Shown in pieces: positions 1 through 64,000 of a stretch of 64,000 nt of DNA. Every line of letters begins with the position of its first letter. Within the stretch, counting starts at the first letter, position 1. The stretch covers positions 1 to 64,000 of the forward strand of contig JAUIKE010000023.1 in the NCBI GenBank assembly GCA_030430845.1, in the 5' to 3' direction. The notes under the pieces were generated by a model. That model was not told the origin of the DNA and searched no databases. It saw only the letters and a program-made list of their open reading frames with translations. This DNA is from Bacteroidia bacterium. Its GTDB lineage: Bacteria; Bacteroidota; Bacteroidia; Chitinophagales; Saprospiraceae. Both the position numbers and the translations under genes were made by a program.

Positions 1-61
1 ATGGGAGGATGAAGCTTATGCCATGGATGAAATCAATAAATGGTCAGTCAATGTCCGTTAA
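1..61 (+). CDS. 3' end of an upstream gene (partial)
   Basis: Reading frame 2 is open from the left edge and stops with TAA at 59-61, giving a 19-residue tail rich in acidic and polar residues that ends SVNVR. It fits the end of a gene that begins outside the window. If it is real, the acetyltransferase downstream cannot start at the first in-frame ATG (position 9) without overlapping it heavily, so the later start at 72 is preferred. Too short to name a family. Confidence 0.35.
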   Translation, partial: WEDEAYAMDEINKWSVNVR

Positions 62-71
62 GAACTCGAAC

Positions 72-596
72 ATGCTTCCCGAATTCAATACTTCCAGATT
101 AAAAATACGCCCCATCGACCGGAACGATGGTAGCCGTTTGTTTCAACTATCTAATAATCCAAATGTAATGAAACACATAAACGGCGGGAAGATCTTGTCT
201 AAAGCAGAAACGGACGTCGACTTACAAAACCGCCTGAAGGCTCTCACAGATATTTTTGGTTATTGGATGATTGAAACTGTTGACGGTAATGAGTTTGTCG
301 GCTGGGTGGCTTTGAAAAAACTGGACCAAACTGAAAAGATCGAAATTGGCTATCGCTTGCTGGAAGAACATTGGGGGAAGGGTTTTGCCGCAGAAGCGGC
401 GGCTGAAATGTTGAAGTACGCTTTCCTAACCCTAAACCTGACAGAAGTGGTTGCAGTGGCTCTGGAAGAAAATACCCGTTCTCTGAGAGTCCTGGAAAAA
501 CTGGGAATGAAGTATAAGAAAAAAGCCCGTTTTTATGGCTTCAAGTGTTGTTACTACCAATTAAAAAGGGAAGATTTTTTAGATAGGGAGCTTTAA
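72..596 (+). CDS. GNAT family N-acetyltransferase (RimJ/RimL type)
   Basis: Predicted acyl-CoA-dependent N-acetyltransferase of the GNAT_3 (RimJ/RimL-like) group; these cytosolic enzymes acetylate protein N-termini, antibiotics or small amines, and the substrate cannot be read here. The N-terminus reads TSRLKIRPIDRND, typical of the family. The acetyl-CoA loop is seen as IGYRLLEEHWGKGFAAEA (motif A, Q/RxxGxG/A), followed by VALEENTRSLRVLEKLGM, the usual motif B segment with the conserved Asn and Ser. In-frame ATGs exist at 9, 18, 27, 51 and 72. The start at 72 gives the normal family N-terminus and clears the apparent end of the upstream gene at 61. About 175 residues, normal for the family. 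Substrate unknown. Confidence 0.8.
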   Translation: MLPEFNTSRLKIRPIDRNDGSRLFQLSNNPNVMKHINGGKILSKAETDVDLQNRLKALTDIFGYWMIETVDGNEFVGWVALKKLDQTEKIEIGYRLLEEHWGKGFAAEAAAEMLKYAFLTLNLTEVVAVALEENTRSLRVLEKLGMKYKKKARFYGFKCCYYQLKREDFLDREL

Positions 597-619
597 GTTA
601 TATCTCCCGCACTTATATT

Positions 620-665
620 CCCAAAACCCAAAACCCAAAGCCCAAAACCCAAAGCCCAAAGCCCC
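620..665. repeat. 7-bp tandem repeat, about 6.5 copies
   Basis: Six consecutive heptamers of the form CCCAAAA or CCCAAAG, followed by CCCC. It lies between the acetyltransferase and the oxyR remnant. A similar telomere-like G/T string is seen around 47368-47390 on the other strand, so this is probably a recurrent simple repeat of this genome rather than a functional site. Confidence 0.8.
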
Positions 666-861
666 TACACCTTCAAATTCGTATGAATCGAGTCAAAGTA
701 TAGGGTGGTCAGTTCCGGCAGGACGGTAATGCCGCCCTTGTATTCTGCGATTCGACATAAGGATTCGATAGAGGTACTTTCAAAGTAAAATAGATTGAGG
801 GGAGGTGTCGTGATGCGATTTCAGATCACAGATATTGTCTACCTGATTCCTTAAATCAGTT
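665..861 (-). pseudogene. oxyR: oxyR C-terminal fragment, frameshifted
   Basis: Translating the minus strand directly after the stop of the anti-sigma-like gene gives TDLRNQVDNICDLKSHH in one frame. A one-base shift at the G-run near 798-802 leads to LNLFYFESTSIESLCRI, AEYKGGITVLPEL and a stop at 665. Together these match the last ~65 residues of OxyR-type LysR regulators, where RNQV..IC.L is the redox-loop region and FES.S.E.L...V....G.T.LP is the C-terminal effector domain. The whole N-terminal HTH and most of the sensor domain are absent, so this is a remnant. It appears to have been truncated by an event that placed the 3' end of the neighbouring gene against it. The family assignment is from memory of OxyR sequences and is fairly secure; the frameshift could in principle be a sequencing error, but the missing 5' part could not. 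Confidence 0.7.
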
Positions 862-863
862 CA

Positions 864-1280
864 TTAATCTGTCAAATCTAGTGGCTCGGCCGGTTTCAAT
901 TTTTGCTGTGGACTGCCTTCAGTGATTTGGCTGGTTTTTTCTTGATAATGCTTTTGAAACTCCATTATTTTGACGGGGTTGATCTCTCCTTCATTGTCAA
1001 TGGAGGCCAGTTCTTCCAGATATCTTGGGCTGGCTTCTTCTTCGGCCAGGGCAGGCCCTAAATTAGATTCGTAGGAAACTGACAGCAGCCCCACCAAAAC
1101 GACCAGGCCAAGTACGGCGGCAACCATGCCTAGCGTCCAGTTTGTTTGGTACCGGTTTTGTCTTTTATGGGCATCCAGGCGTCGTTCGAGCCGTTTCCAG
1201 GTCCTTGGTGTAGGCTGCTCATCCAGCTTGTAGCTGTTTTCTTTAAATAATTCGAAGAAGTCTTTATTATGTCGAGTCAT
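864..1280 (-). CDS. Small single-pass membrane protein beside ECF sigma factor (putative anti-sigma factor)
   Basis: A 138-residue protein with a charged N-terminal cytoplasmic part (residues 1-47, rich in Arg/Lys), one strong membrane segment at about 48-70 (WTLGMVAAVLGLVVLVGLLS) and a polar, probably periplasmic tail. It lies 52 nt downstream of an ECF sigma-factor gene on the same strand. In Bacteroidota, proteins of this layout and position usually act as membrane-bound regulators of the sigma factor. No zinc-finger (HxxxCxxC) anti-sigma motif is present, and the protein has no recognisable FecR domain, so the role is inferred from context and topology alone. Confidence 0.6.
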   Translation of the reverse strand: MTRHNKDFFELFKENSYKLDEQPTPRTWKRLERRLDAHKRQNRYQTNWTLGMVAAVLGLVVLVGLLSVSYESNLGPALAEEEASPRYLEELASIDNEGEINPVKIMEFQKHYQEKTSQITEGSPQQKLKPAEPLDLTD

Positions 1281-1332
1281 GATTGATTGATTTTGTACAC
1301 CTATTCAAGTGTGCTGTTTTTTGGTTCTTGGA

Positions 1333-1875
1333 CTATTTTACATTAACGCCGGGATAATTAGCTTCTTCCAATAAGGCTCTTAATCTTTTTTTTGCCAAAA
1401 TTAGTTGTGATTTGGAGGTGTTGATGCTGATTCCCAGTAATTCTGCTATTTCTCTGTGTTTATATCCTTCAATAACGTATAGGTTGAAAATGGTTCGATA
1501 ACCAGTGGGTAATTGATCTAGAAAATACATAATGTCCTCTGCTTCCAGTTTTTGAACAACCGTGGTCGGCGTTTGGGCATCTACCTGGTTAAGCTCTACG
1601 CGTATGTGAAAATTGTGTTTTTTACGCAAGAACATCAGGGATTCATTAATGACGATTCGGCGAATCCAACCCTCAAAACTCCCTTCTCCTTTGAATTGAT
1701 TGATGTTGGTAAATACTTTATAAAAAGCTTCCAGCAAAACATCTTCTGCATCTTCCTTATTTTTTACGTACCGTTTGCACACCCCAAACATATGCGGGGA
1801 GAACTTATCGTATAAGGCTCTTTGCGCTCTTCGGTCTTGTCGTCTGCAGGCTTCTATGAGTTTCTTGTCATTCAA
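1333..1875 (-). CDS. RNA polymerase ECF-type sigma factor
   Basis: A 180-residue sigma-70 family protein of the extracytoplasmic-function class. Region 2 is at about residues 15-85 (ALYDKFSPHMFGVCKRYV, then EDAEDVLLEAFYKVF, then GWIRRIVINESLMFLRKK). Region 4 is at about 115-170 (LPTGYRTIFNLYVIEGY, then HREIAELLGISINTSKSQL), the helix-turn-helix that reads the -35 element. There is no region 1 or 3, as expected for ECF factors. It would direct core RNA polymerase to a small regulon; the regulon cannot be read here. It is probably co-transcribed with the downstream membrane protein, which may be its regulator. Confidence 0.93.
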   Translation of the reverse strand: MNDKKLIEACRRQDRRAQRALYDKFSPHMFGVCKRYVKNKEDAEDVLLEAFYKVFTNINQFKGEGSFEGWIRRIVINESLMFLRKKHNFHIRVELNQVDAQTPTTVVQKLEAEDIMYFLDQLPTGYRTIFNLYVIEGYKHREIAELLGISINTSKSQLILAKKRLRALLEEANYPGVNVK

Positions 1876-2378
1876 GGATGAAAGTTTTTTCTTAATTATA
1901 GCGATTTTTCTACTAATTCTGCAACTTATATTTTTTTAGATGCATGCTTTTAAGAAAATGGTGTGTTAGAAAAGATTTTTGAACGAATAGTTGTCAGGAA
2001 TAATAATTAGCGCAAGTTGCGATAGAGGCGTGCATTAATCAGTTATAATATTTTTCGACGCTCCAATACCGCAGAGTTGTTAAGTTCGTAGAGAACAAAT
2101 GCTTCGGCCATACGGCCCGCACGGGAGAAGCGTCATATAAAACACCGTGTTAGCAAGCATATGGCGCTCCGCCCGTGCGGGCCGTATGGCTGGAGCTTTC
2201 CAGTTGACATCTTGTCCCGGTTTACCAATATGACGCTCCGCCGGAGCTTTGTATCGAAGAACTTTTCAGATCTTCCAATACAACCCCTTAAGTTGTTTAA
2301 AGGCTAGTAGCCAGTAAGAAGGGGCTTGGAAGTTGGTACAGAAAAGGCTTATATTGCACCTTAAAAATAAAAAAGGCC
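1876..2378. other. Intergenic region with a long inverted repeat
   Basis: About 500 bases between the divergent sigma-factor and lysA genes. No convincing coding sequence is seen. The only strong structure is a perfect 19-bp inverted repeat (2107-2125 and 2172-2190). A further part-copy of the motif (gacgctccgcc) lies near 2231. Confidence 0.7.
2107..2190. repeat. Perfect 19-bp inverted repeat with 46-nt spacer
   Basis: Positions 2107-2125 (GCCATACGGCCCGCACGGG) are exactly complementary to 2172-2190. The GC-rich arms stand out from the AT-rich surroundings, and short parts recur at about 2231-2241, as in REP-like dispersed repeats. It lies closer to lysA, on neither gene's 3' end, so a terminator role is unlikely. 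Confidence 0.75.
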
Positions 2379-3635
2379 ATGCAATTAGAAAATGGAAAGT
2401 ACCTACTGAGTGGGGGAGTAGACCCTCTCGAGCTTGGAAAAAAGTATCAGCTACCTTTATATATATACGACAGTGCGGTCATGAAACGGCAGTATGATCG
2501 GATGATGAATGCCTTTGATGTGCCTAAGATCAAGGTGAACTATGCTTGTAAAGCCCTGAGCAATATCAACGTCATGAGCCTTTTTAAGGAATTTGGGGCG
2601 GGATTGGATACCGTATCGGTCCAGGAAGTTGAGTTGGGCCTGAAAGCTGGTTTTCATCCAAGGGATATTATCTATACTCCCAACTGTGTCAGCTTGGAAG
2701 AAATTGAAGAAGCCGTAGCTTTAGGCGTACGGATCAACATTGATAACACCTCCATTTTAGAGCAATTCGGTCAGGTACATCCCGATATTCCCGTCTGTAT
2801 CCGGATTAATCCACACATCATGGCAGGAGGGAATACGAAAATATCTGTAGGGCATATCGATTCAAAATTTGGGATTTCTTTCCATCAAATGCCTCTGGTA
2901 CACCGTATTGTGGAAGCTACCGGCCTGAAGGTAGAAGGCCTGCACATGCATACAGGATCTGGAATTTTGGATGCGGATGTGTTTTTAAGCGGAGCTGAAA
3001 TACTTTTAAATATTGCTACTGAGTTTCATGATCTGGACTATCTCGATTTTGGCAGCGGCTTCAAGGTGCCGTATAAAGAAGGAGATGTAGAAACCAATAT
3101 TGAGGAGCTCGGCAAAAAAATCAGTAAGCGTTTTCGGCACTTTTGTAAAGAATACGGGAAGGATCTCACCCTTATTTTTGAACCCGGCAAATTCCTGGTC
3201 AGTGAGGCCGGGTATTTCCTGGCTAAAGTAAATGTGATCAAACAAACCACTTCTATGGTATTCGCCGGAATAGATTCGGGCCTGAATCACCTGATCCGGC
3301 CTATGTTCTACGATGCCTACCATGAGATTTCTAACATTTCTAATCCGGAGGGTAAGAAACGATTTTATACCGTCGTAGGCTACATTTGTGAGACCGACAC
3401 CTTTGGCGTCAATCGTAAGATCGCCGAAATCCATGAGGGTGATGTGCTCTGCCTGCATAATGCGGGAGCCTATTGCTTTACCATGTCTTCTAACTACAAC
3501 TCGCGGTTTCGGCCGGCAGAGGTGCTCGTATATGAAGGAAAAGATTATCTGATCCGAAAGAGAGAAACCATGGAAGACCTACTCAAGAACCAGGTGGAAT
3601 TACCTGTTTTTCAAAAGGTTGAGAGTGCAAGGTGA
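2379..3635 (+). CDS. lysA: Diaminopimelate decarboxylase
   Basis: A PLP-dependent fold-III decarboxylase that converts meso-diaminopimelate to L-lysine in the cytosol, the last step of lysine biosynthesis. N-terminal barrel motifs are visible: YIYDSAVMKRQYDRM, then NYACKALSNINVM, where Lys of ACKA is the PLP-binding lysine (about residue 61). HMHTGSGI is the HxGS motif, and LIFEPGKFLVSEAG is the EPGR-like substrate loop with Lys in place of Arg. NAGAYCFTMSSNYNSRFRPAE near the C-terminus is the classic GAY...N.RPR-like signature. 418 residues, normal length. It stands alone with its own strong hairpin terminator. The EPGK variant is common in Bacteroidota. Confidence 0.93.
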   Translation: MQLENGKYLLSGGVDPLELGKKYQLPLYIYDSAVMKRQYDRMMNAFDVPKIKVNYACKALSNINVMSLFKEFGAGLDTVSVQEVELGLKAGFHPRDIIYTPNCVSLEEIEEAVALGVRINIDNTSILEQFGQVHPDIPVCIRINPHIMAGGNTKISVGHIDSKFGISFHQMPLVHRIVEATGLKVEGLHMHTGSGILDADVFLSGAEILLNIATEFHDLDYLDFGSGFKVPYKEGDVETNIEELGKKISKRFRHFCKEYGKDLTLIFEPGKFLVSEAGYFLAKVNVIKQTTSMVFAGIDSGLNHLIRPMFYDAYHEISNISNPEGKKRFYTVVGYICETDTFGVNRKIAEIHEGDVLCLHNAGAYCFTMSSNYNSRFRPAEVLVYEGKDYLIRKRETMEDLLKNQVELPVFQKVESAR

Positions 3636-3646
3636 AAGAAAAAAAG

Positions 3647-3685
3647 CATTGAAAAGAAGGGTGGTACCTCCCCTTCTTTTCAATG
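3647..3685 (+). terminator. Terminator after lysA
   Basis: A perfect 15-bp stem (3647-3661 with 3671-3685) and a 9-nt loop begin 11 nt after the lysA stop codon. The arms end in A/T-rich runs, as for an intrinsic terminator. Confidence 0.8.
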
Positions 3686-3743
3686 AAAACTGTAAAATTT
3701 GTTGTTTTAACAAAACAAAGCTGATTATAATAAAAAAATACCC

Positions 3744-3751
3744 TATCTTTG
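3744..3751 (+). promoter_or_regulatory. -7 box of the RRM-protein promoter
   Basis: TATCTTTG matches the Bacteroidota TANNTTTG -7 consensus exactly. No good TTTG lies 19-21 nt upstream. Use of this box would give a roughly 100-nt 5' leader before the start codon at 3860. The leader contains the palindrome CTCTCAAGAGAG and is long for this phylum, as often seen for cold-responsive RNA-binding proteins. Confidence 0.55.
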
Positions 3752-3859
3752 CATCGATTTAGCGTTTTAATTTTATGTTTAGTTAGTTTACTCCTCTCAA
3801 GAGAGTTTTCTTTCCTACCTTAAAGTTTTTCGCGTTTTTTTTCATTTTTAATTTTTTTT

Positions 3860-4201
3860 ATGAACATTTTTGTTGCAAGATTAAACTACGACACTAACGA
3901 ATCTGATTTGCAAGATGCATTTGAAGAATTCGGAGCAGTAGACTCAGTTAAGATCATCATGGATAAGTTTACCGGAAGATCTAAAGGTTTCGGTTTTGTT
4001 GAAATGCCTGATGATGAAGCGGCTCGTAATGCGATCGCAGAACTTAACGACACTGAATTCGACGGAAGAACTATCGTTGTAAAAGAAGCCGAAGACAGAG
4101 GTGGTCGTCGTGGCGGTGGAAACCGTGGCGGTGGAAACCGCGGTGGCGGCTACGGTGGCGGCGGCTACGGTGGTGGCGGCGGCGGATACAACAGATACTA
4201 A
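3860..4201 (+). CDS. RNA-binding protein with RRM domain and glycine-rich tail
   Basis: A 113-residue protein. Residues 1-80 form one RNA-recognition motif with clear RNP2 (MNIFVARLNY) and RNP1 (KGFGFVEM) sequences. Residues 85-113 are a GGRRGGG / GGGYGGGG low-complexity tail ending in NRY. The layout matches the small Rbp proteins of Bacteroidota and cyanobacteria, which bind single-stranded RNA and often rise in the cold. The aromatic residues needed for RNA stacking (F in RNP1, F in RNP2) are present. It is transcribed alone, with a -7 box at 3744 and a strong terminator at 4222. Target RNAs are unknown. Confidence 0.92.
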   Translation: MNIFVARLNYDTNESDLQDAFEEFGAVDSVKIIMDKFTGRSKGFGFVEMPDDEAARNAIAELNDTEFDGRTIVVKEAEDRGGRRGGGNRGGGNRGGGYGGGGYGGGGGGYNRY

Positions 4202-4221
4202 TAGTATTTGATATTCAAGCA

Positions 4222-4260
4222 AAAGAAAGGGGCGGTCCAAGACTGCCCCTTTCTTTTTTT
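4222..4260 (+). terminator. Intrinsic terminator of the RRM gene
   Basis: A 12-bp stem (4222-4233 with 4245-4256), GC-rich at its top, is followed by a T-run to 4260. It begins 21 nt after the stop codon. Confidence 0.9.
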
Positions 4261-4483
4261 AAATCAGTTCAGTTCCTTTCTACTGTAAAAAAAATTATAT
4301 TTGCTGCAATTTTCCAAGCTTACAGGAACCAATTTTTTATATACTTAATTGATGTATTAATGGACGACGCTTAGCTGTCAATTCTAATGTTTTAGGGTTG
4401 TGTGAAATTTTTTCAACTTTTGCATAGTCCCAAAGTATCAGTTTGACACCTTACTTTCTAGTTGGATAAATATTTAATGTAAA

Positions 4484-7207
4484 ATGACAATATCGAGCCG
4501 TTACAATCCCAAAGAGACAGAAGAAAAGTGGTATCAATATTGGCTGGACAAGAAGTACTTCCACTCCGAGCCGGATGAAAGAGAACCCTTTACCATTCTA
4601 ATTCCCCCTCCGAATGTTACCGGCGTGCTTCATATGGGGCACATGCTGAACAATACCATTCAGGACATCCTGATCCGAAAAGCTCGCCTGGAAGGGAAAA
4701 ATGCCTGCTGGGTGCCGGGTATGGACCACGCCTCCATTGCCACCGAAGCGAAGGTTGTCAAAATGCTGCGTGAAAGAGGGATCAAAAAATCTGACCTCAG
4801 TCGGGACGAATTTCTCGAGTATGCCTGGGAATGGAAAAAGGAATATGGCGGCATTATCCTCGATCAACTCCAAAAACTGGGCGCTTCCTGTGATTGGGAT
4901 CGCACCTACTTCACCATGGATCCCTGGTACAGCAAAACAGTCCTTAAGGTATTTGTAGACCTTTATCGCAAAGGTAAGTTGTATCGTGGCCTGAGGATGA
5001 CTAACTGGGATCCGGAAGCACAAACCGTACTATCTAATGAAGAGGTAATATATGGCGACGAAAATTCTCAGTTGTTTCACATCCGCTACGATGTGGAAGA
5101 TGGAGATGGTGAGCATGTTATTATTGCTACACAACGCCCCGAAACCATTATGGCAGATACGGCAGTGGCCGTACATCCCAATGATGACCGCTTCAGCCAT
5201 CTGATCGGCAAGAAAGTTGTCATCCCATTAATCAATCGGGCAATTCCGGTTATCGCTGATACTTATGTCGATCGCGAATTCGGTACCGGAGCTTTGAAAA
5301 TTACGCCTGCACATGATCCGAACGATTATGAAATCGGAGAGCGCCACGGCCTGGAAGTCATTGATATTCTCCACCCGGATGCCCGCCTGAATGAGAAAGC
5401 TCAGATCCTGGTAGGCCTGGATCGCTTTGAAGCTCGAAAACAGATCAGGAAATTGCTGGAAGAATCCGGGCACCTGGTTGAGCTGGAAGATTACGTGACC
5501 AGCGTGGGTCGTTCCGAGCGCACAGATTCTGTGGTGGAGCCGCGCCTGACCGAGCAGTGGTTCATGGATATGAAAGAAATGGCCCGCATCGCTCGCAATG
5601 CCGTGCAAATCGGAGACGTGACCTTTTATCCGGAGCATATGTGGAATATGTACAACAATTGGCTGAAGGAGGAAAACGTTCGCGATTGGTGTATCTCCCG
5701 CCAGCTTTGGTGGGGCCAGCGCATCCCGGCCTGGTATTATAAAGATGCACACTTTGTAGCCGAAACCGCAGAGGATGCACTGGAGCAAGCGCGCACCAAA
5801 TTCCCGGAGGATACCATTGAGTTAAAAGACCTGCAGCAGGATGAAGATGTGGTGGATACCTGGTTTTCTTCCTGGCTGGTACCTTTGACCACCTTCCATG
5901 GTTTTGAGAATCGAAAAGAACTGGAGTACTATTACCCAACATCGGTATTGATCACTGGTTGGGATATCATCTATCTGTGGGTAGCCCGTATGATCATGGC
6001 CGGCTATGAATATTCCGGCGATCTGCTCGGCCTTGATTTTGTGATGAAAAACGGCCGAATGCCTTTTAAAGATGTACTTTATACCGGTATGGTTAGAGAT
6101 AATAAGCGCCGTAAAATGAGTAAGTCTTTGGGGAATTCTCCCAATGCCTTGAAGCTCATCGAAAATTACGGCGCAGATGGTGTTCGCTTTGGTATGTTGT
6201 CGAGCTCCATGGCAGGTAACGATATCATTTTTGATGCACCCATGGACCCCGAAACAAAGAAGGTCAAAGATGAAAGCAAACTCTGCGAACAGGGCCGCAA
6301 TTTCTGTAACAAAATGTGGAATGCCCTCCGCCTGATCAAAGGCTGGGAGGTGACCGATACTCCTCAATCAGAAGATGCCAGAATCATTAACGAACTGGCG
6401 TACTACTGGCTGTTTAATAAGATGCAAAAGGTGGTTGCAGATGTGGAGAGTAATTTTAAGGAGTACCGCTTGTCTGATGCCTTGATGGGACTCTATAAAT
6501 TCATTTGGGACGACTTCTGCTCCTGGTACCTGGAAATGATCAAACCCGATTATCAACAACCGATCGACCAGGCGACGCTAAACCGTACCCTGGATATCTA
6601 TGAACAATTGATGGTTCTATTGCATCCCTTTATGCCTTTCGTTACAGAAGAGATCTGGCATCAACTCAAAGATCGCAAGGACGGGGAGGATTGTATCGTC
6701 AGCAGCTACCCGGATGCAGCTCAATTTGATCAGGCCCTGGTTGATAAGGTGGAGCGTGCTAAGGAAGTAGTAGCCAATGTCAGAGAAACGCGCAACAGCC
6801 GGGGACTCAAGATGAGAGAGGAACTCAAGGTTTTTATTGCAAAGAACGGCCAGTCCGAAGCACTGTACGGCCTCAAAGGCCTGCGTGAAATGGTGATGAA
6901 AATGGCTACTTTATCCACTTTTGAGTTTACAGAAACAGAAATAGACAACAGCGTTTCCTTCCTGGCCGGCACAGAAAAATACTTCGTCGAGCTCAATATC
7001 CAGATCGATGTCGAGGAAGAGCGCCAAAAACTGAATAAAGAGCTGGAATATTACAAAGGGTTTATTACCTCCGTTCAGAAAAAGCTTGGTAATGAGCGCT
7101 TTGTGAACAATGCTCCGGAAGCAGTCGTCGAAAAAGAGCGCAAGAAACTGGCGGATGGAGAGGCTAAGGTAAAGAGCCTCGAAGAAGCATTGGCGCAATT
7201 GAATTAA
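4484..7207 (+). CDS. valS: Valyl-tRNA synthetase
   Basis: Class I aminoacyl-tRNA synthetase that charges tRNA-Val with valine using ATP and edits misacylated Thr-tRNA-Val in its CP1 domain. The HIGH motif appears as NVTGVLHMGHMLNN at about residues 45-58 and the KMSKS loop as RRKMSKSLGNSP at about 545. The editing domain spans roughly 190-340 (TQRPETIMADTAVAVHP is the signature). GWDIIYLWVARM lies before KMSKS. The anticodon-binding domain follows (about 630-790), and a C-terminal coiled-coil arm covers the last ~65 residues. 907 residues, normal for the family. A single-copy essential gene with no operon partner. The region behind it carries nested hairpins. Confidence 0.97.
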   Translation: MTISSRYNPKETEEKWYQYWLDKKYFHSEPDEREPFTILIPPPNVTGVLHMGHMLNNTIQDILIRKARLEGKNACWVPGMDHASIATEAKVVKMLRERGIKKSDLSRDEFLEYAWEWKKEYGGIILDQLQKLGASCDWDRTYFTMDPWYSKTVLKVFVDLYRKGKLYRGLRMTNWDPEAQTVLSNEEVIYGDENSQLFHIRYDVEDGDGEHVIIATQRPETIMADTAVAVHPNDDRFSHLIGKKVVIPLINRAIPVIADTYVDREFGTGALKITPAHDPNDYEIGERHGLEVIDILHPDARLNEKAQILVGLDRFEARKQIRKLLEESGHLVELEDYVTSVGRSERTDSVVEPRLTEQWFMDMKEMARIARNAVQIGDVTFYPEHMWNMYNNWLKEENVRDWCISRQLWWGQRIPAWYYKDAHFVAETAEDALEQARTKFPEDTIELKDLQQDEDVVDTWFSSWLVPLTTFHGFENRKELEYYYPTSVLITGWDIIYLWVARMIMAGYEYSGDLLGLDFVMKNGRMPFKDVLYTGMVRDNKRRKMSKSLGNSPNALKLIENYGADGVRFGMLSSSMAGNDIIFDAPMDPETKKVKDESKLCEQGRNFCNKMWNALRLIKGWEVTDTPQSEDARIINELAYYWLFNKMQKVVADVESNFKEYRLSDALMGLYKFIWDDFCSWYLEMIKPDYQQPIDQATLNRTLDIYEQLMVLLHPFMPFVTEEIWHQLKDRKDGEDCIVSSYPDAAQFDQALVDKVERAKEVVANVRETRNSRGLKMREELKVFIAKNGQSEALYGLKGLREMVMKMATLSTFEFTETEIDNSVSFLAGTEKYFVELNIQIDVEEERQKLNKELEYYKGFITSVQKKLGNERFVNNAPEAVVEKERKKLADGEAKVKSLEEALAQLN

Positions 7208-7229
7208 ATTATTTGTGACGTTACAGGCC

Positions 7230-7567
7230 CAAGTGTCGCTGCGCTGCAGCTTTATTTGGCGCATAATTTTCTAGGGGTTGTGTAAAAAGTCCTTCGGCCT
7301 TTTCACACAACCAATAATATTCTTTTGGGAGGTCGTTTTAAGAAAAAAACAAAGTTTTTTTCTTAAAACGACCTCCCAAATAAAATTTAATGGGGTGGGT
7401 AAAAACGAGGAACGAGTTTTTACACAACCCCTAGAAGCTGTCACCGCTTCGCGGTTTATAAAATTCAGTAACCTAATAGCCGCTTTGCGGCGTAAGCTTC
7501 TAAAGCTCGGGTGTCAACCCGAGCTAAAAAATGCTGATGCTAAAAAGCTGCAGCGCAGCGACACTTG
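7230..7567. repeat. Nested inverted-repeat element downstream of valS
   Basis: Three perfect inverted repeats are nested around one centre: 24 bp outer (7230-7253 with 7544-7567), 18 bp middle (7271-7288 with 7417-7434) and 27 bp inner with a 3-nt loop (7324-7350 with 7354-7380). Another 9-bp hairpin is at 7504-7525. The right middle part (7394-7430) recurs with one mismatch at 46775-46811. No transposase is encoded; the open frame across it (7278-7568) has no protein-like composition. It looks like a composite of terminator hairpins and dispersed repeats, possibly a miniature mobile element. Confidence 0.75.
7324..7380 (+). terminator. 27-bp hairpin, likely valS transcription end
   Basis: Perfect 27-bp arms with loop AAA; the arms hold a GGGAGGTCG block and an A/T-rich inner run. 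It is one of a set of very long palindromes found at gene ends across the window. Confidence 0.55.
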
Positions 7568-7646
7568 AGCCTCTCTCACCACATATGTAAATGAAAAATC
7601 CTCATAATTTTTCTTGTCCGAATTAGGCTTTGTCAACTAGATTAAC

Positions 7647-7681
7647 TACATTTGTTGCAATCCTAAAAGAGAATGATTCTC
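7647..7681 (+). promoter_or_regulatory. Promoter and Fur/Per-type operator of the perR-katG operon
   Basis: TACATTTG (7647-7654) fits the TANNTTTG -7 box. The palindrome GAGAATGATTCTC (7669-7681) lies right at the expected start of transcription, 16 nt before the start codon at 7697, and resembles Fur/PerR boxes (ATAATnATTAT type). A repressor bound here would block transcription, so autoregulation by the encoded Fur-family protein is the natural reading. Confidence 0.65.
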
Positions 7682-7696
7682 ATCTAGTAATTACTC

Positions 7697-10284
<2,588 letters not shown>

Positions 10285-10295
10285 TACACAATTAT

Positions 10296-10327
10296 AAGGT
10301 AAAAGCGCCGACCGGCGCTTTTACCTT
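10296..10327. terminator. Bidirectional terminator between katG and the GyrI-like gene
   Basis: A perfect 15-bp stem (10296-10310 with 10313-10327). GC-rich at the tip and A/T-rich at the base, so it has a T-run in both directions. It lies between convergent genes. Confidence 0.85.
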
Positions 10328-10330
10328 CTT

Positions 10331-10972
10331 TCATATTTTTTCAACAGGATGCCTGAGTATGGTCTTTAACTTTTCAGGCGCTGTCCTACGCGGATCGCTT
10401 AGGTAGATTTCATGGTGCTTGTCCCGCAGTTGATAGCCATTTTCCTGTGCATATTGGTGCATTCTTTCGATGGTAGGCATCTCCTGATCATAAGGGCCGA
10501 TGTACATGATCTGTACGGATAGTCCTTCTTCAAATGGTTTTATATACAGCTGATTCAATAAAACGGGATTCTTTTTTTCTTTAAGTAGACCTCGTGCTTC
10601 TTCGATCATTTCTTTTGTGAAAAAATCAGGTTGTCGGATCATAAGTGTCCAACGCCAGTCACTTTTGTTGGCCTTTATGGCTTGCCCATCCTTCGGAGGT
10701 CCGTCTTTCATCCACCAGAGTCCTTCCAAAGGCGGAACTACATAATCGAAGTACCCTTCTGGTTTTTCGCGTTCTTTAAACAAAAACTTTAGGGTATAGG
10801 CCAACCCATAAAGGCTCTCCGTAGCCTGTGAAAACTGTTCTGACAAGCCGGGATGACCTTCACCATCTATCATCAGAAATTGCATTTTGGGTACTGTAAC
10901 AAAACCTGGTGTTTTGCTGGAGGCTTTGTAGAGCTCTTTATCCTTTTTCTTAAAATCTATTTTAACAGTCAT
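10331..10972 (-). CDS. GyrI-like small-molecule-binding protein
   Basis: A 213-residue cytosolic protein of the GyrI-like (SOUL/BacR effector) superfamily (COG4832 type). It has FVTVPKMQFLMIDGEGHP at about 23-40, a conserved aromatic-rich block YFDYVVPPLEGLWWM at about 75-90, and the C-terminal KHHEIYLSDPRRTAPEKL signature. Members bind and sometimes hydrolyse hydrophobic or cationic compounds. It follows an AraC regulator that itself ends in a GyrI-like domain, with only 4 nt between them, so both probably handle the same xenobiotic. No ligand can be named. Confidence 0.85.
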   Translation of the reverse strand: MTVKIDFKKKDKELYKASSKTPGFVTVPKMQFLMIDGEGHPGLSEQFSQATESLYGLAYTLKFLFKEREKPEGYFDYVVPPLEGLWWMKDGPPKDGQAIKANKSDWRWTLMIRQPDFFTKEMIEEARGLLKEKKNPVLLNQLYIKPFEEGLSVQIMYIGPYDQEMPTIERMHQYAQENGYQLRDKHHEIYLSDPRRTAPEKLKTILRHPVEKI

Positions 10973-10976
10973 GGCA

Positions 10977-11813
10977 TTATTTTTTTATCGGTAAATAAAT
11001 GTCGCTTATCAACTCCTTTTTCTCCATTTTATCTAATGAATTTAAGTAAACTTCCCTGCCCGGAACATCGCGCAGTGTATATCCACTATTGGATAGCCAG
11101 AGGCCGTACATCAAATTGTAGCTGTCATCAATTGCATCAAATGAACCTTTATGAGTGCCGATGGCAAACAAGCCCCCCTCTAATGTTCTTGTCGGCATAC
11201 CCTCCTTGAGGCTTACACCCATGTCCAGAGCAATACAGGCATCATAGCGGATCAGCTTTTTTTCAGTTATCATCGGGTCATTGTAAGGGATGCCGATGAG
11301 CAGGGGTTTGGATCGGATATCCACGCTTTTTAAAAGCCGGCCCCAGGCCTGACCAACTTTATGGTAGGGCCCCTTGTGTTCTACATAAGCTACCTTAAGT
11401 TCTCCAATTGATTCAATCCTAACAGGGATGAGCGTTTCGGAAAGGCGTTTTTTGATGATGTTTTCAATTCGGGTCTCTGTAATATCTAGCTGGACCTTTC
11501 TGAAATCCCGCGGCGGATGACCAAAGTGCTTGACGAAGGCCCTGCTGAAGGTCTCGGGATTGTCGAATCCGGCACTGGAGGCAATGTCTCCAATCTTCCA
11601 ATCCGTGAATTTTAAGCGATTGGCAGCGTACTCCATCCGAAGTCGATTGACAAAACTATGTACCGTCTCTCCACTTAAGGCCCTAAAAATCCGGTGGAAA
11701 TGGTAAGGGGAAAGATGAGCGACCTGGGCCAATTGGGCCAGGTCCAGTTTTTCTTGCAAATGCTCCCTCACATATTGCGATACCAGGGAAATCTTATGAG
11801 TGTATTGTTTCAT
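10977..11813 (-). CDS. AraC-family regulator with GyrI-like effector domain
   Basis: A 278-residue transcription factor. The two AraC helix-turn-helix motifs occupy residues 8-105 (LDLAQLAQVAHLSPYHFHRI, then IGDIASSAGFDNPETFSRA followed by HFGHPPRDFR). A GyrI-like effector-binding domain covers about 120-278, with VAYVEHKGPYHKVGQAW being characteristic. The layout is that of Rob/SoxS-like multidrug regulators. It heads a two-gene unit with a separate GyrI-like protein and probably controls it in response to a toxic small molecule. Confidence 0.9.
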   Translation of the reverse strand: MKQYTHKISLVSQYVREHLQEKLDLAQLAQVAHLSPYHFHRIFRALSGETVHSFVNRLRMEYAANRLKFTDWKIGDIASSAGFDNPETFSRAFVKHFGHPPRDFRKVQLDITETRIENIIKKRLSETLIPVRIESIGELKVAYVEHKGPYHKVGQAWGRLLKSVDIRSKPLLIGIPYNDPMITEKKLIRYDACIALDMGVSLKEGMPTRTLEGGLFAIGTHKGSFDAIDDSYNLMYGLWLSNSGYTLRDVPGREVYLNSLDKMEKKELISDIYLPIKK

Positions 11814-11888
11814 TTTTGCTGCTCTTGAAACAAAACTAAAGATTCCCAGGGGTAATTATTTGACTTTTCTTGCTTTTGTTGAGATGAA

Positions 11889-11928
11889 GGGGCTATCTCA
11901 TAACTCCTTCGTCGTTATGAGTAGCCCC
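11889..11928. terminator. Imperfect hairpin upstream of the araC-type gene
   Basis: GGGGCT and CTCATAAC (11889-11904) pair with GTTATGAG and AGCCCC (11914-11928) with a small asymmetric bulge. It lies between the minus-strand heptose kinase and the AraC gene, next to a longer palindrome, and probably helps to end the upstream transcript. Confidence 0.5.
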
Positions 11929-11939
11929 AAATGATTCTT

Positions 11940-11991
11940 TTTAAGGGATGTTTTTTAGAGCCCGTACGGGCTCTAAAAAACATCCCTTAAA
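11940..11991. terminator. 52-nt perfect palindrome at the end of the heptose-kinase operon
   Basis: Bases 11940-11991 read the same on both strands: 26-bp arms with no spacer. The centre is GC-rich (GAGCCCGTACGGGCTC) and the outer part has T6/A6 runs. For the minus-strand kinase gene it lies 55 nt past the stop codon, so a terminator role is likely. Confidence 0.75.
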
Positions 11992-12046
11992 GAAATATAA
12001 TTGGCAGGCGATTCCACCTGGGGCGGATGAGACAGCCACTTCCTTT

Positions 12047-13039
12047 CTAGCTCTTAATCAAAACCTGATACTCTCTCTTCAACTGCTCCAGGTCAACCGG
12101 TACTACACCGACCCGCTCGCACACCTGCCCACCCGACAGATTAGCCAGAACGGCAATTTCTTTGGCATCCATTTTTAAGGCCAATCCCATCGCGGCAATG
12201 CTGATGACGGTATCGCCGGCGCCACAAACATCGGCGATGGTCCGTGGTTGAGTAGGTACGATATGTCCCTGGCCCTTATCATCAATGAACAAGCCTTTTT
12301 CAGATAGGGTGATCAGTGTGATTTGATTGCCTAAGCGACTTCTCACTTCTTCAGCGGCTTTACCCAGGCTGCCCATGTCAGCGGGATCAACCTTTGCAGA
12401 CATTTGTGCGCGGATCTCTTTGAGATTGGGTTTGAACAGGGTGACGTGTTTGTAAGCCCAGAAGTTTTTATACTTGGGGTCCACTGCGGTCGGGATGTCT
12501 CGTTTAATGGATTCCAGCATGACTTCATTGATGACCTTTCGGGAAAGGACTCCCTTATTGTAATCCTGAAACAGGATCAGGTGGATGTCTTTAGCGTCCA
12601 GGAGGTCTTTGATGGATTTAATAAATTGCTCCGCTTCTCGCTTATTGAGGTCTTGGGTATCCTCAGAATCGACCCGGAGTAGTTGCTGACTATTCGCCAG
12701 TATCCTGGTCTTTACGGTTGTTTTTCGATCCGGAGATTGGAAAATATACCGATTGGATAAGCCATTTTGAGGTAAAAGTTCGAGAAATTGCTTGCCGGAT
12801 TCATCCTGTCCTACCACACTACATAAAAAGGCCGTTCCACCAAGGGCTTTGACATTAAGAGCCACATTAGCCGCTCCGCCGAGTCTGTTATCACTTTTGT
12901 TTAACTGGACCACTGGAACGGGCGCTTCAGGAGAGATCCGGCTGACATCCCCTTCCAGATAGCGATCGATCATAACATCTCCGACGATTAAAATGTTGAG
13001 CTTGGAAAAGGAACCGAATATATCAGAATTATAGGTCAT
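12047..13039 (-). CDS. rfaE1: D-glycero-beta-D-manno-heptose-7-phosphate kinase (PfkB family)
   Basis: A PfkB-type carbohydrate kinase most like the kinase half of HldE/RfaE, which phosphorylates D-glycero-D-manno-heptose 7-phosphate at C1 on the way to ADP-heptose for LPS inner core. The N-terminal motif is ILIVGDVMIDRYLEGDVSRI followed by PEAPVPVV, a near-diagnostic RfaE sequence. The middle shows GGAANVALNVKALGG. The anion-hole/catalytic motif is ADVCGAGDTVIS (about residue 262-273), with the catalytic Asp in GAGD. It is 330 residues, without the nucleotidyltransferase domain of bifunctional HldE. The adjacent Kdo transferase supports an LPS-core role. Confidence 0.9.
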   Translation of the reverse strand: MTYNSDIFGSFSKLNILIVGDVMIDRYLEGDVSRISPEAPVPVVQLNKSDNRLGGAANVALNVKALGGTAFLCSVVGQDESGKQFLELLPQNGLSNRYIFQSPDRKTTVKTRILANSQQLLRVDSEDTQDLNKREAEQFIKSIKDLLDAKDIHLILFQDYNKGVLSRKVINEVMLESIKRDIPTAVDPKYKNFWAYKHVTLFKPNLKEIRAQMSAKVDPADMGSLGKAAEEVRSRLGNQITLITLSEKGLFIDDKGQGHIVPTQPRTIADVCGAGDTVISIAAMGLALKMDAKEIAVLANLSGGQVCERVGVVPVDLEQLKREYQVLIKS

Positions 13040-13070
13040 GTTACAGTCAACTTACATTAAAAAATAAACA

Positions 13071-14318
13071 TTACAGCCATTCCTCCTTTTTCAAGAAATG
13101 GAAAATCTGTTCGGTAGCGCCCTGATTGGAAAGAATATACTGCCGGGCTTTTTTAGAAGCCTTTTGATATACCTCTTCATCCAATAGTTGTTGAAAACAG
13201 TTTTTTAATTCCTCATAAGATTCAACAGGGAAGGCGCCGCCCTGTTTTACCAAACTCAGGGCTTCTTCAAATTTTTTGTATTTCGGCCCGAAAACAACAG
13301 GCAATCCGAAAGTAATGGGTTCCAATGTATTGTGAATGCCGCTACCGAAACCTCCTCCTATATAAGCAATGCGCCCATATTGGTAAAGGGATGCCAGCAT
13401 TCCAATATTGTCGATGATCAGGAACCGTACGTCCTGATTACTTTCTTCCTTGAAAAGGCTTGAATGTCGGATACTTTGCTCGCTCAGGCTTTGTTCAATT
13501 TTTTGGATATGACTTTTGCCGACCTCATGAGGAGCAATGATGCATTTCCAGTTGGTAGGCATTTCTTTCAATAAGAAGGGAAGGAGGAGGCTTTCGTCCG
13601 GGGGCCAGGTACTTCCGGCAACTAAAACCGGTGAGTCAGCGATGAAACTTTGGACCTCGGGGAACGATTTTTTCTCTTTAGCCAGTTGTAATACCCGATC
13701 CACCCGTGTATCTCCGGCGAGGCTGTGATGCTTAAGGCCGGCTTTATTCAAAACCTCCATGGAGGACAGGTTCTGGACAAAAATATGGTAAAAAAAATGG
13801 AGCATTTGCTTAAAGAAGGAGCCATAAGCTTTAAAAAAATGTTGATCGGGTCGAAAAATAGCGGAAATCAGAATGCAAGGAATATTTCGTTGGTGTAAGC
13901 TATTCAGGAAAAAATACCAAAACTCATATTTGACATATATCACTAGGTCCGGCTGTATCAGGTCAATGAAAGCCCGGCTATTCCGGGGTGTATCTAAGGG
14001 TAGGTAACAGACCAGATCGGCTAAGGGATAATCCTTCCTGATCTCATATCCGGAGGGAGAGAAAAAACTGAGGATGATCTGTGTATTGGGATGAGCTGCT
14101 TTTATCTTTTCTATCAGCGGCCTTCCTTGTTCAAATTCACCCAGGGAAGCACAGTGCATCCAAACGCGTTTTTCTCCGGATAAAAATGAATGTTTTTTTA
14201 GCTTTTCCTTCCAATTTTTTCTTCCCTTTAACCACTGTTTTGCTTTTGGAGAAAACAAACTGGCTATTCCAATTCCTAATCGCAAAAAATAAATACCTGT
14301 GAGGTATATCCACTTCAT
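13071..14318 (-). CDS. waaA: 3-deoxy-D-manno-octulosonic acid (Kdo) transferase
   Basis: Glycosyltransferase family 30 enzyme that adds Kdo from CMP-Kdo to lipid A precursor at the inner membrane. Visible motifs: an N-terminal hydrophobic anchor (WIYLTGIYFLRLGIGIASLF), VWMHCASLGEFEQGRPLIE with the family's catalytic Glu region, DLVIYVKYEFWYFFL, and the C-terminal YIGGGFGSGIHNTLEPITFG signature. The frame is open to 14375 using a TTG, but ATG at 14318 puts the membrane anchor at the very N-terminus, as in homologues, and is preferred. The neighbouring heptose kinase fits LPS-core assembly. Confidence 0.92.
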   Translation of the reverse strand: MKWIYLTGIYFLRLGIGIASLFSPKAKQWLKGRKNWKEKLKKHSFLSGEKRVWMHCASLGEFEQGRPLIEKIKAAHPNTQIILSFFSPSGYEIRKDYPLADLVCYLPLDTPRNSRAFIDLIQPDLVIYVKYEFWYFFLNSLHQRNIPCILISAIFRPDQHFFKAYGSFFKQMLHFFYHIFVQNLSSMEVLNKAGLKHHSLAGDTRVDRVLQLAKEKKSFPEVQSFIADSPVLVAGSTWPPDESLLLPFLLKEMPTNWKCIIAPHEVGKSHIQKIEQSLSEQSIRHSSLFKEESNQDVRFLIIDNIGMLASLYQYGRIAYIGGGFGSGIHNTLEPITFGLPVVFGPKYKKFEEALSLVKQGGAFPVESYEELKNCFQQLLDEEVYQKASKKARQYILSNQGATEQIFHFLKKEEWL

Positions 14319-14371
14319 TAAAAATAAATTCTTAGAAGATGCGGGGTATTGCCCGAGCCTCTCCTGTATTA

Positions 14372-15124
14372 TCAATAACTAATTTCATCCTGGGCTTTGC
14401 CATAATAAAATGGCAGTACCCAGCCTACTCTGAGTCCGAAGGATAAGTCAATTCGGGAATCGGTATCCTGTTCTCGGGTATCAAAATTAATACTCCGCCG
14501 GCCGGCCGTGAAGGCCTGCATGCTTTCTATGCCGATGAAAAAATTAAGTCGCTTGTCATTCGCCAGTTTCTGATAGCCTATGAATTGGCTCAGTGCCCAG
14601 CCGTTGGTCAGCCGGTCATACCCCTTTTTATAACCCTGAGACAACTGGGGGACCTGTCGCGAGGGGTCATCCTGTATACGGATCTTGTGTTGTAGGAAAC
14701 CTGCCCCCATTGTGATTTTTAGTCCGGATCTCGGTTCTTCCCTGGCCGTCCATAATATTTTGCCGATTTTGGCGCCCAGGTAGAGGCCTCTTTGGCGGAG
14801 TTGGATATCAGCCGGTGTTTTATCATTTCCGTAGATCAAACCCTCCGGTGTTCGCAAATGAGCCAGGACATCCGTTTTGACTTTTTGCCCGAAGATGAAA
14901 TGCCCGTCCAGGCCAATGATCCAGTTGCTTTTTTCTGCTATCCATTCAGCTGATAGCCCGGCGCTGAAATGCTGGCCGAAACGATCGGCGAGGTCTCCAC
15001 CAGGCCATTGAACGGCATAACTGAAGTCAAGCAGGATGCCGTTGCCTTGATTGGGCCTTTGGTCTTGTGAAAAAATAATACAAGGAACAAAGAATATTAA
15101 ACAGCAAAAAAGCGTCTTTCTCAT
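14372..15124 (-). CDS. Exported protein, probably outer-membrane beta-barrel
   Basis: A 250-residue protein with a clean signal peptide (RKTLFCCLIFFVPCIIFSQ, cleavage near residue 20). Alternating hydrophobic/polar strands follow, such as GILLDFSYAVQWPGGDLADR and IDLSFGLRVGWVLPFYYG at the C-terminus. The pattern suggests a small barrel of the porin-like or PorT-like kind common in Bacteroidota, but no named family is recognised. It lies directly upstream of the Kdo transferase on the same strand, so the two may be co-transcribed, which hints at a cell-envelope role only. Confidence 0.65.
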   Translation of the reverse strand: MRKTLFCCLIFFVPCIIFSQDQRPNQGNGILLDFSYAVQWPGGDLADRFGQHFSAGLSAEWIAEKSNWIIGLDGHFIFGQKVKTDVLAHLRTPEGLIYGNDKTPADIQLRQRGLYLGAKIGKILWTAREEPRSGLKITMGAGFLQHKIRIQDDPSRQVPQLSQGYKKGYDRLTNGWALSQFIGYQKLANDKRLNFFIGIESMQAFTAGRRSINFDTREQDTDSRIDLSFGLRVGWVLPFYYGKAQDEISY

Positions 15125-15349
15125 ATGAAAATTTTCAAATAAATAATTGAGGCAGGCCGGCTCCAGTTATTTATTTAATTCAATTGTGAGCTATATCGCA
15201 ACTTGAAATATTTATAAAAATCCTTAGGCCGTAAAAGTAAAGAATACTTATTAGATTCTATTATCTTTAGGCACAGAGAAAACTATACACGACAAAGAGC
15301 AAATCCCCCTTTTCGTATTAATTTCTTTAAACCCAAAACTATAATATTT

Positions 15350-16300
15350 GTGAAAAGAGTACTCATCACCGGTGCAGCCGGCTTTTTAGGTTCTCATCTT
15401 TGTGATCGTTTTATTAAAGAAGGTTATTATGTTATTGCAATGGACAATTTGCTGACAGGGGACCTTCGGAACATCGAACATTTATTTCCACTCAAAAACT
15501 TTGAATATTATCACCACGACGTTACCAAATTCGTCCATGTGCCGGGCTCTTTGGATTACATCCTTCATTTCGCATCCCCAGCCAGTCCAATTGACTATTT
15601 AAAAATGCCTATCCAGACCCTAAAGGTTGGGGCATTGGGTACGCATAACTTGTTGGGGCTGGCAAAAGCCAAAAACTCGAGGATATTAGTGGCCTCTACT
15701 TCTGAGGTATATGGAGATCCCCTCATTCATCCGCAATCGGAGGATTACTGGGGGAATGTCAACCCAGTTGGGCCACGAGGTGTTTATGATGAAGCCAAGC
15801 GTTTTTTGGAGGCTATTACGATGGCTTACCATAATTTTCATGGTGTGGAGACGCGTATTGTACGGATTTTTAATACCTATGGCCCTCGCATGCGAGTGGA
15901 CGACGGGCGGGCTCTGCCGGCTTTCTTTTCTCAGGCTATCAGGGGAGAGGGCATAACCATTTTTGGAGATGGTTCTCAAACGCGTTCTTTTTGCTATGTG
16001 GATGATCTGGTGGAAGGGATCTACCGCTTGTTGATGAGTGATTATCACCTGCCGGTTAACATTGGCAATCCCGATGAGATCAGCATTAAGGAATTTGGTG
16101 AAGAAATCATTTCATTGGTCGAGAATCCGACTGCTCATTTAACTTTCCACCCGCTTCCGGAAGATGATCCCAAGGTTAGAAAACCTGACATCACCAAGGC
16201 CAGAGAAATATTGAACTGGGAACCCAAAGTGAGCCGAGCTGAAGGATTGATTAAGACTTTGAATTATTTCCTGGAAAAGGTGAAGGTACCGACTGAATAA
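15350..16300 (+). CDS. NAD-dependent epimerase/dehydratase, UDP-glucuronate decarboxylase-like
   Basis: Extended short-chain dehydrogenase of 316 residues. The Rossmann motif [18 protein letters not shown] is at residues 4-21. [19 protein letters not shown] is at about 73-91 and is nearly diagnostic of UDP-xylose synthases. The catalytic region has STSEVYGDP and [12 protein letters not shown], where Tyr and Lys are the YxxxK pair; GPRM and [12 protein letters not shown] follow. The reaction expected is UDP-glucuronate to UDP-xylose plus CO2. The start is GTG at 15350; no ATG gives the complete Rossmann motif. It is followed 27 nt later by rfbB, so this is a sugar-nucleotide operon for surface glycans. 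Confidence 0.9.
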
Positions 16301-16327
16301 TTTGTGGATAAATAAAGAAAAAATTAA

Positions 16328-17383
16328 ATGAATTTTGATCGCACCATATTAGTCACCGGTGGAGCGGGTTTTATAGGTTCTCACCTGGTACAACGACTGT
16401 TAACAAACTATCCGAATTATCGAATTGTGAACCTGGACAAACTCACCTATGCCGGTAATTTGGAAAACCTACGGGAGGTGGAGGACCTTCCTAACTATGT
16501 GTTTGAAAAAGGAGACATTGTCGATGCAGCGTTTTTGGGAGATTTATTCAATAAATATGATTTTGACAGCGTCATTCATCTGGCGGCTGAATCTCATGTA
16601 GATCGTTCCATTGCTAACCCTATGAGCTTTATCGAAACCAATATAGTGGGAACGGTAGCTCTTTTGAATGCGGCCAAATACCACTGGAAAGATTTTGAAG
16701 GGAAGTTATTCTACCATGTATCTACGGATGAAGTGTACGGCTCCTTAGGAGAAACCGGATTCTTTACAGAAACCACGGCTTATGACCCACGTTCTCCGTA
16801 TTCTGCCTCCAAGGCCAGTTCCGATCATTTGGTTAGAGCCTATCATCATACATATGGCCTGCCTATCATCATTTCGAACTGCTCAAACAATTACGGTCCG
16901 TATCAATTTCCGGAAAAATTGATCCCCTTAATGATTAATAATATCAAGAATAATAAACCGCTGCCGATCTACGGTGACGGGAAATATACCCGGGATTGGT
17001 TGTGGGTAGGAGACCACGCAGCTGCCATTGACCTGATTTTTCATGAAGGAGAAACAGGCGAGACTTATAATATTGGCGGCAACAATGAATGGAAAAATAT
17101 TGACCTGGTCAAGATCCTTTGCCAAATTGTAGATGAACTATTGGACAGACCTGCCGGCAGTGCCGAAAAGCTCATTACTTTCGTAAAAGACCGGCCCGGC
17201 CATGACCGTCGCTATGCCATTGATGCCAGTAAATTGAAAGAGGAGTTAAATTGGGAGCCTTCCATCCAGGCGGAAGAGGGCTTGCGCAAAACGGCGAAAT
17301 GGTATCTAGATAATTCCGAGTGGCTGGAGCATGTAACCTCAGGGGCTTATAAGGAATATTATACGAAGATGTATGAAGTTTAA
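16328..17383 (+). CDS. rfbB: dTDP-glucose 4,6-dehydratase
   Basis: Extended SDR enzyme of 351 residues that converts dTDP-D-glucose to dTDP-4-keto-6-deoxy-D-glucose for rhamnose and other deoxysugars. Key sequences are [18 protein letters not shown] (NAD binding), [12 protein letters not shown], the catalytic [10 protein letters not shown] with its Asp-Glu pair, [20 protein letters not shown] (Tyr-xxx-Lys) and [17 protein letters not shown]. The length and motifs are standard for RfbB/RmlB. The rest of the rml set is not in the window. Same-strand spacing to the upstream UDP-xylose synthase-like gene is 27 nt. Confidence 0.95.
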
Positions 17384-17395
17384 ATACTAAAACCT

Positions 17396-17914
17396 ATGAA
17401 TAGCTTTACCCGACCTGTACCGGGCGATTGCGCGCCCTATTATGAAAAATATACCAATCTGGTAGAAGACGGAGATATTGTCCGTATCCTAAGGTTAGCT
17501 ACTTTTGAAACGATCGTTCTTCTGGAAAACCTGACAGAGGAGCAATGGAACAGCAGATATGCCCCCGAAAAATGGTCGATGAAGGAAAGTATGCTGCATT
17601 TAATTGACACAGAGCGCGTGATGGCTTATCGAGCATTACGCTTTTCCAGAGGCGATTCAACAGCATTAGCCGGCTTCGATCAAGATGATTATGTACCCAA
17701 TTCTGCGGCCGATCAGCGAACTTCCCGTTCTCTTATTGAAGAATACCAGGCTGTGAGAAATGCCAGTGTGCAGTTGTTCAAACATCTTCCTGCTGAGGCC
17801 TGGGAACGAAAGGGGGTGGCCAGTGGCCATATTGTCACGGTGAGAGCTTTGGCTTATATCATTGCCGGGCATGAGTTGCATCATAAAAATATTTTCAAGA
17901 CTAGATATCTTTAG
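17396..17914 (+). CDS. DinB-family protein
   Basis: A 172-residue four-helix-bundle protein of the DinB/YfiT superfamily (DUF664-like). The metal-binding histidines are visible in KESMLHLIDTERVM and in AGHELHHKNIF at the C-terminus, and the core motif NRYAPEKW-type sequence appears as NSRYAPEKWSMKE. Members are metal-dependent thiol transferases or damage-inducible proteins of mostly unknown substrate. It starts 12 nt after rfbB and may be transcribed with it, but no functional link to sugar synthesis is evident. Confidence 0.88.
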   Translation: MNSFTRPVPGDCAPYYEKYTNLVEDGDIVRILRLATFETIVLLENLTEEQWNSRYAPEKWSMKESMLHLIDTERVMAYRALRFSRGDSTALAGFDQDDYVPNSAADQRTSRSLIEEYQAVRNASVQLFKHLPAEAWERKGVASGHIVTVRALAYIIAGHELHHKNIFKTRYL

Positions 17915-17921
17915 TTATTTA

Positions 17922-18163
17922 GGGGATGTATCCATTGAAATATATGCCCCAAAGATCTGGACCTTCAAACGCCTCATTTACAGGATGAAGTGTGTTTTGT
18001 TATCAGCGGGACCGGCATCTTTTATCTGGAGGGCGAGCGCTGCCCCTTTAAGCCCAATGACCTGATCTATGTGCCTGCCGGTAAGGATCACCGCTTTGAA
18101 AACTTTACGAAGGATTTCAAAACCTGGGTGCTCTTTTTTGGACCTAAAAAAGAAGGCTTGTAG
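17922..18163 (+). pseudogene. Cupin-domain protein remnant, truncated and frameshifted
   Basis: Two frames together give a clear cupin_2 fold. GDVSIEIYAPK begins at 17922; a shift near 17950-17954 is followed by DLDLQTPHLQDEVCFVISG, then DLIYVPAGKDHRFENFT and a stop TAG at 18161. The metal-cupin pattern (His/Glu on the first strand pair, PAGxxHRFE on the second) is recognisable. No start codon or complete N-terminus exists, since the reading runs into the end of the DinB gene. Its last 20 nt overlap the end of the convergent UbiA-like gene. A decayed gene, not a short intact one. Confidence 0.7.
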
Positions 18164-19025
18164 TTTCCAGGTACATTCCGAATAAAACCAGCAAAAGCTG
18201 CAAGATCATCGTACCGTCCAGAAACCCGGTATAGTAAAAGTCAGGCCGTTCAGGAGAGGAATATTTTATGAGGAAAAAACAGACCAGGGCACAAAGAAAA
18301 AGGCCGGTCAGATGCCCCATGGAATATTCATTTAAGTAGAAACTCCAAATACTGAAGCTGATCATCAAAAGCAAACAGAGATAAGCCAGGTATTTAGTTG
18401 CTTTTATGCCAATAGAGGAGGGGAGGGTTTTGACCTTAGTAGCTGTATCTATCTTGAGGTCCCGGATATCGAAAGGAAGGGTAATGGCAAAAATAAAGAA
18501 AAACCGTTCCATGCTTATGGCAAGAATTCCCCAAAAGTCCTCCTGGTGGATCCAAAGAGCGGGGATAAAGGCCGTTAGCCAGCTCCAGACAATGGCAATT
18601 AAAAATATTTTTACATAATTGATGTCCCGAAGACGTTGTTTATGCCTGAGTATAGGCAACACATACGTAGCGGAAATCAGGCCCGCCGGTAACATCCAAA
18701 GGTTTAGATGGATGGGAAGCTGAAATACGAAAAAAAGGCTGACAAGACCAGAAATAACAGCCAAGATGAGTACCGGTAATTCTAATTCCCGAATAATTGC
18801 AAACCTTCCTTCCTGAGTGATCGACAATATCTTTTTCATCCCAATCAGTCTATGAACGGCATAAAGAGCAATGGTACCGAAAAAAAGCAAGCCATGATAC
18901 GCCTGAAATTGCAGAGATCCGGTAAAAATATATTGGGTTTGAATACTCAGACAAAGCGCAGCTATCGCAATCCAGATATTGCTGTAGAGAATGAAATTGG
19001 AGATAAGGAGTATGAGCCGCCCCAT
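18144..19025 (-). CDS. UbiA-like polytopic membrane protein
   Basis: A 293-residue integral membrane protein with about eight hydrophobic segments. FAITLPFDIRDLKIDTATKV at about 190-210 matches the second Asp-rich loop of UbiA-type prenyltransferases (DxRDxxxD). The first Asp-rich motif (NDxxDxxxD) is not seen; the corresponding place reads YAVHRLIGMKK. So it belongs to, or resembles, the UbiA superfamily but may not be an active prenyltransferase of the standard type. It ends in the convergent cupin remnant, and the palindrome at 19074 separates it from the M42 peptidase upstream. Confidence 0.7.
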   Translation of the reverse strand: MGRLILLISNFILYSNIWIAIAALCLSIQTQYIFTGSLQFQAYHGLLFFGTIALYAVHRLIGMKKILSITQEGRFAIIRELELPVLILAVISGLVSLFFVFQLPIHLNLWMLPAGLISATYVLPILRHKQRLRDINYVKIFLIAIVWSWLTAFIPALWIHQEDFWGILAISMERFFFIFAITLPFDIRDLKIDTATKVKTLPSSIGIKATKYLAYLCLLLMISFSIWSFYLNEYSMGHLTGLFLCALVCFFLIKYSSPERPDFYYTGFLDGTMILQLLLVLFGMYLETTSLLF

Positions 19026-19073
19026 AGATTTTTTTTAGGAAGAGGCTGTCTCAAAAGACCTACGGCCTTTTTC

Positions 19074-19129
19074 GACAGCCAATAATATTCTTTCCTGCCG
19101 GCCGGCAGGAAAGAATATTATTGGCTGTC
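19074..19129. terminator. 56-nt perfect palindrome after the M42 peptidase gene
   Basis: Bases 19074-19129 are fully self-complementary with centre CCGGCCGG and AT-rich flanks. A second imperfect hairpin (19044-19080 region) shares its left arm, so alternative pairing is possible. It begins at the stop codon of the minus-strand peptidase gene. Confidence 0.75.
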
Positions 19130-20218
19130 TTATTTTTTCATAATATACTTGAAGTTGTGTTGATATTCAATACTCTTCAAGCTCTCGTAGATAAGTTTGA
19201 TCACATTTTCGACATCTTCCTTGTGGGCCATTTCAACGGTTGTGTGCATGTAACGCAGAGGCAGAGAAATTAGTGCAGAAGGAACACCTCCGTTAGAATA
19301 GGCAAAGGCATCTGTATCGGTACTGGTTCTTCTGGAAGAGGCTTCCCTTTGAAGTGGAATTTCCTTGGATTCAGCCGTATCAATGATGAGTTGGAGGAGT
19401 TTGTTATGCACTGAAGGGGCGTAGGTGACAGAGGGGCCGTTACCACTCTTAATATCTCCGAGTTTTTTGGCATTGACTAAGGGCGTATGAGTGTCATGGG
19501 TGACGTCCGTGACAATGGCCACATTAGGTTGGATCGTATTGGCGATCATTTCAGCTCCTCGCAAACCAACTTCTTCCTGTACGGAATTGACGACGTAGAG
19601 TGTAAAGGGCAGTTCTGTTTTTTCCTCATGGATCAACCTGGCTACTTCAGCAATGCAAAAGCCTCCGATTCGGTTATCCAGTGCCCGGCCAACGTAGTAG
19701 CGATCGTTCAGGACGATCATTTCATCTTCATAAGTGATGACACATCCTACATGGATCCCCATTTCCAGTACCTCTTCTTTGCTTGCGGCTCCGACATCGA
19801 TAAAGATGTTTTCCACTTTTGGGGTCAGCTTAGCTTCCTCTCCGTGGCGGGTATGGATGGCCGGCCAACCGAAAATTCCTTTTACAACACCGTTCTTGGT
19901 ATGGATATTGACTCTTTTAGAGGGGGCGATCATATGGTCGGAACCTCCGTTTCGTATAACATTGATAAAGCCGTTGTCTGCAATATAATGTACGAACCAG
20001 GAGATCTCATCAGCATGTCCTTCTATAACAACTTTATAATCCTTTCCCGGATTGATAATGCCATAGGCCGTCCCGTAATGATCAACATCCCAATCATCTA
20101 TATAAGGTTTGATATAGTCGAGCCAGATTTCCTGTCCAGGTGATTCAAAACCGGTAGGAGAAGCATTGTTCAGGTAACGTTTCAGAAAATCTTCTGAGCT
20201 GGGTGTGATTATGGACAT
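19130..20218 (-). CDS. M42 family metallopeptidase (glutamyl aminopeptidase/FrvX-like)
   Basis: Cytosolic di-metal aminopeptidase that forms large tetrahedral assemblies. The metal-ligand sequences are VVIEGHADEISW (His-x-Asp), GRALDNRIGGFC (bridging Asp), VNSVQEEVGLRGA (catalytic Glu-Glu), VTDVTHDTH (Asp) and PLRYMHTTVEM (His), all present and in the usual order. An in-frame ATG at 20263 would add 15 residues; ATG at 20218 (MSIITPSSEDF) gives the usual N-terminus and is preferred. About 362 residues. It removes N-terminal residues from peptides made by proteolysis. Confidence 0.93.
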   Translation of the reverse strand: MSIITPSSEDFLKRYLNNASPTGFESPGQEIWLDYIKPYIDDWDVDHYGTAYGIINPGKDYKVVIEGHADEISWFVHYIADNGFINVIRNGGSDHMIAPSKRVNIHTKNGVVKGIFGWPAIHTRHGEEAKLTPKVENIFIDVGAASKEEVLEMGIHVGCVITYEDEMIVLNDRYYVGRALDNRIGGFCIAEVARLIHEEKTELPFTLYVVNSVQEEVGLRGAEMIANTIQPNVAIVTDVTHDTHTPLVNAKKLGDIKSGNGPSVTYAPSVHNKLLQLIIDTAESKEIPLQREASSRRTSTDTDAFAYSNGGVPSALISLPLRYMHTTVEMAHKEDVENVIKLIYESLKSIEYQHNFKYIMKK

Positions 20219-20328
20219 TTCTTGCTTTAGTTTATTTCTTGATACTAAATTGACAACCCGCAAATATAATATTAAAATCGGGTTATATGTTTTTTAAAGA
20301 ATATGAAAAAAACGCAGTAATTGAAAAA

Positions 20329-20982
20329 TTATTGATTGGCGTTGAATTGATCGCTCCAGGCTTTTGGGTTTTCTCTCCATTTTTTTAGGCTGACGAGGTC
20401 TTGCTGGTTGATGTATTCGGCTTTTTCGGCCTCTTCAATGAGGGTGTTGTAGTCACTGAGGGTATCCAGCTGACAATCGGCTTGCCGGAAGGCTTCCGAA
20501 GCCTGTTCAAACCCATAAGTGAAAATAGCCAGTGTTGCTATCACCTCTGCACCGGCCTCCTTCAGCGATTCGATGGCGCTAATACTGCTACCTCCGGTAG
20601 AAATTAAGTCTTCGATCACCAGAACTTTTGCATTTTCTTCCAGTCGGCCTTCAATTCTGTTTTGACGGCCGTGACCCTTGGCCTTTGAACGTACATATAT
20701 CATCGGAAGGTTTAAGCGCTCTGCCAGAAGAGTGGCGTGAGGAATACCAGCCGTGGCTACACCCGCCAGATAATTGATTTCCGGAAGGGATAAGGCTTTG
20801 ATACGAAAGCAGTCTATGATAAATTTCCGGGCAGCCGGATACGATAAAATCAAGCGGTTATCGCAGTAAATCGGCGACTTTAATCCCGATGCCCAGGTAA
20901 ATGGGTTTTGTGGACTTAATTTAACTGCGTTTATTTGTAGCAGGCATTTGGCAACCTTAACAGCTATTTCTTTATTATACAT
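20329..20982 (-). CDS. pyrE: Orotate phosphoribosyltransferase
   Basis: Joins orotate and PRPP to give orotidine 5'-monophosphate in pyrimidine synthesis. The type I PRTase signature VLVIEDLISTGGSSISAIE is at about 123-141. The substrate loop lies in FTWASGLKSPIYCDNR near residue 25-40, and the catalytic loop region is RSKAKGHGRQNRIEG with the expected Lys and His. 217 residues, normal. It is divergent from the NUDIX gene, with overlapping upstream regions (start codons 28 nt apart). Confidence 0.95.
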   Translation of the reverse strand: MYNKEIAVKVAKCLLQINAVKLSPQNPFTWASGLKSPIYCDNRLILSYPAARKFIIDCFRIKALSLPEINYLAGVATAGIPHATLLAERLNLPMIYVRSKAKGHGRQNRIEGRLEENAKVLVIEDLISTGGSSISAIESLKEAGAEVIATLAIFTYGFEQASEAFRQADCQLDTLSDYNTLIEEAEKAEYINQQDLVSLKKWRENPKAWSDQFNANQ

Positions 20983-21010
20983 ATTGGATCTTATCTATAA
21001 ATTGGGGCAA

Positions 21011-21649
21011 ATGTACAAAATATACATTAATGAAACGCCACTTTTCCTGATAGAAGAGGCGCAGCTAAAAAATTGGCCGGAAGCAAATGAGCGTCATATG
21101 GTGGCCAGGTATCCAGGAAAGGCCAAATGGCTGATGGCCTATGTGGATATGCTTGAAAAATCAAAGCGATTTGATTCCGTCACCCTGTACAGTAAGGATG
21201 TTGAGCAGCTTTGGAAAGATTTTCAGAGTTTGTTCGACCTCATAGAAGCAGCAGGTGGCCTCGTTCTGAACCCAAAACGTGAAATCCTGTTTATCTTTAG
21301 AAGAAGCTTTTGGGATCTGCCCAAGGGGAAAATTGATGAAGGGGAGACGGTCGCGGACGCAGCCGTCCGGGAAGTCATGGAAGAAACGGGCTTGGAAAAG
21401 GTAAAACTCGACAAGCCCTTACTCGATACCTACCACACTTACCGGCTAAAGAAAAGACGTATTTTGAAAAAGACTTATTGGTTTAGCATGTCCGCTCCCG
21501 AACAAAATCTAATTCCTCAGAAAGAAGAGGATATTGAGCAGGCCATTTGGATGGATCTCGAAACTTTTCAATCCCGGCCACGTACAATTTATGGTAACAT
21601 CCAAGATTTACTAAATCAATGGAAAGAGAATAATAATTCCGGAAAATAA
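21011..21649 (+). CDS. NUDIX hydrolase
   Basis: A 212-residue protein with a C-terminal NUDIX domain. The box reads GKIDEGETVADAAVREVMEETGLEK (GX5EX7REUXEEXGU) at about residues 105-129, with all metal-binding glutamates. The N-terminal ~80 residues (MYKIYINETPLFLIEEAQ) form a separate domain seen in many Bacteroidota NUDIX proteins. It hydrolyses a nucleoside diphosphate linked to some moiety; the substrate is unknown. ATG at 21011 is preferred because earlier in-frame codons run back into pyrE. Confidence 0.88.
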   Translation: MYKIYINETPLFLIEEAQLKNWPEANERHMVARYPGKAKWLMAYVDMLEKSKRFDSVTLYSKDVEQLWKDFQSLFDLIEAAGGLVLNPKREILFIFRRSFWDLPKGKIDEGETVADAAVREVMEETGLEKVKLDKPLLDTYHTYRLKKRRILKKTYWFSMSAPEQNLIPQKEEDIEQAIWMDLETFQSRPRTIYGNIQDLLNQWKENNNSGK

Positions 21650-21750
21650 TCGTTGATGTTTAGTTAAAATTGCCGAATCGATAATTATTTTAACTTTTTT
21701 TAAATATATTCGTTTCGGATTTTGAAAATCATAGACCTAATTCTGAAACA

Positions 21751-22158
21751 ATGTCACTTCGTCGAATTATTGCTTGCATAGGCATCAGTATGACCTTTGC
21801 ACTCGGATTACATGCACAATCTGCTAATAACAATACACCGGATGAACTCAGAGCATGGGTTCAACAATTCAAAAAAATAGAAGTTGCTTCCGTTATTGAT
21901 GAGCAGGAATCTTCCTGGACACTTTTCGAAGATCAGTTGGAAAAATCATTCTACATCGATTTTGACAGCTTCAACCTCAACCTCAAAGAAGTCCTCGTAA
22001 AGAATATTCGCGGAGATGTGATTTATCGTAAAAAAGTATATGAACTACCGGTTGATTCCATTTATGAGGTGAGTTTCAGCGACTACCCTCCCGGCTTTTA
22101 CACTATTGAAGTGCATTCGTTTATCAATGTTTTCTCTAAGTCTATAGAATTATTCTAA
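21751..22158 (+). CDS. Small secreted protein of unknown family
   Basis: A 135-residue protein with a signal peptide (RRIIACIGISMTFALGLHAQ, cleaved after AQ). The mature part is acidic, and its end, SDYPPGFYTIEVHSFINVFSKSIELF, resembles a beta-sandwich like the C-terminal sorting-domain core (PxGxYxl...). It is too short to include a cargo domain, so it may be a free beta-sandwich protein. Function unknown. Alone, with AT-rich flanks. Confidence 0.6.
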   Translation: MSLRRIIACIGISMTFALGLHAQSANNNTPDELRAWVQQFKKIEVASVIDEQESSWTLFEDQLEKSFYIDFDSFNLNLKEVLVKNIRGDVIYRKKVYELPVDSIYEVSFSDYPPGFYTIEVHSFINVFSKSIELF

Positions 22159-22349
22159 GGTGCGATTCGCTTGAGTCATCCCGAATTTCCATTTTGGGAA
22201 TCATGCCAAGCTATTTTTTGAATAATGCGGCCATACATGGAAATATATCAGCCTAGGGCGTCCGAACTTCCAGGTGTCGCTCTAAAATTTAGCACTCTTT
22301 TCCTCTAATTCAAAATAAGAGATATCTCTTTTTCTTTTGATTCTATTCT

Positions 22350-23009
22350 TTAATCTCTCCACAAAAAGGGAAACAGGATCAGGCTCATTCCAATCAGAAG
22401 GGCATCTATGGCCAGCAAGATGGTGATGTCCTGGCTCACGCCTTCATTATCAAATTCACCGAGCGTGCCGGCAGATAACTTGATCAGGGTCATCAAAATG
22501 GGGATGATGACCGGAAAGCTCAGGATAGCCATAAGCGTGGCATTATTCTGTGCTTTGGAGGCAATAGCGGCCGTAAAAGTAAAAGCAATCGAAAAACCAA
22601 GACTTCCCAAAAATAAAGCAAGAAAAAATACTCCGGTATCCTGAATAGGATTACCCGCCACAAAGCTGAAACCCAACCAGCACAACAAACTCAGCACGAA
22701 CAATAAACTAATGTTGTAAAGCATTTTAGATAAAATGATCGCAATGGGGTGGGCTATCGAGTAATAGTACAATTGCCGGTCACTATTTTCCAAAACAAAG
22801 CTCTTACCCACAGCATTAACTGCTGCAAACAAAATGACAATCCACAAAACGGCATTCCAGGTCAGGGGCTCTATGCGTACAAAGGAACTGTACACAATAA
22901 AAACGGTTGAAAGAACATACAATAGAATACCACTAATGGCAAACTTTAAACGAAATTCGAGGGTGAAGTCCTTTTTTATCAAACTGTATGTTTCTTTCAA
23001 TAAATTCAT
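22350..23009 (-). CDS. ccmB: Heme exporter membrane subunit CcmB
   Basis: A 219-residue integral membrane protein with six predicted membrane segments. It begins with the cytosolic LIKKDFTLEFRLKFAISG, matching the CcmB start (KDL..E.R). FAAVNAVGKSFVLENSDRQLYYY is the characteristic early loop (Ex..dr..G.ed.L). It works with CcmA (ATPase, not in the window) and CcmC in heme delivery for cytochrome c maturation. ccmC-like and ccmD-like genes lie 20 kb away at 42379-43741, so the ccm genes are dispersed. Confidence 0.85.
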   Translation of the reverse strand: MNLLKETYSLIKKDFTLEFRLKFAISGILLYVLSTVFIVYSSFVRIEPLTWNAVLWIVILFAAVNAVGKSFVLENSDRQLYYYSIAHPIAIILSKMLYNISLLFVLSLLCWLGFSFVAGNPIQDTGVFFLALFLGSLGFSIAFTFTAAIASKAQNNATLMAILSFPVIIPILMTLIKLSAGTLGEFDNEGVSQDITILLAIDALLIGMSLILFPFLWRD

Positions 23010-23160
23010 ATATGATATTAAGCTTTTATGGCTTGAAGAGGTTACAAATTTAAACTATTTTAGCATTCAACCAATTTAAAAAAATGAAGTATGTAGTCGG
23101 CCACGGCCGACCCCATATTTCAAAACAAACTTACTTATTCGATCAAAATTTTGAAAGAAT

Positions 23161-24405
23161 ATGAATAGAGGCTTGATCATCATTTGTTGGCTGATGATTT
23201 TTACAGGAATAGCCAAAGGGGATGATGTCAAAATCGTTTTTGATAAATACTATGAGGTAACGGCCGAAAAAGGAGACGGTATCTATTCCCTGCTTCGTAA
23301 ATACGAACTCGATGGGTTTAGCTGTAATTTCAATCAGTTCTATGAATTGAATAACCTGAAAAAAAACGCGCCACTTTTTATCGGCAAAAAATATACCTTG
23401 CCGATCCTTGTTTACCGTTTTAACGGAAAAACCATTCGCTCTACCATTGGTGTCGATAACTGGGACCTGGCTGTTCGTATCCAGGATTACAATAACCGCA
23501 TGTTTGAGGCCAAGATCAAACCATCCGCTTTTAGGTCAGACATGGAGTTATGGGTTCCTTTCCACGAACTGAACTGCCCCGACGCCGACTTGAAAATACC
23601 CAAGCCGGATGAACCTCCTGCCGAGCCGGAAAGTGGTGAACTTACGGCTGCCATGACTACCATGAATACGACTTCCGGAAAGCGGAATTTTCCAATTTTC
23701 GGCCCCAAATATGCCTACACTCCTTTGACCAGCACAAAGTTGAAAGGCAAAGTTTTTTATATCGTTGCCGGCCACGGCGGTCCAGATCCCGGTGCTATAG
23801 GTAAGAAAGGCAAATACAGGCTTTGCGAAGACGAATATGCCTATGATGTGGCCTTGAGACTTTGCCGAAACCTGATCGCCCACGGAGCAACGGCCTATAT
23901 GATCAATCGGGATATCAATGATGGCATCCGTTCAGAAAAATACCTCGAATGCGATGATGATGAGGTCCTTTGGGGCAACATCGAAATGGTCGCCTCCCAG
24001 CGGGAACGGCTCTTCCAGCGCTCCAACGTCATCAATGCGCTATGGGAATCCAACAAGAAAAAAGGGGTGACCGACCAAAAAATGATCGTCATCCACGTGG
24101 ATTCCCGCACTCAGGGCAAACAGATCGACCTGTTCTTCTACTACAAACCCGGCGATGAAAAAGGCAAAGAATTTGCTGCCCACATGCAAAAAACCATGAA
24201 ACAGAAATATGCCCAATACCGGGATTATCACGGTACCATCTCCTCCCGGAGCCTTCATATGCTCAGAGAAACCAAACCTACCAGTATCTATATCGAATTA
24301 GGGAACATCCGGAATAGTCGCGATCAACAGCGTATTTTGTTGGAAAGTAATCGCCGGGCATTGGCTAATTGGTTGTTTGAAGGGCTTGTCAATAGCGCCA
24401 AATAG
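23161..24405 (+). CDS. N-acetylmuramoyl-L-alanine amidase with LysM-like N-terminus
   Basis: Exported (signal peptide ~residues 1-20, cleaved near AKG) zinc amidase that cuts the bond between MurNAc and the stem peptide. The C-terminal Amidase_3 domain (about 195-410) shows FYIVAGHGGPDPGAIG (first zinc His), CEDEYAYDVALRLCRNL (zinc Glu), MIVIHVDSRTQ (second His) and TSIYIELGNIRN (catalytic Glu). Residues 30-85 (DGIYSLLRKYEL...NLKKNAPLFIGKKYTLP) resemble a divergent LysM peptidoglycan-binding domain. 414 residues. Its stop codon is part of a 30-bp hairpin shared with the convergent gene. Confidence 0.88.
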   Translation: MNRGLIIICWLMIFTGIAKGDDVKIVFDKYYEVTAEKGDGIYSLLRKYELDGFSCNFNQFYELNNLKKNAPLFIGKKYTLPILVYRFNGKTIRSTIGVDNWDLAVRIQDYNNRMFEAKIKPSAFRSDMELWVPFHELNCPDADLKIPKPDEPPAEPESGELTAAMTTMNTTSGKRNFPIFGPKYAYTPLTSTKLKGKVFYIVAGHGGPDPGAIGKKGKYRLCEDEYAYDVALRLCRNLIAHGATAYMINRDINDGIRSEKYLECDDDEVLWGNIEMVASQRERLFQRSNVINALWESNKKKGVTDQKMIVIHVDSRTQGKQIDLFFYYKPGDEKGKEFAAHMQKTMKQKYAQYRDYHGTISSRSLHMLRETKPTSIYIELGNIRNSRDQQRILLESNRRALANWLFEGLVNSAK

Positions 24406-24464
24406 TTTTTTAATACAAAGGGGAGGCCGCCCTTGGGCGGCCTCCCCTTTGTATTAAAAAACTA
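24403..24464. terminator. 30-bp bidirectional terminator hairpin
   Basis: Arms 24403-24432 and 24435-24464 are perfectly complementary with only TT between. The stem contains the amidase stop codon and the last codons plus the stop of the convergent gene, so both reading frames end within the hairpin. The GGGGAGGCCGCCC core is flanked by T/A runs for both directions. Confidence 0.9.
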
Positions 24465-27285
24465 GCTCGTTCCCTGAAAACGAATCTAAAGCATCATACA
24501 CGACCTGATGCATCCTTCTCCTGATCTCCAGTTTATTCAGCAGCGGATTGCGGGCCACCGGATAAACCCGGTTAGAGAGGAAAATGAAAATCAACTCTTC
24601 TTCAGGGTCTGCCCAGACACAGGTGCCCGTAAAACCGGTATGTCCGAAAGTGTCTGCTGAGGCCGCCGCTGCTATGGCTTTTTCATTCGTCACACTGGGC
24701 TTGTCAAAACCAAGTCCCCGACTGGTACCGTATTGGCGGGAGGTGAACAGCTCGATGGTATTGGCTGACAGATATTGACGACCACCATAATTTCCGCCGT
24801 TTAGTAACATCTGGAAAACAACCGCCAGGTCTTCAGCCGTGCTAAACAAACCTGCATGCCCGGCTACTCCACCAAGCAAGGCTGCCGTTTCATCGTGTAC
24901 ATAACCACGAACGATCTGCTGTCGCCACCTTTTATCATGTTCGGTTGGAACCAATCTGTTTTTATTGAATTTTTTAGCCGGGTTAAAAGTCATATTTCGA
25001 AGGCCAAGTGGAGAATAAAAGTCTTTGTCGACCAACTGATCCAAACTTTGGCCGGTTTGCTCTTCAACTACTTTTTGTAATAAATAGAAATTGACGTCAC
25101 TGTAACGGGTCCGGTATTTACGATAAAGAGGAAGTGCTGTCACGTCTTTCCATATTTTATCCTGGTATTGTTTTTTGAAATAGAAGTGATCAGCGATCTG
25201 AACAGAAAAGGTGTCAGTCGGACTTTTACAGAAAAAGCTGTCACATTCCGCATTCGGCCGATCCCGAAACAAAAGATAGGGCGCCACCGGCATATAGATC
25301 TGAAGGCCAGACTGGTGAGTCATGAGCTTCTTCAGGCTGATGGAGCGCAACTGAGAGGTTTCAGGCAAAGTGAGCACTTCTTTTAATGGGGCATTGAGGG
25401 CGATCTTTTTTTGTTCGTACAATTCCATCAGTGCCAGGGTTGTGGCACTTACCTTAGTGATGGAGGCCAGGTCATATAAGTCGTCCGATTCAACGGCCTG
25501 GCTTTTCCGGTAGGTGTGATGTCCAAAGGCTTTGTTATAAATGATCTTACCTTCCTTGGCAACCAGCACCTGGCAGCCGGGCATAACGCCTTCCTGAATG
25601 GCCTGATTGGCAATGGCATCAATACCGACCAGGCGGGCAGGATCGATACCTACCTCCTGGGGAATACCGTATTTCATACGTATGGGTATGGAAGAAGAAG
25701 ATAGAAAATCTACTTTTTTCTTCCATTCATCCGGCAACTGCCCACTGGCCTGGAAGGCTCCGAAAAGCAGTTGTGCGCCCAGTGATTCGGTGATCTCATT
25801 TCGTTCATATATCTGAATGATTCCGGTAGAAGTGGGTAGAAGCGCCAGATTAGTTAGCGGGCCGTAATTCACAATAATTACCTGACTGCCGTTTGCTTTG
25901 TTCCAGATACTTTCCAAAAAGGAGGCATCCTTCTCCTCTTCCAACTGATAATCGGCCAAAACAATAATATGTGTTTTATCCTGCTCAAGGTTTAATGCGG
26001 GAAGGGCTTTGGGCAAAGCAGCAAGTCTTTGCAGTTTGAAGTCTCCATATTTCTTGAATGCACTGCGGAATTCCTTCAGCGGCTGCTCGCTGAATTCCCA
26101 GACCTTAAAGTCTTTAGGTGTGGTAAATGGAATCTGCCCTTTAGGGTTATTGGCCAGAATAATAGAAGACTCATACAACTGATGCCTGAATAAGGCCCAT
26201 TTGGGAGAGCTGAAATGCTCTTCTAACTCGGATCGGTCCAGGCTTTTGTTTTCATGATAATACTCCTGCTGAAAAGGCCGAACGGAGGCTTGCAGGGCCA
26301 ACAAATTAGGATCTTTAGCTTTGAGTAATTGCTGGTTGCTTTTAAATATCCAATTTTTGGCCAATAGAATTTTCCTGACTTTTTGATTGAGATCTTCTTC
26401 GGTCAAAAGCCCGTCCTGGTAGGCCCGGCGCAAAGTAAACAGCGCTTCCCTGGGGTCTTGCGAAACCTGAAAAACATCGACTCCCGACAATAAGTGCCGG
26501 GCAAGCAAGCTATTATCCCAATCGGAAAGTACCAGTCCGTCAAAATGCAGCTCATTCTGAAGTTTGTTCTTTATCTCTGCCGGGCTAATACTTTTTTCAA
26601 ACAAATCCGAACGCAGGTGGACGCCCGATAGGCCGGCCTTGATCAGGCTACTCAAAGGCGTTTTTAGTGCCGGAGAGAAATCCCATTCTGCCGAAGCCGA
26701 CAACCTGACGTCCTCTTTTTGGATGACCTCAAAGTTGAGAATACCATTCTGATTAAATTTATAGATAGTGGGAGCAGACAGGTTTTTAGAGGATTGTCGC
26801 CAATTCACACCCAGGGCCCGGGCTTGTTGGATAAACAATTGGTCGATGGACCCGAGCAGGGAATCACTCACAATTTGTCTGAGAGAACCAGATTCCGGAA
26901 GATGGACCAGATCAGAGAATTGATTGTTAAGAAGGCTTTGTTCAGCCGTGCCGATCAGCAAAGGAACTTTTGAAAGTTGCTGACAACTGTCCATTAGGTT
27001 CATATAGGTCTTCACCGGGATATCACTGAACTGCAGACCGCCAAGACGACCAAGAGCAACCATGTTGTAAAGCTGAATCTTTTCTTTGGCAGGCAGGTCT
27101 TTACTTTGAAAAAACAGGAGCTGTCCCAGCTTTTCTTCCAGCGAAAGGCTCGCCAATACCGAGTCTGCCCAACTTCCTTCCTCATTCAGAAACGGAACCC
27201 GGGAGGGCGGCTGTTCTTCAGTTGGTCGAACAAAGCCCATACCCAAAAAGAGGACCACCAAAATCATCGCAAACCAGAATCTCAT
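24454..27285 (-). CDS. GH3-like / serine hydrolase (beta-lactamase fold) fusion protein
   Basis: A 943-residue exported protein (signal anchor in residues 1-20). Residues ~35-340 match the glycoside hydrolase family 3 N-terminal barrel (SLEEKLGQLLFFQ, FDGLVLSDWDNSLL), and ~345-540 match a GH3 C-terminal-like domain. Residues ~555-930 are a class C beta-lactamase/esterase-like serine hydrolase with LASITKVSATTLAL (Ser-x-x-Lys), RYSDVNFYLL (Tyr-x-Asn type) and FGHTGFTGT (third motif). This fusion is typical of Bacteroidota and is thought to act on peptidoglycan. The usual GH3 KHFPGHG-type loop is not found, so the sugar-hydrolase half may be inactive, with only the serine hydrolase working. Confidence 0.85.
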   Translation of the reverse strand: MRFWFAMILVVLFLGMGFVRPTEEQPPSRVPFLNEEGSWADSVLASLSLEEKLGQLLFFQSKDLPAKEKIQLYNMVALGRLGGLQFSDIPVKTYMNLMDSCQQLSKVPLLIGTAEQSLLNNQFSDLVHLPESGSLRQIVSDSLLGSIDQLFIQQARALGVNWRQSSKNLSAPTIYKFNQNGILNFEVIQKEDVRLSASAEWDFSPALKTPLSSLIKAGLSGVHLRSDLFEKSISPAEIKNKLQNELHFDGLVLSDWDNSLLARHLLSGVDVFQVSQDPREALFTLRRAYQDGLLTEEDLNQKVRKILLAKNWIFKSNQQLLKAKDPNLLALQASVRPFQQEYYHENKSLDRSELEEHFSSPKWALFRHQLYESSIILANNPKGQIPFTTPKDFKVWEFSEQPLKEFRSAFKKYGDFKLQRLAALPKALPALNLEQDKTHIIVLADYQLEEEKDASFLESIWNKANGSQVIIVNYGPLTNLALLPTSTGIIQIYERNEITESLGAQLLFGAFQASGQLPDEWKKKVDFLSSSSIPIRMKYGIPQEVGIDPARLVGIDAIANQAIQEGVMPGCQVLVAKEGKIIYNKAFGHHTYRKSQAVESDDLYDLASITKVSATTLALMELYEQKKIALNAPLKEVLTLPETSQLRSISLKKLMTHQSGLQIYMPVAPYLLFRDRPNAECDSFFCKSPTDTFSVQIADHFYFKKQYQDKIWKDVTALPLYRKYRTRYSDVNFYLLQKVVEEQTGQSLDQLVDKDFYSPLGLRNMTFNPAKKFNKNRLVPTEHDKRWRQQIVRGYVHDETAALLGGVAGHAGLFSTAEDLAVVFQMLLNGGNYGGRQYLSANTIELFTSRQYGTSRGLGFDKPSVTNEKAIAAAASADTFGHTGFTGTCVWADPEEELIFIFLSNRVYPVARNPLLNKLEIRRRMHQVVYDALDSFSGNELVF

Positions 27286-27432
27286 CAGTTCTTCTTTTAG
27301 CTGTTATTAAAACAATGTAGCTTGACAGCATCGCCATTTCAAACCGCCGGGAAGCTGTCAGACCAACGGACTGCAGATACCAGCGGCCTGGATGACCGCA
27401 ATAAATGATAAAGCGAAAGGTATGTGAGCTTG

Positions 27433-30400
27433 TTAATGTAAGATGTCTATCACTTCTTTGACAAGTCGGTCGATTTCTTGTTTCGCATCATTCCACCAAC
27501 TGATCGCATAGCTGGGTATAAGGTGTATGCCTTGTCTTTGATAGCGCTCTAATTGTTGATTTTCCCAGGTAAAATGGGTGGAAGGTGAATGTCCCAGAAA
27601 TCCATCCGGTAAAATACCGACTTTTTTCTCCGGTGCATCTGGCATAAAAATAAGGATTATCTCCTTAGTTTCAAGTATGTCTATTGTTAATTCTAAACGA
27701 TGTCTGTCCAAATAAGGTTTCAATTGTTCCCCAACTTCTTTTGCGAAATATAATTTGGACGACAAATTTTCGCTCAAATCCCCTAAAACAGAGGGGGGGG
27801 TATCAGAATTTGCAGCAGCATGCGGGCTGTCTTTTTCCTCCAGATGGGCTAATAAATCAACATAAGGAGTATGATCCTGCAGAAGCCGGTCAAATTCCTT
27901 CAACGGAAGCGAATGGAGGATACAAATGTCTTTATAGGCTTGCCGGAGCAGTTGGCTGATCTGTATGTTAAAACCTTTTTTCTGCCAGCGACTGAGCTTG
28001 GTGCTAAGCGTTTTTTGATCATCAATATATCCATAAGTGCTACTGATGATGAGGTAGTCTGCTTCAGGTAGAGGTATTTCATCCAGGCAATAGACCGTCA
28101 GCCCGTTTCTTTCCAGGTGCTGTATTTTCTCTTTGTCGGGCAAATTACGCTGTTTGATATCCAGTAGGTACCCATAAATCAGGTCCCTTTGGGCTTTGGT
28201 CATACACACAATGTGCACCTTCGGGTAGGTCCGCTGGGGACTTTGTTCTACTTCTTGGAGCAGTTGGAAGACCTTCTGTGCTTCGATCATGTTGACTTCT
28301 TCCTGTTCATCGTACTGACCTTCAGAAGAGAGCAAGCGTATATTGCCCATAGAAATAGAGGAGAGGGGAGATGCTAAATTTTCTGTTGGATCGACCAGAG
28401 AAACAGACGGCAACTCATGGAGAAAATCACTTAGTGGCTGTTGATGTTTTGGAAGACTTTTTTGTGAAGGATTTTCCAATATGAGTGTTTTATGACTCAG
28501 GTGAAAAACGGGTTGGGCATCCTGCAAGCTTTGTAAGCCTCCATCCAATAAAATGGCATAATCGAATTTAAAGGAAGTAGCCTTTAGCAACTGATCAGCT
28601 CCGGCCGGACTGCTTAAGAATAAGGGTAACTGCTGAGTGAGCTTCGAAAAATTTTGAAGGATCTGATCAATCCAGGAAAAATAGTTTCGGGCATCTTCTT
28701 CCGTATCATAGAAAAAGCTTTGATAGGCTGCTTTATCTTCAGATTTCCATTCTTTTAATACCCGTTCTATCCGGTTGGCCCAAAGGGCCTCAATTTGTAG
28801 AGGCAACTGTTGACAGTATTGCTCATACAAACGGCCAAATTCTTTAATAGAAATACTAGGGTCAGGCAGTTCTTCATTGAATGCCCTGGAGAGCCGGTGA
28901 TACAAAAACCAACTCTTAAAAGCGGTCAGCCAGTCTTCCGGCTTGACTTTAGTCAGGGCTCTGATCACTTCCCGGGTCGGGCTGTTGAGTGACATCCAGC
29001 ATTTTTTCCATTGAAAGTAGACCAGGAAGTCTTTCAAAAAAACCTGGGTTTGTTCTACTTTTTCGACGATGGATTCCAGGTAAGACTGCTGCTTATGTAA
29101 GGTAAGCATTACATTCTTGAAGGATTCTTTGAAAATATTTGCCGAATTGAGTTCTGTTATTTCCTTTTCCAGGGCTTGTTCCAGGCCAAGCATATCCGAC
29201 TCCATGCCCAGACTTGCTTTTGTTCGGGTGGGACTGAGCCGAAGTAGTTCTTTTTTTATCTGCTCAGGCAAAACCTTTAGCCATCCATCCAGGGCTTCCC
29301 GGAACTTTGCTAATTCGGGTGTCCATTTAGCCAGGTTTCTTCTTTCTGAAAGGCTGCGAAAATTAAAATCAAAGTAGGCATGGTCTTCATAGTAGGCTGC
29401 TAATTCTTGATACTGATGGATCACTTCTTTTTTGGCCTCCAGAATTCTTTTGTATTTACCTGAAAATCGACTGATAAGCTGCAGGCTGGCCAGGCTGGTC
29501 AGTTGAAAATCCACTCCGTACTTTTTATTGTAGCTTTCTAGCTTTTCGTTCAGCTCCTGATGTTTGTTTGCCTGATGCCGGAATACTTCCTGGTAGTATT
29601 TGTGCAGGCGTTCTGCGTATTGGTTGGTTATGGCAATATACCGGTGTTGCAGTTTAGTAAAGGACCGTTTGAAAGAATCGAGTTGGTCACTTAATTGCTC
29701 CAAAGCCTGATCTCCTTCTTCCTGTTCCAATATAGAAGGATGCAGAATTTCCAGAGGATGGTGGAGGGTGTTGATCTGTTGGTACAGGGGAAAACTATGA
29801 CCGATGGCTTTAGAGATCTCTTCATACTCAGCCTGGCTGAAAACATAGTCCTTTTCTTCTAATTGGCTATTGAGTAGCTCCTTTGCTTGTTTCTTTTGAT
29901 GATGGAAATAGCAACCGAGGGTTTCCCGAAAATTCATACCGTTAAATACTACCTGCCGTCCGGCCTGGTAGGCGCTACTCATTCTGCTTTCCAGCTTGAT
30001 CAATTGGCTTTGTAAATTTTCAAAAGCGTCATTGTCGTAGGATTTTAGCTTGCTCTTTTGCCGCCCCTTAAGGATGAGTTGCCGGAGTAAAGGCCAGTCC
30101 TCGCGCTTGTTTTGAAATAAAAAGGCAAATTCTTCCAACTGATACTGTGAAAGCAGCTGTAGCGTCTTATGCAGATAGGATTGACGGGTAGAGACTATGA
30201 TCGCCGTCCGTCCATTACTGAGGATATTACTCATCAGATAGATCAACAATGGAAGGGCTTCTTCAAACCTTGCTTGGACATGACTGCTTTTATATTGACG
30301 CACCAGGCCCAGAGCAGAAGCGGAGGGTGGGGCGATAATGTTGATCCCCAAAGGACTGTCCTTCCAAGGGAGTTCCTCTGTTTTGAGAGCTGCAATATTG

Positions 30401-31104
30401 ATAGGTAAGTGAGGGAAAATTGGAGGAAAAATACCAAGAACGCCCGACCAGTACACTGAAATGGGAGCCTGCAGCTCTCCCAGAGAGTCCAATTTGGGGA
30501 GTGGATGGATAGAGAAGGGAGGATGGGTGTGAATATTGGTTTCTGATGCCTGCTGCAACGGACCAAGCTCCTCCATTAGCTTATTCAATAATTCATTGAT
30601 GGTTTTTTGCAGCAGGGAGGGATAAGTTTTATGATTTCGGATGATTTCTTGTTGGTTCCATCCAAAATATGTTTGCCAGTAATGTAATAGATAAGGATTG
30701 ATCTGGATCTTGTGCGAGGGACGATAGCGGATAACCCACTTTCCCGGCTCTTTTAAATGAGGTTCTAATTGTACAGGCCATATCAGAAGGGGAGCCAGGA
30801 TGAGTTGTCGGGGATGTTTAATGTAGAGCATCGGATATCCAATCCCCAAGACGGCATCCCCTCGGAGGCGGCGTTGGTTGTAGGCTTCGAAAAAAAGGCT
30901 TTTTACATCATCATGGAGGCTTGAGGAAGGTAGTTGTACCGTTTGTTCGAATGCCTGATTTTTTAAGAGCTGCTGGATAAGATTTGAGGCGGAAGCAGTA
31001 GAATCGAAGAAATCGATACAATCCAGAATGTTTGGATAGGAATCAAAAGCTCTGTAATATATGGGGAGGAGGTCCGTAAGTGCTGTGGAGCCCGATATGT
31101 TCAT
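27433..31104 (-). CDS. Degenerate DUF4011-SF1 helicase-Vsr nuclease-like protein
   Basis: An intact 1223-residue protein whose segments line up in order with DUF4011 helicase-nucleases. LILAPLLIWPVQLE followed by INPYLLHYWQTYFGW (about 115-175) is DUF4011-like. VQARFEEALPLLIYLMSN then GRTAIIVSTRQSYL (about 275-310) occupies the place of QGPPGTGKSQTIANLI and kVLfVaEKraAL. A long helical insert follows (350-760). FDYAILLDGGLQSLQDAQPV (about 870) takes the place of FDVVIFDEASQ, and the C-terminal KVGILPDGFLGHSPST then LIPSYAISWWNDAKQEIDRL that of the Vsr-type GIECDGATYH...W..D. Walker A Gly-Lys-Ser, the Walker B Glu and the nuclease Glu are missing. The order and spacing argue for homology without activity. 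A structural or regulatory role is inferred; this was aligned by eye only. Confidence 0.6.
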   Translation of the reverse strand: MNISGSTALTDLLPIYYRAFDSYPNILDCIDFFDSTASASNLIQQLLKNQAFEQTVQLPSSSLHDDVKSLFFEAYNQRRLRGDAVLGIGYPMLYIKHPRQLILAPLLIWPVQLEPHLKEPGKWVIRYRPSHKIQINPYLLHYWQTYFGWNQQEIIRNHKTYPSLLQKTINELLNKLMEELGPLQQASETNIHTHPPFSIHPLPKLDSLGELQAPISVYWSGVLGIFPPIFPHLPINIAALKTEELPWKDSPLGINIIAPPSASALGLVRQYKSSHVQARFEEALPLLIYLMSNILSNGRTAIIVSTRQSYLHKTLQLLSQYQLEEFAFLFQNKREDWPLLRQLILKGRQKSKLKSYDNDAFENLQSQLIKLESRMSSAYQAGRQVVFNGMNFRETLGCYFHHQKKQAKELLNSQLEEKDYVFSQAEYEEISKAIGHSFPLYQQINTLHHPLEILHPSILEQEEGDQALEQLSDQLDSFKRSFTKLQHRYIAITNQYAERLHKYYQEVFRHQANKHQELNEKLESYNKKYGVDFQLTSLASLQLISRFSGKYKRILEAKKEVIHQYQELAAYYEDHAYFDFNFRSLSERRNLAKWTPELAKFREALDGWLKVLPEQIKKELLRLSPTRTKASLGMESDMLGLEQALEKEITELNSANIFKESFKNVMLTLHKQQSYLESIVEKVEQTQVFLKDFLVYFQWKKCWMSLNSPTREVIRALTKVKPEDWLTAFKSWFLYHRLSRAFNEELPDPSISIKEFGRLYEQYCQQLPLQIEALWANRIERVLKEWKSEDKAAYQSFFYDTEEDARNYFSWIDQILQNFSKLTQQLPLFLSSPAGADQLLKATSFKFDYAILLDGGLQSLQDAQPVFHLSHKTLILENPSQKSLPKHQQPLSDFLHELPSVSLVDPTENLASPLSSISMGNIRLLSSEGQYDEQEEVNMIEAQKVFQLLQEVEQSPQRTYPKVHIVCMTKAQRDLIYGYLLDIKQRNLPDKEKIQHLERNGLTVYCLDEIPLPEADYLIISSTYGYIDDQKTLSTKLSRWQKKGFNIQISQLLRQAYKDICILHSLPLKEFDRLLQDHTPYVDLLAHLEEKDSPHAAANSDTPPSVLGDLSENLSSKLYFAKEVGEQLKPYLDRHRLELTIDILETKEIILIFMPDAPEKKVGILPDGFLGHSPSTHFTWENQQLERYQRQGIHLIPSYAISWWNDAKQEIDRLVKEVIDILH

Positions 31105-31630
31105 TCAGCTAAGTTGTCTGCTTTATATAGTTTTTCAATAAGGTAAATATAAGCAGTTACGCACGTTTTTTCTAATGAACTGATTTCAAACTTTTAATAC
31201 CTTTTGACGTCCGTCATCCAGAGTCGATTTTCTTGACCAATAAGGAGCGTATTGTACCGAAATGGAAGGTCAAACTTAAATTTCTCCTGCTTTAAGTCAG
31301 AAAACAGCAAAATCAGGAATAAAAACAAAACTTTAACTTTCAATAGATATTGAAAAATATATATTTTTATATGCTTTCATGTTTTATGACCTCCTAACCT
31401 AACAGGCTTGCTGCGGAAAACTTTCTTGGAGGTTTTTTATTTTGTTTAATGTATCGTTAAACAAGATCCTTTTTGTTGAGCGGGTGCTTTTTTTTACTAT
31501 CCGAATCCGGGCCTTAATCCTCGTTTTCCTGCTGGAAAAAATGTAAATTGTAACTGATTATCAAGGTTTTAAAACTGTTTAATGAAGTTTATTCTTATTG
31601 ATAAAAACGTTAAACAAAATTAATTTTTTT
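31105..31630. other. Long AT-rich intergenic region
   Basis: About 525 bases between the divergent degenerate-helicase and PAS-AraC genes. No coding frame is convincing. A weak hairpin (GACCTCC near 31387 with GGAGGTTTTTT near 31430) could be a terminator of an unseen short transcript. A 7-bp hairpin (TGTTTAA/TTAAACA) lies near 31444-31465. A TTG at 31598 could extend the next gene by 11 codons. Confidence 0.5.
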
Positions 31631-32374
31631 ATGACGCCTCACATAGCGGTAATATTAACGGATAAGGAAAGAAGGATTTTGTGGGTTAACCAAGATTTTG
31701 TTGAAATGACGGGTTATGCGCTGGATGAGGTATTAGGGCGATCGCCGGGACAAATTCTTCAGGGGCCCGGTTCAGAGTTGGAAGCAATAAACAGAATTCG
31801 AAAAAGCCTGGAGAATAGGGTGCCGCTCAAGGATCAGATCATTAATTACAGGAAGAATGGCGAGCCCTACCTCTGTAAATTGGTTATTCACCCTATTTTT
31901 GGGAAAGAGCAGGAACTGACTCATTTTATTGCTTTTGAAGTGGATGGAGATCTCATTGAAGAGGAGGAAGAATTGCCATTGATGAACCTTAGCCAGAAAT
32001 ATTCCAGTAGCAGCCTCAAAGGGGTGGAGGAGGTCAAACTCTATTTCAAACTTAAGGAACTGTTGCAAAAAGAGCGCCTATATCTGGATCCGAATCTAAC
32101 TCTTAAAAACGTTGCCGATCTGCTGGCTACCAATACAAAGTATCTTTCACAAGTAGTTAACAATCACGCAGGTAAGAACTTTCAGTTTTTTATCAATCAT
32201 TACAGGATAGCGGAATCAAAAAAGCAAATTTTGGATAAGGATAATAAAAACCTGACTTTGTATGGGATTGCCTTACAGTGCGGTTTTAAAAATAAGTCCA
32301 CCTTCTATAAAGTTTTTAAAGAAATCACCGGGCAAACTCCCCGTGAATTTCAAAAACAGAGCGGCCTGACCTAG
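31631..32374 (+). CDS. PAS-domain AraC-type transcriptional regulator
   Basis: About 247 residues. An N-terminal PAS domain (about 5-115) reads VILTDKERRILWVNQDFVEMTGY, with VLGRSPGQILQGPGSE and the PAC-like GEPYLCKLVIHPIFG. This is close to LOV/PAS folds, but the flavin-binding NCR motif is not present (the site reads LQGPGS). A C-terminal AraC HTH pair (about 160-245) follows: LTLKNVADLLATNTKYLSQV, then LTLYGIALQCGFKNKSTFYK and GQTPREFQ. It probably senses a small molecule or redox state and controls unknown genes. ATG 31631 is preferred over TTG 31598. Confidence 0.85.
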   Translation: MTPHIAVILTDKERRILWVNQDFVEMTGYALDEVLGRSPGQILQGPGSELEAINRIRKSLENRVPLKDQIINYRKNGEPYLCKLVIHPIFGKEQELTHFIAFEVDGDLIEEEEELPLMNLSQKYSSSSLKGVEEVKLYFKLKELLQKERLYLDPNLTLKNVADLLATNTKYLSQVVNNHAGKNFQFFINHYRIAESKKQILDKDNKNLTLYGIALQCGFKNKSTFYKVFKEITGQTPREFQKQSGLT

Positions 32375-32545
32375 AGAAGGTCCTCCTAAAACACCGGATT
32401 CGAGTCCGTATTCACGAATTCATACGTTCCAAGGGGCTGTTTAATTGCTTTTCCTCACTATATAGTTGAACTTGTATAAGGTCGAAGGTCGAAAGATTTC
32501 CTAGCTTTCACCGGGCTACTATAAACAAAACAAACAATTAGCATT

Positions 32546-32743
32546 ATGGGAGGGATAAAAGACTTGTTGGGATTTCATTTTTGGCTGGATAACAACAAAA
32601 GAGGCGCTCTGGAATCACTATTAGCGAATCAAAAACAAATTCCTAAGGACCGGCAGAGTATTCTAAAAGACCTGGCCTTCGAAGCGGCAAGCTTCAAGAA
32701 AAATGATTTGAAAAAATTTGGTATTGAAAAAGCAAAATCTTGA
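32546..32743 (+). CDS. Small hypothetical protein
   Basis: A 65-residue charged protein (MGGIKDLLGFHFWLDNNKRG at its start, Lys-rich helical tail). It has its own upstream gap of 170 nt and a good terminator at 32799, which supports a real gene. Composition is balanced, with no membrane segment or signal. No family is recognised. Confidence 0.5.
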   Translation: MGGIKDLLGFHFWLDNNKRGALESLLANQKQIPKDRQSILKDLAFEAASFKKNDLKKFGIEKAKS

Positions 32744-32798
32744 AAGTCCAATATTTTTCCAATGTTATTTGGGAAAATAGACATTAAAAAAATATTGG

Positions 32799-32833
32799 GC
32801 CGAAGCCATCTGACACAGCTTCGGCTTTTTTTA
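32799..32833 (+). terminator. Intrinsic terminator of the 65-aa gene
   Basis: An 8-bp stem GCCGAAGC/GCTTCGGC (32799-32806 with 32818-32825) is followed by T7. It reads in the plus direction and lies 4 nt before the end of the convergent lipoprotein gene. Confidence 0.85.
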
Positions 32834-32836
32834 TGA

Positions 32837-33448
32837 TCACTGATCGACCATCCCGCCGCCTACTTTTTTTCCATTCTTGTAATCATACTCGATAGTAATG
32901 TTGCCATCTGCGTCATAGTAGCGATATTTTCCATGAATTACCCCATCCACGTATTGCACCTCTTCCTGAAGGACATTATTTTTATTGGGATGATATTTCT
33001 TGTAAACACCATCTAGCTTCCCTTCATTGTAATTGGCAATGATTTCTGGTCGACTGAAGTAATATTTTCCCCAAAACCCATGTAACTTATTATCCTTATA
33101 ATTGGCAATGAGTTCAACCTGCCCTCTAGTGGTATATTCAAAGTAAGGACCGTTATAGGCTCCGTTCACCAGCGAATAAGTTTTGGAAGGCATACCTGTA
33201 GTTGGATAATAGGATACCCAGGTGCCTGTTCGGACATTACCGTCAATTATCCCGGTTTCCAATAACCTGCCTATAGAATCTCTTTTTTCTACTTTCTTTA
33301 GGTTGGTGGCTGGAATGTCCTGTACGATGAATTGATTCGGATCATAGGTCTGAGTGACAGCTGCTTCCATCGTATTTGTATCTTGTGATTGCTGACAGCT
33401 CAGTAAGCTGAAAGTTAGGAGAAGGCATAAAAAAAACAACTTTTTCAT
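32837..33448 (-). CDS. YwqK-type MORN-repeat lipoprotein
   Basis: About 203 residues with a lipoprotein signal (MKKLFFLCLLLTFSLLSC, lipid-modified Cys at 18). Repeated beta-hairpins follow: GTWVSYYPTTGMPSKTY, GPYFEYTTRGQVELIANY, GFWGKYYFSRPEIIANY, GVYKKYHPNKNNVLQEEV and GKYRYYDADGNITIEYDY. Each has the MORN/YwqK pattern G.w..Y...G. Such proteins are often labelled YwqK antitoxin, but in Bacteroidota they are mostly lone surface or periplasmic lipoproteins. No toxin gene lies next to it. The start at the second ATG (33448) fits the signal peptide best. Confidence 0.8.
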   Translation of the reverse strand: MKKLFFLCLLLTFSLLSCQQSQDTNTMEAAVTQTYDPNQFIVQDIPATNLKKVEKRDSIGRLLETGIIDGNVRTGTWVSYYPTTGMPSKTYSLVNGAYNGPYFEYTTRGQVELIANYKDNKLHGFWGKYYFSRPEIIANYNEGKLDGVYKKYHPNKNNVLQEEVQYVDGVIHGKYRYYDADGNITIEYDYKNGKKVGGGMVDQ

Positions 33449-33549
33449 AGAAATCAATTTTTGTTTTGGGTTTATTAGACCTTACGCTTAATTTTAGCTG
33501 AATTGAAAGGCTCAAAGTTAAAGATTAATTGAGATGCAATTTATGATCC

Positions 33550-34488
33550 ATGAACAATAAAACATTATTGCTCATCTTTCTTTTTTTTGTGGTGGTATAT
33601 TTGGTCACGATGCGGATCCTGAACAGCGGTCCGGTTCCTCCATTTGACACCTCCCTCATCAAGGTGGACACGGCCCGGATATCCAGCATTGAGATCCGCC
33701 CGCAAAAAGGCCCGGCCTACATGCTTCATCATACTGATGGACAGTGGATTGTGTCAAACGGGATGCTCAGCCTGCCTGCTAAAACCGATCGCTTGCTCAT
33801 CATCCTGGATCAGGTTGATACCATTCATACCTTTGAATTGGTCAGTGATAAACCAGCCGATTGGGCCCGGTACGGCCTTGCAGAAGGTTCAGGCACCCGC
33901 ATTGGTATTTTTATGATGGATGGGCAAAAAGAGGAGTTTATTATTGGGAAAACAGATTTCGATCCGGCCCTTCAAAAAAGCATCGCCTATCTCCGCCTTA
34001 GCGGACAAAACGAGGTGTTTGCAGTCAATGGCTTTCTTCCCTTTCAGTTAGAACAACATTTTAATGATTTTCGGAATAAAAACCTGATAGCACCTGCCGG
34101 TATAAGCTCTTTCCCTGACTACCTACAGTATAGAAGCCTGGATACTACCCTGCAATATGACTTCGAACAAGAGGAAGAATTCACTATGAACGAACCTGAC
34201 TCGGCTGGTCTAATGGATTACCTTCATCAGCTTGTGACCATAAAAGGGGCGATTTTTGCCGATGATTTTGATGAACTCAGTACCGATCGCTATTTTCATC
34301 AGCAAATAAAATTGTATTTTCAGGAAAACAAGGATTCATTAGTCCTGAGTTGTTATCGCGACTCCACCCGTATTCAACCGTTCATCATTCATTCATCTGA
34401 TAATCCCAAATCTTATTTTTACAGTGATTCCACCGGCTTGTTTAAAACGGTTTTTGTAGCTTTTAAAACTTTGTTGGAAGAGCCTTAA
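33550..34488 (+). CDS. DUF4340 domain-containing membrane-anchored protein
   Basis: A 312-residue protein with one N-terminal membrane segment (TLLLIFLFFVVVYLVTMRIL) and an extracytoplasmic domain. DTARISSIEIRPQKGPAYMLHHTDGQWIVS and RLLIILDQVDTIHTFELVSDKPADWARYGLAEG fit DUF4340, which in Bacteroidota usually accompanies gliding-type ABC transporters (GldG region). No gld gene is nearby. It probably acts in the periplasm; function unknown. Confidence 0.78.
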   Translation: MNNKTLLLIFLFFVVVYLVTMRILNSGPVPPFDTSLIKVDTARISSIEIRPQKGPAYMLHHTDGQWIVSNGMLSLPAKTDRLLIILDQVDTIHTFELVSDKPADWARYGLAEGSGTRIGIFMMDGQKEEFIIGKTDFDPALQKSIAYLRLSGQNEVFAVNGFLPFQLEQHFNDFRNKNLIAPAGISSFPDYLQYRSLDTTLQYDFEQEEEFTMNEPDSAGLMDYLHQLVTIKGAIFADDFDELSTDRYFHQQIKLYFQENKDSLVLSCYRDSTRIQPFIIHSSDNPKSYFYSDSTGLFKTVFVAFKTLLEEP

Positions 34489-34942
34489 ATAATGCAAATT
34501 ACCATCCTTATTGTCTGATGGGCAAATAGTCCCGTAGGGACGAAACATTGATAACCCTATGCTTATTGGGGTTAAAAAAATAAGCGCCTAATCGGACAGC
34601 AAGCTTCAGCTTGCCAGGAAAGCGAGCTTTAGCTTGCTTAAATTCGGCGGTTAAAAATTAAACGCCAATCAGCATAGGGAAATGGGGAAAAACATATTAT
34701 TGAAGCCCCGGCGGGCGGTTTTTCTGATGTCCCTGCCCCTTTTGGGAAAATATATTAGCGTATTGCCCACAGACCCCAAAGCTGAAGCATGGGGCTATTG
34801 ATTGATCGTTCCTACGGAACATAACAAACGTCTGCAAAGGACGTAATTCCTACGGGCGAAGCAACAGGACTTTAAAAAAGCCCTGTTACGTGACTTATCT
34901 ACCATACAACGTCATAACTATAATTGAGAAAAAAAAGCTTCT
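34489..34942. repeat. Intergenic cluster of dispersed repeats
   Basis: About 450 bases with no gene. It holds inverted short motifs such as AGCAAGCTTCAGCTTGCC with GCGAGCTTTAGCTTGC (about 34600-34640), CCTATGCTTATTGG with CAATCAGCATAGG, and TTCCTACGGAAC and CCGTAGGGACG pieces. These short GC/AT palindromes are typical of REP-like intergenic repeats in Saprospiria. A weaker relative (GCATGCTTTAGCTTGCC) is near 48852. Confidence 0.55.
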
Positions 34943-36415
34943 ATGAAAACACAAAAAATATTACCGAACCTATTACTACTGTTCGTTTTGTCCTTCCTTT
35001 TTCACTCCTGTGCGATCAATCCGGTTACCGGCAAAAAAGAACTCATGTTCTTATCAGAGGCCGGTGAGGCCCAGATGGGAGCCCAGAATGACCCCCAGAT
35101 CGTGGCAGCATTTGGTTTGTATCCGAATGACGATATGCAGAGTTTTATCAACAAACATGGTAAGGAAATGGCTGCTATTTCCCATCGGCCCGAATTAAAC
35201 TACGAATTCAAGATACTGGACTCTCCTGTTGTAAATGCCTTTGCCGTGCCCGGAGGCTACGTTTATTTCACGAGGGGGATTATGGCTCACTTTAATAATG
35301 AAGCCGAGTTTATGGGGGTTTTAGGCCACGAGATCGGACACATTACTGCCCGCCACAGTGCGAGGCAAATGACAAGCCAGTACCTCATGATGGGGGGCTT
35401 CATTGTCGGTATGCTGGCCTCGGAAGAATTCCAACAGTATGGGGATCTGGCAATGATGGGCATTCAGATCCTGGGCTTATCGTTCAGCAGAAACCATGAA
35501 AGTGAGTCGGATAAGCTGGGAGTGGAATATTCTACCAAAATAGGCTACGATGCCACTGAAATGGCTGACTTTTTCAGTACCATCAAACGAATTCAGGACC
35601 AGGCAGGCGGAGAAGTCGTGCCAACCTTTATGTCTACCCACCCAGATCCCGAAGACCGATACCGAAAAGTAAAAAAAATGGCCTCGGAGAGACAATCCAA
35701 AAGCCCGAATGCTAACTACGAGGTCGGCCGGGATTCTTATCTGCGCATGATCGACGGCCTACTCTATGGAGAAGATCCCAATCAGGGGTATGTGGCAGAC
35801 GGCTATTTTTTCCATCCTCAAATGCTATTTCAATTCCCGGTGCCTACGAACTGGAGCCTTAGCAATGCACCTACTCAAGTAGTGATGTCTCCCAAGGATA
35901 AACAAGATGCCATGATGATCTTTACCCTGGGGAAAGGAAGTACCCTGGAAGAAGCTGCCAATAGTTTTGTTGAAGAAATGCAGCTCAGTAAGCCTGTCAG
36001 CCAGCGTACCAGAGTGAATGGTTTTCCGGCTTTAGTCGTAGAATCCGAGCAGGTCAATCCAGAGGATACCAATCGGGAACAGGTAGCTAAAGTGATTTCC
36101 TACTACATCCAGGATGATCAAAATAAACTGATCTTCGCTTTCCATGCGATGACTTATGAAAAAACTTTGTATCAATACAGCCCCATCTTCCGTCGCAGCA
36201 TGGAGGGCTTCAACCGCCTGACCGACCGCCGCCGCATTGATGTGAAGCCGGAGCGGGTTCGCATAAAAACGGTAGCCCGGGATGCTACGTTTACCGAAAC
36301 GATGAGCTATTTCGGCATGCCCAAAGATCGGCATGAGGAATTGGCCTTGCTGAATGGTATGCAGTTGAATGATCGGCTGACGAAAGGGATGTTGATTAAA
36401 ACAATAAGTGAGTAA
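34943..36415 (+). CDS. M48 family metalloprotease, lipoprotein
   Basis: A 490-residue lipoprotein (signal ending FLFHSC at about residue 24) with a periplasmic M48 zinc protease domain. GHEIGHITARHS at about 128-139 holds the HExxH zinc site, and NHESESDKLGVEYSTKIGYD at about 184 supplies the third ligand Glu. MSTHPDPEDR is the conserved BepA/YfgC-type loop. The N-terminal INPVTGKKELMFLSEA...MG is the usual LoiP/BepA-like lead. The C-terminal part (about 280-490), including a LysM-like last 50 residues (MPKDRHEELALLNGM), has no named function. Role: quality control of outer-membrane proteins, inferred from the family. Confidence 0.9.
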   Translation: MKTQKILPNLLLLFVLSFLFHSCAINPVTGKKELMFLSEAGEAQMGAQNDPQIVAAFGLYPNDDMQSFINKHGKEMAAISHRPELNYEFKILDSPVVNAFAVPGGYVYFTRGIMAHFNNEAEFMGVLGHEIGHITARHSARQMTSQYLMMGGFIVGMLASEEFQQYGDLAMMGIQILGLSFSRNHESESDKLGVEYSTKIGYDATEMADFFSTIKRIQDQAGGEVVPTFMSTHPDPEDRYRKVKKMASERQSKSPNANYEVGRDSYLRMIDGLLYGEDPNQGYVADGYFFHPQMLFQFPVPTNWSLSNAPTQVVMSPKDKQDAMMIFTLGKGSTLEEAANSFVEEMQLSKPVSQRTRVNGFPALVVESEQVNPEDTNREQVAKVISYYIQDDQNKLIFAFHAMTYEKTLYQYSPIFRRSMEGFNRLTDRRRIDVKPERVRIKTVARDATFTETMSYFGMPKDRHEELALLNGMQLNDRLTKGMLIKTISE

Positions 36416-36467
36416 AAGAATAATAAGGGGCCTGCGCCGCCGGCGCAGGCCTCTTATTATTCTTTTA
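36413..36467 (+). terminator. 26-bp hairpin terminator after the M48 gene
   Basis: Stem 36413-36438 with 36442-36467, one G-T wobble, 3-nt loop; it starts at the TAA stop codon itself. The tip is GGCCTGCGCC, and AATAATAAG forms the base. T-rich on the 3' side. Confidence 0.85.
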
Positions 36468-36517
36468 TTGTAACCTTTTTCGATTCGGCAAGTTCTCATA
36501 GTGTAAAACCCGACACT

Positions 36518-38908
36518 ATGTGGAAAAATTACCTAAAAGTTTCCTTTCGCAGTTTTTTAAGAAATAAGACCAATACCTTACTCCACCTGACTGGATTGAC
36601 GGTGGGCGTAACGGCCTGCCTACTCATCGCCTCCTACGTCTGGCATGAATTTCAATACGACCGAATGCATGAACAAGGGGAGGAAATCTATCGCCTCAAT
36701 ACCGACCTGATCTTTCCGGAGCAACGATTGGAATTGGCCCTGGCAGCCGGCCCGGCCGGGCCGGCCATGAAGGAAGAGATCCCGGGTATTGAAGAATTTG
36801 TTCGCTTTGCCAGTCCGGAAAGTAGCCTATTGTTTGAAAAAGACAATCGACAAGCTTATGAAGAAAATGTGATGTATGCGGATGGCTCCATCTTCTCAGT
36901 CTTTGATTTTCCATTCCTGGAAGGGAATTCCGAGACGGCCTTGAACGCACCTTATCAATTGGTACTGACGCAAAGCAAAGCTCACAATTGGTTTGGCAAG
37001 CAATCTCCCATTGGAGAGAGCCTTCAGGTGGCGGGACGAGAGTATCAAATAAGCGGGGTGATCGCTGACCCTCCTCAAAATGCTCACCTAAGATTTGGGG
37101 TGCTTCTTTCTTTTGCTTCCTGGATTTCCGAAAAACCATATACCCAAACCAACTGGGGATGGACACCTTTCCCTACCTATATTCTCTTAAAAAAAGGGGT
37201 GGATTATCAGACCCTCAACTCCCAGATGGAGACCTTTCTGGCGGATCACTACGATCCCGGAGAGGGGAATATGCAAATGGCCATCCATTTACAGCCTTTT
37301 GAATCTGTCCATTTTGGAGCATCCAGGTTAGGAGAATTGCAGCCGGTAAGTAAAATCAGTGGTTTGTGGTTCTTAAGTCTGGTTGCTATTCTAATCTTGC
37401 TTTTAGCCGTCGTGAATTACATCAACCTATCCTTAGCGGCTCAAACCCGGCGAACAAGAGAGATCGGGGTTCGAAAAACGATCGGTGCCAGTTCGACTCA
37501 GATTGGGTTTCAGTATTTGACAGAAGGCGTATTGATCTGCTTTCTGGCAGTAGGCCTGGCTACTTGTCTGAGCGCCTTTTTATTGCCTATCTTCGGCACC
37601 TGGTACGGCCGGGATTTGGAATTTGGTTCGGCTCAGCTTCTTTGGGTGGCCTTGTTGCTTTTGATATTCACCCTGGCCCTGGGCCTTTCTTCGGCAGCCT
37701 ACCCGGCCATCCTGGCCGGAAAAATGAAGCCGGTGCAGATCCTCAAAGGCAAAGGATTTGGTATAAAAGATAATTTGAAGTTGAGAAGAGGCTTTACTGT
37801 TTTTCAGTTTGCCATTTCCATTGGCCTTTTGCTGGGATCCATGACCATTTACCGGCAGCTGGAATATATGGTCAACAAGGATTTGGGCTTTGATAAGGAG
37901 GGCAAGGTCGTCCTTGATTTTGGGAATATGGAAGCGCTGTCTCTTTCGTATGAGACCATCAAATCTGAATTGACAGCGATCTCGGGAGTACAAGGTGTCA
38001 GCTTTTCTTCTCATGTACCGGCGCAGCGCCCTCACAATGTCACAGCTTATCTGACTAAGACCGACGGTCAGCAGGTATTCGGAGAAATGGATTTGTTGAT
38101 GATAGATGAAGCGTTTTTTGATTTGTACGATTTGCAGTTGGTCAGTGGACGTTTGTTCTCGAAGGAATTCAGCCAGGACACGGCCGGAGCCCTTATTTTG
38201 ACCCGCTCGGCGGTAGAGCTGCTTGGCTTCCAAAGGCCGGAAGAAGTGATTGGCCTGGAATTTAGTCAGTGGGAATGGCAGGGAAGAGTAGTCGGAGTGG
38301 TAGAAGATTTCAATTTCCATTCCTTACATCAGCGGCCCGGGCCCATGACCTTTCAATTCCAGCCGGATCTATTTGAAAAAATGACACTTGAATTGAATAG
38401 CTCCGATCTATCTGCTACCCTTACACAGTTAGAAGGTAAATGGTCGGCCATGCTGCCTAACCTTCCATTCCAGTATCAGTTTTTGGATGAGGGATTGGAA
38501 AAACAGTATCTGGCGGATCGCAAATTAGGGCGTTTGATCGGCGTATCTTCCCTTTTGGCCATAATATTGGCTCTGCTGGGCCTGGTTGGCCTGGTTGCCT
38601 ACACCTGTCGACGTCAGGCCAAGAACATGGCGATTCGCAGGGTGTTCGGAGCCACAGGAGGCCAGCTTATCCGAAGTCTGCTGCTGGAATTCGGCAAGCC
38701 CATCGTACTGGCCTGGCTACTGGCCATCGGTCCGGCCTGGTGGTTGCTTGACCGCTGGTTGGATAGTTTCGCGTATCGATTGCCGATACCGATCTGGCTG
38801 ATCATGGGTAGTGGGCTGATCATTCTGTTGTTGGTAAGTGGGGTAGTGCTGTGGCAAAGTCGTGCGACGGTTAGGGCAAATCCGGTGAAGTTCCTGGGTG
38901 AAGAGTAA
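36518..38908 (+). CDS. ABC transporter permease, MacB/FtsX type
   Basis: A 796-residue inner-membrane protein with the Bacteroidota double-FtsX layout. N-terminal TM1 is at ~20-40 (TLLHLTGLTVGVTACLLIAS). A MacB_PCD periplasmic domain covers ~50-260. An FtsX block with three membrane segments follows at ~285-420 (TREIGVRKTIGASSTQIG is the cytosolic loop). Then come TM5 at ~430, a second periplasmic domain (~450-660) and a last FtsX block (KNMAIRRVFGATGGQLIR, then three membrane segments). Such permeases pair with an ATPase encoded elsewhere and export antibiotics, peptides or lipoproteins. No ATPase or membrane-fusion gene lies beside it. Confidence 0.9.
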   Translation: MWKNYLKVSFRSFLRNKTNTLLHLTGLTVGVTACLLIASYVWHEFQYDRMHEQGEEIYRLNTDLIFPEQRLELALAAGPAGPAMKEEIPGIEEFVRFASPESSLLFEKDNRQAYEENVMYADGSIFSVFDFPFLEGNSETALNAPYQLVLTQSKAHNWFGKQSPIGESLQVAGREYQISGVIADPPQNAHLRFGVLLSFASWISEKPYTQTNWGWTPFPTYILLKKGVDYQTLNSQMETFLADHYDPGEGNMQMAIHLQPFESVHFGASRLGELQPVSKISGLWFLSLVAILILLLAVVNYINLSLAAQTRRTREIGVRKTIGASSTQIGFQYLTEGVLICFLAVGLATCLSAFLLPIFGTWYGRDLEFGSAQLLWVALLLLIFTLALGLSSAAYPAILAGKMKPVQILKGKGFGIKDNLKLRRGFTVFQFAISIGLLLGSMTIYRQLEYMVNKDLGFDKEGKVVLDFGNMEALSLSYETIKSELTAISGVQGVSFSSHVPAQRPHNVTAYLTKTDGQQVFGEMDLLMIDEAFFDLYDLQLVSGRLFSKEFSQDTAGALILTRSAVELLGFQRPEEVIGLEFSQWEWQGRVVGVVEDFNFHSLHQRPGPMTFQFQPDLFEKMTLELNSSDLSATLTQLEGKWSAMLPNLPFQYQFLDEGLEKQYLADRKLGRLIGVSSLLAIILALLGLVGLVAYTCRRQAKNMAIRRVFGATGGQLIRSLLLEFGKPIVLAWLLAIGPAWWLLDRWLDSFAYRLPIPIWLIMGSGLIILLLVSGVVLWQSRATVRANPVKFLGEE

Positions 38909-38955
38909 ATTAATAAGATGAAATGGGCAACTGCCCATTTCATCTTATTAATTTA
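38906..38955. terminator. Bidirectional terminator between the permease and mcrC
   Basis: Stem 38906-38929 with 38932-38955, 2-nt loop, fully complementary. It contains the TAA stop of the permease on one arm and overlaps the last codons of mcrC on the other. Confidence 0.85.
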
Positions 38956-40172
38956 TTCAATAATTTCTCTCCAACATCCCTCCTCAGTCCTCCCATCGGG
39001 CTGAATAGATCCGCCATCAAGATCTGGCAGCTGATTCCCTCCCTGGACAAAGGCGCATGATGAAAAGGAATCAATTCTGTAGAGCCGGCGCCTTTATAAT
39101 GCGGATACAAAAGAACCACCTTTTTCGCATTAAAATATTGGGCATACACATACACCTGTCGCAAATCTTCCATACTTGGTTTTTGCCCTTCCAGTAATTT
39201 CCATTTGGTATCCAGGATGATGGCTTCCTGTTTTGTCTGAATTAATATATCAGGCCGAAGCTGTCGCTCTTGCCAAAAAGGGGTGCTTGTTTGGGCAGAA
39301 ACGTTCAGGTTTTCTGTTTGCAGCTTCCTTAACTGCCGGAGGATGAATGCTTCGAACAAGCGGTTCATGTCAAAAATAAGGGCGAAGCTTTGCTGCGGGC
39401 CGTATTGGACATCAGGAGAAGCCCCTTCACTGATCAGCTCGGCGAGATGGATGGCCTGCTCACAATGTTGGAACCGCCAGAGGATGTTCCTAGTTCTTTT
39501 CCTTCCCTTTTTATGTGCGGTGCCTTCGGCAAAAAAGCTTTGTAAATAGCGGGCCTCTTTCCGGCTTTTTTCATCAATATTCAAGCGGCTGACCATTTCC
39601 AGAGCCTGGTGTATCAGATGATTGATCCAGTGATGATGGGACAGCTCATCATAGGCTTGCCAGTAGGGCGGAGCCAGGGCCGGGAACTGCCGGATCTGCC
39701 GGACCCACAAAAACTGACCTTTGAGGGCGACTTTCCGGGCCTCTATTCTGCGGTATTCGACCGGTAAACCTCCGGGTATGACATGGTTTTTGATTTCCTC
39801 CAAAAAAAGACCGATGAAGTACTGAAGCAGGGTATTGGATGTCATCCTCAATGAAGCGCCCCCTATTTTTTCCACATTCATCCAGCCCGATTGAGAGAGC
39901 ATATCTAATAAAATGGATTGCCAACGAGCAGTCTCCTTTGGCTCAGTTCTTCGATCAAGCTTCGGAAGTATTTCTATTGTAAGTCCTCCCACTTGGAGCA
40001 CGCCTACATAAGAAGAAAAGCGGATTCGATCTCCCAGAATACGAAAACAGGGAACCCGCAGCTGACGAGACAAGCGTGTAAAGAGCTCCCAGTGCCGCTG
40101 GTCTAACAGGACACCATCAATGGTTTCCCCTAATTGAATATTTTGATGTTCAAAAACCCGAATCCGATTCAT
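38940..40172 (-). CDS. mcrC: McrC-family nuclease subunit of a modification-dependent restriction system
   Basis: A 410-residue partner of the McrB GTPase. The N-terminal half (1-200) is the McrC-specific beta-rich region that binds the McrB ring (GVLQVGGLTIEILPKLDRR near 55-73). The C-terminal half has the PD-(D/E)XK nuclease core: RPDILIQTKQEAIILDTKWK at about 305-325, holding the Asp and the Asp-x-Lys pair, followed by QVYVYAQYF. LIFDMNRLFEAFI lies just before. Together with McrB it cuts DNA that carries modified cytosine. The mcrB stop is 9 nt upstream, so the genes form one operon. Confidence 0.93.
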   Translation of the reverse strand: MNRIRVFEHQNIQLGETIDGVLLDQRHWELFTRLSRQLRVPCFRILGDRIRFSSYVGVLQVGGLTIEILPKLDRRTEPKETARWQSILLDMLSQSGWMNVEKIGGASLRMTSNTLLQYFIGLFLEEIKNHVIPGGLPVEYRRIEARKVALKGQFLWVRQIRQFPALAPPYWQAYDELSHHHWINHLIHQALEMVSRLNIDEKSRKEARYLQSFFAEGTAHKKGRKRTRNILWRFQHCEQAIHLAELISEGASPDVQYGPQQSFALIFDMNRLFEAFILRQLRKLQTENLNVSAQTSTPFWQERQLRPDILIQTKQEAIILDTKWKLLEGQKPSMEDLRQVYVYAQYFNAKKVVLLYPHYKGAGSTELIPFHHAPLSREGISCQILMADLFSPMGGLRRDVGEKLLNKLIR

Positions 40173-40181
40173 GCTTGATGA

Positions 40182-41675
40182 TCATTCAGCGCTATAAATA
40201 TTGATAAAAGCCGTTTCGTCAATCTCTTCCTTATTTTTTACTCTAAAAGTAGCCTTATCCAAAAGCTCTTCTACAAAAGGATAATTGAAACTGGCAAATA
40301 CCTTATCACTTGGCTTTGACCTGGTTTTTTCGATAAAATGATTACCCAGTATCAATCCAATTTTCCCCAGGTCGTTAAAAAAGTATTCCTTCAACTGAGG
40401 GATGAGGAAATTGTAAAAGATATCCTTCAACTGATCAATGGTTTGGACATTCATGAAAAAACCGTGGCCGATGCTGTGGTCTTCGTCTAATAAAACCTTC
40501 ATTCGTCGATTGATGGCCTCCAGCATTTTATCCAATTGAATACCCCGAATAAATTCAGTAGCGGAGGGCGTTTGTTTCAGAAGAGAGGGCTCGGGTAAAA
40601 AGGCCTGGAAAGCAAAGCGGCGTCGAAGGGCGGCATCCATATGGGTGATCGAGCGGTCGGCGGTATTCATAGTACCCAGGACGTATAGATTGGAAGGTAC
40701 CGAAAAAGGCGCTTTGGAGTAGGGGAGAAGCACCTCTTTTTCTTCAGGCTGCCCTTTGCGTTTGTCTGAGTCGATTAGGGTAATGAGCTCTCCAAAAATG
40801 GCGGGGATATTACCGCGATTGATTTCGTCGATGATGAGCACATATTTTCGGGGCTGACCTGGAATTTTTTCCTCTTTCAACGCCTGTTCCGCTTTTTGAC
40901 AAATGATTTTGAATAAGCCTTCCTGTACCTCGTAAGATAATTGCTGATCTTTCACCAGTGGTTTGATGCCCTCTACAAAGTCTTCGTAAGCAAAAGAGGC
41001 ATGGAAGGTGAGCATAGCAATTTGACCATCCTTTTGATAGTCGGCATACCTCTTTAATAAGGCTTCCCGCTTTTCAAGGGCAATTTCGGTCAATGGTTTG
41101 TTTTCTATGATCGACAGGGCGTAGTTGACAGTCTGGTAAGTCTTCCCGGTTCCCGGAGGACCGAAAAGAATAAGATTAAAAGGTTGATCAGAGGTGTTGG
41201 GGAGTTCGTAATCTGCGGGTGGTTCTTCCAGCAGATCCTGTTGTTGAATCAGCTTTACAAATGCCTCATACTGTTCGTGACTGATGCGAAAGGTAGTGCC
41301 TGGAACACCTGCGGGGAATTGTTGGAAGGAAGGCTGGGCGGAAATCATGTCTTTCGTAAGCGGCTTGTTCCACACATTATATTGCACATCTAGTTCCACC
41401 ATTTTTTCTGCATCGGGCATTTCCAGGATGTAGGGCTTCATTTTTTTCGAAAAAAACAGATCCTTGGCTGCTGAACGGACCTCTGCCAAAGCATAGGCCC
41501 CCGCCTGGGTACCGGACAGCCAAAGAACGACCTGGTCGCCGGCTTTGATCTTATCGAGGTGAGCTTTGATGGGAAAGGCGTCCAATACTTCTGCCCGCAG
41601 TGCATTTGGAAGGTCCATAACTTTTGGATGACACTGGAAGAGCCAGTAGCCGGTTGCTGTTTTGTCTGCTGTCAT
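40182..41675 (-). CDS. mcrB: McrB-type AAA+ GTPase with N-terminal EVE domain
   Basis: A 497-residue motor of a type IV restriction system. Residues 6-145 form an EVE domain (GYWLFQCHPKVMDLPNAL, then KIKAGDQVVLWLSGTQAGAY), a YTH/PUA-like fold that flips and reads modified cytosines. The AAA+ core has FNLILFGPPGTGKTYQTV (Walker A, ~170), VLIIDEINRGNIPAIFGEL (Walker B, ~277), the McrB-specific GTMNTADRSITHMD (~335) and RRRFAFQAFLPEP. The replacement of the DUF3578-type recogniser of E. coli McrB by an EVE domain changes target preference. It probably restricts phages with 5-methyl- or hydroxymethyl-cytosine DNA; the exact base is unknown. Confidence 0.93.
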   Translation of the reverse strand: MTADKTATGYWLFQCHPKVMDLPNALRAEVLDAFPIKAHLDKIKAGDQVVLWLSGTQAGAYALAEVRSAAKDLFFSKKMKPYILEMPDAEKMVELDVQYNVWNKPLTKDMISAQPSFQQFPAGVPGTTFRISHEQYEAFVKLIQQQDLLEEPPADYELPNTSDQPFNLILFGPPGTGKTYQTVNYALSIIENKPLTEIALEKREALLKRYADYQKDGQIAMLTFHASFAYEDFVEGIKPLVKDQQLSYEVQEGLFKIICQKAEQALKEEKIPGQPRKYVLIIDEINRGNIPAIFGELITLIDSDKRKGQPEEKEVLLPYSKAPFSVPSNLYVLGTMNTADRSITHMDAALRRRFAFQAFLPEPSLLKQTPSATEFIRGIQLDKMLEAINRRMKVLLDEDHSIGHGFFMNVQTIDQLKDIFYNFLIPQLKEYFFNDLGKIGLILGNHFIEKTRSKPSDKVFASFNYPFVEELLDKATFRVKNKEEIDETAFINIYSAE

Positions 41676-41736
41676 TTGTTTTTTTTAATGCGGTCCTGAA
41701 CATAATAATACTATTTTTGCTGAAAGTAGAAAAGAT

Positions 41737-41790
41737 ATATGGCAATAAGAGGAGACGGGCCTACAGGCCCGTCTCCTCTTATTGCCATAT
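41737..41790. repeat. 26-bp hairpin in the divergent region between mcrB and the next gene
   Basis: Arms 41737-41762 and 41765-41790 are perfectly complementary around a 2-nt spacer. Unlike the other long palindromes it lies between divergent start codons (mcrB at 41675, the next gene at 41860), not at a gene end. It could be an operator or a terminator that stops read-through from either side. Confidence 0.75.
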
Positions 41791-41859
41791 TATAATTATT
41801 TTACCTTATGTTGACCAACATTTTTAAGTTTAGGTGTTATTTGTAAAACCTATGGTGAT

Positions 41860-42342
41860 ATGAACGAACTCTTAAAATCTTATCAACCGATCCGCTCAGA
41901 GGATGAACTCTATCTATGGCTTGGAGCCTTAGTAGCAGTTATGGCTTTTGGAGCTATGGCTTTCGTGATTCGCAAAGAATTTTCGTATGAGGAGCAGAGT
42001 AAAAAATGGTTGATTGCTTTATTGCTTTTTATCGTAGGCCTCATATCAACCGGGACCGCTTTTTTTTCCTGGATGAGCCAGCAGCGCATGGGCAAGGTAG
42101 AGGTCTATAGCGATCATTTGGTACTGGGAAAAACCAATCTCCCCTTTGATCAAATCAAGAGGATCAACATACAAAAAGAACAAGAAAAATCGTTTGTGAA
42201 TCCGGCCATCGTTCGCAAGGAATACCAACTGCTTTTTGTCGAGGATCTGAAGGGGCGGGTCTACGTTGTTTCAGAAGAAGCGTATCCGGTTAGAGAGGTT
42301 ATGAAAGAAATGCGCAAGGCAATTGATGAATGGAAGAAATAA
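41860..42342 (+). CDS. Membrane protein with PH-like cytosolic domain, unknown function
   Basis: A 160-residue protein with two membrane segments (about 20-40, ALVAVMAFGAMAFVIRK; about 52-70, WLIALLLFIVGLISTGTAFF). An ~80-residue soluble part follows: VEVYSDHLVLGKTNLPFDQIKRINIQK, a bacterial PH-like pattern. It lies 36 nt upstream of ccmC and probably shares its transcript; a link to heme handling is only positional. Confidence 0.65.
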   Translation: MNELLKSYQPIRSEDELYLWLGALVAVMAFGAMAFVIRKEFSYEEQSKKWLIALLLFIVGLISTGTAFFSWMSQQRMGKVEVYSDHLVLGKTNLPFDQIKRINIQKEQEKSFVNPAIVRKEYQLLFVEDLKGRVYVVSEEAYPVREVMKEMRKAIDEWKK

Positions 42343-42378
42343 TATTTATAATTTTGGGGAAATTTTAAGGCACAAGAT

Positions 42379-43434
42379 ATGATGAGATCAAACTGGTGGA
42401 AGTTTTTAGGTGTAGCGATCATTATGTACACCTTTATTGCAGGTATATTGGTACCTCTAAAACCGGGCATTGTGGCGGTCAGTCCCAGCAGTACCCGGAC
42501 AGGAGAAACCCTTGAAATGGAGATCCAGGGGTACAACTCCAACTTTAAGAGAGGGGAAGATAGCCTGCGGGCCTGGCTCAAGCTAGATGACCAGCACGCC
42601 CTGCGAGCCGTTCAGCTCAAAGCCATTGATGACCAAAACCTCCAGCTGACCTTCCAAATTCCTCCATACCTGCCTGCCAGAGAGCGCATCAAAGATATGA
42701 CCCTGATCGTGGATAATTCCATAGACGGGGCCTCCTTTCTGCCAAGTGCCGTTTTCGTTACTCAAGATTCCATCGATCCGGATATGGGGACCCAGGTGTG
42801 GCGAAACGAAGCCATCGTTGACCTCAACGAAACGGCCGGCATAACTTTTCCTTTCAGGAATATCTTAAAAGAAACCATTCGCAACACCTATTTCCACGTA
42901 GCGCTCTGGTTGAGCATGGTCCTCATTTTTATCGGCTCGGTCGTGCAAAGCGTTAAGTATTTACGCACCAATAATATAGAGGCGGACCTCAAGGCCTTGT
43001 CGCTGACCAGGGTAGGGACCATCTTTGGCTTCCTGGGCCTGATCACCGGAGCGATCTGGGCGAAAAATACCTGGGGTGCCTATTGGAGCTGGGATGTCAA
43101 GCAGAACATGACGGCCATCGCTTTGTTGATCTACTGTGCCTATTTCGTACTGCGTTCTTCTTTTGAAGATCAGGAGAAGAGTGCCCGCTTGGGAGCCGTT
43201 TATAACATTTTTGCCTTCGCGGCGCTTATACCCTTAATATATGTGATCCCGCGTCTGACCGATAGCCTTCACCCCGGCGCCGGTGGAAATCCGGCATTGG
43301 GCGGAGAAGATCTGGATAACACCATGAGGATGGTTTTTTATCCGGCGGTGATCGGCTGGACGTTGTTTGGACTGTGGATGGCAAGTTTGTGGTATCGGGC
43401 AGATCGTCTGGAAAATCAACTTTTGGAAAGATAA
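42379..43434 (+). CDS. ccmC: Cytochrome c biogenesis protein CcmC/CcsA-like with extra periplasmic domain
   Basis: A 351-residue membrane protein. TM1 is at ~10-28, followed by a 120-residue extracytoplasmic beta-rich insert (VAVSPSSTRTGETLEMEIQG, IPT-like). Five more membrane segments cover ~170-340. The heme-handling tryptophan motif is WGAYWSWDVKQNMTAIAL (WGxxWxWD) at ~235-252, with conserved His in the later loop DSLHPGAG. It passes heme to CcmE/apocytochrome c. Standard CcmC has ~220-250 residues, so the insert after TM1 is an addition. The downstream ccmD-like gene fits. Confidence 0.88.
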   Translation: MMRSNWWKFLGVAIIMYTFIAGILVPLKPGIVAVSPSSTRTGETLEMEIQGYNSNFKRGEDSLRAWLKLDDQHALRAVQLKAIDDQNLQLTFQIPPYLPARERIKDMTLIVDNSIDGASFLPSAVFVTQDSIDPDMGTQVWRNEAIVDLNETAGITFPFRNILKETIRNTYFHVALWLSMVLIFIGSVVQSVKYLRTNNIEADLKALSLTRVGTIFGFLGLITGAIWAKNTWGAYWSWDVKQNMTAIALLIYCAYFVLRSSFEDQEKSARLGAVYNIFAFAALIPLIYVIPRLTDSLHPGAGGNPALGGEDLDNTMRMVFYPAVIGWTLFGLWMASLWYRADRLENQLLER

Positions 43435-43476
43435 TATAAGTTGGAAGCCAAATAATTTTTTTAATACCAAACTTTA

Positions 43477-43508
43477 TTTGGTTTAGTAAAAAAAAACATC
43501 GACTTTTG
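43477..43508 (+). promoter_or_regulatory. Candidate promoter for the ccmD-like/gdhA unit
   Basis: TTTG (43477-43480), 20 nt, then GACTTTTG (43501-43508), which differs from TANNTTTG at its first base. It lies 18 nt before the start codon at 43526, so it would give a very short leader. Moderate fit. Confidence 0.4.
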
Positions 43509-43525
43509 GCACAACAAATCAGCAT

Positions 43526-43741
43526 ATGATAAACAAGAAGATATTTTCGATCTTATTACTTCATTTACTGGCAATTACCACCTTTGGCCAGAGTTCTGAT
43601 GCTGACTTTATGAGCAGTATAGGAAAAATCTATGTTGTAGTAGCGGTTATTGCAGCTGTGTTTGTAGGGATCGTTATTTTTTTGGTTTATCTGGATCGTA
43701 AACTAACCAAATTAGAGGACCAAATAAAAGAACATGACTAA
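43526..43741 (+). CDS. CcmD-like small membrane protein
   Basis: A 71-residue protein with a signal-like N-terminus (SILLLHLLAITTFGQ), a membrane segment at about 33-57 (VVVAVIAAVFVGIVIFLVYL) and a charged tail DRKLTKLEDQIKEHD. It resembles the small CcmD-type subunits that follow ccmC in Bacteroidota (signal, single membrane helix, charged coiled tail). Its stop codon overlaps the gdhA start by 8 nt, suggesting translational coupling. Confidence 0.7.
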   Translation: MINKKIFSILLLHLLAITTFGQSSDADFMSSIGKIYVVVAVIAAVFVGIVIFLVYLDRKLTKLEDQIKEHD

Positions 43742-45164
43742 GCCGAAACCACAGCTGAGTTTCTATGACAGTGTTCAAGCCTTTTTTGATAATGCAGCCG
43801 TACATACCGGTTTGCCTCAAGGCTTACTTGATCAGATAAAAGTTTGTAATGCCGTATACAGGATGAAGTTTCCTGTAAAAATTAATGGAGAGGTGAAGGT
43901 TGTTGAAGCCTACCGGGTACAGCACAGTCACCACCGTTCTCCGACCAAAGGGGGGATTCGTTACAGCAATCACGTAAATCAGGAGGAAGTGATGGCCCTG
44001 GCCACGCTGATGACCTTTAAATGTGCGATTGTGGATGTTCCATTCGGTGGAGCCAAGGGAGGGGTAAAGATCAATCCCTGGGATTACACGCCGGATCAAC
44101 TGGAAAAAATTACCAGGCGTTATACGTCTGAATTAGTAAAAAGAAACTTCATAGGCCCTTCTATTGACGTTCCTGCGCCTGATTACGGAACAGGAGAGCG
44201 CGAGATGGCCTGGATCTATGATACGTATCGCACCTTCAAAGACGGTGAGATCGATGCGGCTGGATGTGTGACCGGAAAGCCGGTAACTCAGCAAGGTATC
44301 AGAGGACGGACAGAGGCTACCGGACGCGGCGTGTATTATGGCATCCGCGAAGCGGTCAACCATGCAGAAGATATGAAGCGCCTGGGCCTGACCACCGGCT
44401 TGGCAGGAAAAACCATGGTTATCCAGGGCTTGGGTAATGTGGGCTCTTACACAGGAATGATCTCTCAGGATGAAGGCGGTGTCAAGATCATCGGAATTGG
44501 TGAGGTAGAAGGAGCGATTTATAAGCCAGATGGTATTGACATCCATGACCTGATCCGGTTCAGAAAAGAAACCGGCTCTATCCTGAATTATCCGGGTGCA
44601 CAAAACTTTTCGAAAGAGGAAAGAGGAAAAGTAATCGAGTTTGATTGTGATATTCTGGTGCCTGCAGCATTGGAAAATGAGATTACGCTGAAGAATGTTC
44701 ACAATGTAAAGGCAAAGATCATCGCCGAAGCAGCCAACGGACCTATTACCTCCGATGCTGAAAAGGTACTCATCGAAAAAGGAGTTTGGGTTATTCCTGA
44801 CCTCTTCCTGAATGCCGGTGGTGTAACCGTGTCTTATTTTGAGTGGTTGAAGAACCTTTCTCATATGCGTTTTGGTAGAATGGAAAAACGTTTTAACCAA
44901 AACATCATGGCCGAAATGGTCACAGTAATTGAAGAAAAAACAGGAAAGCCTGTTACGGATATACAGCGCCAGACCCTGGTCAGAGGTGCGGATGAAATTG
45001 ATCTGGTACGTTCCGGACTGGAAGAAACCATGATCTCTGCTTACAACCAGATCCGCGATATCATGATGCGTAAATCGGATATCAAAGACCTGAGAACAGC
45101 AGCTTTCGTCAATGCCATCAATAAGATCAGCAGCGACTATCTGAATTTGGGTATTTTCCCATAA
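43734..45164 (+). CDS. gdhA: Glutamate dehydrogenase (Glu/Leu/Phe/Val family)
   Basis: A 476-residue cytosolic enzyme that interconverts glutamate with 2-oxoglutarate and ammonia. The catalytic region is VPFGGAKGGVKINPWDY (Lys of AKGG, ~residue 105) with SHHRSPTKGGIRYS just before. DVPAPDYGTGEREMAWIYDTY carries the catalytic Asp. The coenzyme domain has VIQGLGNVGSYTG (GxGxxG). C-terminal NAGGVTVSYFEWLKN is the standard signature. It matches the ~420-470 residue hexameric group. It begins inside the ccmD-like gene and ends before a hairpin at 45221. Confidence 0.95.
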   Translation: MTKPKPQLSFYDSVQAFFDNAAVHTGLPQGLLDQIKVCNAVYRMKFPVKINGEVKVVEAYRVQHSHHRSPTKGGIRYSNHVNQEEVMALATLMTFKCAIVDVPFGGAKGGVKINPWDYTPDQLEKITRRYTSELVKRNFIGPSIDVPAPDYGTGEREMAWIYDTYRTFKDGEIDAAGCVTGKPVTQQGIRGRTEATGRGVYYGIREAVNHAEDMKRLGLTTGLAGKTMVIQGLGNVGSYTGMISQDEGGVKIIGIGEVEGAIYKPDGIDIHDLIRFRKETGSILNYPGAQNFSKEERGKVIEFDCDILVPAALENEITLKNVHNVKAKIIAEAANGPITSDAEKVLIEKGVWVIPDLFLNAGGVTVSYFEWLKNLSHMRFGRMEKRFNQNIMAEMVTVIEEKTGKPVTDIQRQTLVRGADEIDLVRSGLEETMISAYNQIRDIMMRKSDIKDLRTAAFVNAINKISSDYLNLGIFP

Positions 45165-45220
45165 AAAAGAACCGGACCAAAGACAGGATTCCAAAGCATT
45201 CTTTGGTTTTTGGGAGGATA

Positions 45221-45260
45221 AAAAATACCGGCAGCTATTTCACTGCCGGTATTTTTATTC
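45221..45260 (+). terminator. Intrinsic terminator of gdhA
   Basis: A perfect 14-bp stem (45221-45234 with 45243-45256) whose 3' arm ends in a T-run, 57 nt after the gdhA stop. A smaller CCAAAG/CTTTGG hairpin precedes it. Confidence 0.88.
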
Positions 45261-45330
45261 CAAATTAAATTGCAAATAATTTGGTAAAATATAGTTTATA
45301 AAAAATTTACCTAGGTTTTTTTTGCAATTC

Positions 45331-45361
45331 TTTGTATTTTGTTTTTTTAACAATATCTTTG
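45331..45361 (+). promoter_or_regulatory. Promoter of the lrp-type gene
   Basis: TTTG (45331-45334), exactly 19 nt, then TATCTTTG (45354-45361). This is a full match to the Bacteroidota primary-sigma promoter and gives a leader of about 35 nt before the ATG at 45404. It is the best promoter in the window. Confidence 0.8.
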
Positions 45362-45403
45362 AGCGATTTTACATAGGATTTATTAATTGATAATTTACGT
45401 CCC

Positions 45404-45877
45404 ATGTCTGAAAAGTTGGATAAAATTGATTTAAAGATCTTAAAGATCTTACAGGAGAACAGTAAAATTACCAATCTGGACCTTTCTAAGAAGATTGGCT
45501 TGTCTCCAGCGCCTACTTTAGAGCGTGTGAAAAAACTGGAAAACAGTACTGTGATCGAAAGCTACCACGCTAAGATCAACCCTCAGGCTATTGGTTTGAA
45601 TGTGAAAACATTCGTCCTGGTTTCTCTTGCCTGGCAAAAGGAAAATGCCCTGAATAACTTTCTAGATAAAATTCGTCAGATCGAAGAAATTACAGAATGC
45701 TACATCATCACCGGTGAAGCTGATTTTCTCATAAAGATCGTTTGTAAGGATATTCCTACTTATGAGCAATTGTTGTTCAAAACGCTCTCTCAAATCGAGG
45801 AAATCGAACGCTTGAAAACACTGATGACGCTGTCTACTGTAAAGGATTCTAAGATAATGCCTTATAAATACGATTAA
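45404..45877 (+). CDS. Lrp/AsnC-family transcriptional regulator
   Basis: A 157-residue feast/famine regulator. The HTH is at residues 1-60 (LDKIDLKILKILQENSKITN, then LDLSKKIGLSPAPTLERVKKLE), and the RAM effector domain at ~65-150 (VKTFVLVSLAWQKENALNNF, then ITECYIITGEADFLIKIVCKD). It probably binds an amino acid and controls amino-acid genes; the neighbouring glutamate dehydrogenase is a plausible target. It has its own strong promoter and ends before a 15-bp palindrome. Confidence 0.93.
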   Translation: MSEKLDKIDLKILKILQENSKITNLDLSKKIGLSPAPTLERVKKLENSTVIESYHAKINPQAIGLNVKTFVLVSLAWQKENALNNFLDKIRQIEEITECYIITGEADFLIKIVCKDIPTYEQLLFKTLSQIEEIERLKTLMTLSTVKDSKIMPYKYD

Positions 45878-45882
45878 TGATT

Positions 45883-45916
45883 AACATCTATTGCGCCCAC
45901 CGGCGCAATAGATGTT
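45883..45916 (+). terminator. 15-bp hairpin after the lrp-type gene
   Basis: Stem 45883-45897 with 45902-45916, 4-nt loop, perfect. It begins 6 nt after the stop codon at 45877. Only three T residues follow. Confidence 0.7.
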
Positions 45917-45931
45917 TCATAGTGTTTTACC

Positions 45932-46720
45932 TTGAAGCAAACCTTTCTCTGGCGAATTTTCCCACCAAATAAAACGGCTGTCTCTTACTTGCTCGGCACC
46001 ATGCACGTCAAGGATGCCCGCGTTTTTGTTCGGCAACACCATATATTGGAGTTGATCCGGGAGGTAGAGCTGTATGAAGCGGAAACGGACCTTCGGGACC
46101 TGCAACAGCAAAGCGATTTTCTGAGTATGCTGATGCCGGATGGCCGGCAACTGAAAGACTTTTTTACCGAAAAGCAGTACACAAAAATGCGCCGGATCCT
46201 CAAAAAGGCTTTTGGCGTGGATGTGCAGCAGTTTGCCCGCTTCCGCCCGTTCTTCATCAGTAGCATGATCGATGAGGCCATCCTGTCGAAGGATATGCCT
46301 TATTCACTGGATGAATCCCTCTGGCGATATGCCGAAGAGTCGGGCAAGCAATTGACCGGGGTCGAGTCCTATGAGCACCAGCTGAACATCATGAAAAAAA
46401 TGCCCATCGAACTCCAGGCCCGGCAACTGATGAGCCTTTCCAAAAATGTGACGGCCCACCGCCGCGAGATCCTGAAACTGACGGAATACTACATCGAGGG
46501 AAACATTTCCCAATTGCATCGATCCGCTCGCAGAGGCATGGGCGACTTGCGCAAGCTCCTGCTCTGGGAGCGCAATGTTCGCATGGCCGATCGTATCCAT
46601 GAATTGAGCCAGGAACAGGCTTGCTTCTGTGCCGTCGGCGCCGGACATCTATGGGGAAAAAAAGGAATATTGAAGTTGTTGAAAGATAAAGGCAGTGAGG
46701 TGAAGCCCTTGCCCTGGTAA
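45932..46720 (+). CDS. TraB/GumN family protein
   Basis: A 262-residue protein with the TraB/GumN pattern. The first GX2H motif is SYLLGTMHVKDARVF near residues 18-32, and the second is CAVGAGHLWGKKGILKLLK near 232-250. ETDLR-type acidic residues lie between. These enzymes are metal-dependent peptidase-like (Tiki-related) proteins with unclear substrate. The start is TTG at 45932, since no ATG precedes the first motif. There is no signal peptide, so the cellular site is uncertain. Confidence 0.8.
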   Translation: MKQTFLWRIFPPNKTAVSYLLGTMHVKDARVFVRQHHILELIREVELYEAETDLRDLQQQSDFLSMLMPDGRQLKDFFTEKQYTKMRRILKKAFGVDVQQFARFRPFFISSMIDEAILSKDMPYSLDESLWRYAEESGKQLTGVESYEHQLNIMKKMPIELQARQLMSLSKNVTAHRREILKLTEYYIEGNISQLHRSARRGMGDLRKLLLWERNVRMADRIHELSQEQACFCAVGAGHLWGKKGILKLLKDKGSEVKPLPW

Positions 46721-46811
46721 GGGGTTGAGTGAAAAGGCCTTTTGCCTTTTCACTCAACCAATTTTCTTTTATGAGGTGGGTAAAAATGAGGAACGAGTTT
46801 TTACACAACCC
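46721..46811. repeat. Dispersed repeat and hairpin, second copy of the post-valS element
   Basis: A perfect 15-bp hairpin (46723-46737 with 46745-46759) is followed by a 37-nt block (46775-46811) that differs by one base from 7394-7430. Both places sit right after a gene end and start with GGGGTTG, so this is a two-copy dispersed repeat with likely terminator activity between convergent genes. Confidence 0.75.
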
Positions 46812-47342
46812 TTAAGGATAGAGTTCTTCTTTTTTAAACGGAATCAACGCCAGCACCACCGCAGGCACATAAAACCGAAGGCGATCCATCACCCCTTCTG
46901 TCAATAAGCCTGCCGAGCCCATCGTTTGTTTAGAATTATCCACTCCAAAAACAATATCATCGGCATGCCCCAGTTCGTAGCCTTGATTGACCAGCTCGAC
47001 CACTTTGGGAGGCAGATAAAAACCGGCCGTCCGGGCCTTTCCGATGCGATGGCGATCTAAAACCACTACCCAGGCCATGACCTCCATCTCGCGACCTATT
47101 TTGAGGTTGCCTCCTTCTATACCTACCCAGAAATCGGCATCCGGCACCTCTTTCCGAGCGTTATTGGCCCGATTATAAGCCCCGTCATAAGTCTCTTCCT
47201 GCCCAATGGGCTGATCACTGACTCCGGAAGGCACCGATACATCTTCTACCTGGAATTCCTGATCTGGAAACATCTCCTGAAAGCCCTGCAGGGCAGCCTG
47301 TATTTTAACTGGATTAGCGGACGCTACGATGATTTTTTTCAT
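46812..47342 (-). CDS. yjjX: Inosine/xanthosine triphosphatase (non-canonical purine NTPase)
   Basis: A 176-residue YjjX/DUF84-type enzyme that hydrolyses ITP and XTP to keep deaminated purines out of nucleic acids. Key sequences are KIIVASANPVKIQAALQGF at the N-terminus, SGVSDQPIGQEETYDGAYNRA at ~40-60, DFWVGIEGGN (metal-binding Glu) and DDIVFGVDNSKQTMGSAG near the C-terminus. Cytosolic. Convergent with the TraB-like gene. Confidence 0.92.
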   Translation of the reverse strand: MKKIIVASANPVKIQAALQGFQEMFPDQEFQVEDVSVPSGVSDQPIGQEETYDGAYNRANNARKEVPDADFWVGIEGGNLKIGREMEVMAWVVVLDRHRIGKARTAGFYLPPKVVELVNQGYELGHADDIVFGVDNSKQTMGSAGLLTEGVMDRLRFYVPAVVLALIPFKKEELYP

Positions 47343-47409
47343 GGAGGCGAATATAGTAAATTGTTGTGGGTTTTGGGTTCCGGGTTTTGAGTATTATTGA
47401 GGAATACAA

Positions 47410-47567
47410 CCAGTGTTCCCAGCGTCCCCAGTGTCAAAAAAAAACCAGTGTTCCCAGTGTCCCCAGTGTCAAAAAAAAACCAGTGTTCCCAGTGTTCCCA
47501 GTGTCAAAAAAAAACCAGTGTTCCCAGTGTTCCCAGTGTCAAAAAAACCAGTGTCCCCAGTGTCAAA
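47410..47567. repeat. 35-bp minisatellite, 4.5 copies
   Basis: Units at 47410-47444, 47445-47479, 47480-47514 and 47515-47547 plus a half unit to 47567. Each consists of CCAGTGTTCCCAGTGT, a variable Y, CCCAGTGTC and an A7-A9 run. Inside each unit a ~10-bp motif (CAGTGTYCCC) repeats again. The stop codon of the lipid kinase (47563-47565) is formed by the last half unit. No spacers of different sequence, so not a CRISPR array. Confidence 0.92.
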
Positions 47568-48477
47568 CATTCCCCACTACCTTCAATTGCTCCGCCAACA
47601 CAGAAAACTTCGCTGGCACAAACCCCAAAAACTCCCCATCCACCTCCAAAGGAATCTCTTCCTTCAGCGAAAACACCTGAATACTCGCCGCCCTGAAATG
47701 CCGAGCCTTAGGATGCTCATAGATCTTGCCATTGTACAAATAATGCAAGCTCATCAACACCTCCCCAAAGCCCATTTTTTCAATCACCGTAATATCAAAC
47801 AAGCCATCCTGCGCATTCGCCTCCGGCACGAGCCGCATCCCGCCACCGCTGTACGCACATATACCCACGTTCAGACAAAAAATATCCTCCCGATAAGTCT
47901 GCCCATTCACCGAAAACGCAAAAGGCGGATTGGAATACTTACGCAGAGACTTAAGTACACTCCACAGATAAAACAAATGCCCCAGCCTTCCCTTCACCCT
48001 ACTTTTATCAGTCCGTTGAACCACAAAGGCATCAAAGGCCAGCCCGGCAATGTTGATGAAGTAGCGGCTTTGCTGATGCTGGAATACGACCTTCCCGACA
48101 TCATGATGTAATACTTGAGGATCTTTTAAAAGTTGAACCGCCTGACGATAATCCGCCGGAATACCATGATACTTGACCCAATCAGAAGCCGTGCCGATCG
48201 GAATGCAGCCCAGGCTAAACTCGCTGAGTCGAACTGTCTGTTGCTGGCACAGACCATTAACCACCTCATTCAGCGTACCGTCTCCGCCGACCACAGCGAA
48301 TTGTCTGTGCCCCTGCTCCGCCAATTCCCGAGCCAGTTGAATAGCATGCCCTCTTTTTTCGGTAAAATAAGGATCATAGGAAAGCCCTTCCTGATCAAGA
48401 GCTGATTGGATTCGAGGCCACCATTTTAGAGCTTTGCCGCCTCCGGAGGTAGGGTTGATGATGAGTGTCCAGTGCAT
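47563..48477 (-). CDS. Diacylglycerol kinase family lipid kinase (YegS/DgkB type)
   Basis: A 304-residue ATP-dependent lipid kinase. The N-terminal HWTLIINPTSGGGKAL (NPxSG nucleotide loop) and FAVVGGDGTLNEVVNGL (GGDGT, catalytic) are both clear, followed by LGCIPIGTASDWVK. The C-terminal domain has IEVDGE-like PLEVDGEFLG. It phosphorylates diacylglycerol or a related lipid at the membrane. ATG 48477 is chosen because it begins the conserved domain; the open frame upstream runs into a palindrome. Its last codons lie against the 35-bp repeat. Confidence 0.9.
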   Translation of the reverse strand: MHWTLIINPTSGGGKALKWWPRIQSALDQEGLSYDPYFTEKRGHAIQLARELAEQGHRQFAVVGGDGTLNEVVNGLCQQQTVRLSEFSLGCIPIGTASDWVKYHGIPADYRQAVQLLKDPQVLHHDVGKVVFQHQQSRYFINIAGLAFDAFVVQRTDKSRVKGRLGHLFYLWSVLKSLRKYSNPPFAFSVNGQTYREDIFCLNVGICAYSGGGMRLVPEANAQDGLFDITVIEKMGFGEVLMSLHYLYNGKIYEHPKARHFRAASIQVFSLKEEIPLEVDGEFLGFVPAKFSVLAEQLKVVGNV

Positions 48478-48486
48478 TGGTAAATA

Positions 48487-48535
48487 AAAATAATAAAAAA
48501 TGGGATCGCCTGGCGATCCCATTTTTTATTATTTT
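48487..48535. terminator. 24-bp palindromic hairpin before the lipid-kinase gene
   Basis: Stem 48487-48510 with 48512-48535 and a 1-nt centre (in practice a 3-nt loop). The tip is TGGGATCGCC, with AT-rich base arms. For the minus strand it directly follows the truncated GH88 gene, whose stop codon it includes. Confidence 0.85.
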
Positions 48536-48785
48536 ATTGAATGCCTGTCTTAGCATCGTTGAGGTAATCCTTGTCTTTCGTCGCCAGCCAGGCCTGCGTG
48601 ATGCCCGTGTAGAAGGCCCCGTTGGTCCAGTCGTTGAGCGCATGCTTGGTATGAGCGAGCTGCCACTGCATGGCCGCTTTCATGGATTGCTGGATGGATT
48701 TTTTGGAGAAGGGGGTGGATTGGGCGGGGAGGTAGGTGCTTACAAGCAGAGTTAGGATCAAGCTGAGTGTGATGGTTGGTTTCAT
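48534..48785 (-). pseudogene. 5' fragment of a GH88/GH105-type glycoside hydrolase gene
   Basis: An 83-residue product with an intact signal peptide (MKPTITLSLILTLLVSTYLP, AQS cleavage). It then has MKAAMQWQLAHTKHALNDWT and NGAFYTGITQAWLATKD, the first helices of unsaturated rhamnogalacturonyl/glucuronyl hydrolases (normally ~370-400 residues). The frame stops right at the palindrome at 48487-48535, and nothing of the remaining ~300 residues, including the catalytic Asp residues further on, is present. It is a truncated gene and probably not functional. Confidence 0.65.
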
Positions 48786-49134
48786 GAATTTGAGATTTGA
48801 GGTGGTTTGTAGTGAGGGGGTAAAGATAGGGAATTTGGGAAATATTGGAGGGCATGCTTTAGCTTGCCTGGGGTTAAACCAGTGGCAATTGCAGGGGTAA
48901 AAAATACATAAAGGATAGTTTGGTTACTAGTTATACCTACTGCTATTGATATTTTTTTAGACCGAGTATCTAGAACCAATCACTTCTACCTTTAGGGCCA
49001 AGCTACAAGGCTAATGGGGGGACATCCTGTTATATTTTGTAGAATAATGGTTTCCCGCTGTTCGCATAGGCATTTGGGAAGATGATGCTTTAAATTTAAA
49101 ATTTTCTTATTTTTCTTTCAAAAACCCTGGGCAT
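48786..49134. other. Intergenic region, no gene seen
   Basis: About 350 bases. It contains one short REP-like piece (GCATGCTTTAGCTTGCC near 48852) related to the cluster at 34600, and AT-rich sequence from 49030 on, where base composition shifts toward the low-GC accessory region. Confidence 0.5.
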
Positions 49135-50301
49135 ATGAATGAAGAACATTTGGCGATACTTAAAAAGGGGGTGAAGGAGTGGAATAAATGGAGAGAAGAA
49201 CAAAAATATCTTCGGCCAAACTTACAAGAAGCTATATTACCTAGTTTTGACTTATCTGATTTTAATTTAAGTTGGTGTAACCTAAATGGAGCTTTACTAA
49301 ATAAAGCTAATTTAAGATACGCTAATTTAACAGGAGCTCTTTTATTTGGCGCACAAATGAATGAGGCCGACTTAACGGACGCTAAGCTTTATTCGGGGGA
49401 CCTCAGAAATGCTTATCTTAATGATGCAATTTTGAGACAAGCTAAATTGAGTGAGGCTGATTTGAGTCATGCAAAACTTAGAAATGCACGGGTTGAAAAT
49501 GCAATTTTGTATGCTGTCAATTTGTATTACTCAAATTTCCAAGATGCAACACTACAAGGATCGAATCTTAGGTTTGCGAATCTTACAAAAACTATTTTAA
49601 GAAATACGAATCTAACAGATTGCGTGCTAGATGAAACTATTATTGGCCTTAATGATTTGAGTAATTGCAAAGGACTTGATACTGTTAAAGTTAAAGGTCC
49701 ATGCGTCATTGATTTTGAAACACTTAGAGCCTCCAAAAATATTCCTGAAGACTTCCTATTCAGAATAGGCTTACCTAGAGACTATTTGAATTATCTTCCG
49801 GCCTTGATCAGTCAAAATCCCATCCAATTATCTCATTCTGTTTTCCTCTCTCACTCTTCAGAAGATAGGGAGTTCGCAGATAAACTCTATAAGTACTTAA
49901 CTTCTAATGGTGTACGGGTTTGGTATGATCAAAGAAAAATTAAACCGGGCGACAAAATTGGGAAGCATGTGGAAAAAGCGATCAACCTATATGATAGGAT
50001 GATCATTGTCTGTTCTGAGAACTCCCTCATGAAAACCCTTTGGGTGAAAAAGGAACTGGAGGAAGCTTACCGAAAGGAGCTAAAGCTGCTGAGAAAACAT
50101 AAAAAGAAAATTGAAACCATCATCCCCATCCGAATAGATGACTATGTGATGGACGAGACCAAAAATGAAGATTTTCTCAGATTGCGTGGGTACCATATCG
50201 GTGATTTTACAGACTGGCAGAATGAGGAGAGCTTCAAAATAAATGTTTTTTTATTAATGGAGGCTTTGAATAAAAATCGAGAGCCGTTTATTGAGCTGTA
50301 G
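49135..50301 (+). CDS. Pentapeptide-repeat protein with C-terminal TIR domain
   Basis: A 388-residue protein. Residues 1-30 form a helical lead (NEEHLAILKKGVKEWNKWRE). About 20 pentapeptide repeats (A(D/N)LxxA type, e.g. ANLRYANLTGALLFGAQ) span ~35-195, building a right-handed beta-helix. Residues ~235-385 form a TIR domain: HSVFLSHSSEDREFADKLY (box 1), GVRVWYDQRKIKPGDKI (box 2) and LWVKKELEEAY, with the Glu expected of NAD-cleaving TIR enzymes. It is probably a sensor/effector whose TIR cleaves NAD+ or makes a signal nucleotide. A defence role is inferred from family and context. Confidence 0.9.
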   Translation: MNEEHLAILKKGVKEWNKWREEQKYLRPNLQEAILPSFDLSDFNLSWCNLNGALLNKANLRYANLTGALLFGAQMNEADLTDAKLYSGDLRNAYLNDAILRQAKLSEADLSHAKLRNARVENAILYAVNLYYSNFQDATLQGSNLRFANLTKTILRNTNLTDCVLDETIIGLNDLSNCKGLDTVKVKGPCVIDFETLRASKNIPEDFLFRIGLPRDYLNYLPALISQNPIQLSHSVFLSHSSEDREFADKLYKYLTSNGVRVWYDQRKIKPGDKIGKHVEKAINLYDRMIIVCSENSLMKTLWVKKELEEAYRKELKLLRKHKKKIETIIPIRIDDYVMDETKNEDFLRLRGYHIGDFTDWQNEESFKINVFLLMEALNKNREPFIEL

Positions 50302-50460
50302 GTTTTTCTTATCTTTCTTTTCAAAAACCCCGGGATATGAATGAAGAGCATTTGGTAAAATTAAAAGAGCGGGTGGAAGAATGAAATAATTGACGAAATC
50401 GAAATCCCTGTATTTACCTATGCCTTGAAGCGGCCAAATCTATTTAACAAGGCTGTAAGG
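50302..50460 (+). pseudogene. Decayed copy of the pentapeptide/TIR gene's 5' end
   Basis: The 5' leader and the first codons of the preceding gene recur here. TTTCAAAAACCC before the start is repeated, then ATGAATGAAGAGCATTTG (50338 on) gives MNEEHLVKLKERVEE. A stop follows where the intact gene has WNKW; read through, the frame gives NN, stop, RNRNP, like the WNxWR lead of the family. So it is an independent, decayed family member cut off after about 35 codons. Confidence 0.65.
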
Positions 50461-50486
50461 TCTTCAGTTATTTACAAAAATAAATC

Positions 50487-51053
50487 ATGAAAATTTTAAT
50501 AGTTATTCTTTCCTTAATTTGCTCTTTTTCGAATCATTTGTTTGCTCAGAAATATGAAAAAGATTACATAAATCTTATCCACCAACATTTTGGGGGACAA
50601 AAAGAAGTAACTGTTAAAGGAGGAAGAATAGATATTTTAACTGACCAATATGCTATAGAAATAGATTTTGCTAATAAGTGGAAGGAATCTATTGGCCAAT
50701 CCTTATGGTACGCCTTACAAAAAACTAAAAAACCAGGTATCGTACTTATACTTAGAGATCAATCGGAGTATACCTACTTTTTACAATTAAATTCTGCATT
50801 AAGCTTTGGTGGGTTACAAGGTAAAATTAAGGTTTGGTTATGGCCTATTGATTTCAACTTGGACTATCAAGCGCAACAAAAATTCGGTAAATCAAGCACA
50901 GATACTGATAATAATATCAATCGAGCCCCAAATTATTGGTTAACGTTTAGTACTAATAAAAGACATAATTCAGAATGTAGATATTTTGAAGGCTCAAAAG
51001 GTAGATTCTGTCATAGTTATGAAGGGATTCCTTGTGGGATTTGTGGAGGTTAG
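50487..51053 (+). CDS. Secreted PD-(D/E)XK-like protein with Cys/His C-terminal tail
   Basis: A 188-residue protein with a signal peptide (MKILIVILSLICSFSNHLFA). Residues ~30-110 hold GGRIDILTDQYAIEIDFANKW followed by SIGQSLWYALQKTKKPGIVL. This matches the restriction-endonuclease-like core of small exported nuclease-like proteins (Asp, then Glu-x-Asp in place of Glu-x-Lys, then the Gln-helix). The C-terminal ~35 residues have NKRHNSECRYFEGS, then FCHSYEGIPCGICGG with four Cys and two His, a likely small zinc site. Activity is uncertain because of the Lys change. No partner gene is apparent. Confidence 0.6.
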   Translation: MKILIVILSLICSFSNHLFAQKYEKDYINLIHQHFGGQKEVTVKGGRIDILTDQYAIEIDFANKWKESIGQSLWYALQKTKKPGIVLILRDQSEYTYFLQLNSALSFGGLQGKIKVWLWPIDFNLDYQAQQKFGKSSTDTDNNINRAPNYWLTFSTNKRHNSECRYFEGSKGRFCHSYEGIPCGICGG

Positions 51054-51193
51054 ATACAATTTTTTAATTGACCTCAGCAAAATATTATTTTTCCGGTTAT
51101 TTCTGTTAAAAGAAAATATATATATGACCTATTTCATTGAGGTATTTATAGTGGATTAGAGTTTGAAATATGGAGTTCCTCACATAGTAGATT

Positions 51194-51931
51194 ATGACGA
51201 AACCGGAAATTCTCCAAAGCATGTTGTGGAGAATACAGGTAGATAAATTTCCAGATTCACAGATTAGAGAACTAGAAAAAATGAATATTCTTAATTTAAG
51301 CCCAGTAGAAATTGATTTAATTATATCGATGCTTGGAAGTCGAAAGGTAAGCTGGAAAAACTTGCCTAATCAAATTCAAAGAATTGATGCTATTTTAGGG
51401 CACCTTTCTCTTCCTTCCATTTATTTAACCCGAAGGCAGAAAGATCTTATTATAGGGTGCCTTAGGGAATATTTTATTTATCCTAATCAAGATTTGTTAA
51501 ATCTAACCGAATTTGAAATTTTAATTTCACGGGATGCTCTACATGACAAATTAGCTAAATTAGATATTGGGATCGTTATTATGAATAAGCTCAAAAAACA
51601 AACAGAAAAGCCTTTTAAAACTTTTGGGGAAGTTATCCATAAAATTGATCAAATAATTCATTCAAAAAAGATTTATTATTCTCAAAATCAGGATGGAAAA
51701 ATATATAAGCTTGCTATTGAAGTAAAGAATAATGAAGGCGTAAGGATTGATCTGGAGGGGACTAATCTTGAATATTTTAGAATTGAAAAGTTTGATATGC
51801 GTTCATATTCTAAATACTCAGCCCCTATGACTGTTTTAGAGGCCTTTGAAACTTACTTTCAAAATAAGGATCCAAATGAAACCCAAGAAAGGGTTATAAA
51901 AATATTAAAAGAGATAATTCGATACAATTAA
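51194..51931 (+). CDS. Hypothetical protein, no recognised family
   Basis: A 245-residue soluble, Lys/Ile-rich protein (low-GC codons). It is mostly helical up to ~140 (SPVEIDLIISMLGSRKVSWK, LTRRQKDLIIGCLREYF), then beta-strands (KIYKLAIEVKNNEGVRIDLE). No signal or membrane segment. It is the last chromosomal gene before the integrated element and shares the AT-rich composition of its left neighbours. Function cannot be assigned. Confidence 0.55.
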   Translation: MTKPEILQSMLWRIQVDKFPDSQIRELEKMNILNLSPVEIDLIISMLGSRKVSWKNLPNQIQRIDAILGHLSLPSIYLTRRQKDLIIGCLREYFIYPNQDLLNLTEFEILISRDALHDKLAKLDIGIVIMNKLKKQTEKPFKTFGEVIHKIDQIIHSKKIYYSQNQDGKIYKLAIEVKNNEGVRIDLEGTNLEYFRIEKFDMRSYSKYSAPMTVLEAFETYFQNKDPNETQERVIKILKEIIRYN

Positions 51932-52141
51932 TTAGAGTTTCCCATAATCTTATTCTCTTTTCTGATAAAAATTTCCAGTGGAGCAAAAATGATACGATTA
52001 ACTTCTAAATTAAATTGCTGTCTTTTTTTTCGGGAGAATTATAGTAGCATTTAAATTAGCCAATTTTACCAGACTAGATCCTGTTGGATTCTTCCCAAAC
52101 ACCCCAATCACAAGATTAACTATAGAACCAGCCCAAAACAA

Positions 52142-52178
52142 AAAAAGCCGACTCATCTTCCCGACAAGTCAGCTTTTT
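52142..52178 (-). terminator. Terminator left outside the element (original tRNA-Ser terminator)
   Basis: Stem 52142-52153 with 52167-52178 with one mismatch; read on the minus strand it ends in a T-run. It sits 3 nt from the attachment repeat, just as the element's own terminator (62848-62892) does at the other end. Before integration it would have followed the tRNA gene. Confidence 0.7.
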
Positions 52179-52181
52179 ATC

Positions 52182-52196
52182 CAGCGGAGGAGGAGG
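52182..52196. other. Attachment repeat, left (chromosomal side)
   Basis: CAGCGGAGGAGGAGG, identical to 62893-62907. Here it is followed by non-tRNA sequence, so it is the 3'-terminal tRNA fragment displaced by integration. Confidence 0.85.
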
Positions 52197-52358
52197 CTCC
52201 AGAATGGTGAAATAGTATGAATAAGTGAAAATACACTATGTGTTGATAGCCAATTTATTACGATTGGTTTTATTCTCTCCTGTATTTTAGTGAAACTTAT
52301 TTGGTTATACTTCTGTCCTTTTATTTGTCAACTCCAAATAATAAATTGAGCCAAATCA

Positions 52359-53642
52359 ATGAAAAAAGAAATGGCTCAAGCTCGTTTTTATCTAAAAGAT
52401 CCTAATCAGGATGGGCAAAGTTTAATCCTTCTAAAATGTACTTATAAAATTCATTGGAATGAGAGTTTAAGGCTCACTTATTCCACGAATTTATATATAG
52501 ATCCTTCATTTTGGAATAAGAAAAAACAACGTGCGAAATCTTCAATATCATTTCCTGAAAATGATTCTCTTAATGAGAGGTTAGATGAGCTGGCATTCAT
52601 TGTAAGAAAAATATACAACCAGTATAGAAATGAAAAAAGGGCCTATGAATTGACTACTTCCAGCTTTAGGGAAGAAATCAATAAAGAATTTTGGGGGCTA
52701 GAACCATTTACAGAAGCTAAAGAGGATTTCTTTACCTGGGTTCCTTCCTGGCTCGAAAAATACAAGCACAGCCGGACTTATAATGAAAACACTCTCCAGA
52801 ATTACAAGCGGGCTTTTAATCTGCTAACTGAGTTTAAAGATGAGCATGGCACATTCGATTTTAAGGATATAAATGTTGATTTCTTCTTTCAGTTCATTGA
52901 CTATGTGCAGGAAAAATACAACTATGCAGATAACACTATTATCAAATACATTGAGCGAATCAGGAGCATTCTAAATGCAGCTACTGAGGATGGAGTAAAT
53001 GTTAATGATAAGTATCGACTTGCAACCAATCAAAGGTTAGGATTGAAGAAAACCAGAGGTGATAAAACCTATTTGACGCCCACCGATATAAAAAAGATCT
53101 ATTCCCACAAATACAGCTCTGAGCGATTGAGAAAAATTGCAGACGTGTTTTGTGCTGCCTGTTACCTGGGACTTGCTCCAGCGGATTGGAAGAAGCTGAA
53201 TAAAGACCACATTCTAAAAAAAGATGGAAAGCACCTATTTGAATATTTGAGAGAGAAAACCAATGAAAGAGGAGTTGTGCCAGCACACCCCATTGTCATG
53301 GAAGTGATTGAAAAATATAATGGATACCCGCCAATTATCAGCGGACAGAAAACCAATGATTATTTGAAAGAGATAGGCCAGGAAGCAGGGTTCAACAATC
53401 CAATAATCAAAAGTATCCGGAGGAAGGAAATAGAAAAGCAGAGGTTGCAAGAGTGGGAAATGTTTACTTGTCATGTAGCTAGAAACAGCCTGAATAGTAA
53501 CGCCCTGGCAGCTAAGATAAAGCGATCAGATGTGAAAAAGTTCATGGCTCATAAGTACAAAGATATGACAGAGAACTATGATAGGCGGGATTTGGTCAGC
53601 ATAGCATTGTCCTATGCAGAACACCCATTTTTCAATGAGTAG
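52359..53642 (+). CDS. int: Tyrosine recombinase / integrase of the element
   Basis: A 427-residue integrase with a Bacteroidota-type arm-binding N-terminus (ARFYLKDPNQDGQSLILLKC), a SAM-like core-binding domain at ~125-220 (NYKRAFNLLTEFKD, FFFQFIDYVQEKYNYADNTI) and a catalytic domain at ~230-420. Seen: the beta-hairpin Lys region EYLREKTNERGVVPAHP, the HxxR box CHVARNSLNS, and MAHKYKDMTENYDRRD with the second His and the nucleophilic Tyr. The place of the first catalytic Arg, normally TGLRxSD, reads YLGLAPADW, so that Arg is missing. The gene lies 163 nt inside the left attachment repeat, as expected. Confidence 0.9.
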   Translation: MKKEMAQARFYLKDPNQDGQSLILLKCTYKIHWNESLRLTYSTNLYIDPSFWNKKKQRAKSSISFPENDSLNERLDELAFIVRKIYNQYRNEKRAYELTTSSFREEINKEFWGLEPFTEAKEDFFTWVPSWLEKYKHSRTYNENTLQNYKRAFNLLTEFKDEHGTFDFKDINVDFFFQFIDYVQEKYNYADNTIIKYIERIRSILNAATEDGVNVNDKYRLATNQRLGLKKTRGDKTYLTPTDIKKIYSHKYSSERLRKIADVFCAACYLGLAPADWKKLNKDHILKKDGKHLFEYLREKTNERGVVPAHPIVMEVIEKYNGYPPIISGQKTNDYLKEIGQEAGFNNPIIKSIRRKEIEKQRLQEWEMFTCHVARNSLNSNALAAKIKRSDVKKFMAHKYKDMTENYDRRDLVSIALSYAEHPFFNE

Positions 53643-53651
53643 GGAGTAAAA

Positions 53652-53698
53652 ACCCCGATGCGGTTTCAATGTCTTGCCGGACTCGACCGCAAAGGGGT
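53652..53698 (+). promoter_or_regulatory. Leader hairpin between integrase and the next gene
   Basis: ACCCC-GA-TGCGGT (53652-53664) pairs with ACCGCA-AA-GGGGT (53686-53698): two helices, 5 and 6 bp, joined by a symmetric 2x2 internal loop. It has no T-run, so it is not a terminator. It lies 28 nt before the likely start at 53727. Confidence 0.5.
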
Positions 53699-53726
53699 AT
53701 TGTTAATAAAAACAATCGTTAAAATT

Positions 53727-55142
53727 ATGAAAACATTCTTGTCATTACCAAAGAATGAGAAGTTTTTCAGCTATTACGCTGGATTAGTACCCACACTCTT
53801 TAAAGTGGGATTCATCGCTCAGGTGATTTCAGCAGCTACCGAAATCACTATTATTTACGCTTTAATTTACAACTCGCTCCAAGATTTCGCACCTGGCCAG
53901 GCCAGGGCTTTATCCATAGTCGGCGCCGTGATCGGTACGGCCCTGTTAGAGGTAGGATTAAGGAAGTTTACCCCCTATTCCATTCGGGCGATATTGTACG
54001 GGAAGTTTTCCGGCCTGGATCTCGTTATGAGCATCTTTATTTTTTTGGCGACTATTGGACTATTGGGTGCATCCGGCTATTTGTCATTTACGAATAGTAA
54101 GGAGATCGTGCGAGCGGTCGCCCCGGCTCCAGATCTCCAGACAGATGACCAGGTCAAAGACGAGTATAACCTCCACCTGGCAAACGTCAATTCACAATAC
54201 AGTTCTGATAGTGCAGCGATCGCGGGAAGATATGCCGACCAGGTGACCGCTAAGGAAAAAAAGTTTGCTGCCTTAATAGCGATCGAGCAGGCAGAGTACA
54301 AAAAATATCTACATCGAGAATGGAGTACGGGGAAGTCCTACCGAAGCAAAAAGGAAGCTGCACAGGTCAATGTCAAACGCCTGGAGGCCGAACAGATGGA
54401 AGCGATTGCAGCCCTGAAATCACAGGAAGCAAACGAACTTAAAACCCTACTCCAGAGTAAAGCCGGACAGCTTGCTGGCATCAAAAGCGAATTGGATGCC
54501 AACAAAAGCGAAATCAAAACGGCTAATAATGAAGCCATAGCAAGTAGTAAGAGAATGATTTCCACCTACGGTGGCGGCTTGGCATGGTTCACGGTCTTTT
54601 GTTTGATGATATTTGTTGTTTCTGTATTGCTTAATGAGGTCCACCGGAAAGGCTCCGAAATCGAGGAGAAGGCACAGCCGACGCAATACGACTTCCTGCC
54701 CGGAATATTTACCGAGTTGGTTTCTATGGTCAACAATAAATATCAATACTACGCACGTAAGGGTATTTATCAGTTAGACGGGAAAACACCCGAAGCACCA
54801 CTTCCTAACACCGGGCATGATCTCTATGACCTGGCAGAGATTGAACAAAGGAAAATCACCTTGACCAGGGAGCAACTGGAAGCGATTCAGGAACAGCAGC
54901 AGAACAGACGCCGCATTGGTTTTAAGATTCCTAACAATAACTCAACGTCCGTTAATAACGCAACCGTTAGTAACTCAAGCAACGGCCAAAGCTCGCACAA
55001 TTGCGACAACTGCGGGAATGAGTATCAAGCTAAGGTGTCTTGGCAGCGGTTTTGTTCTCCAGATTGTAAAACTGAATTTCACGCAAAGCAGCACGGCGGC
55101 CAAAAGTTCAACGCACGTAAGTACCACCAGAAGAAAAAGTAA
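53727..55142 (+). CDS. Membrane protein with coiled coil and C-terminal zinc finger
   Basis: A 471-residue protein. Membrane segments lie at ~20-60 and ~75-130 (FGLDLVMSIFIFLATIGLLG-like), followed by a ~150-residue Ala/Glu/Lys coiled coil (ITAK/EQAEYKKYLH to KSELDANKSEIK) that is probably outside or spans a compartment. A further membrane segment is at ~280-300 (GGLAWFTVFCLMIFVVSVLL), then a cytosolic tail. The tail ends in NCDNCGNEYQAKVSWQRFC and SPDCKTEFH, a CxxC...CxxxC zinc finger of the sort seen in Bacteroidota mobile-element proteins. An ATG at 53658 would add 23 residues, but 53727 gives a better start. Function unknown; it could be superinfection exclusion or packaging-related. Confidence 0.65.
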   Translation: MKTFLSLPKNEKFFSYYAGLVPTLFKVGFIAQVISAATEITIIYALIYNSLQDFAPGQARALSIVGAVIGTALLEVGLRKFTPYSIRAILYGKFSGLDLVMSIFIFLATIGLLGASGYLSFTNSKEIVRAVAPAPDLQTDDQVKDEYNLHLANVNSQYSSDSAAIAGRYADQVTAKEKKFAALIAIEQAEYKKYLHREWSTGKSYRSKKEAAQVNVKRLEAEQMEAIAALKSQEANELKTLLQSKAGQLAGIKSELDANKSEIKTANNEAIASSKRMISTYGGGLAWFTVFCLMIFVVSVLLNEVHRKGSEIEEKAQPTQYDFLPGIFTELVSMVNNKYQYYARKGIYQLDGKTPEAPLPNTGHDLYDLAEIEQRKITLTREQLEAIQEQQQNRRRIGFKIPNNNSTSVNNATVSNSSNGQSSHNCDNCGNEYQAKVSWQRFCSPDCKTEFHAKQHGGQKFNARKYHQKKK

Positions 55143-55171
55143 AAATTAGATCCTATAATTATTCATCCTGT

Positions 55172-55193
55172 CAACGGTAACTGCCGACCGTTG
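55172..55193 (+). promoter_or_regulatory. Short leader hairpin
   Basis: CAACGGT (55172-55178) pairs with ACCGTTG (55187-55193) around an 8-nt loop AACTGCCG. It ends 18 nt before the next start codon. The loop shares TGCCG with hairpins near 55585 and 60664. Confidence 0.45.
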
Positions 55194-55211
55194 GCTCTAA
55201 ATCTTATTGTC

Positions 55212-55535
55212 ATGATCAGTTATGAAAAAATGAAAAATGCAATTGACAAACACAACGTGAAATCCATCGAAGATTATCACAAACTAGATTCTTATGTCGT
55301 CCGATACAATCTAGGAGTGTATGACCTGGACGAGCAATTACGGATTCTTAACCGTGCTTTGATGGTTTATCTAACTTCTGAAAAGTTCTTGCAAGATGCA
55401 GGTAAGTATGAAAGGAATGAAGCCAACATTTTGCCTCACTTCCTGAATGATCTCACAGAGGTTGTGAACTACATTCGACGCACCCAAGATCAGTATGAAA
55501 ACATGATGAAGGAACAAAAAACCTGCTGTATATGA
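55212..55535 (+). CDS. Small hypothetical element protein
   Basis: A 107-residue acidic, helical, soluble protein (MISYEKMKNAIDKHNVKSIE, then RRTQDQYENMMKEQKTCCI at the end). No family recognised. ATG 55212 is preferred over the upstream TTG at 55191, which lies inside a hairpin. Followed by its own terminator at 55542. Confidence 0.6.
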   Translation: MISYEKMKNAIDKHNVKSIEDYHKLDSYVVRYNLGVYDLDEQLRILNRALMVYLTSEKFLQDAGKYERNEANILPHFLNDLTEVVNYIRRTQDQYENMMKEQKTCCI

Positions 55536-55541
55536 ATTGAG

Positions 55542-55568
55542 GCCCTGGCTGAAATGCCAGGGCTTTTT
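55542..55568 (+). terminator. Intrinsic terminator
   Basis: An 8-bp stem GCCCTGGC/GCCAGGGC (55542-55549 with 55556-55563) followed by T5; it begins 6 nt after the stop codon. Confidence 0.9.
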
Positions 55569-55681
55569 CCAGGAATAAAAAAGGGAACCATTGCCGATGG
55601 TCCCCAATGAGCCTTTTCAGAAAAAAGTGCTCGTCCTATGGGATAAATATAGTCAAGTTTTTTTACTCGTAAGTAGTCGAC

Positions 55682-55747
55682 TGGGACAAAGCCGCACCAA
55701 TAAAGGGATAGAGCCGGTTTTGGGCAAAATGGCTTGTCCCTTTTTTA
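55682..55747 (+). ncRNA. Structured RNA with terminator, candidate small RNA or attenuator
   Basis: GGGACAAAGCC (55683-55693 region) pairs with GGCTTGTCCC (55731-55740) through 10 bp with one bulged A, followed immediately by T6. The 37-nt interior can pair further (GCC with GGC pieces). No convincing open frame spans it. It lies 200 nt upstream of the ribbon-helix-helix gene and the replication operon. This is where P4-type satellites place a transcription-terminating immunity RNA; that analogy is inference only. Confidence 0.4.
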
Positions 55748-55899
55748 ACGCGAATTGTCTTTTCGCTTGGAACCCTTGTTAACAAAAGGTTAAAAAAAGA
55801 TAGGCTAAAATCATGCTTGTCCTCTAACCTGAATAGACGGCTACTGATAATCAAGGATTTACATTTTTCTGTATTCAAAATTTAACTCTTTGTTTGTCC

Positions 55900-55930
55900 T
55901 TTGATCACTTTTTTGAATACAGCAACTTTG
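55900..55930 (+). promoter_or_regulatory. Promoter of the replication operon
   Basis: TTTG (55900-55903), 19 nt, then CAACTTTG (55923-55930). It matches the Bacteroidota promoter apart from C for T at the first base of the -7 box, and lies 19 nt before the ATG at 55949. Confidence 0.6.
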
Positions 55931-55948
55931 TAATAAAAATAATTCGAG

Positions 55949-56140
55949 ATGATAGTAAATGAAGTTCAATTAGCAAAAAATGCATCCCTGATTACTCGCG
56001 TGAATGAACGAGTGAAAGCTGAATTTGCCAAGATTGCAGAGAAAAAAGGGGTGAGTGTTTCTAAACTACTTGAAACGGTTGTTTTAGAAAAACTGAGTAA
56101 TGAAGGAGTGAGTATCACTATTACTGCAAAGATTGTATAA
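55949..56140 (+). CDS. Ribbon-helix-helix (Arc/CopG-like) DNA-binding protein
   Basis: A 63-residue protein. ASLITRVNERVKAEFAKIAE followed by GVSVSKLLETVVLEKL shows the strand-helix-helix pattern (alternating residues in the strand, then NERVKxxF, then G.S.SxLLE) of MetJ/Arc/CopG repressors. It is the first gene of the replication operon, behind its own promoter, and separated from the replication protein by a 13-bp hairpin. Probably an autoregulator or copy-control factor. Confidence 0.72.
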   Translation: MIVNEVQLAKNASLITRVNERVKAEFAKIAEKKGVSVSKLLETVVLEKLSNEGVSITITAKIV

Positions 56141-56143
56141 AAA

Positions 56144-56179
56144 AAAAGTGGCGGTCCCCTTTCGTCGATCGCCACTTTT
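56144..56179 (+). terminator. Intercistronic hairpin (partial terminator) before the replication gene
   Basis: Stem 56144-56156 with 56167-56179, 13 pairs including one wobble, 10-nt loop. It begins 3 nt after the ribbon-helix-helix stop and ends 15 nt before the replication gene start. The 3' arm ends in TTTT then AAAAG, so it may attenuate rather than fully stop transcription. Confidence 0.6.
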
Positions 56180-56194
56180 AAAAGTGATTATAAT

Positions 56195-58387
56195 ATGACA
56201 CAATATAAGAATATAAAGGTTAAGAAACAATCCTATCTAGATATTGCATTAGCTTACCACAAATCAGGACTAAAAGTAATACCCGTTCACGAAACCAAAA
56301 TACCCGCCTGCAAATGGAAGCAGTATCAAAAATCGCAGAGCGAAAATGATATAAAGGAAATTTTCAATAAGCCCTTTTGGGGTATTGCTATTTTGACTGG
56401 TAAGTGTGTTGAAGCTCTAGACATTGATCAGAAAAACTGGAGACATCAAACTGACTTGTTAGTCGATCTGATGAAGCATAGCCATGTGAAATATAAGAAT
56501 AATTGCCCTTTTTCTTTGCCAGTAATACAATCGACAAAAAGCGGAGGTTATCATCTTATTTACAGATGTGACAAAATCGAGAGCAATAAAAAACTTGCAT
56601 TGAATGAAGAGGGGGAAGTCATCTTAGAAACCAGGGGCGCAGGCGGTTACATTGTCGCGCATCCTTCACCCGGCTATGAAATGCAAGATGGATCTTTTTT
56701 AGATATTCCCGCTATCAAGGTTGAGCAGCGGAAAATGATGTTTGAAGCGGCAATGGATTTTGATGAATCTAAAGAATTGAAAGTTGAAAAAGTCGCCGCT
56801 AAGTTTAAAGGGAAATCTGACATAACGCCTCCATCGGATGATTACAATAACACACATTCCGTTTTAGACATATTACAGACTCATGGATGGGAAATAATAA
56901 AAGAACAAGGTCAAAGAATCTATTTACGCAGACCTGGAAGTGATGCACCTTATTCAGGTAATTACCATTCAGGCAAGAAAGTATTTATCTGCTTTTCTTC
57001 ATCAACTCGTTTTCAACCCGGCAAAGGATACGACGCCTTTGGTGTTTACGCTGTACTGGAGCATAATGGTGATTTCTCGCAAGCGGGGAAAACTCTATAC
57101 CATCAAGGATTTGGAGATAGACATGAAAACACCAAAGCACCGCAGAAGGAAAAAGAGGTTGACCAGGTCGACCAGGTGGAAGAAGAAAACAGCGAAAATA
57201 AAAAAAGTAGTTATGTAGAGGAGATAGAAGATGCACTTAAAAACCGATATGATTTTAGAGTTAACGCAATTAAAGGGATGCCAGAGTACAAACGGAAATC
57301 TGAAGAAAACTGGCAATCAATCAATGATTATGTACTAAACTCACTTGTCAGAGATCTTCAATCGAACTATATCAAAAGGGCATCTAAAGACATGATCAGC
57401 ACACTACTGAATAGTTCTTTTGCTCCACAAGTAGATCCTATTGTTGAATATTTCAAAAAGCTATCCTGGGATCAAAAAGACCACATCGAGACGCTATGCA
57501 GAACTGTTGACCCAGTCGGGGAAGATGGGGAATCAAGCCGGGAAATGTTCAAAAAGTACCTAACTAAATGGTTAGTCGCCGCTATTGCTAATGTAATTGA
57601 CAAGAAAGTATGTAGAAATCATCAATGTTTTATTTTAGCTGGCCCACAAGGAGCCGGGAAAAGTACCTGGATTAAAAAGCTATGCCCACCAGAGCTGGAG
57701 CCTTATTATATTGAGCAAGGATTAGACCCAGATAACAAAGACAGTCAGCTGGCCACTACTACTAATTTCATTTTCAATTTAGATGACTACTTCGCAGCAA
57801 CTACAAGCAAAAAAATAAATGAGTTCAAAGGCCTCATTACAAAAAACGAAGTAAAGGTTCGTATGCCTTACGGCCGCTACCCAGAAGAGCGGGCAAAGAT
57901 ATGTTCTTTTGTAGCATCTAGCAATGAAGCACAATTTCTTCATGATCCAACCGGAAACAGAAGGTTTGTTCCTTTTGAAGTATCAGACATTCACCTGAAT
58001 AAGTTGAATGATATCAACATTGGCCAGGTATGGGCTCAAGCGTACCACCTTTATAATTCAGGTTTTCAATACTGGCTCAACAAAGAAGATCAAGATGAAC
58101 TAAATAAACATAATTCACAGTTCGAGGTCAGATCTGCTGAGTACGAGTATTTAGATTATTACTTCAAAGTTCCAGAAGATGGAGACGAGGTTGAGTATTT
58201 CAATACTAGCAGGTTAACCAACAAGATCCAAGAATTTACGAGCATAAAATTATCAGTCAAAAAAGTAGGGGAAGCAGCGAGGAAATTAGGATTTGAAAGA
58301 AAATCCTATCGATCCGGTATAAAAGGAGAAAAACCTAAAAAGGGATACGCAGTAACAAGGGTATTCCATGGATCAGAAGAAAACTGA
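56195..58387 (+). CDS. PrimPol / VapE-type replication protein
   Basis: A 730-residue bifunctional replication protein. The N-terminal archaeo-eukaryotic-type primase-polymerase domain (~10-190) has PACKWKQYQ, ILTGKCVEALDIDQKN (metal Asp-x-Asp) and STKSGGYHLIYRC (S.H motif). A middle linker with a coiled/charged stretch follows (~310-345). A C-terminal VapE/D5-like superfamily 3 helicase (~390-660) has ILAGPQGAGKSTWIKKL (Walker A, ~483-491), FIFNLDDYFAATT (Walker B, ~525), FVASSNEAQFLHDPTGNRRF (sensor/Arg finger region). It likely melts and primes the adjoining iteron origin. VapE-like ATPases are frequent in phage satellites and pathogenicity islands. Confidence 0.9.
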   Translation: MTQYKNIKVKKQSYLDIALAYHKSGLKVIPVHETKIPACKWKQYQKSQSENDIKEIFNKPFWGIAILTGKCVEALDIDQKNWRHQTDLLVDLMKHSHVKYKNNCPFSLPVIQSTKSGGYHLIYRCDKIESNKKLALNEEGEVILETRGAGGYIVAHPSPGYEMQDGSFLDIPAIKVEQRKMMFEAAMDFDESKELKVEKVAAKFKGKSDITPPSDDYNNTHSVLDILQTHGWEIIKEQGQRIYLRRPGSDAPYSGNYHSGKKVFICFSSSTRFQPGKGYDAFGVYAVLEHNGDFSQAGKTLYHQGFGDRHENTKAPQKEKEVDQVDQVEEENSENKKSSYVEEIEDALKNRYDFRVNAIKGMPEYKRKSEENWQSINDYVLNSLVRDLQSNYIKRASKDMISTLLNSSFAPQVDPIVEYFKKLSWDQKDHIETLCRTVDPVGEDGESSREMFKKYLTKWLVAAIANVIDKKVCRNHQCFILAGPQGAGKSTWIKKLCPPELEPYYIEQGLDPDNKDSQLATTTNFIFNLDDYFAATTSKKINEFKGLITKNEVKVRMPYGRYPEERAKICSFVASSNEAQFLHDPTGNRRFVPFEVSDIHLNKLNDINIGQVWAQAYHLYNSGFQYWLNKEDQDELNKHNSQFEVRSAEYEYLDYYFKVPEDGDEVEYFNTSRLTNKIQEFTSIKLSVKKVGEAARKLGFERKSYRSGIKGEKPKKGYAVTRVFHGSEEN

Positions 58388-58388
58388 A

Positions 58389-58646
58389 TTTACTAAAAAC
58401 AAGTGTCTACACTGTCTACATATAGTTAAAAATACTGGCATTCAGATAGTTATATGTAGACAGATAGATCAAAAACAAGTGTCTACAAAGTGTCTACAAG
58501 TGTCTACAAAACCTTAGCGGCGACTAAATGTAGACACGTAGACAGAATGTAGACACTTTAAATCAAGGGTTCAAGCTACGCATAATAAATTGAGCAACAG
58601 CCTTTTATGTTAAATGTAGACAGTGTAGACACTTGTTTTTAGTAAA
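58389..58646. repeat. Iteron array in a 33-bp inverted repeat, probable replication origin
   Basis: Bases 58389-58421 and 58614-58646 form a perfect 33-bp inverted repeat. Each arm holds two octamers. Perfect TGTCTACA copies start at 58404, 58413, 58480, 58491 and 58501; perfect TGTAGACA (its complement) copies start at 58455, 58529, 58548, 58615 and 58624; CGTAGACA at 58537 is a near copy. The 17-mer beginning AAAAACAAGTGTC occurs twice and once inverted. The array begins just behind the stop codon of the replication protein, the usual position of an iteron origin. No gene is present. Confidence 0.85.
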
Positions 58647-58862
58647 CTAGAGAAAAACATGGTAATCACTAAAAACGCATTCCTAGAAATTAATATGTAA
58701 GCAGCTTTTTATCAAAGACATATTTTCAAAAGTCGTGATCTATTTTTTAGATCGCGACGATTCACCCCGGCTGCGCCTGTCTAGGATTTTAAGTTAAAGG
58801 GGTTCAAAACAAGGAAATATGCAGATAGCAACTAATTATTTAACCCAATCAATACTTGATCT
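58647..58862. promoter_or_regulatory. Leader with hairpin between origin and the late gene cluster
   Basis: A 10-bp hairpin (58732-58741 with 58749-58758, one wobble) and an ACCCC ... GGGGT pair lie between the origin and the next genes. No coding sequence except the 15-codon frame at 58819. Confidence 0.45.
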
Positions 58863-58866
58863 ATGA
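58819..58866 (+). CDS. 15-codon minicistron overlapping the next start
   Basis: ATG at 58819 is preceded by AAGGA at 58811, an unusually good ribosome-binding site for this phylum. The frame encodes MQIATNYLTQSILDL and stops at TGA 58864-58866, overlapping the next gene's ATG as ATGA. It may serve to load ribosomes for the downstream gene by translational coupling. It could also be chance. Confidence 0.35.
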   Translation: MQIATNYLTQSILDL

Positions 58867-59561
58867 TTTTATTAGAAGAAAGAAAGACCGCCGCCCTGGT
58901 CGATCAAAAGAATGTAGAGAGCAGCCGATCCCGAAAGGTGATGGTACTCCAGCGGCTCCAACAATTATTTGAAAAGATTCTTGGTTATTCTCCATCGCTG
59001 GAGATCATCAAACAACTGTTAGGCTACCGTAATGAAAAGCAGTTGGTTAAGCTACTAGTCAAGCTGTACCGGGAAGCTAAGTACCCAGATGTACCTAACA
59101 CCTGGTTCCGGGATGATTCGCCAGAGGATCTTACTCCAGACCTCAGAGAGCTGTACGACTACATTGTGTCTATTCCCCTCCAGGATCTTAGTGAAGATCC
59201 GGCCCGGTATTGGGATGCTAAGAAAAAGAAGTTTGTACCCCTACTACTAACTAATGAGGAAAAGCAGATTATAGTGGAGCGCAATAAGCGATATGTGAAA
59301 ACTGAGGAAATGGGTAAGATGTACGAGTTTGCAAAAGCCTTCATTGGTCTATTCAATCATTCAGCAGTTTACGGTGGTGTTAATTTGAATGGCCCGGAGA
59401 TCCGGGATAAAATGCCCTTCATTGCTCCATTCGTTCGCCTGGTGGATGACACATCTAAAAACAAGGATGGACTCATAGGTAAAGACGTTCGCCGAATGGA
59501 AATTATTGAAGAAAGATTTTTTATCGGCGGCGATGCAGATCGTTCTGTATTTGACGAATAA
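58863..59561 (+). CDS. Hypothetical element protein 1
   Basis: A 232-residue soluble protein, not recognised. The N-terminal half is helical and basic (SRSRKVMVLQRLQQLFEKI, then LLGYRNEKQLVKLLVKLY) and resembles a DNA-binding or oligomerisation region. The second half is mixed (LTPDLRELYDYIVSIPLQ, GGVNLNGPEIRDKMPF). First gene of a four-gene run (58863-61931) that ends in the S49 protease; spacings of 32, 6 and 49 nt suggest one transcript. A role in packaging or morphogenesis is possible by position only. Confidence 0.65.
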   Translation: MILLEERKTAALVDQKNVESSRSRKVMVLQRLQQLFEKILGYSPSLEIIKQLLGYRNEKQLVKLLVKLYREAKYPDVPNTWFRDDSPEDLTPDLRELYDYIVSIPLQDLSEDPARYWDAKKKKFVPLLLTNEEKQIIVERNKRYVKTEEMGKMYEFAKAFIGLFNHSAVYGGVNLNGPEIRDKMPFIAPFVRLVDDTSKNKDGLIGKDVRRMEIIEERFFIGGDADRSVFDE

Positions 59562-59593
59562 GACCTATTTCATAATTAAAAATCCAAATAAAA

Positions 59594-59986
59594 ATGGACG
59601 ATATCAAACAAATAAACAGCCTCAAAGAAAGGATTAAGCAATTAGAAAATGAGAACCGAAAATTAAAAAACGTCGGTTCACCTGTTCAGGTGCCTGGATC
59701 AATCCGGGTAAAAGTCAAAACCGATTTTGGGAAGTTCAAAACGGTAAACATCAAAATTAAAGACGGTTTTCCTTTTATGCCTGCTGCCGCTTTTGATCTC
59801 AATTTCAAAGATCGCAGGACGGTAGTATCTACCATTGCATTGATGAAAAAAATCACCGGGGAAGAGCTGACCGATTCGGAGAAAGAAAGTTTTCCTTTCC
59901 TGCTTGACTGGAGCATTGAAAGTATAAAAAAGAGTCTCATCCAGCTTTATGAAAAACGGTCTGGATACATCGAAGAATTGAAATAA
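59594..59986 (+). CDS. Hypothetical element protein 2
   Basis: A 130-residue protein. Residues 1-28 form a coiled coil (QINSLKERIKQLENENRKLK). A small beta-rich domain follows (SIRVKVKTDFGKFKTVNIKI) and then a helical end. Not recognised. Second in the late cluster, 6 nt before the next gene. Confidence 0.6.
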   Translation: MDDIKQINSLKERIKQLENENRKLKNVGSPVQVPGSIRVKVKTDFGKFKTVNIKIKDGFPFMPAAAFDLNFKDRRTVVSTIALMKKITGEELTDSEKESFPFLLDWSIESIKKSLIQLYEKRSGYIEELK

Positions 59987-59992
59987 TCGAGC

Positions 59993-60661
59993 ATGGATCT
60001 TGTCGGTAGGATAGCGCAGTATTTAGAAAATCCGGAGGGCTTCACCTTCGCCTATGGCCTGGAGCTTTACGAAAAAGTTGGACCCGGTCCAGACTGGGAA
60101 TATTTGAAAAAGTTCAAGTATGCTTCACCAGGTGACCATGTCGAAAAAAAATTAGTGGAAGGGCTTACAGATCTCTTAGAAGTGATTCAGCCGGCTAGAG
60201 ATCCATCAGCTGAGCCGGCCGGCACGATCCACCAGGTGAAGGTGATCAGCATGGAGCCGGAAAGCATTCAGCATTTGAGGCAGGAACAAAAGAAGCTATT
60301 AAAACGCCGTGACAAGGTCCATGCTGAAATTTGTTTGATCGGAAAGCAGCCAGAGAGCCCAGAGCGGGAGAAAGAGCTGTATGAACGCGCTCAGGACCTA
60401 ATGAGCAACATCATACCCCGATTAGATCGCGTATATGCGATTCTAAAGCAGTTCGATGAAGCTGGAGAGATCCCGAATGAGGAACCAAGCAAGGAACTAT
60501 CCTTGTATAAAAAAATAAACTCCTTGAGAAGCTCCCTGAGCCGTTTTAGAAAGCTCCAGCGGGCAAATGACGACCAGGTGAAAAAGCAGTACTATGAACA
60601 TAAGATTTTGACGATACATAGCAGAATAGAAGCGATTAAGGAAGAAATTTCACGAATATAA
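59993..60661 (+). CDS. Hypothetical element protein 3, coiled coil
   Basis: A 222-residue acidic protein. It has a folded N-terminal third (RIAQYLENPEGFTFAYGLEL, then GPGPDWEYLKKFKY) and a long helical coiled-coil part from ~95 to the end (HLRQEQKKLLKRRDKVHAEI, EREKELYERAQDLMSNIIPR). Not recognised. The N-terminal block with its GLELYE...GP pattern recurs in many Bacteroidota phage-like elements by memory, but without known function. Confidence 0.6.
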   Translation: MDLVGRIAQYLENPEGFTFAYGLELYEKVGPGPDWEYLKKFKYASPGDHVEKKLVEGLTDLLEVIQPARDPSAEPAGTIHQVKVISMEPESIQHLRQEQKKLLKRRDKVHAEICLIGKQPESPEREKELYERAQDLMSNIIPRLDRVYAILKQFDEAGEIPNEEPSKELSLYKKINSLRSSLSRFRKLQRANDDQVKKQYYEHKILTIHSRIEAIKEEISRI

Positions 60662-60663
60662 AT

Positions 60664-60695
60664 GTGGGTGCCTCGCCGATGGGCGACCTACCCAC
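60664..60695 (+). promoter_or_regulatory. Leader hairpin before the S49 protease gene
   Basis: GTGGGT (60664-60669) pairs with ACCCAC (60690-60695), and TCGCC (60673-60677) with GGCGA (60682-60686), with a 3x3 internal loop and a GATG tip. It ends 15 nt before the start codon. No T-run, so not a terminator. Confidence 0.5.
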
Positions 60696-60710
60696 CATAA
60701 AAGCAAAAAA

Positions 60711-61931
60711 ATGAATAATCAAATTTCAAGAATCTTGCATGAGCCATTTTTCATGGAAGAAGATTATGCAAGGGCATCATTGTTGCCCTGGGTTATGTCC
60801 ATCGTCAAGGGGGAACCGATGAAGGAACAATCATCTAATCAGCAGACGGTCTATGCATACAATGATAGATCCCTTTTCAGGAAAAAAACTAATAACCTGG
60901 AAAAGGCTCCAACTGGAGCAATAGCCGTTTACAACATTGTCGGGATAATGATGAAGTACGACAGCATTTTTACACCCGGCATGATGAGCCTGGAGACTGC
61001 TATGTTGGAAGCTGACCAACTGGAGAACATATCAGCCCACATCATTGTGATCGACAGCGGCGGCGGTGAAGCTGCCTTCATGCACTCATTTGCAAATACT
61101 ATTCGTAATGAGATCAAAAAGCCAGTGATTGCCTTTATTAACGGTAGGTGTGCGAGTGCTGCTTACTACCTGGCATCTGCTTGCGATAAGATCTACTCGA
61201 ATGAAAAAACCGACCAGGTTGGTAGTATTGGAGTATTGGTTACGGCGGTTGATTTCAAAGGCTTTTATGAAAAGCAAGGTGTCAAGCTACATGAAATCTA
61301 TGCTACACAATCGACAAAAAAGAATGAGCTATTCAATGAAGCCTACAAAGGCAATTATAAGCCGCTCCAAAAAGAATTGCTTAATCCTTTTGCGGTCCAA
61401 TTCATTGAATCCGTTCAAAAGTTCCGGCCAGGCCTGCGCGATGAAGATGCATTCAAAGGGAAGATTTACACGGCAGCAGAGGCCGAAAAAATCGGAATGA
61501 TAGACGGTGTCAATTCTTTCAAAATGTGCGCTAAGGAGGCCCGAATGATGAGTGAGGAACCACGTTTTAAGAATGTGGTACGTCAATCAATCAGAACTGC
61601 ACAACAAACTTTTTCACCAGGTCAGATAACTGGAGCAACATCTGCTCGGCCTACCTATCAGATCAAAACGCCCCCAGGGGATGACGCATCGATCCGCGCT
61701 ATGAAATCAGAAATTTCTGACTTAAAAAATCGTCTTGTCAGACTGGAGGCAAAAAACGAGGTGATGAAAACTAAGGTACTCGAATACCAAGAAGGCGTGC
61801 AAAAAATACAAACGGAGTGGCAGCGTATGAAGAGCGCACCAGGTGAAGCTGTCACCAGGGCATTTACACCGCAGGACGCCGGAATGATCAATATAAAAAT
61901 CGATGAGCCACGTAAAGATGGGCTTATCTAA
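60711..61931 (+). CDS. S49-family peptidase with scaffold-like coiled-coil tail
   Basis: A 406-residue protein of the phage prohead-protease type of S49 (SppA/protein C-like). Residues ~65-270 form the protease: AVYNIVGIMMKY, IIVIDSGGGEAAFMHSFANT (oxyanion region), INGRCASAAYYLASACDKIY with nucleophile Ser at ~149, DQVGSIGVLVTAVDFKG, and the Lys general base within YATQSTKKNELF (~203). No signal peptide, unlike SppA. Residues ~325-375 form a coiled coil (ISDLKNRLVRLEAKNEVMK), as in protease-scaffold fusions (lambda C/Nu3). In phages the capsid gene follows; here none does. Confidence 0.85.
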   Translation: MNNQISRILHEPFFMEEDYARASLLPWVMSIVKGEPMKEQSSNQQTVYAYNDRSLFRKKTNNLEKAPTGAIAVYNIVGIMMKYDSIFTPGMMSLETAMLEADQLENISAHIIVIDSGGGEAAFMHSFANTIRNEIKKPVIAFINGRCASAAYYLASACDKIYSNEKTDQVGSIGVLVTAVDFKGFYEKQGVKLHEIYATQSTKKNELFNEAYKGNYKPLQKELLNPFAVQFIESVQKFRPGLRDEDAFKGKIYTAAEAEKIGMIDGVNSFKMCAKEARMMSEEPRFKNVVRQSIRTAQQTFSPGQITGATSARPTYQIKTPPGDDASIRAMKSEISDLKNRLVRLEAKNEVMKTKVLEYQEGVQKIQTEWQRMKSAPGEAVTRAFTPQDAGMINIKIDEPRKDGLI

Positions 61932-61940
61932 AGAACTGAG

Positions 61941-62012
61941 CCGCCAGCACTTTTTATATCGAGACATATTTTCTGATTAATGACAATAAGTATTTACCCG
62001 CTGGCGGTTTTT
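61941..62012 (+). terminator. Terminator after the S49 protease gene
   Basis: CCGCCAGC (61941-61948) pairs with GCTGGCGG (62000-62007), then T5. The large loop of 51 nt is unusual for a plain terminator. Confidence 0.6.
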
Positions 62013-62053
62013 CGAATTATTGGATTGTGTTTTGTATGTAGAACAATTTTTTT

Positions 62054-62135
62054 GCGCCCGGTCAAAACTTTATTTCAAAGTATGGAAAGCTTGTTTTTTT
62101 TTGATTTTATCAGATAATTCGACCGGGCGCCTTTT
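62054..62135 (+). ncRNA. Hairpin-closed segment, possible small RNA
   Basis: A perfect 10-bp GC-rich stem (62054-62063 with 62121-62130) closes a 57-nt AT-rich loop and is followed by CTTTTC. It could be a long terminator or a short structured transcript. Confidence 0.35.
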
Positions 62136-62171
62136 CAAAACAATGTCAAGTCAATTTATAGATATACGCTT

Positions 62172-62224
62172 CCTGGCCAAGGTTCGGGTAATTATTGTCA
62201 AATTACTAAGGCCGGGGGCTTTTT
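62172..62224 (+). terminator. Attenuator-like hairpin in the HTH gene leader
   Basis: CCTGGCC (62172-62178) pairs with GGCCGGG (62210-62216, one wobble), enclosing a GTAATT/AATTAC inner stem. GGGCTTTTT follows. It ends 13 nt before the ATG at 62237, so it would stop or gate transcription into the excisionase-like gene. Confidence 0.5.
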
Positions 62225-62236
62225 CAAACAAATAAA

Positions 62237-62536
62237 ATGAAAGATAAAAAGTCTCCAAAAATAGTATATGAGGTATATGTGCCAGACTTAAAGGAGTTGG
62301 TTAAAAATGCTGTCTTGGAAGCATTGGAAGAGAGCCAGAAAGAAAATGATCCTTTCAGCAAATATCCTGAATATTGTACTACTAGCCAGGCTGTTAAGAT
62401 CCTCAATTGTTCAAAATCATACTTTTACAAATTGACGAAATCTAAAGCAATTGAGAAGGTTTACCTGCCTGGTTCCAAGTATCCTAGATATTCAAAAAGA
62501 GAGTTGATTGAAAAAATTGAAGAGCTTAGATGGTGA
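62237..62536 (+). CDS. Excisionase-like helix-turn-helix DNA-binding protein
   Basis: A 99-residue protein. The C-terminal half has a MerR/excisionase-type winged HTH (HTH_17): YCTTSQAVKILNCSKSYFYK, then LPGSKYPRYSKRELIEKIEE. The N-terminal part (residues 1-40) is acidic and helical. Such proteins act as recombination directionality factors or AlpA-like activators in mobile elements. Its place at the right end, opposite the integrase at the left end, suits excision or control of it. Confidence 0.8.
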   Translation: MKDKKSPKIVYEVYVPDLKELVKNAVLEALEESQKENDPFSKYPEYCTTSQAVKILNCSKSYFYKLTKSKAIEKVYLPGSKYPRYSKRELIEKIEELRW

Positions 62537-62558
62537 TTAAGTTAATAATTTATACCAA

Positions 62559-62774
62559 TCAATCTTTGTCTCTTATATCAATTAAAACATCTAAAATTAC
62601 ATTCAGGGTAGTTTGCAGTTCTTTAACTTCATTTTTTAAATCTTTAATCTCTTTTTGGACATCTTCTAATTCATTTTTTGTAGAATAAATGTAATCTGTA
62701 TTGGATTCGATATCCCCTAAAATGTCTATTACCTTCTTTAATTGATCTTCCATTTTTTTTTGTGGTTTAGCCAT
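62559..62774 (-). CDS. Small coiled-coil protein
   Basis: A 71-residue minus-strand protein, convergent with the HTH gene. Almost all of it is heptad-patterned (EDQLKKVIDILGDIE, then EIKDLKNEVKELQTTLN). A T-rich region with an ATG at 62774 forms the start. No family recognised. The only minus-strand gene of the element. Confidence 0.5.
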   Translation of the reverse strand: MAKPQKKMEDQLKKVIDILGDIESNTDYIYSTKNELEDVQKEIKDLKNEVKELQTTLNVILDVLIDIRDKD

Positions 62775-62847
62775 ATTAATGTCATAATTATGTCAAAATT
62801 ATGATTTCAGATTCACATTGTCAACTCATTGTCACCAATATGAAAAC

Positions 62848-62892
62848 AAAAAAGAGCTAATCATTTGATTGTCAGATGATTAGCTCTTTTTT
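62848..62892 (-). terminator. Terminator behind tRNA-Ser supplied by the element
   Basis: A perfect 17-bp stem (62848-62864 with 62876-62892), A-rich on the left so T-rich when read on the minus strand. It directly abuts the right attachment repeat and replaces the displaced one at 52142. Confidence 0.85.
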
Positions 62893-62907
62893 CAGCGGAG
62901 GAGGAGG
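62893..62907. other. Attachment repeat, right (inside tRNA-Ser)
   Basis: CAGCGGAGGAGGAGG, identical to 52182-52196. It covers the last 12 bases of the tRNA acceptor/T-arm end plus three bases beyond. Confidence 0.85.
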
Positions 62908-62983
62908 GATTCGAACCCCCGGTACGATTTCTCGCACGCCGGTTTTCAAGACCGGTGCATTCAACCAGCTCTGCCACTCCTCC
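62896..62983 (-). tRNA. tRNA-Ser (anticodon TGA)
   Basis: Minus-strand class II tRNA of 88 nt. The acceptor GGAGGAG pairs with CTCCTCC, and discriminator G follows. The D-loop contains AGCTGGTTGAATGC, the anticodon arm GGTCTTGAAAACC has anticodon TGA, and a long variable arm (CGTGCGAGAAATCGTACC region) precedes the T-arm with GGTTCGAATCC. CCA is not encoded. Reads UCA codons. Its 3' end is the integration target of the adjoining element, which restores an intact gene. Confidence 0.95.
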
Positions 62984-63121
62984 GGATGTGGCGCTTTGTT
63001 GTTTTAAGCGGTTGCAAATGTAAAACACTTTTGGGTTTTTCGCAATAAAATAGCTGAAATATTTTTTGACACTGGAACCGCTGAAACCACTGTGCCATTA
63101 AGCTGTAAGCACTCTATCCAA

Positions 63122-64000
63122 TTACCTAACCAAGCTGCCATCCTCCACCCAAGTCTCTTCACCCACCACAACCGTCGCATCCGTGAAGAAGTTCCAACGC
63201 ACGAAGCCGCCCGTCACTTGTCCGCCGAGTTCGGTATTGTCGCCGAGGGAGAGGCGGACCACGCCCGCGCCGTAACCATAATAAGGTATCCACTCACCAC
63301 CCGTGGCTTCGATGGCCAGTTGGGGGTTAAAGCCCAGGGCGAATTCTCGGAAAGAGCGGGCCGATTCGCCGTTTTCGTCGAGGACGGCCTGCACAGCTTC
63401 CTCGTTCTGCCCGGCGCTGAAACTGCTGAGCTTCCCGTTCTCGAAGTTCATGACCAGACCGCGGACGACCTGCCCGTTCCACTCGGCATCCGGGAAGGCG
63501 ATGCTGCCGTTGACGGTCTCCTCCATCGGGGCGACGCGGATGGCCCCGGCCGGCAGTTCCACCTCGCGGTCGATGAGGTTTTGGCCTTGCTGGGCGCGGG
63601 CCGCAGAGGCATTGCCGTCCTGCTTAGTGACCGGACGGTCGCCGATCTGGAAACTGATGTCGGTGCCTTTGGGGGTGGTCACGCGGATGGCTTGGCCGCG
63701 CATGGCTTGCTCGAAGGTTTGCTGTTTGGCGGCGAGGGCAGCGTAGTCGGTCTGGGCCAGGACTTGTTGATAGAAGACGTGGACGGTGGAGTCGACTGTT
63801 TTTTCAGAGCCATTCAGATGGTAGGCGCCCGACCAGTGGAAGTGGATCGTGCGACGGCGGCCTTCCTGGAGGATGTCTTGCAGGGCGGCGTAAGGCGCGT
63901 GTGTGGGTACTGCGCCTGGGAGCATGATACCGAGGTCTACGTCGGCCAGGTAGTCGCGCAGTTGTTCGCGGCTGAGGTCGGCGGCGCCTTGTGTGAACTC
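63122..64000 (-). CDS. M29-family aminopeptidase, C-terminal part (5' end outside window)
   Basis: The frame is open from the right edge (64000) to a stop at 63122, 292 residues. An internal Met lies at 63925, but the 25 codons upstream (AADLSREQLRDYLADVDLG) are protein-like, so the gene extends beyond the window. RVTTPKGTDISFQIGDRPV, LPAGAIRVAPMEETVNG (with the Glu metal ligand) and VLDENGESARSFREFALGFNP match the AmpS/AmpT-type thermophilic metalloprotease family M29. Higher GC and regular codon use mark it as core chromosome, unlike the element to its left. Confidence 0.8.
   Translation of the reverse strand, partial: EFTQGAADLSREQLRDYLADVDLGIMLPGAVPTHAPYAALQDILQEGRRRTIHFHWSGAYHLNGSEKTVDSTVHVFYQQVLAQTDYAALAAKQQTFEQAMRGQAIRVTTPKGTDISFQIGDRPVTKQDGNASAARAQQGQNLIDREVELPAGAIRVAPMEETVNGSIAFPDAEWNGQVVRGLVMNFENGKLSSFSAGQNEEAVQAVLDENGESARSFREFALGFNPQLAIEATGGEWIPYYGYGAGVVRLSLGDNTELGGQVTGGFVRWNFFTDATVVVGEETWVEDGSLVR

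Follow-up and report, generated by a model that had tools for sequence, protein, structure and literature searches.

The window analysed here (the whole 64-kb stretch of DNA) carries a 10.7-kb element delimited by two copies of the 15-bp sequence CAGCGGAGGAGGAGG, one of which lies at the 3′ end of a tRNA-Ser gene (Table 1). The element comprises a tyrosine integrase gene, a gene for a coiled-coil protein, a PrimPol-VapE gene followed by an array of short repeats (iterons), three unknown genes, a gene for an S49 head-protease homologue and an excisionase-like gene. Pfam and PHROG profile searches gave no family match for three genes of the element. The S49 peptidase (60711-61931) matches the head-maturation protease family PHROG 53 (1e-45) and is the sole phage-related gene of the packaging or interference type found in the element; its occurrence in an element where no capsid gene was found is a hint of a satellite. 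The coiled-coil protein (53658-55142), which has an HNH-like/zinc-finger end, is a signature gene common to five of seven related elements (33-46% identity), and in some of them it lies directly behind the putative origin. Just outside the element, a pentapeptide-repeat and TIR-like protein (49135-50301) shows weak matches to TIR anti-phage families.

The PrimPol-VapE gene encodes a single protein of 730 aa joining an AEP primase (PF09250) and an SF3 helicase (PF05272). For residues 301-730, AlphaFold2 gives a confident model (pLDDT 91.6) that ends in a C-terminal winged helix. Its best fold match is PriRep1 (7pds, entitled ‘The structure of PriRep1 with dsDNA’), with a Z score of 25.9, 374 residues aligned and an rmsd of 5.1; the match covers model residues 35-429, nearly the whole model length. 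The next-best fold, NrS-1, is far below (Z 15.3). A Pfam scan of ten proteins of the element or its neighbourhood gave zero matches to Rep_3-type double winged-helix initiators.

Directly behind this gene, with the first octamer 16 bp past the stop codon (58385-58387), lies the array. The window contains exactly ten perfect octamers TGTCTACA/TGTAGACA, five per strand, all within 58404-58631 and none outside, for an expectation of 0.89 (sd 0.90) and a maximum of 5 among 100 shuffles; one near copy, CGTAGACA, completes the set. The array is bounded by two 33-bp arms, 192 bp apart, which are exact reverse complements and form the longest perfect inverted repeat of the window (within 300 bp), the longest inverted repeats in 20 first-order Markov sequences of equal length being 11-15 bp. 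Counted from the left edge, sites stand at offsets 0, 9, 51, 76, 87 and 97, followed rightward by 125, 133, 144, 211 and 220; counted from the right edge, they stand at 0, 9, none, 76, 87 and 95. The right half therefore mirrors the left half, minus slot 3, and the symmetric arms are the outer site pairs of two mirror modules. The count of octamers, the perfection of the arms and the position at the stop codon had all been reported in a first-pass annotation and hold exactly, and the symmetry it described runs deeper than noted, as the offsets match from both edges. The 20-bp centre between the two triples is 55% AT; the stretches rich in AT (76 and 68%) are found within the modules instead. 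A hairpin-like sequence, AGTCGTGATCTATTTTTTAGATCGCGACG, is found behind the array at 58730-58762.

Table 1. Features of the element and of its iteron array, in window coordinates unless residues (aa) are given.
Feature	Position	Strand	Remarks
attL-like copy of CAGCGGAGGAGGAGG	52182-52196	.	
Tyrosine integrase of the element	52359-53642	+	Pfam PF13102 9e-15, PHROG 1 1e-19
PrimPol-VapE initiator gene	56195-58387	+	730 aa; Pfam PF09250 3e-16, PF05272 6e-46
AEP primase-polymerase domain of PrimPol-VapE	aa 18-160		
SF3/VapE helicase domain of PrimPol-VapE	aa 421-644		
C-terminal winged-helix domain (about aa 664-722), predicted iteron reader	58184-58360	+	model secondary structure; tracks iteron similarity
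Wing of the winged helix (aa 701-722)	58295-58360		
Left inverted-repeat arm	58389-58421	+	33 bp, perfect
Left six-site module (> > < > > >)	58404-58508	+	sites 58404, 58413, 58455(-), 58480, 58491, 58501
Left-module gap, from site pair to inverted single site	58421-58454	.	76% AT; candidate melting region
Right mirror-image module, 5/6 slots	58529-58631	-	sites 58624, 58615, (slot 3 absent), 58548, 58537 (near copy CGTAGACA, 58537-58544), 58529
Gap inside right module	58556-58614	.	68% AT; candidate melting region
Right inverted-repeat arm	58614-58646	-	33 bp, perfect
Excisionase-like HTH protein	62237-62536	+	PHROG 668 8e-10; TIGR01764 1e-4, below its cut-off
attR-like copy of CAGCGGAGGAGGAGG	62893-62907	.	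overlaps tRNA-Ser 3′ end

Spacing and words of the arrays in related elements

The same genome carries, on contig C38, a second vapE gene that is directly followed by nine perfect copies of the window's octamer, with site offsets of 0, 9, 51, 76, 87 and 95, then 114, 133, 200 and 209. When the two arrays are aligned, the octamers are kept and the spacers have mostly diverged. The two VapE proteins are 75% identical over the C-terminal 407 aa only, the primase half on C38 being of another kind and unmatched; the integrases share 21% identity, and the next best shared protein is the coiled-coil protein (33-45%). Judged by their sequences, the two VapE proteins represent a natural domain swap, and since the sister element shares the octamer and only the C-terminal half of VapE, the word appears tied to that half. 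The coiled-coil protein was also considered as a reader of the word and rejected, since one related element (G001) shares 46% identity in this protein yet has another word, while C38 has the same word at only 33-45%.

Absence of the array from otherwise conserved relatives, an outcome that the first-pass annotation had set against an origin, was not observed among the closest ones: an array lies behind vapE for all eight of the most similar proteins examined. In whole genomes of relatives the words differ, being, among others, TGGTGACA in G002 and G237, TGGCTTAG in G019, TGATTACT in G052 and G001, GGTTACTAC in G053 and TTGTGCA in G056, where the array is reduced to a single module of six sites. 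What recurs is the placement of sites relative to the first one: forward at 0, forward at 8-10, inverted at 50-53, and forward at 74-78, 85-89 and 94-98. A template of these six slots, learned on few elements and accepting any 7-letter word with one mismatch, was applied to 74 held-out loci, some of them related to one another; at least five of the six slots were filled in 11 and at least four in 20. Among 2,063 controls (1,480 shuffled and 583 real windows), none reached five slots and ∼0.6% had four. Distances between sites, pooled from 32 elements and computed template-free, cluster at 8-10, 75-79 and 86-88 for sites sharing a strand and at 52-53 for sites on opposite strands; these peaks exceed the 95% limit set by the highest peak of random data. 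On this comparison, the conserved trait is the placement of sites and not the complementarity of the arms.

Behind many of the more-distant VapE genes an array was not detectable. Clusters of iterons are likewise present downstream of vapE on phages and on a mobilizable element that carries a relaxase. Five slots in either direction are reached by only three of the loci taken from annotated collections of phages, satellites and plasmids, namely the Streptococcus satellite Javan293 (five of six slots behind its VapE gene), Staphylococcus phage QT1 and Enterococcus phage phiFL4A; with only three such loci, the reach of the spacing code beyond Bacteroidota is suggestive only. Protein searches found no relative in the genome-contig collection and one among viral contigs, without an array of the window's word.

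Covariation of the iteron word with the initiator

Covariation of the octamer with the initiator, a check proposed with the first-pass annotation, was found: the word follows the VapE winged helix and not the helicase core. In Mantel tests, which remove shared ancestry only in part, on about 30 elements, elements with more similar winged helices have more similar iteron words (r 0.37, p 0.0005), and the correlation is unchanged (0.37) with the helicase core held constant. The helicase core itself correlates with the word at r 0.11 (p 0.08) and loses even this when the winged helix is held constant. The word/winged-helix correlation falls from 0.27 to 0.16 among the most distant pairs.

Over 185 overlapping 22-residue VapE windows, the best correlations (r 0.50-0.53) are reached by those starting at residues 701-705, in other words at the wing past the recognition helix. 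Because this segment was first chosen exploratorily, a family-wise permutation test over all windows was used, giving p 0.003 for the wing window (r 0.53). The recognition-helix residues do not track the word (r 0.05); the wing alone does. By these correlations, it is very probably the C-terminal winged helix of VapE that reads the octamers.

Comparison with known origins and proposed mechanism

The position of the array recalls several characterized systems. In staphylococcal pathogenicity islands (SaPIs), the C-terminal domain of Rep recognises an iteron origin directly downstream of the rep gene, and in SCCmec the helicase Cch2 has a C-terminal domain that, when isolated, binds the iterons (PMC7581432). 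PICI origins consist of an AT-rich region flanked by two iteron sets, and pri-rep-ori segments, from SaPIs as well as from a PICI, sustain plasmid replication (PMC6092414). In the Vibrio cholerae satellite PLE, the DNA-binding domain of the RepA initiator and the iterons covary as a swappable unit, and the origin words are attacked by a phage nuclease (PMC8263062). Given this background, the array of the window belongs with a known kind of origin.

Closest are SaPI5 PriRep1, SaPIbov1 Rep and the E. coli PICIs, which likewise combine an AEP primase with an SF3 helicase, fused or adjacent, and have an iteron origin with two iteron sets directly after the helicase gene; the near full-length fold match to PriRep1 is a further likeness. 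The window differs in its iteron words, in its probable Bacteroidota host, to which the named relatives point, and in its mirror modules, whose triples face each other over 20 bp of DNA that are not AT-rich. As in whole PICIs, the element has an integrase, a specific attachment site and a comparable size (10.7 kb versus roughly 10-15 kb); neither a master repressor nor a small terminase was identified in its 10.7 kb. The element is not filed as a PICI, a class that also implies induction and packaging by a helper phage. The SCCmec Cch2 origin shares an SF3/D5-type helicase with iterons downstream of its operon, but has three AAGTG iterons only and, in place of an AEP primase, a separate CCPol-MP polymerase complex. 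PLE relies on a RepA_N initiator instead of an SF3 helicase and on three ∼30-bp semi-palindromic iterons. Iteron plasmids of the RepE/TrfA/Pi type also have repeated initiator sites beside the initiator gene, but their initiators are double winged-helix Rep proteins without a helicase, while the initiator here is itself the helicase. In the literature searched, an incomplete sample, neither a fixed spacing of six slots whose words can be exchanged nor such an origin type in Bacteroidota was found described; fixed spacing with changeable words, doubled as mirror halves, appears undescribed.

The array is very probably the replication origin of the tRNA-Ser-integrated element, in agreement with the initiator-bound origin beside the replication gene proposed in the first-pass annotation; that proposal is supported by the covariation of the word with the VapE winged helix and by the arrays behind vapE in relatives. 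It is also highly likely that the winged helix of VapE binds the octamers. Taking together the array, its modules, the conserved spacing with changed words, the winged-helix covariation and the PriRep1 fold match, we infer the following course. VapE, in which a self-loading SF3 helicase is joined to a primase-polymerase, would bind the octamers through the C-terminal winged helices of its subunits, on two mirror modules that each offer up to six fixed-spacing slots (a pair, an inverted single site and a triple). The assembly would melt the neighbouring AT-rich gap, 58421-58454 or 58556-58614, and one helicase ring would be loaded per module, the up to six sites matching the six subunits of an SF3 ring; the six slots, like the array of only six sites in G056, suggest one hexamer per module. 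From two facing modules, two rings would move apart and replicate the excised element bidirectionally, synthesis being started by the fused primase-polymerase. Against an origin stand the many more-distant VapE genes that have no detectable array behind them, the lack of slot 3 in the right module and the location of the AT-rich DNA, which is not seen between the modules, unlike the described PICI layout.

The array could instead be an operator, bound by VapE or a small HTH protein and controlling transcription of the following genes. Clusters of direct and inverted sites can serve as operators, many initiators autoregulate, and promoter-like matches are present within the array and ahead of the gene that follows it. 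These matches occur at chance number, however, and the array lies behind vapE, not before it. The gene that follows also varies (an unknown 232-aa protein here, the coiled-coil protein on C38, a primase-like protein in G056, a toprim protein in Prevotella), and an operator does not need equal spacing of six sites throughout a phylum, which makes this explanation highly improbable. Slightly less probable still is a packaging or partition site: the head-protease homologue makes a satellite life possible, but the sites covary with VapE and a similar cluster lies behind vapE on the mobilizable element with a relaxase. As for recombination or excision, the element does encode a tyrosine integrase and a xis-like protein, and arm-type sites can be repeated; it is nonetheless very unlikely that the array serves them, as the att-like repeats lie at the ends of the element, 6.2 and 4.3 kb off, C38 keeps the octamer with an integrase only 21% identical, and the clusters behind vapE extend to phages and the mobilizable element. 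A role of the arms themselves as a cruciform or hairpin recognised by shape is just as unlikely, and the large cruciform envisaged in the first-pass annotation was rejected, for although the arms are perfect and the 15 bp beyond the octamers (58389-58403 and 58632-58646) are complementary too, the sister element lacks complementarity in these outer 15 bp, the perfect arms shrink to 22 bp there and to 13-20 bp in other relatives, the arms are mainly paired sites and they stand 192 bp apart.

Returning to the replication origin, a wider reading is plausible rather than probable. VapE/PriRep origins may obey a spacing code (pair, inverted single site, triple) that outlives complete replacement of the word, the word being re-coded mainly via the wing, so that replicon identity would change without a change in architecture; the six slots would dock one hexamer, two modules would stand head to head here, and the code would span Bacteroidota elements to phages and satellites of Bacillota. 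Many satellites, phages and integrative elements are replicated with self-loading SF3 initiators, and a spacing shared by unrelated words offers a template for hexamer placement, which in G056 is down to six sites. From the link between word and wing follows a prediction of the residues that determine origin identity and, hence, the compatibility of co-resident elements. By analogy, one may speculate that the turnover of words here shares a cause with that in Vibrio satellites, whose origin words are targets of a phage nuclease.

Occurrence of the octamer elsewhere

A DNA-only search led mostly to unrelated places (many dispersed copies in one Alloprevotella genome, cyanobacterial loci and GC-rich viral contigs), and the VapE type of the window was in none of them. 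Because octamer arrays occur without this VapE in other phyla, the octamer alone is not diagnostic of the system. Arrays of the same octamer were found beside DUF5906 helicase genes on one Bacteroidetes and one cyanobacterial contig; on the former, from a MAG (L134:834-2395), the gene stops 14 bp before an eight-copy TGTCTACA array and encodes a different SF3 helicase, associated with the same word.

In Alloprevotella sp. OH1205_COT-284 (L124-L147), a pair of TGTCTACA copies 9 bp apart is followed by an inverted copy ∼56 bp on and often by another at about +172. This pattern is repeated at some 17 places of one genome, VapE being absent nearby, and looks like a dispersed repeat or a regulon. 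On GC-rich viral contigs (L149-L153), TGTCTACA/TGTAGACA arrays are flanked on both sides by TGACCTGC-like motifs, and the pieces examined showed no VapE; another initiator possibly uses the same word there. Finally, Lactobacillus phage PLE2 (Bacillota; L161) has seven GTGTCTA/TAGACAC copies behind a helicase gene, after position 3086, in a word nearly equal to that of the window and at a different spacing.
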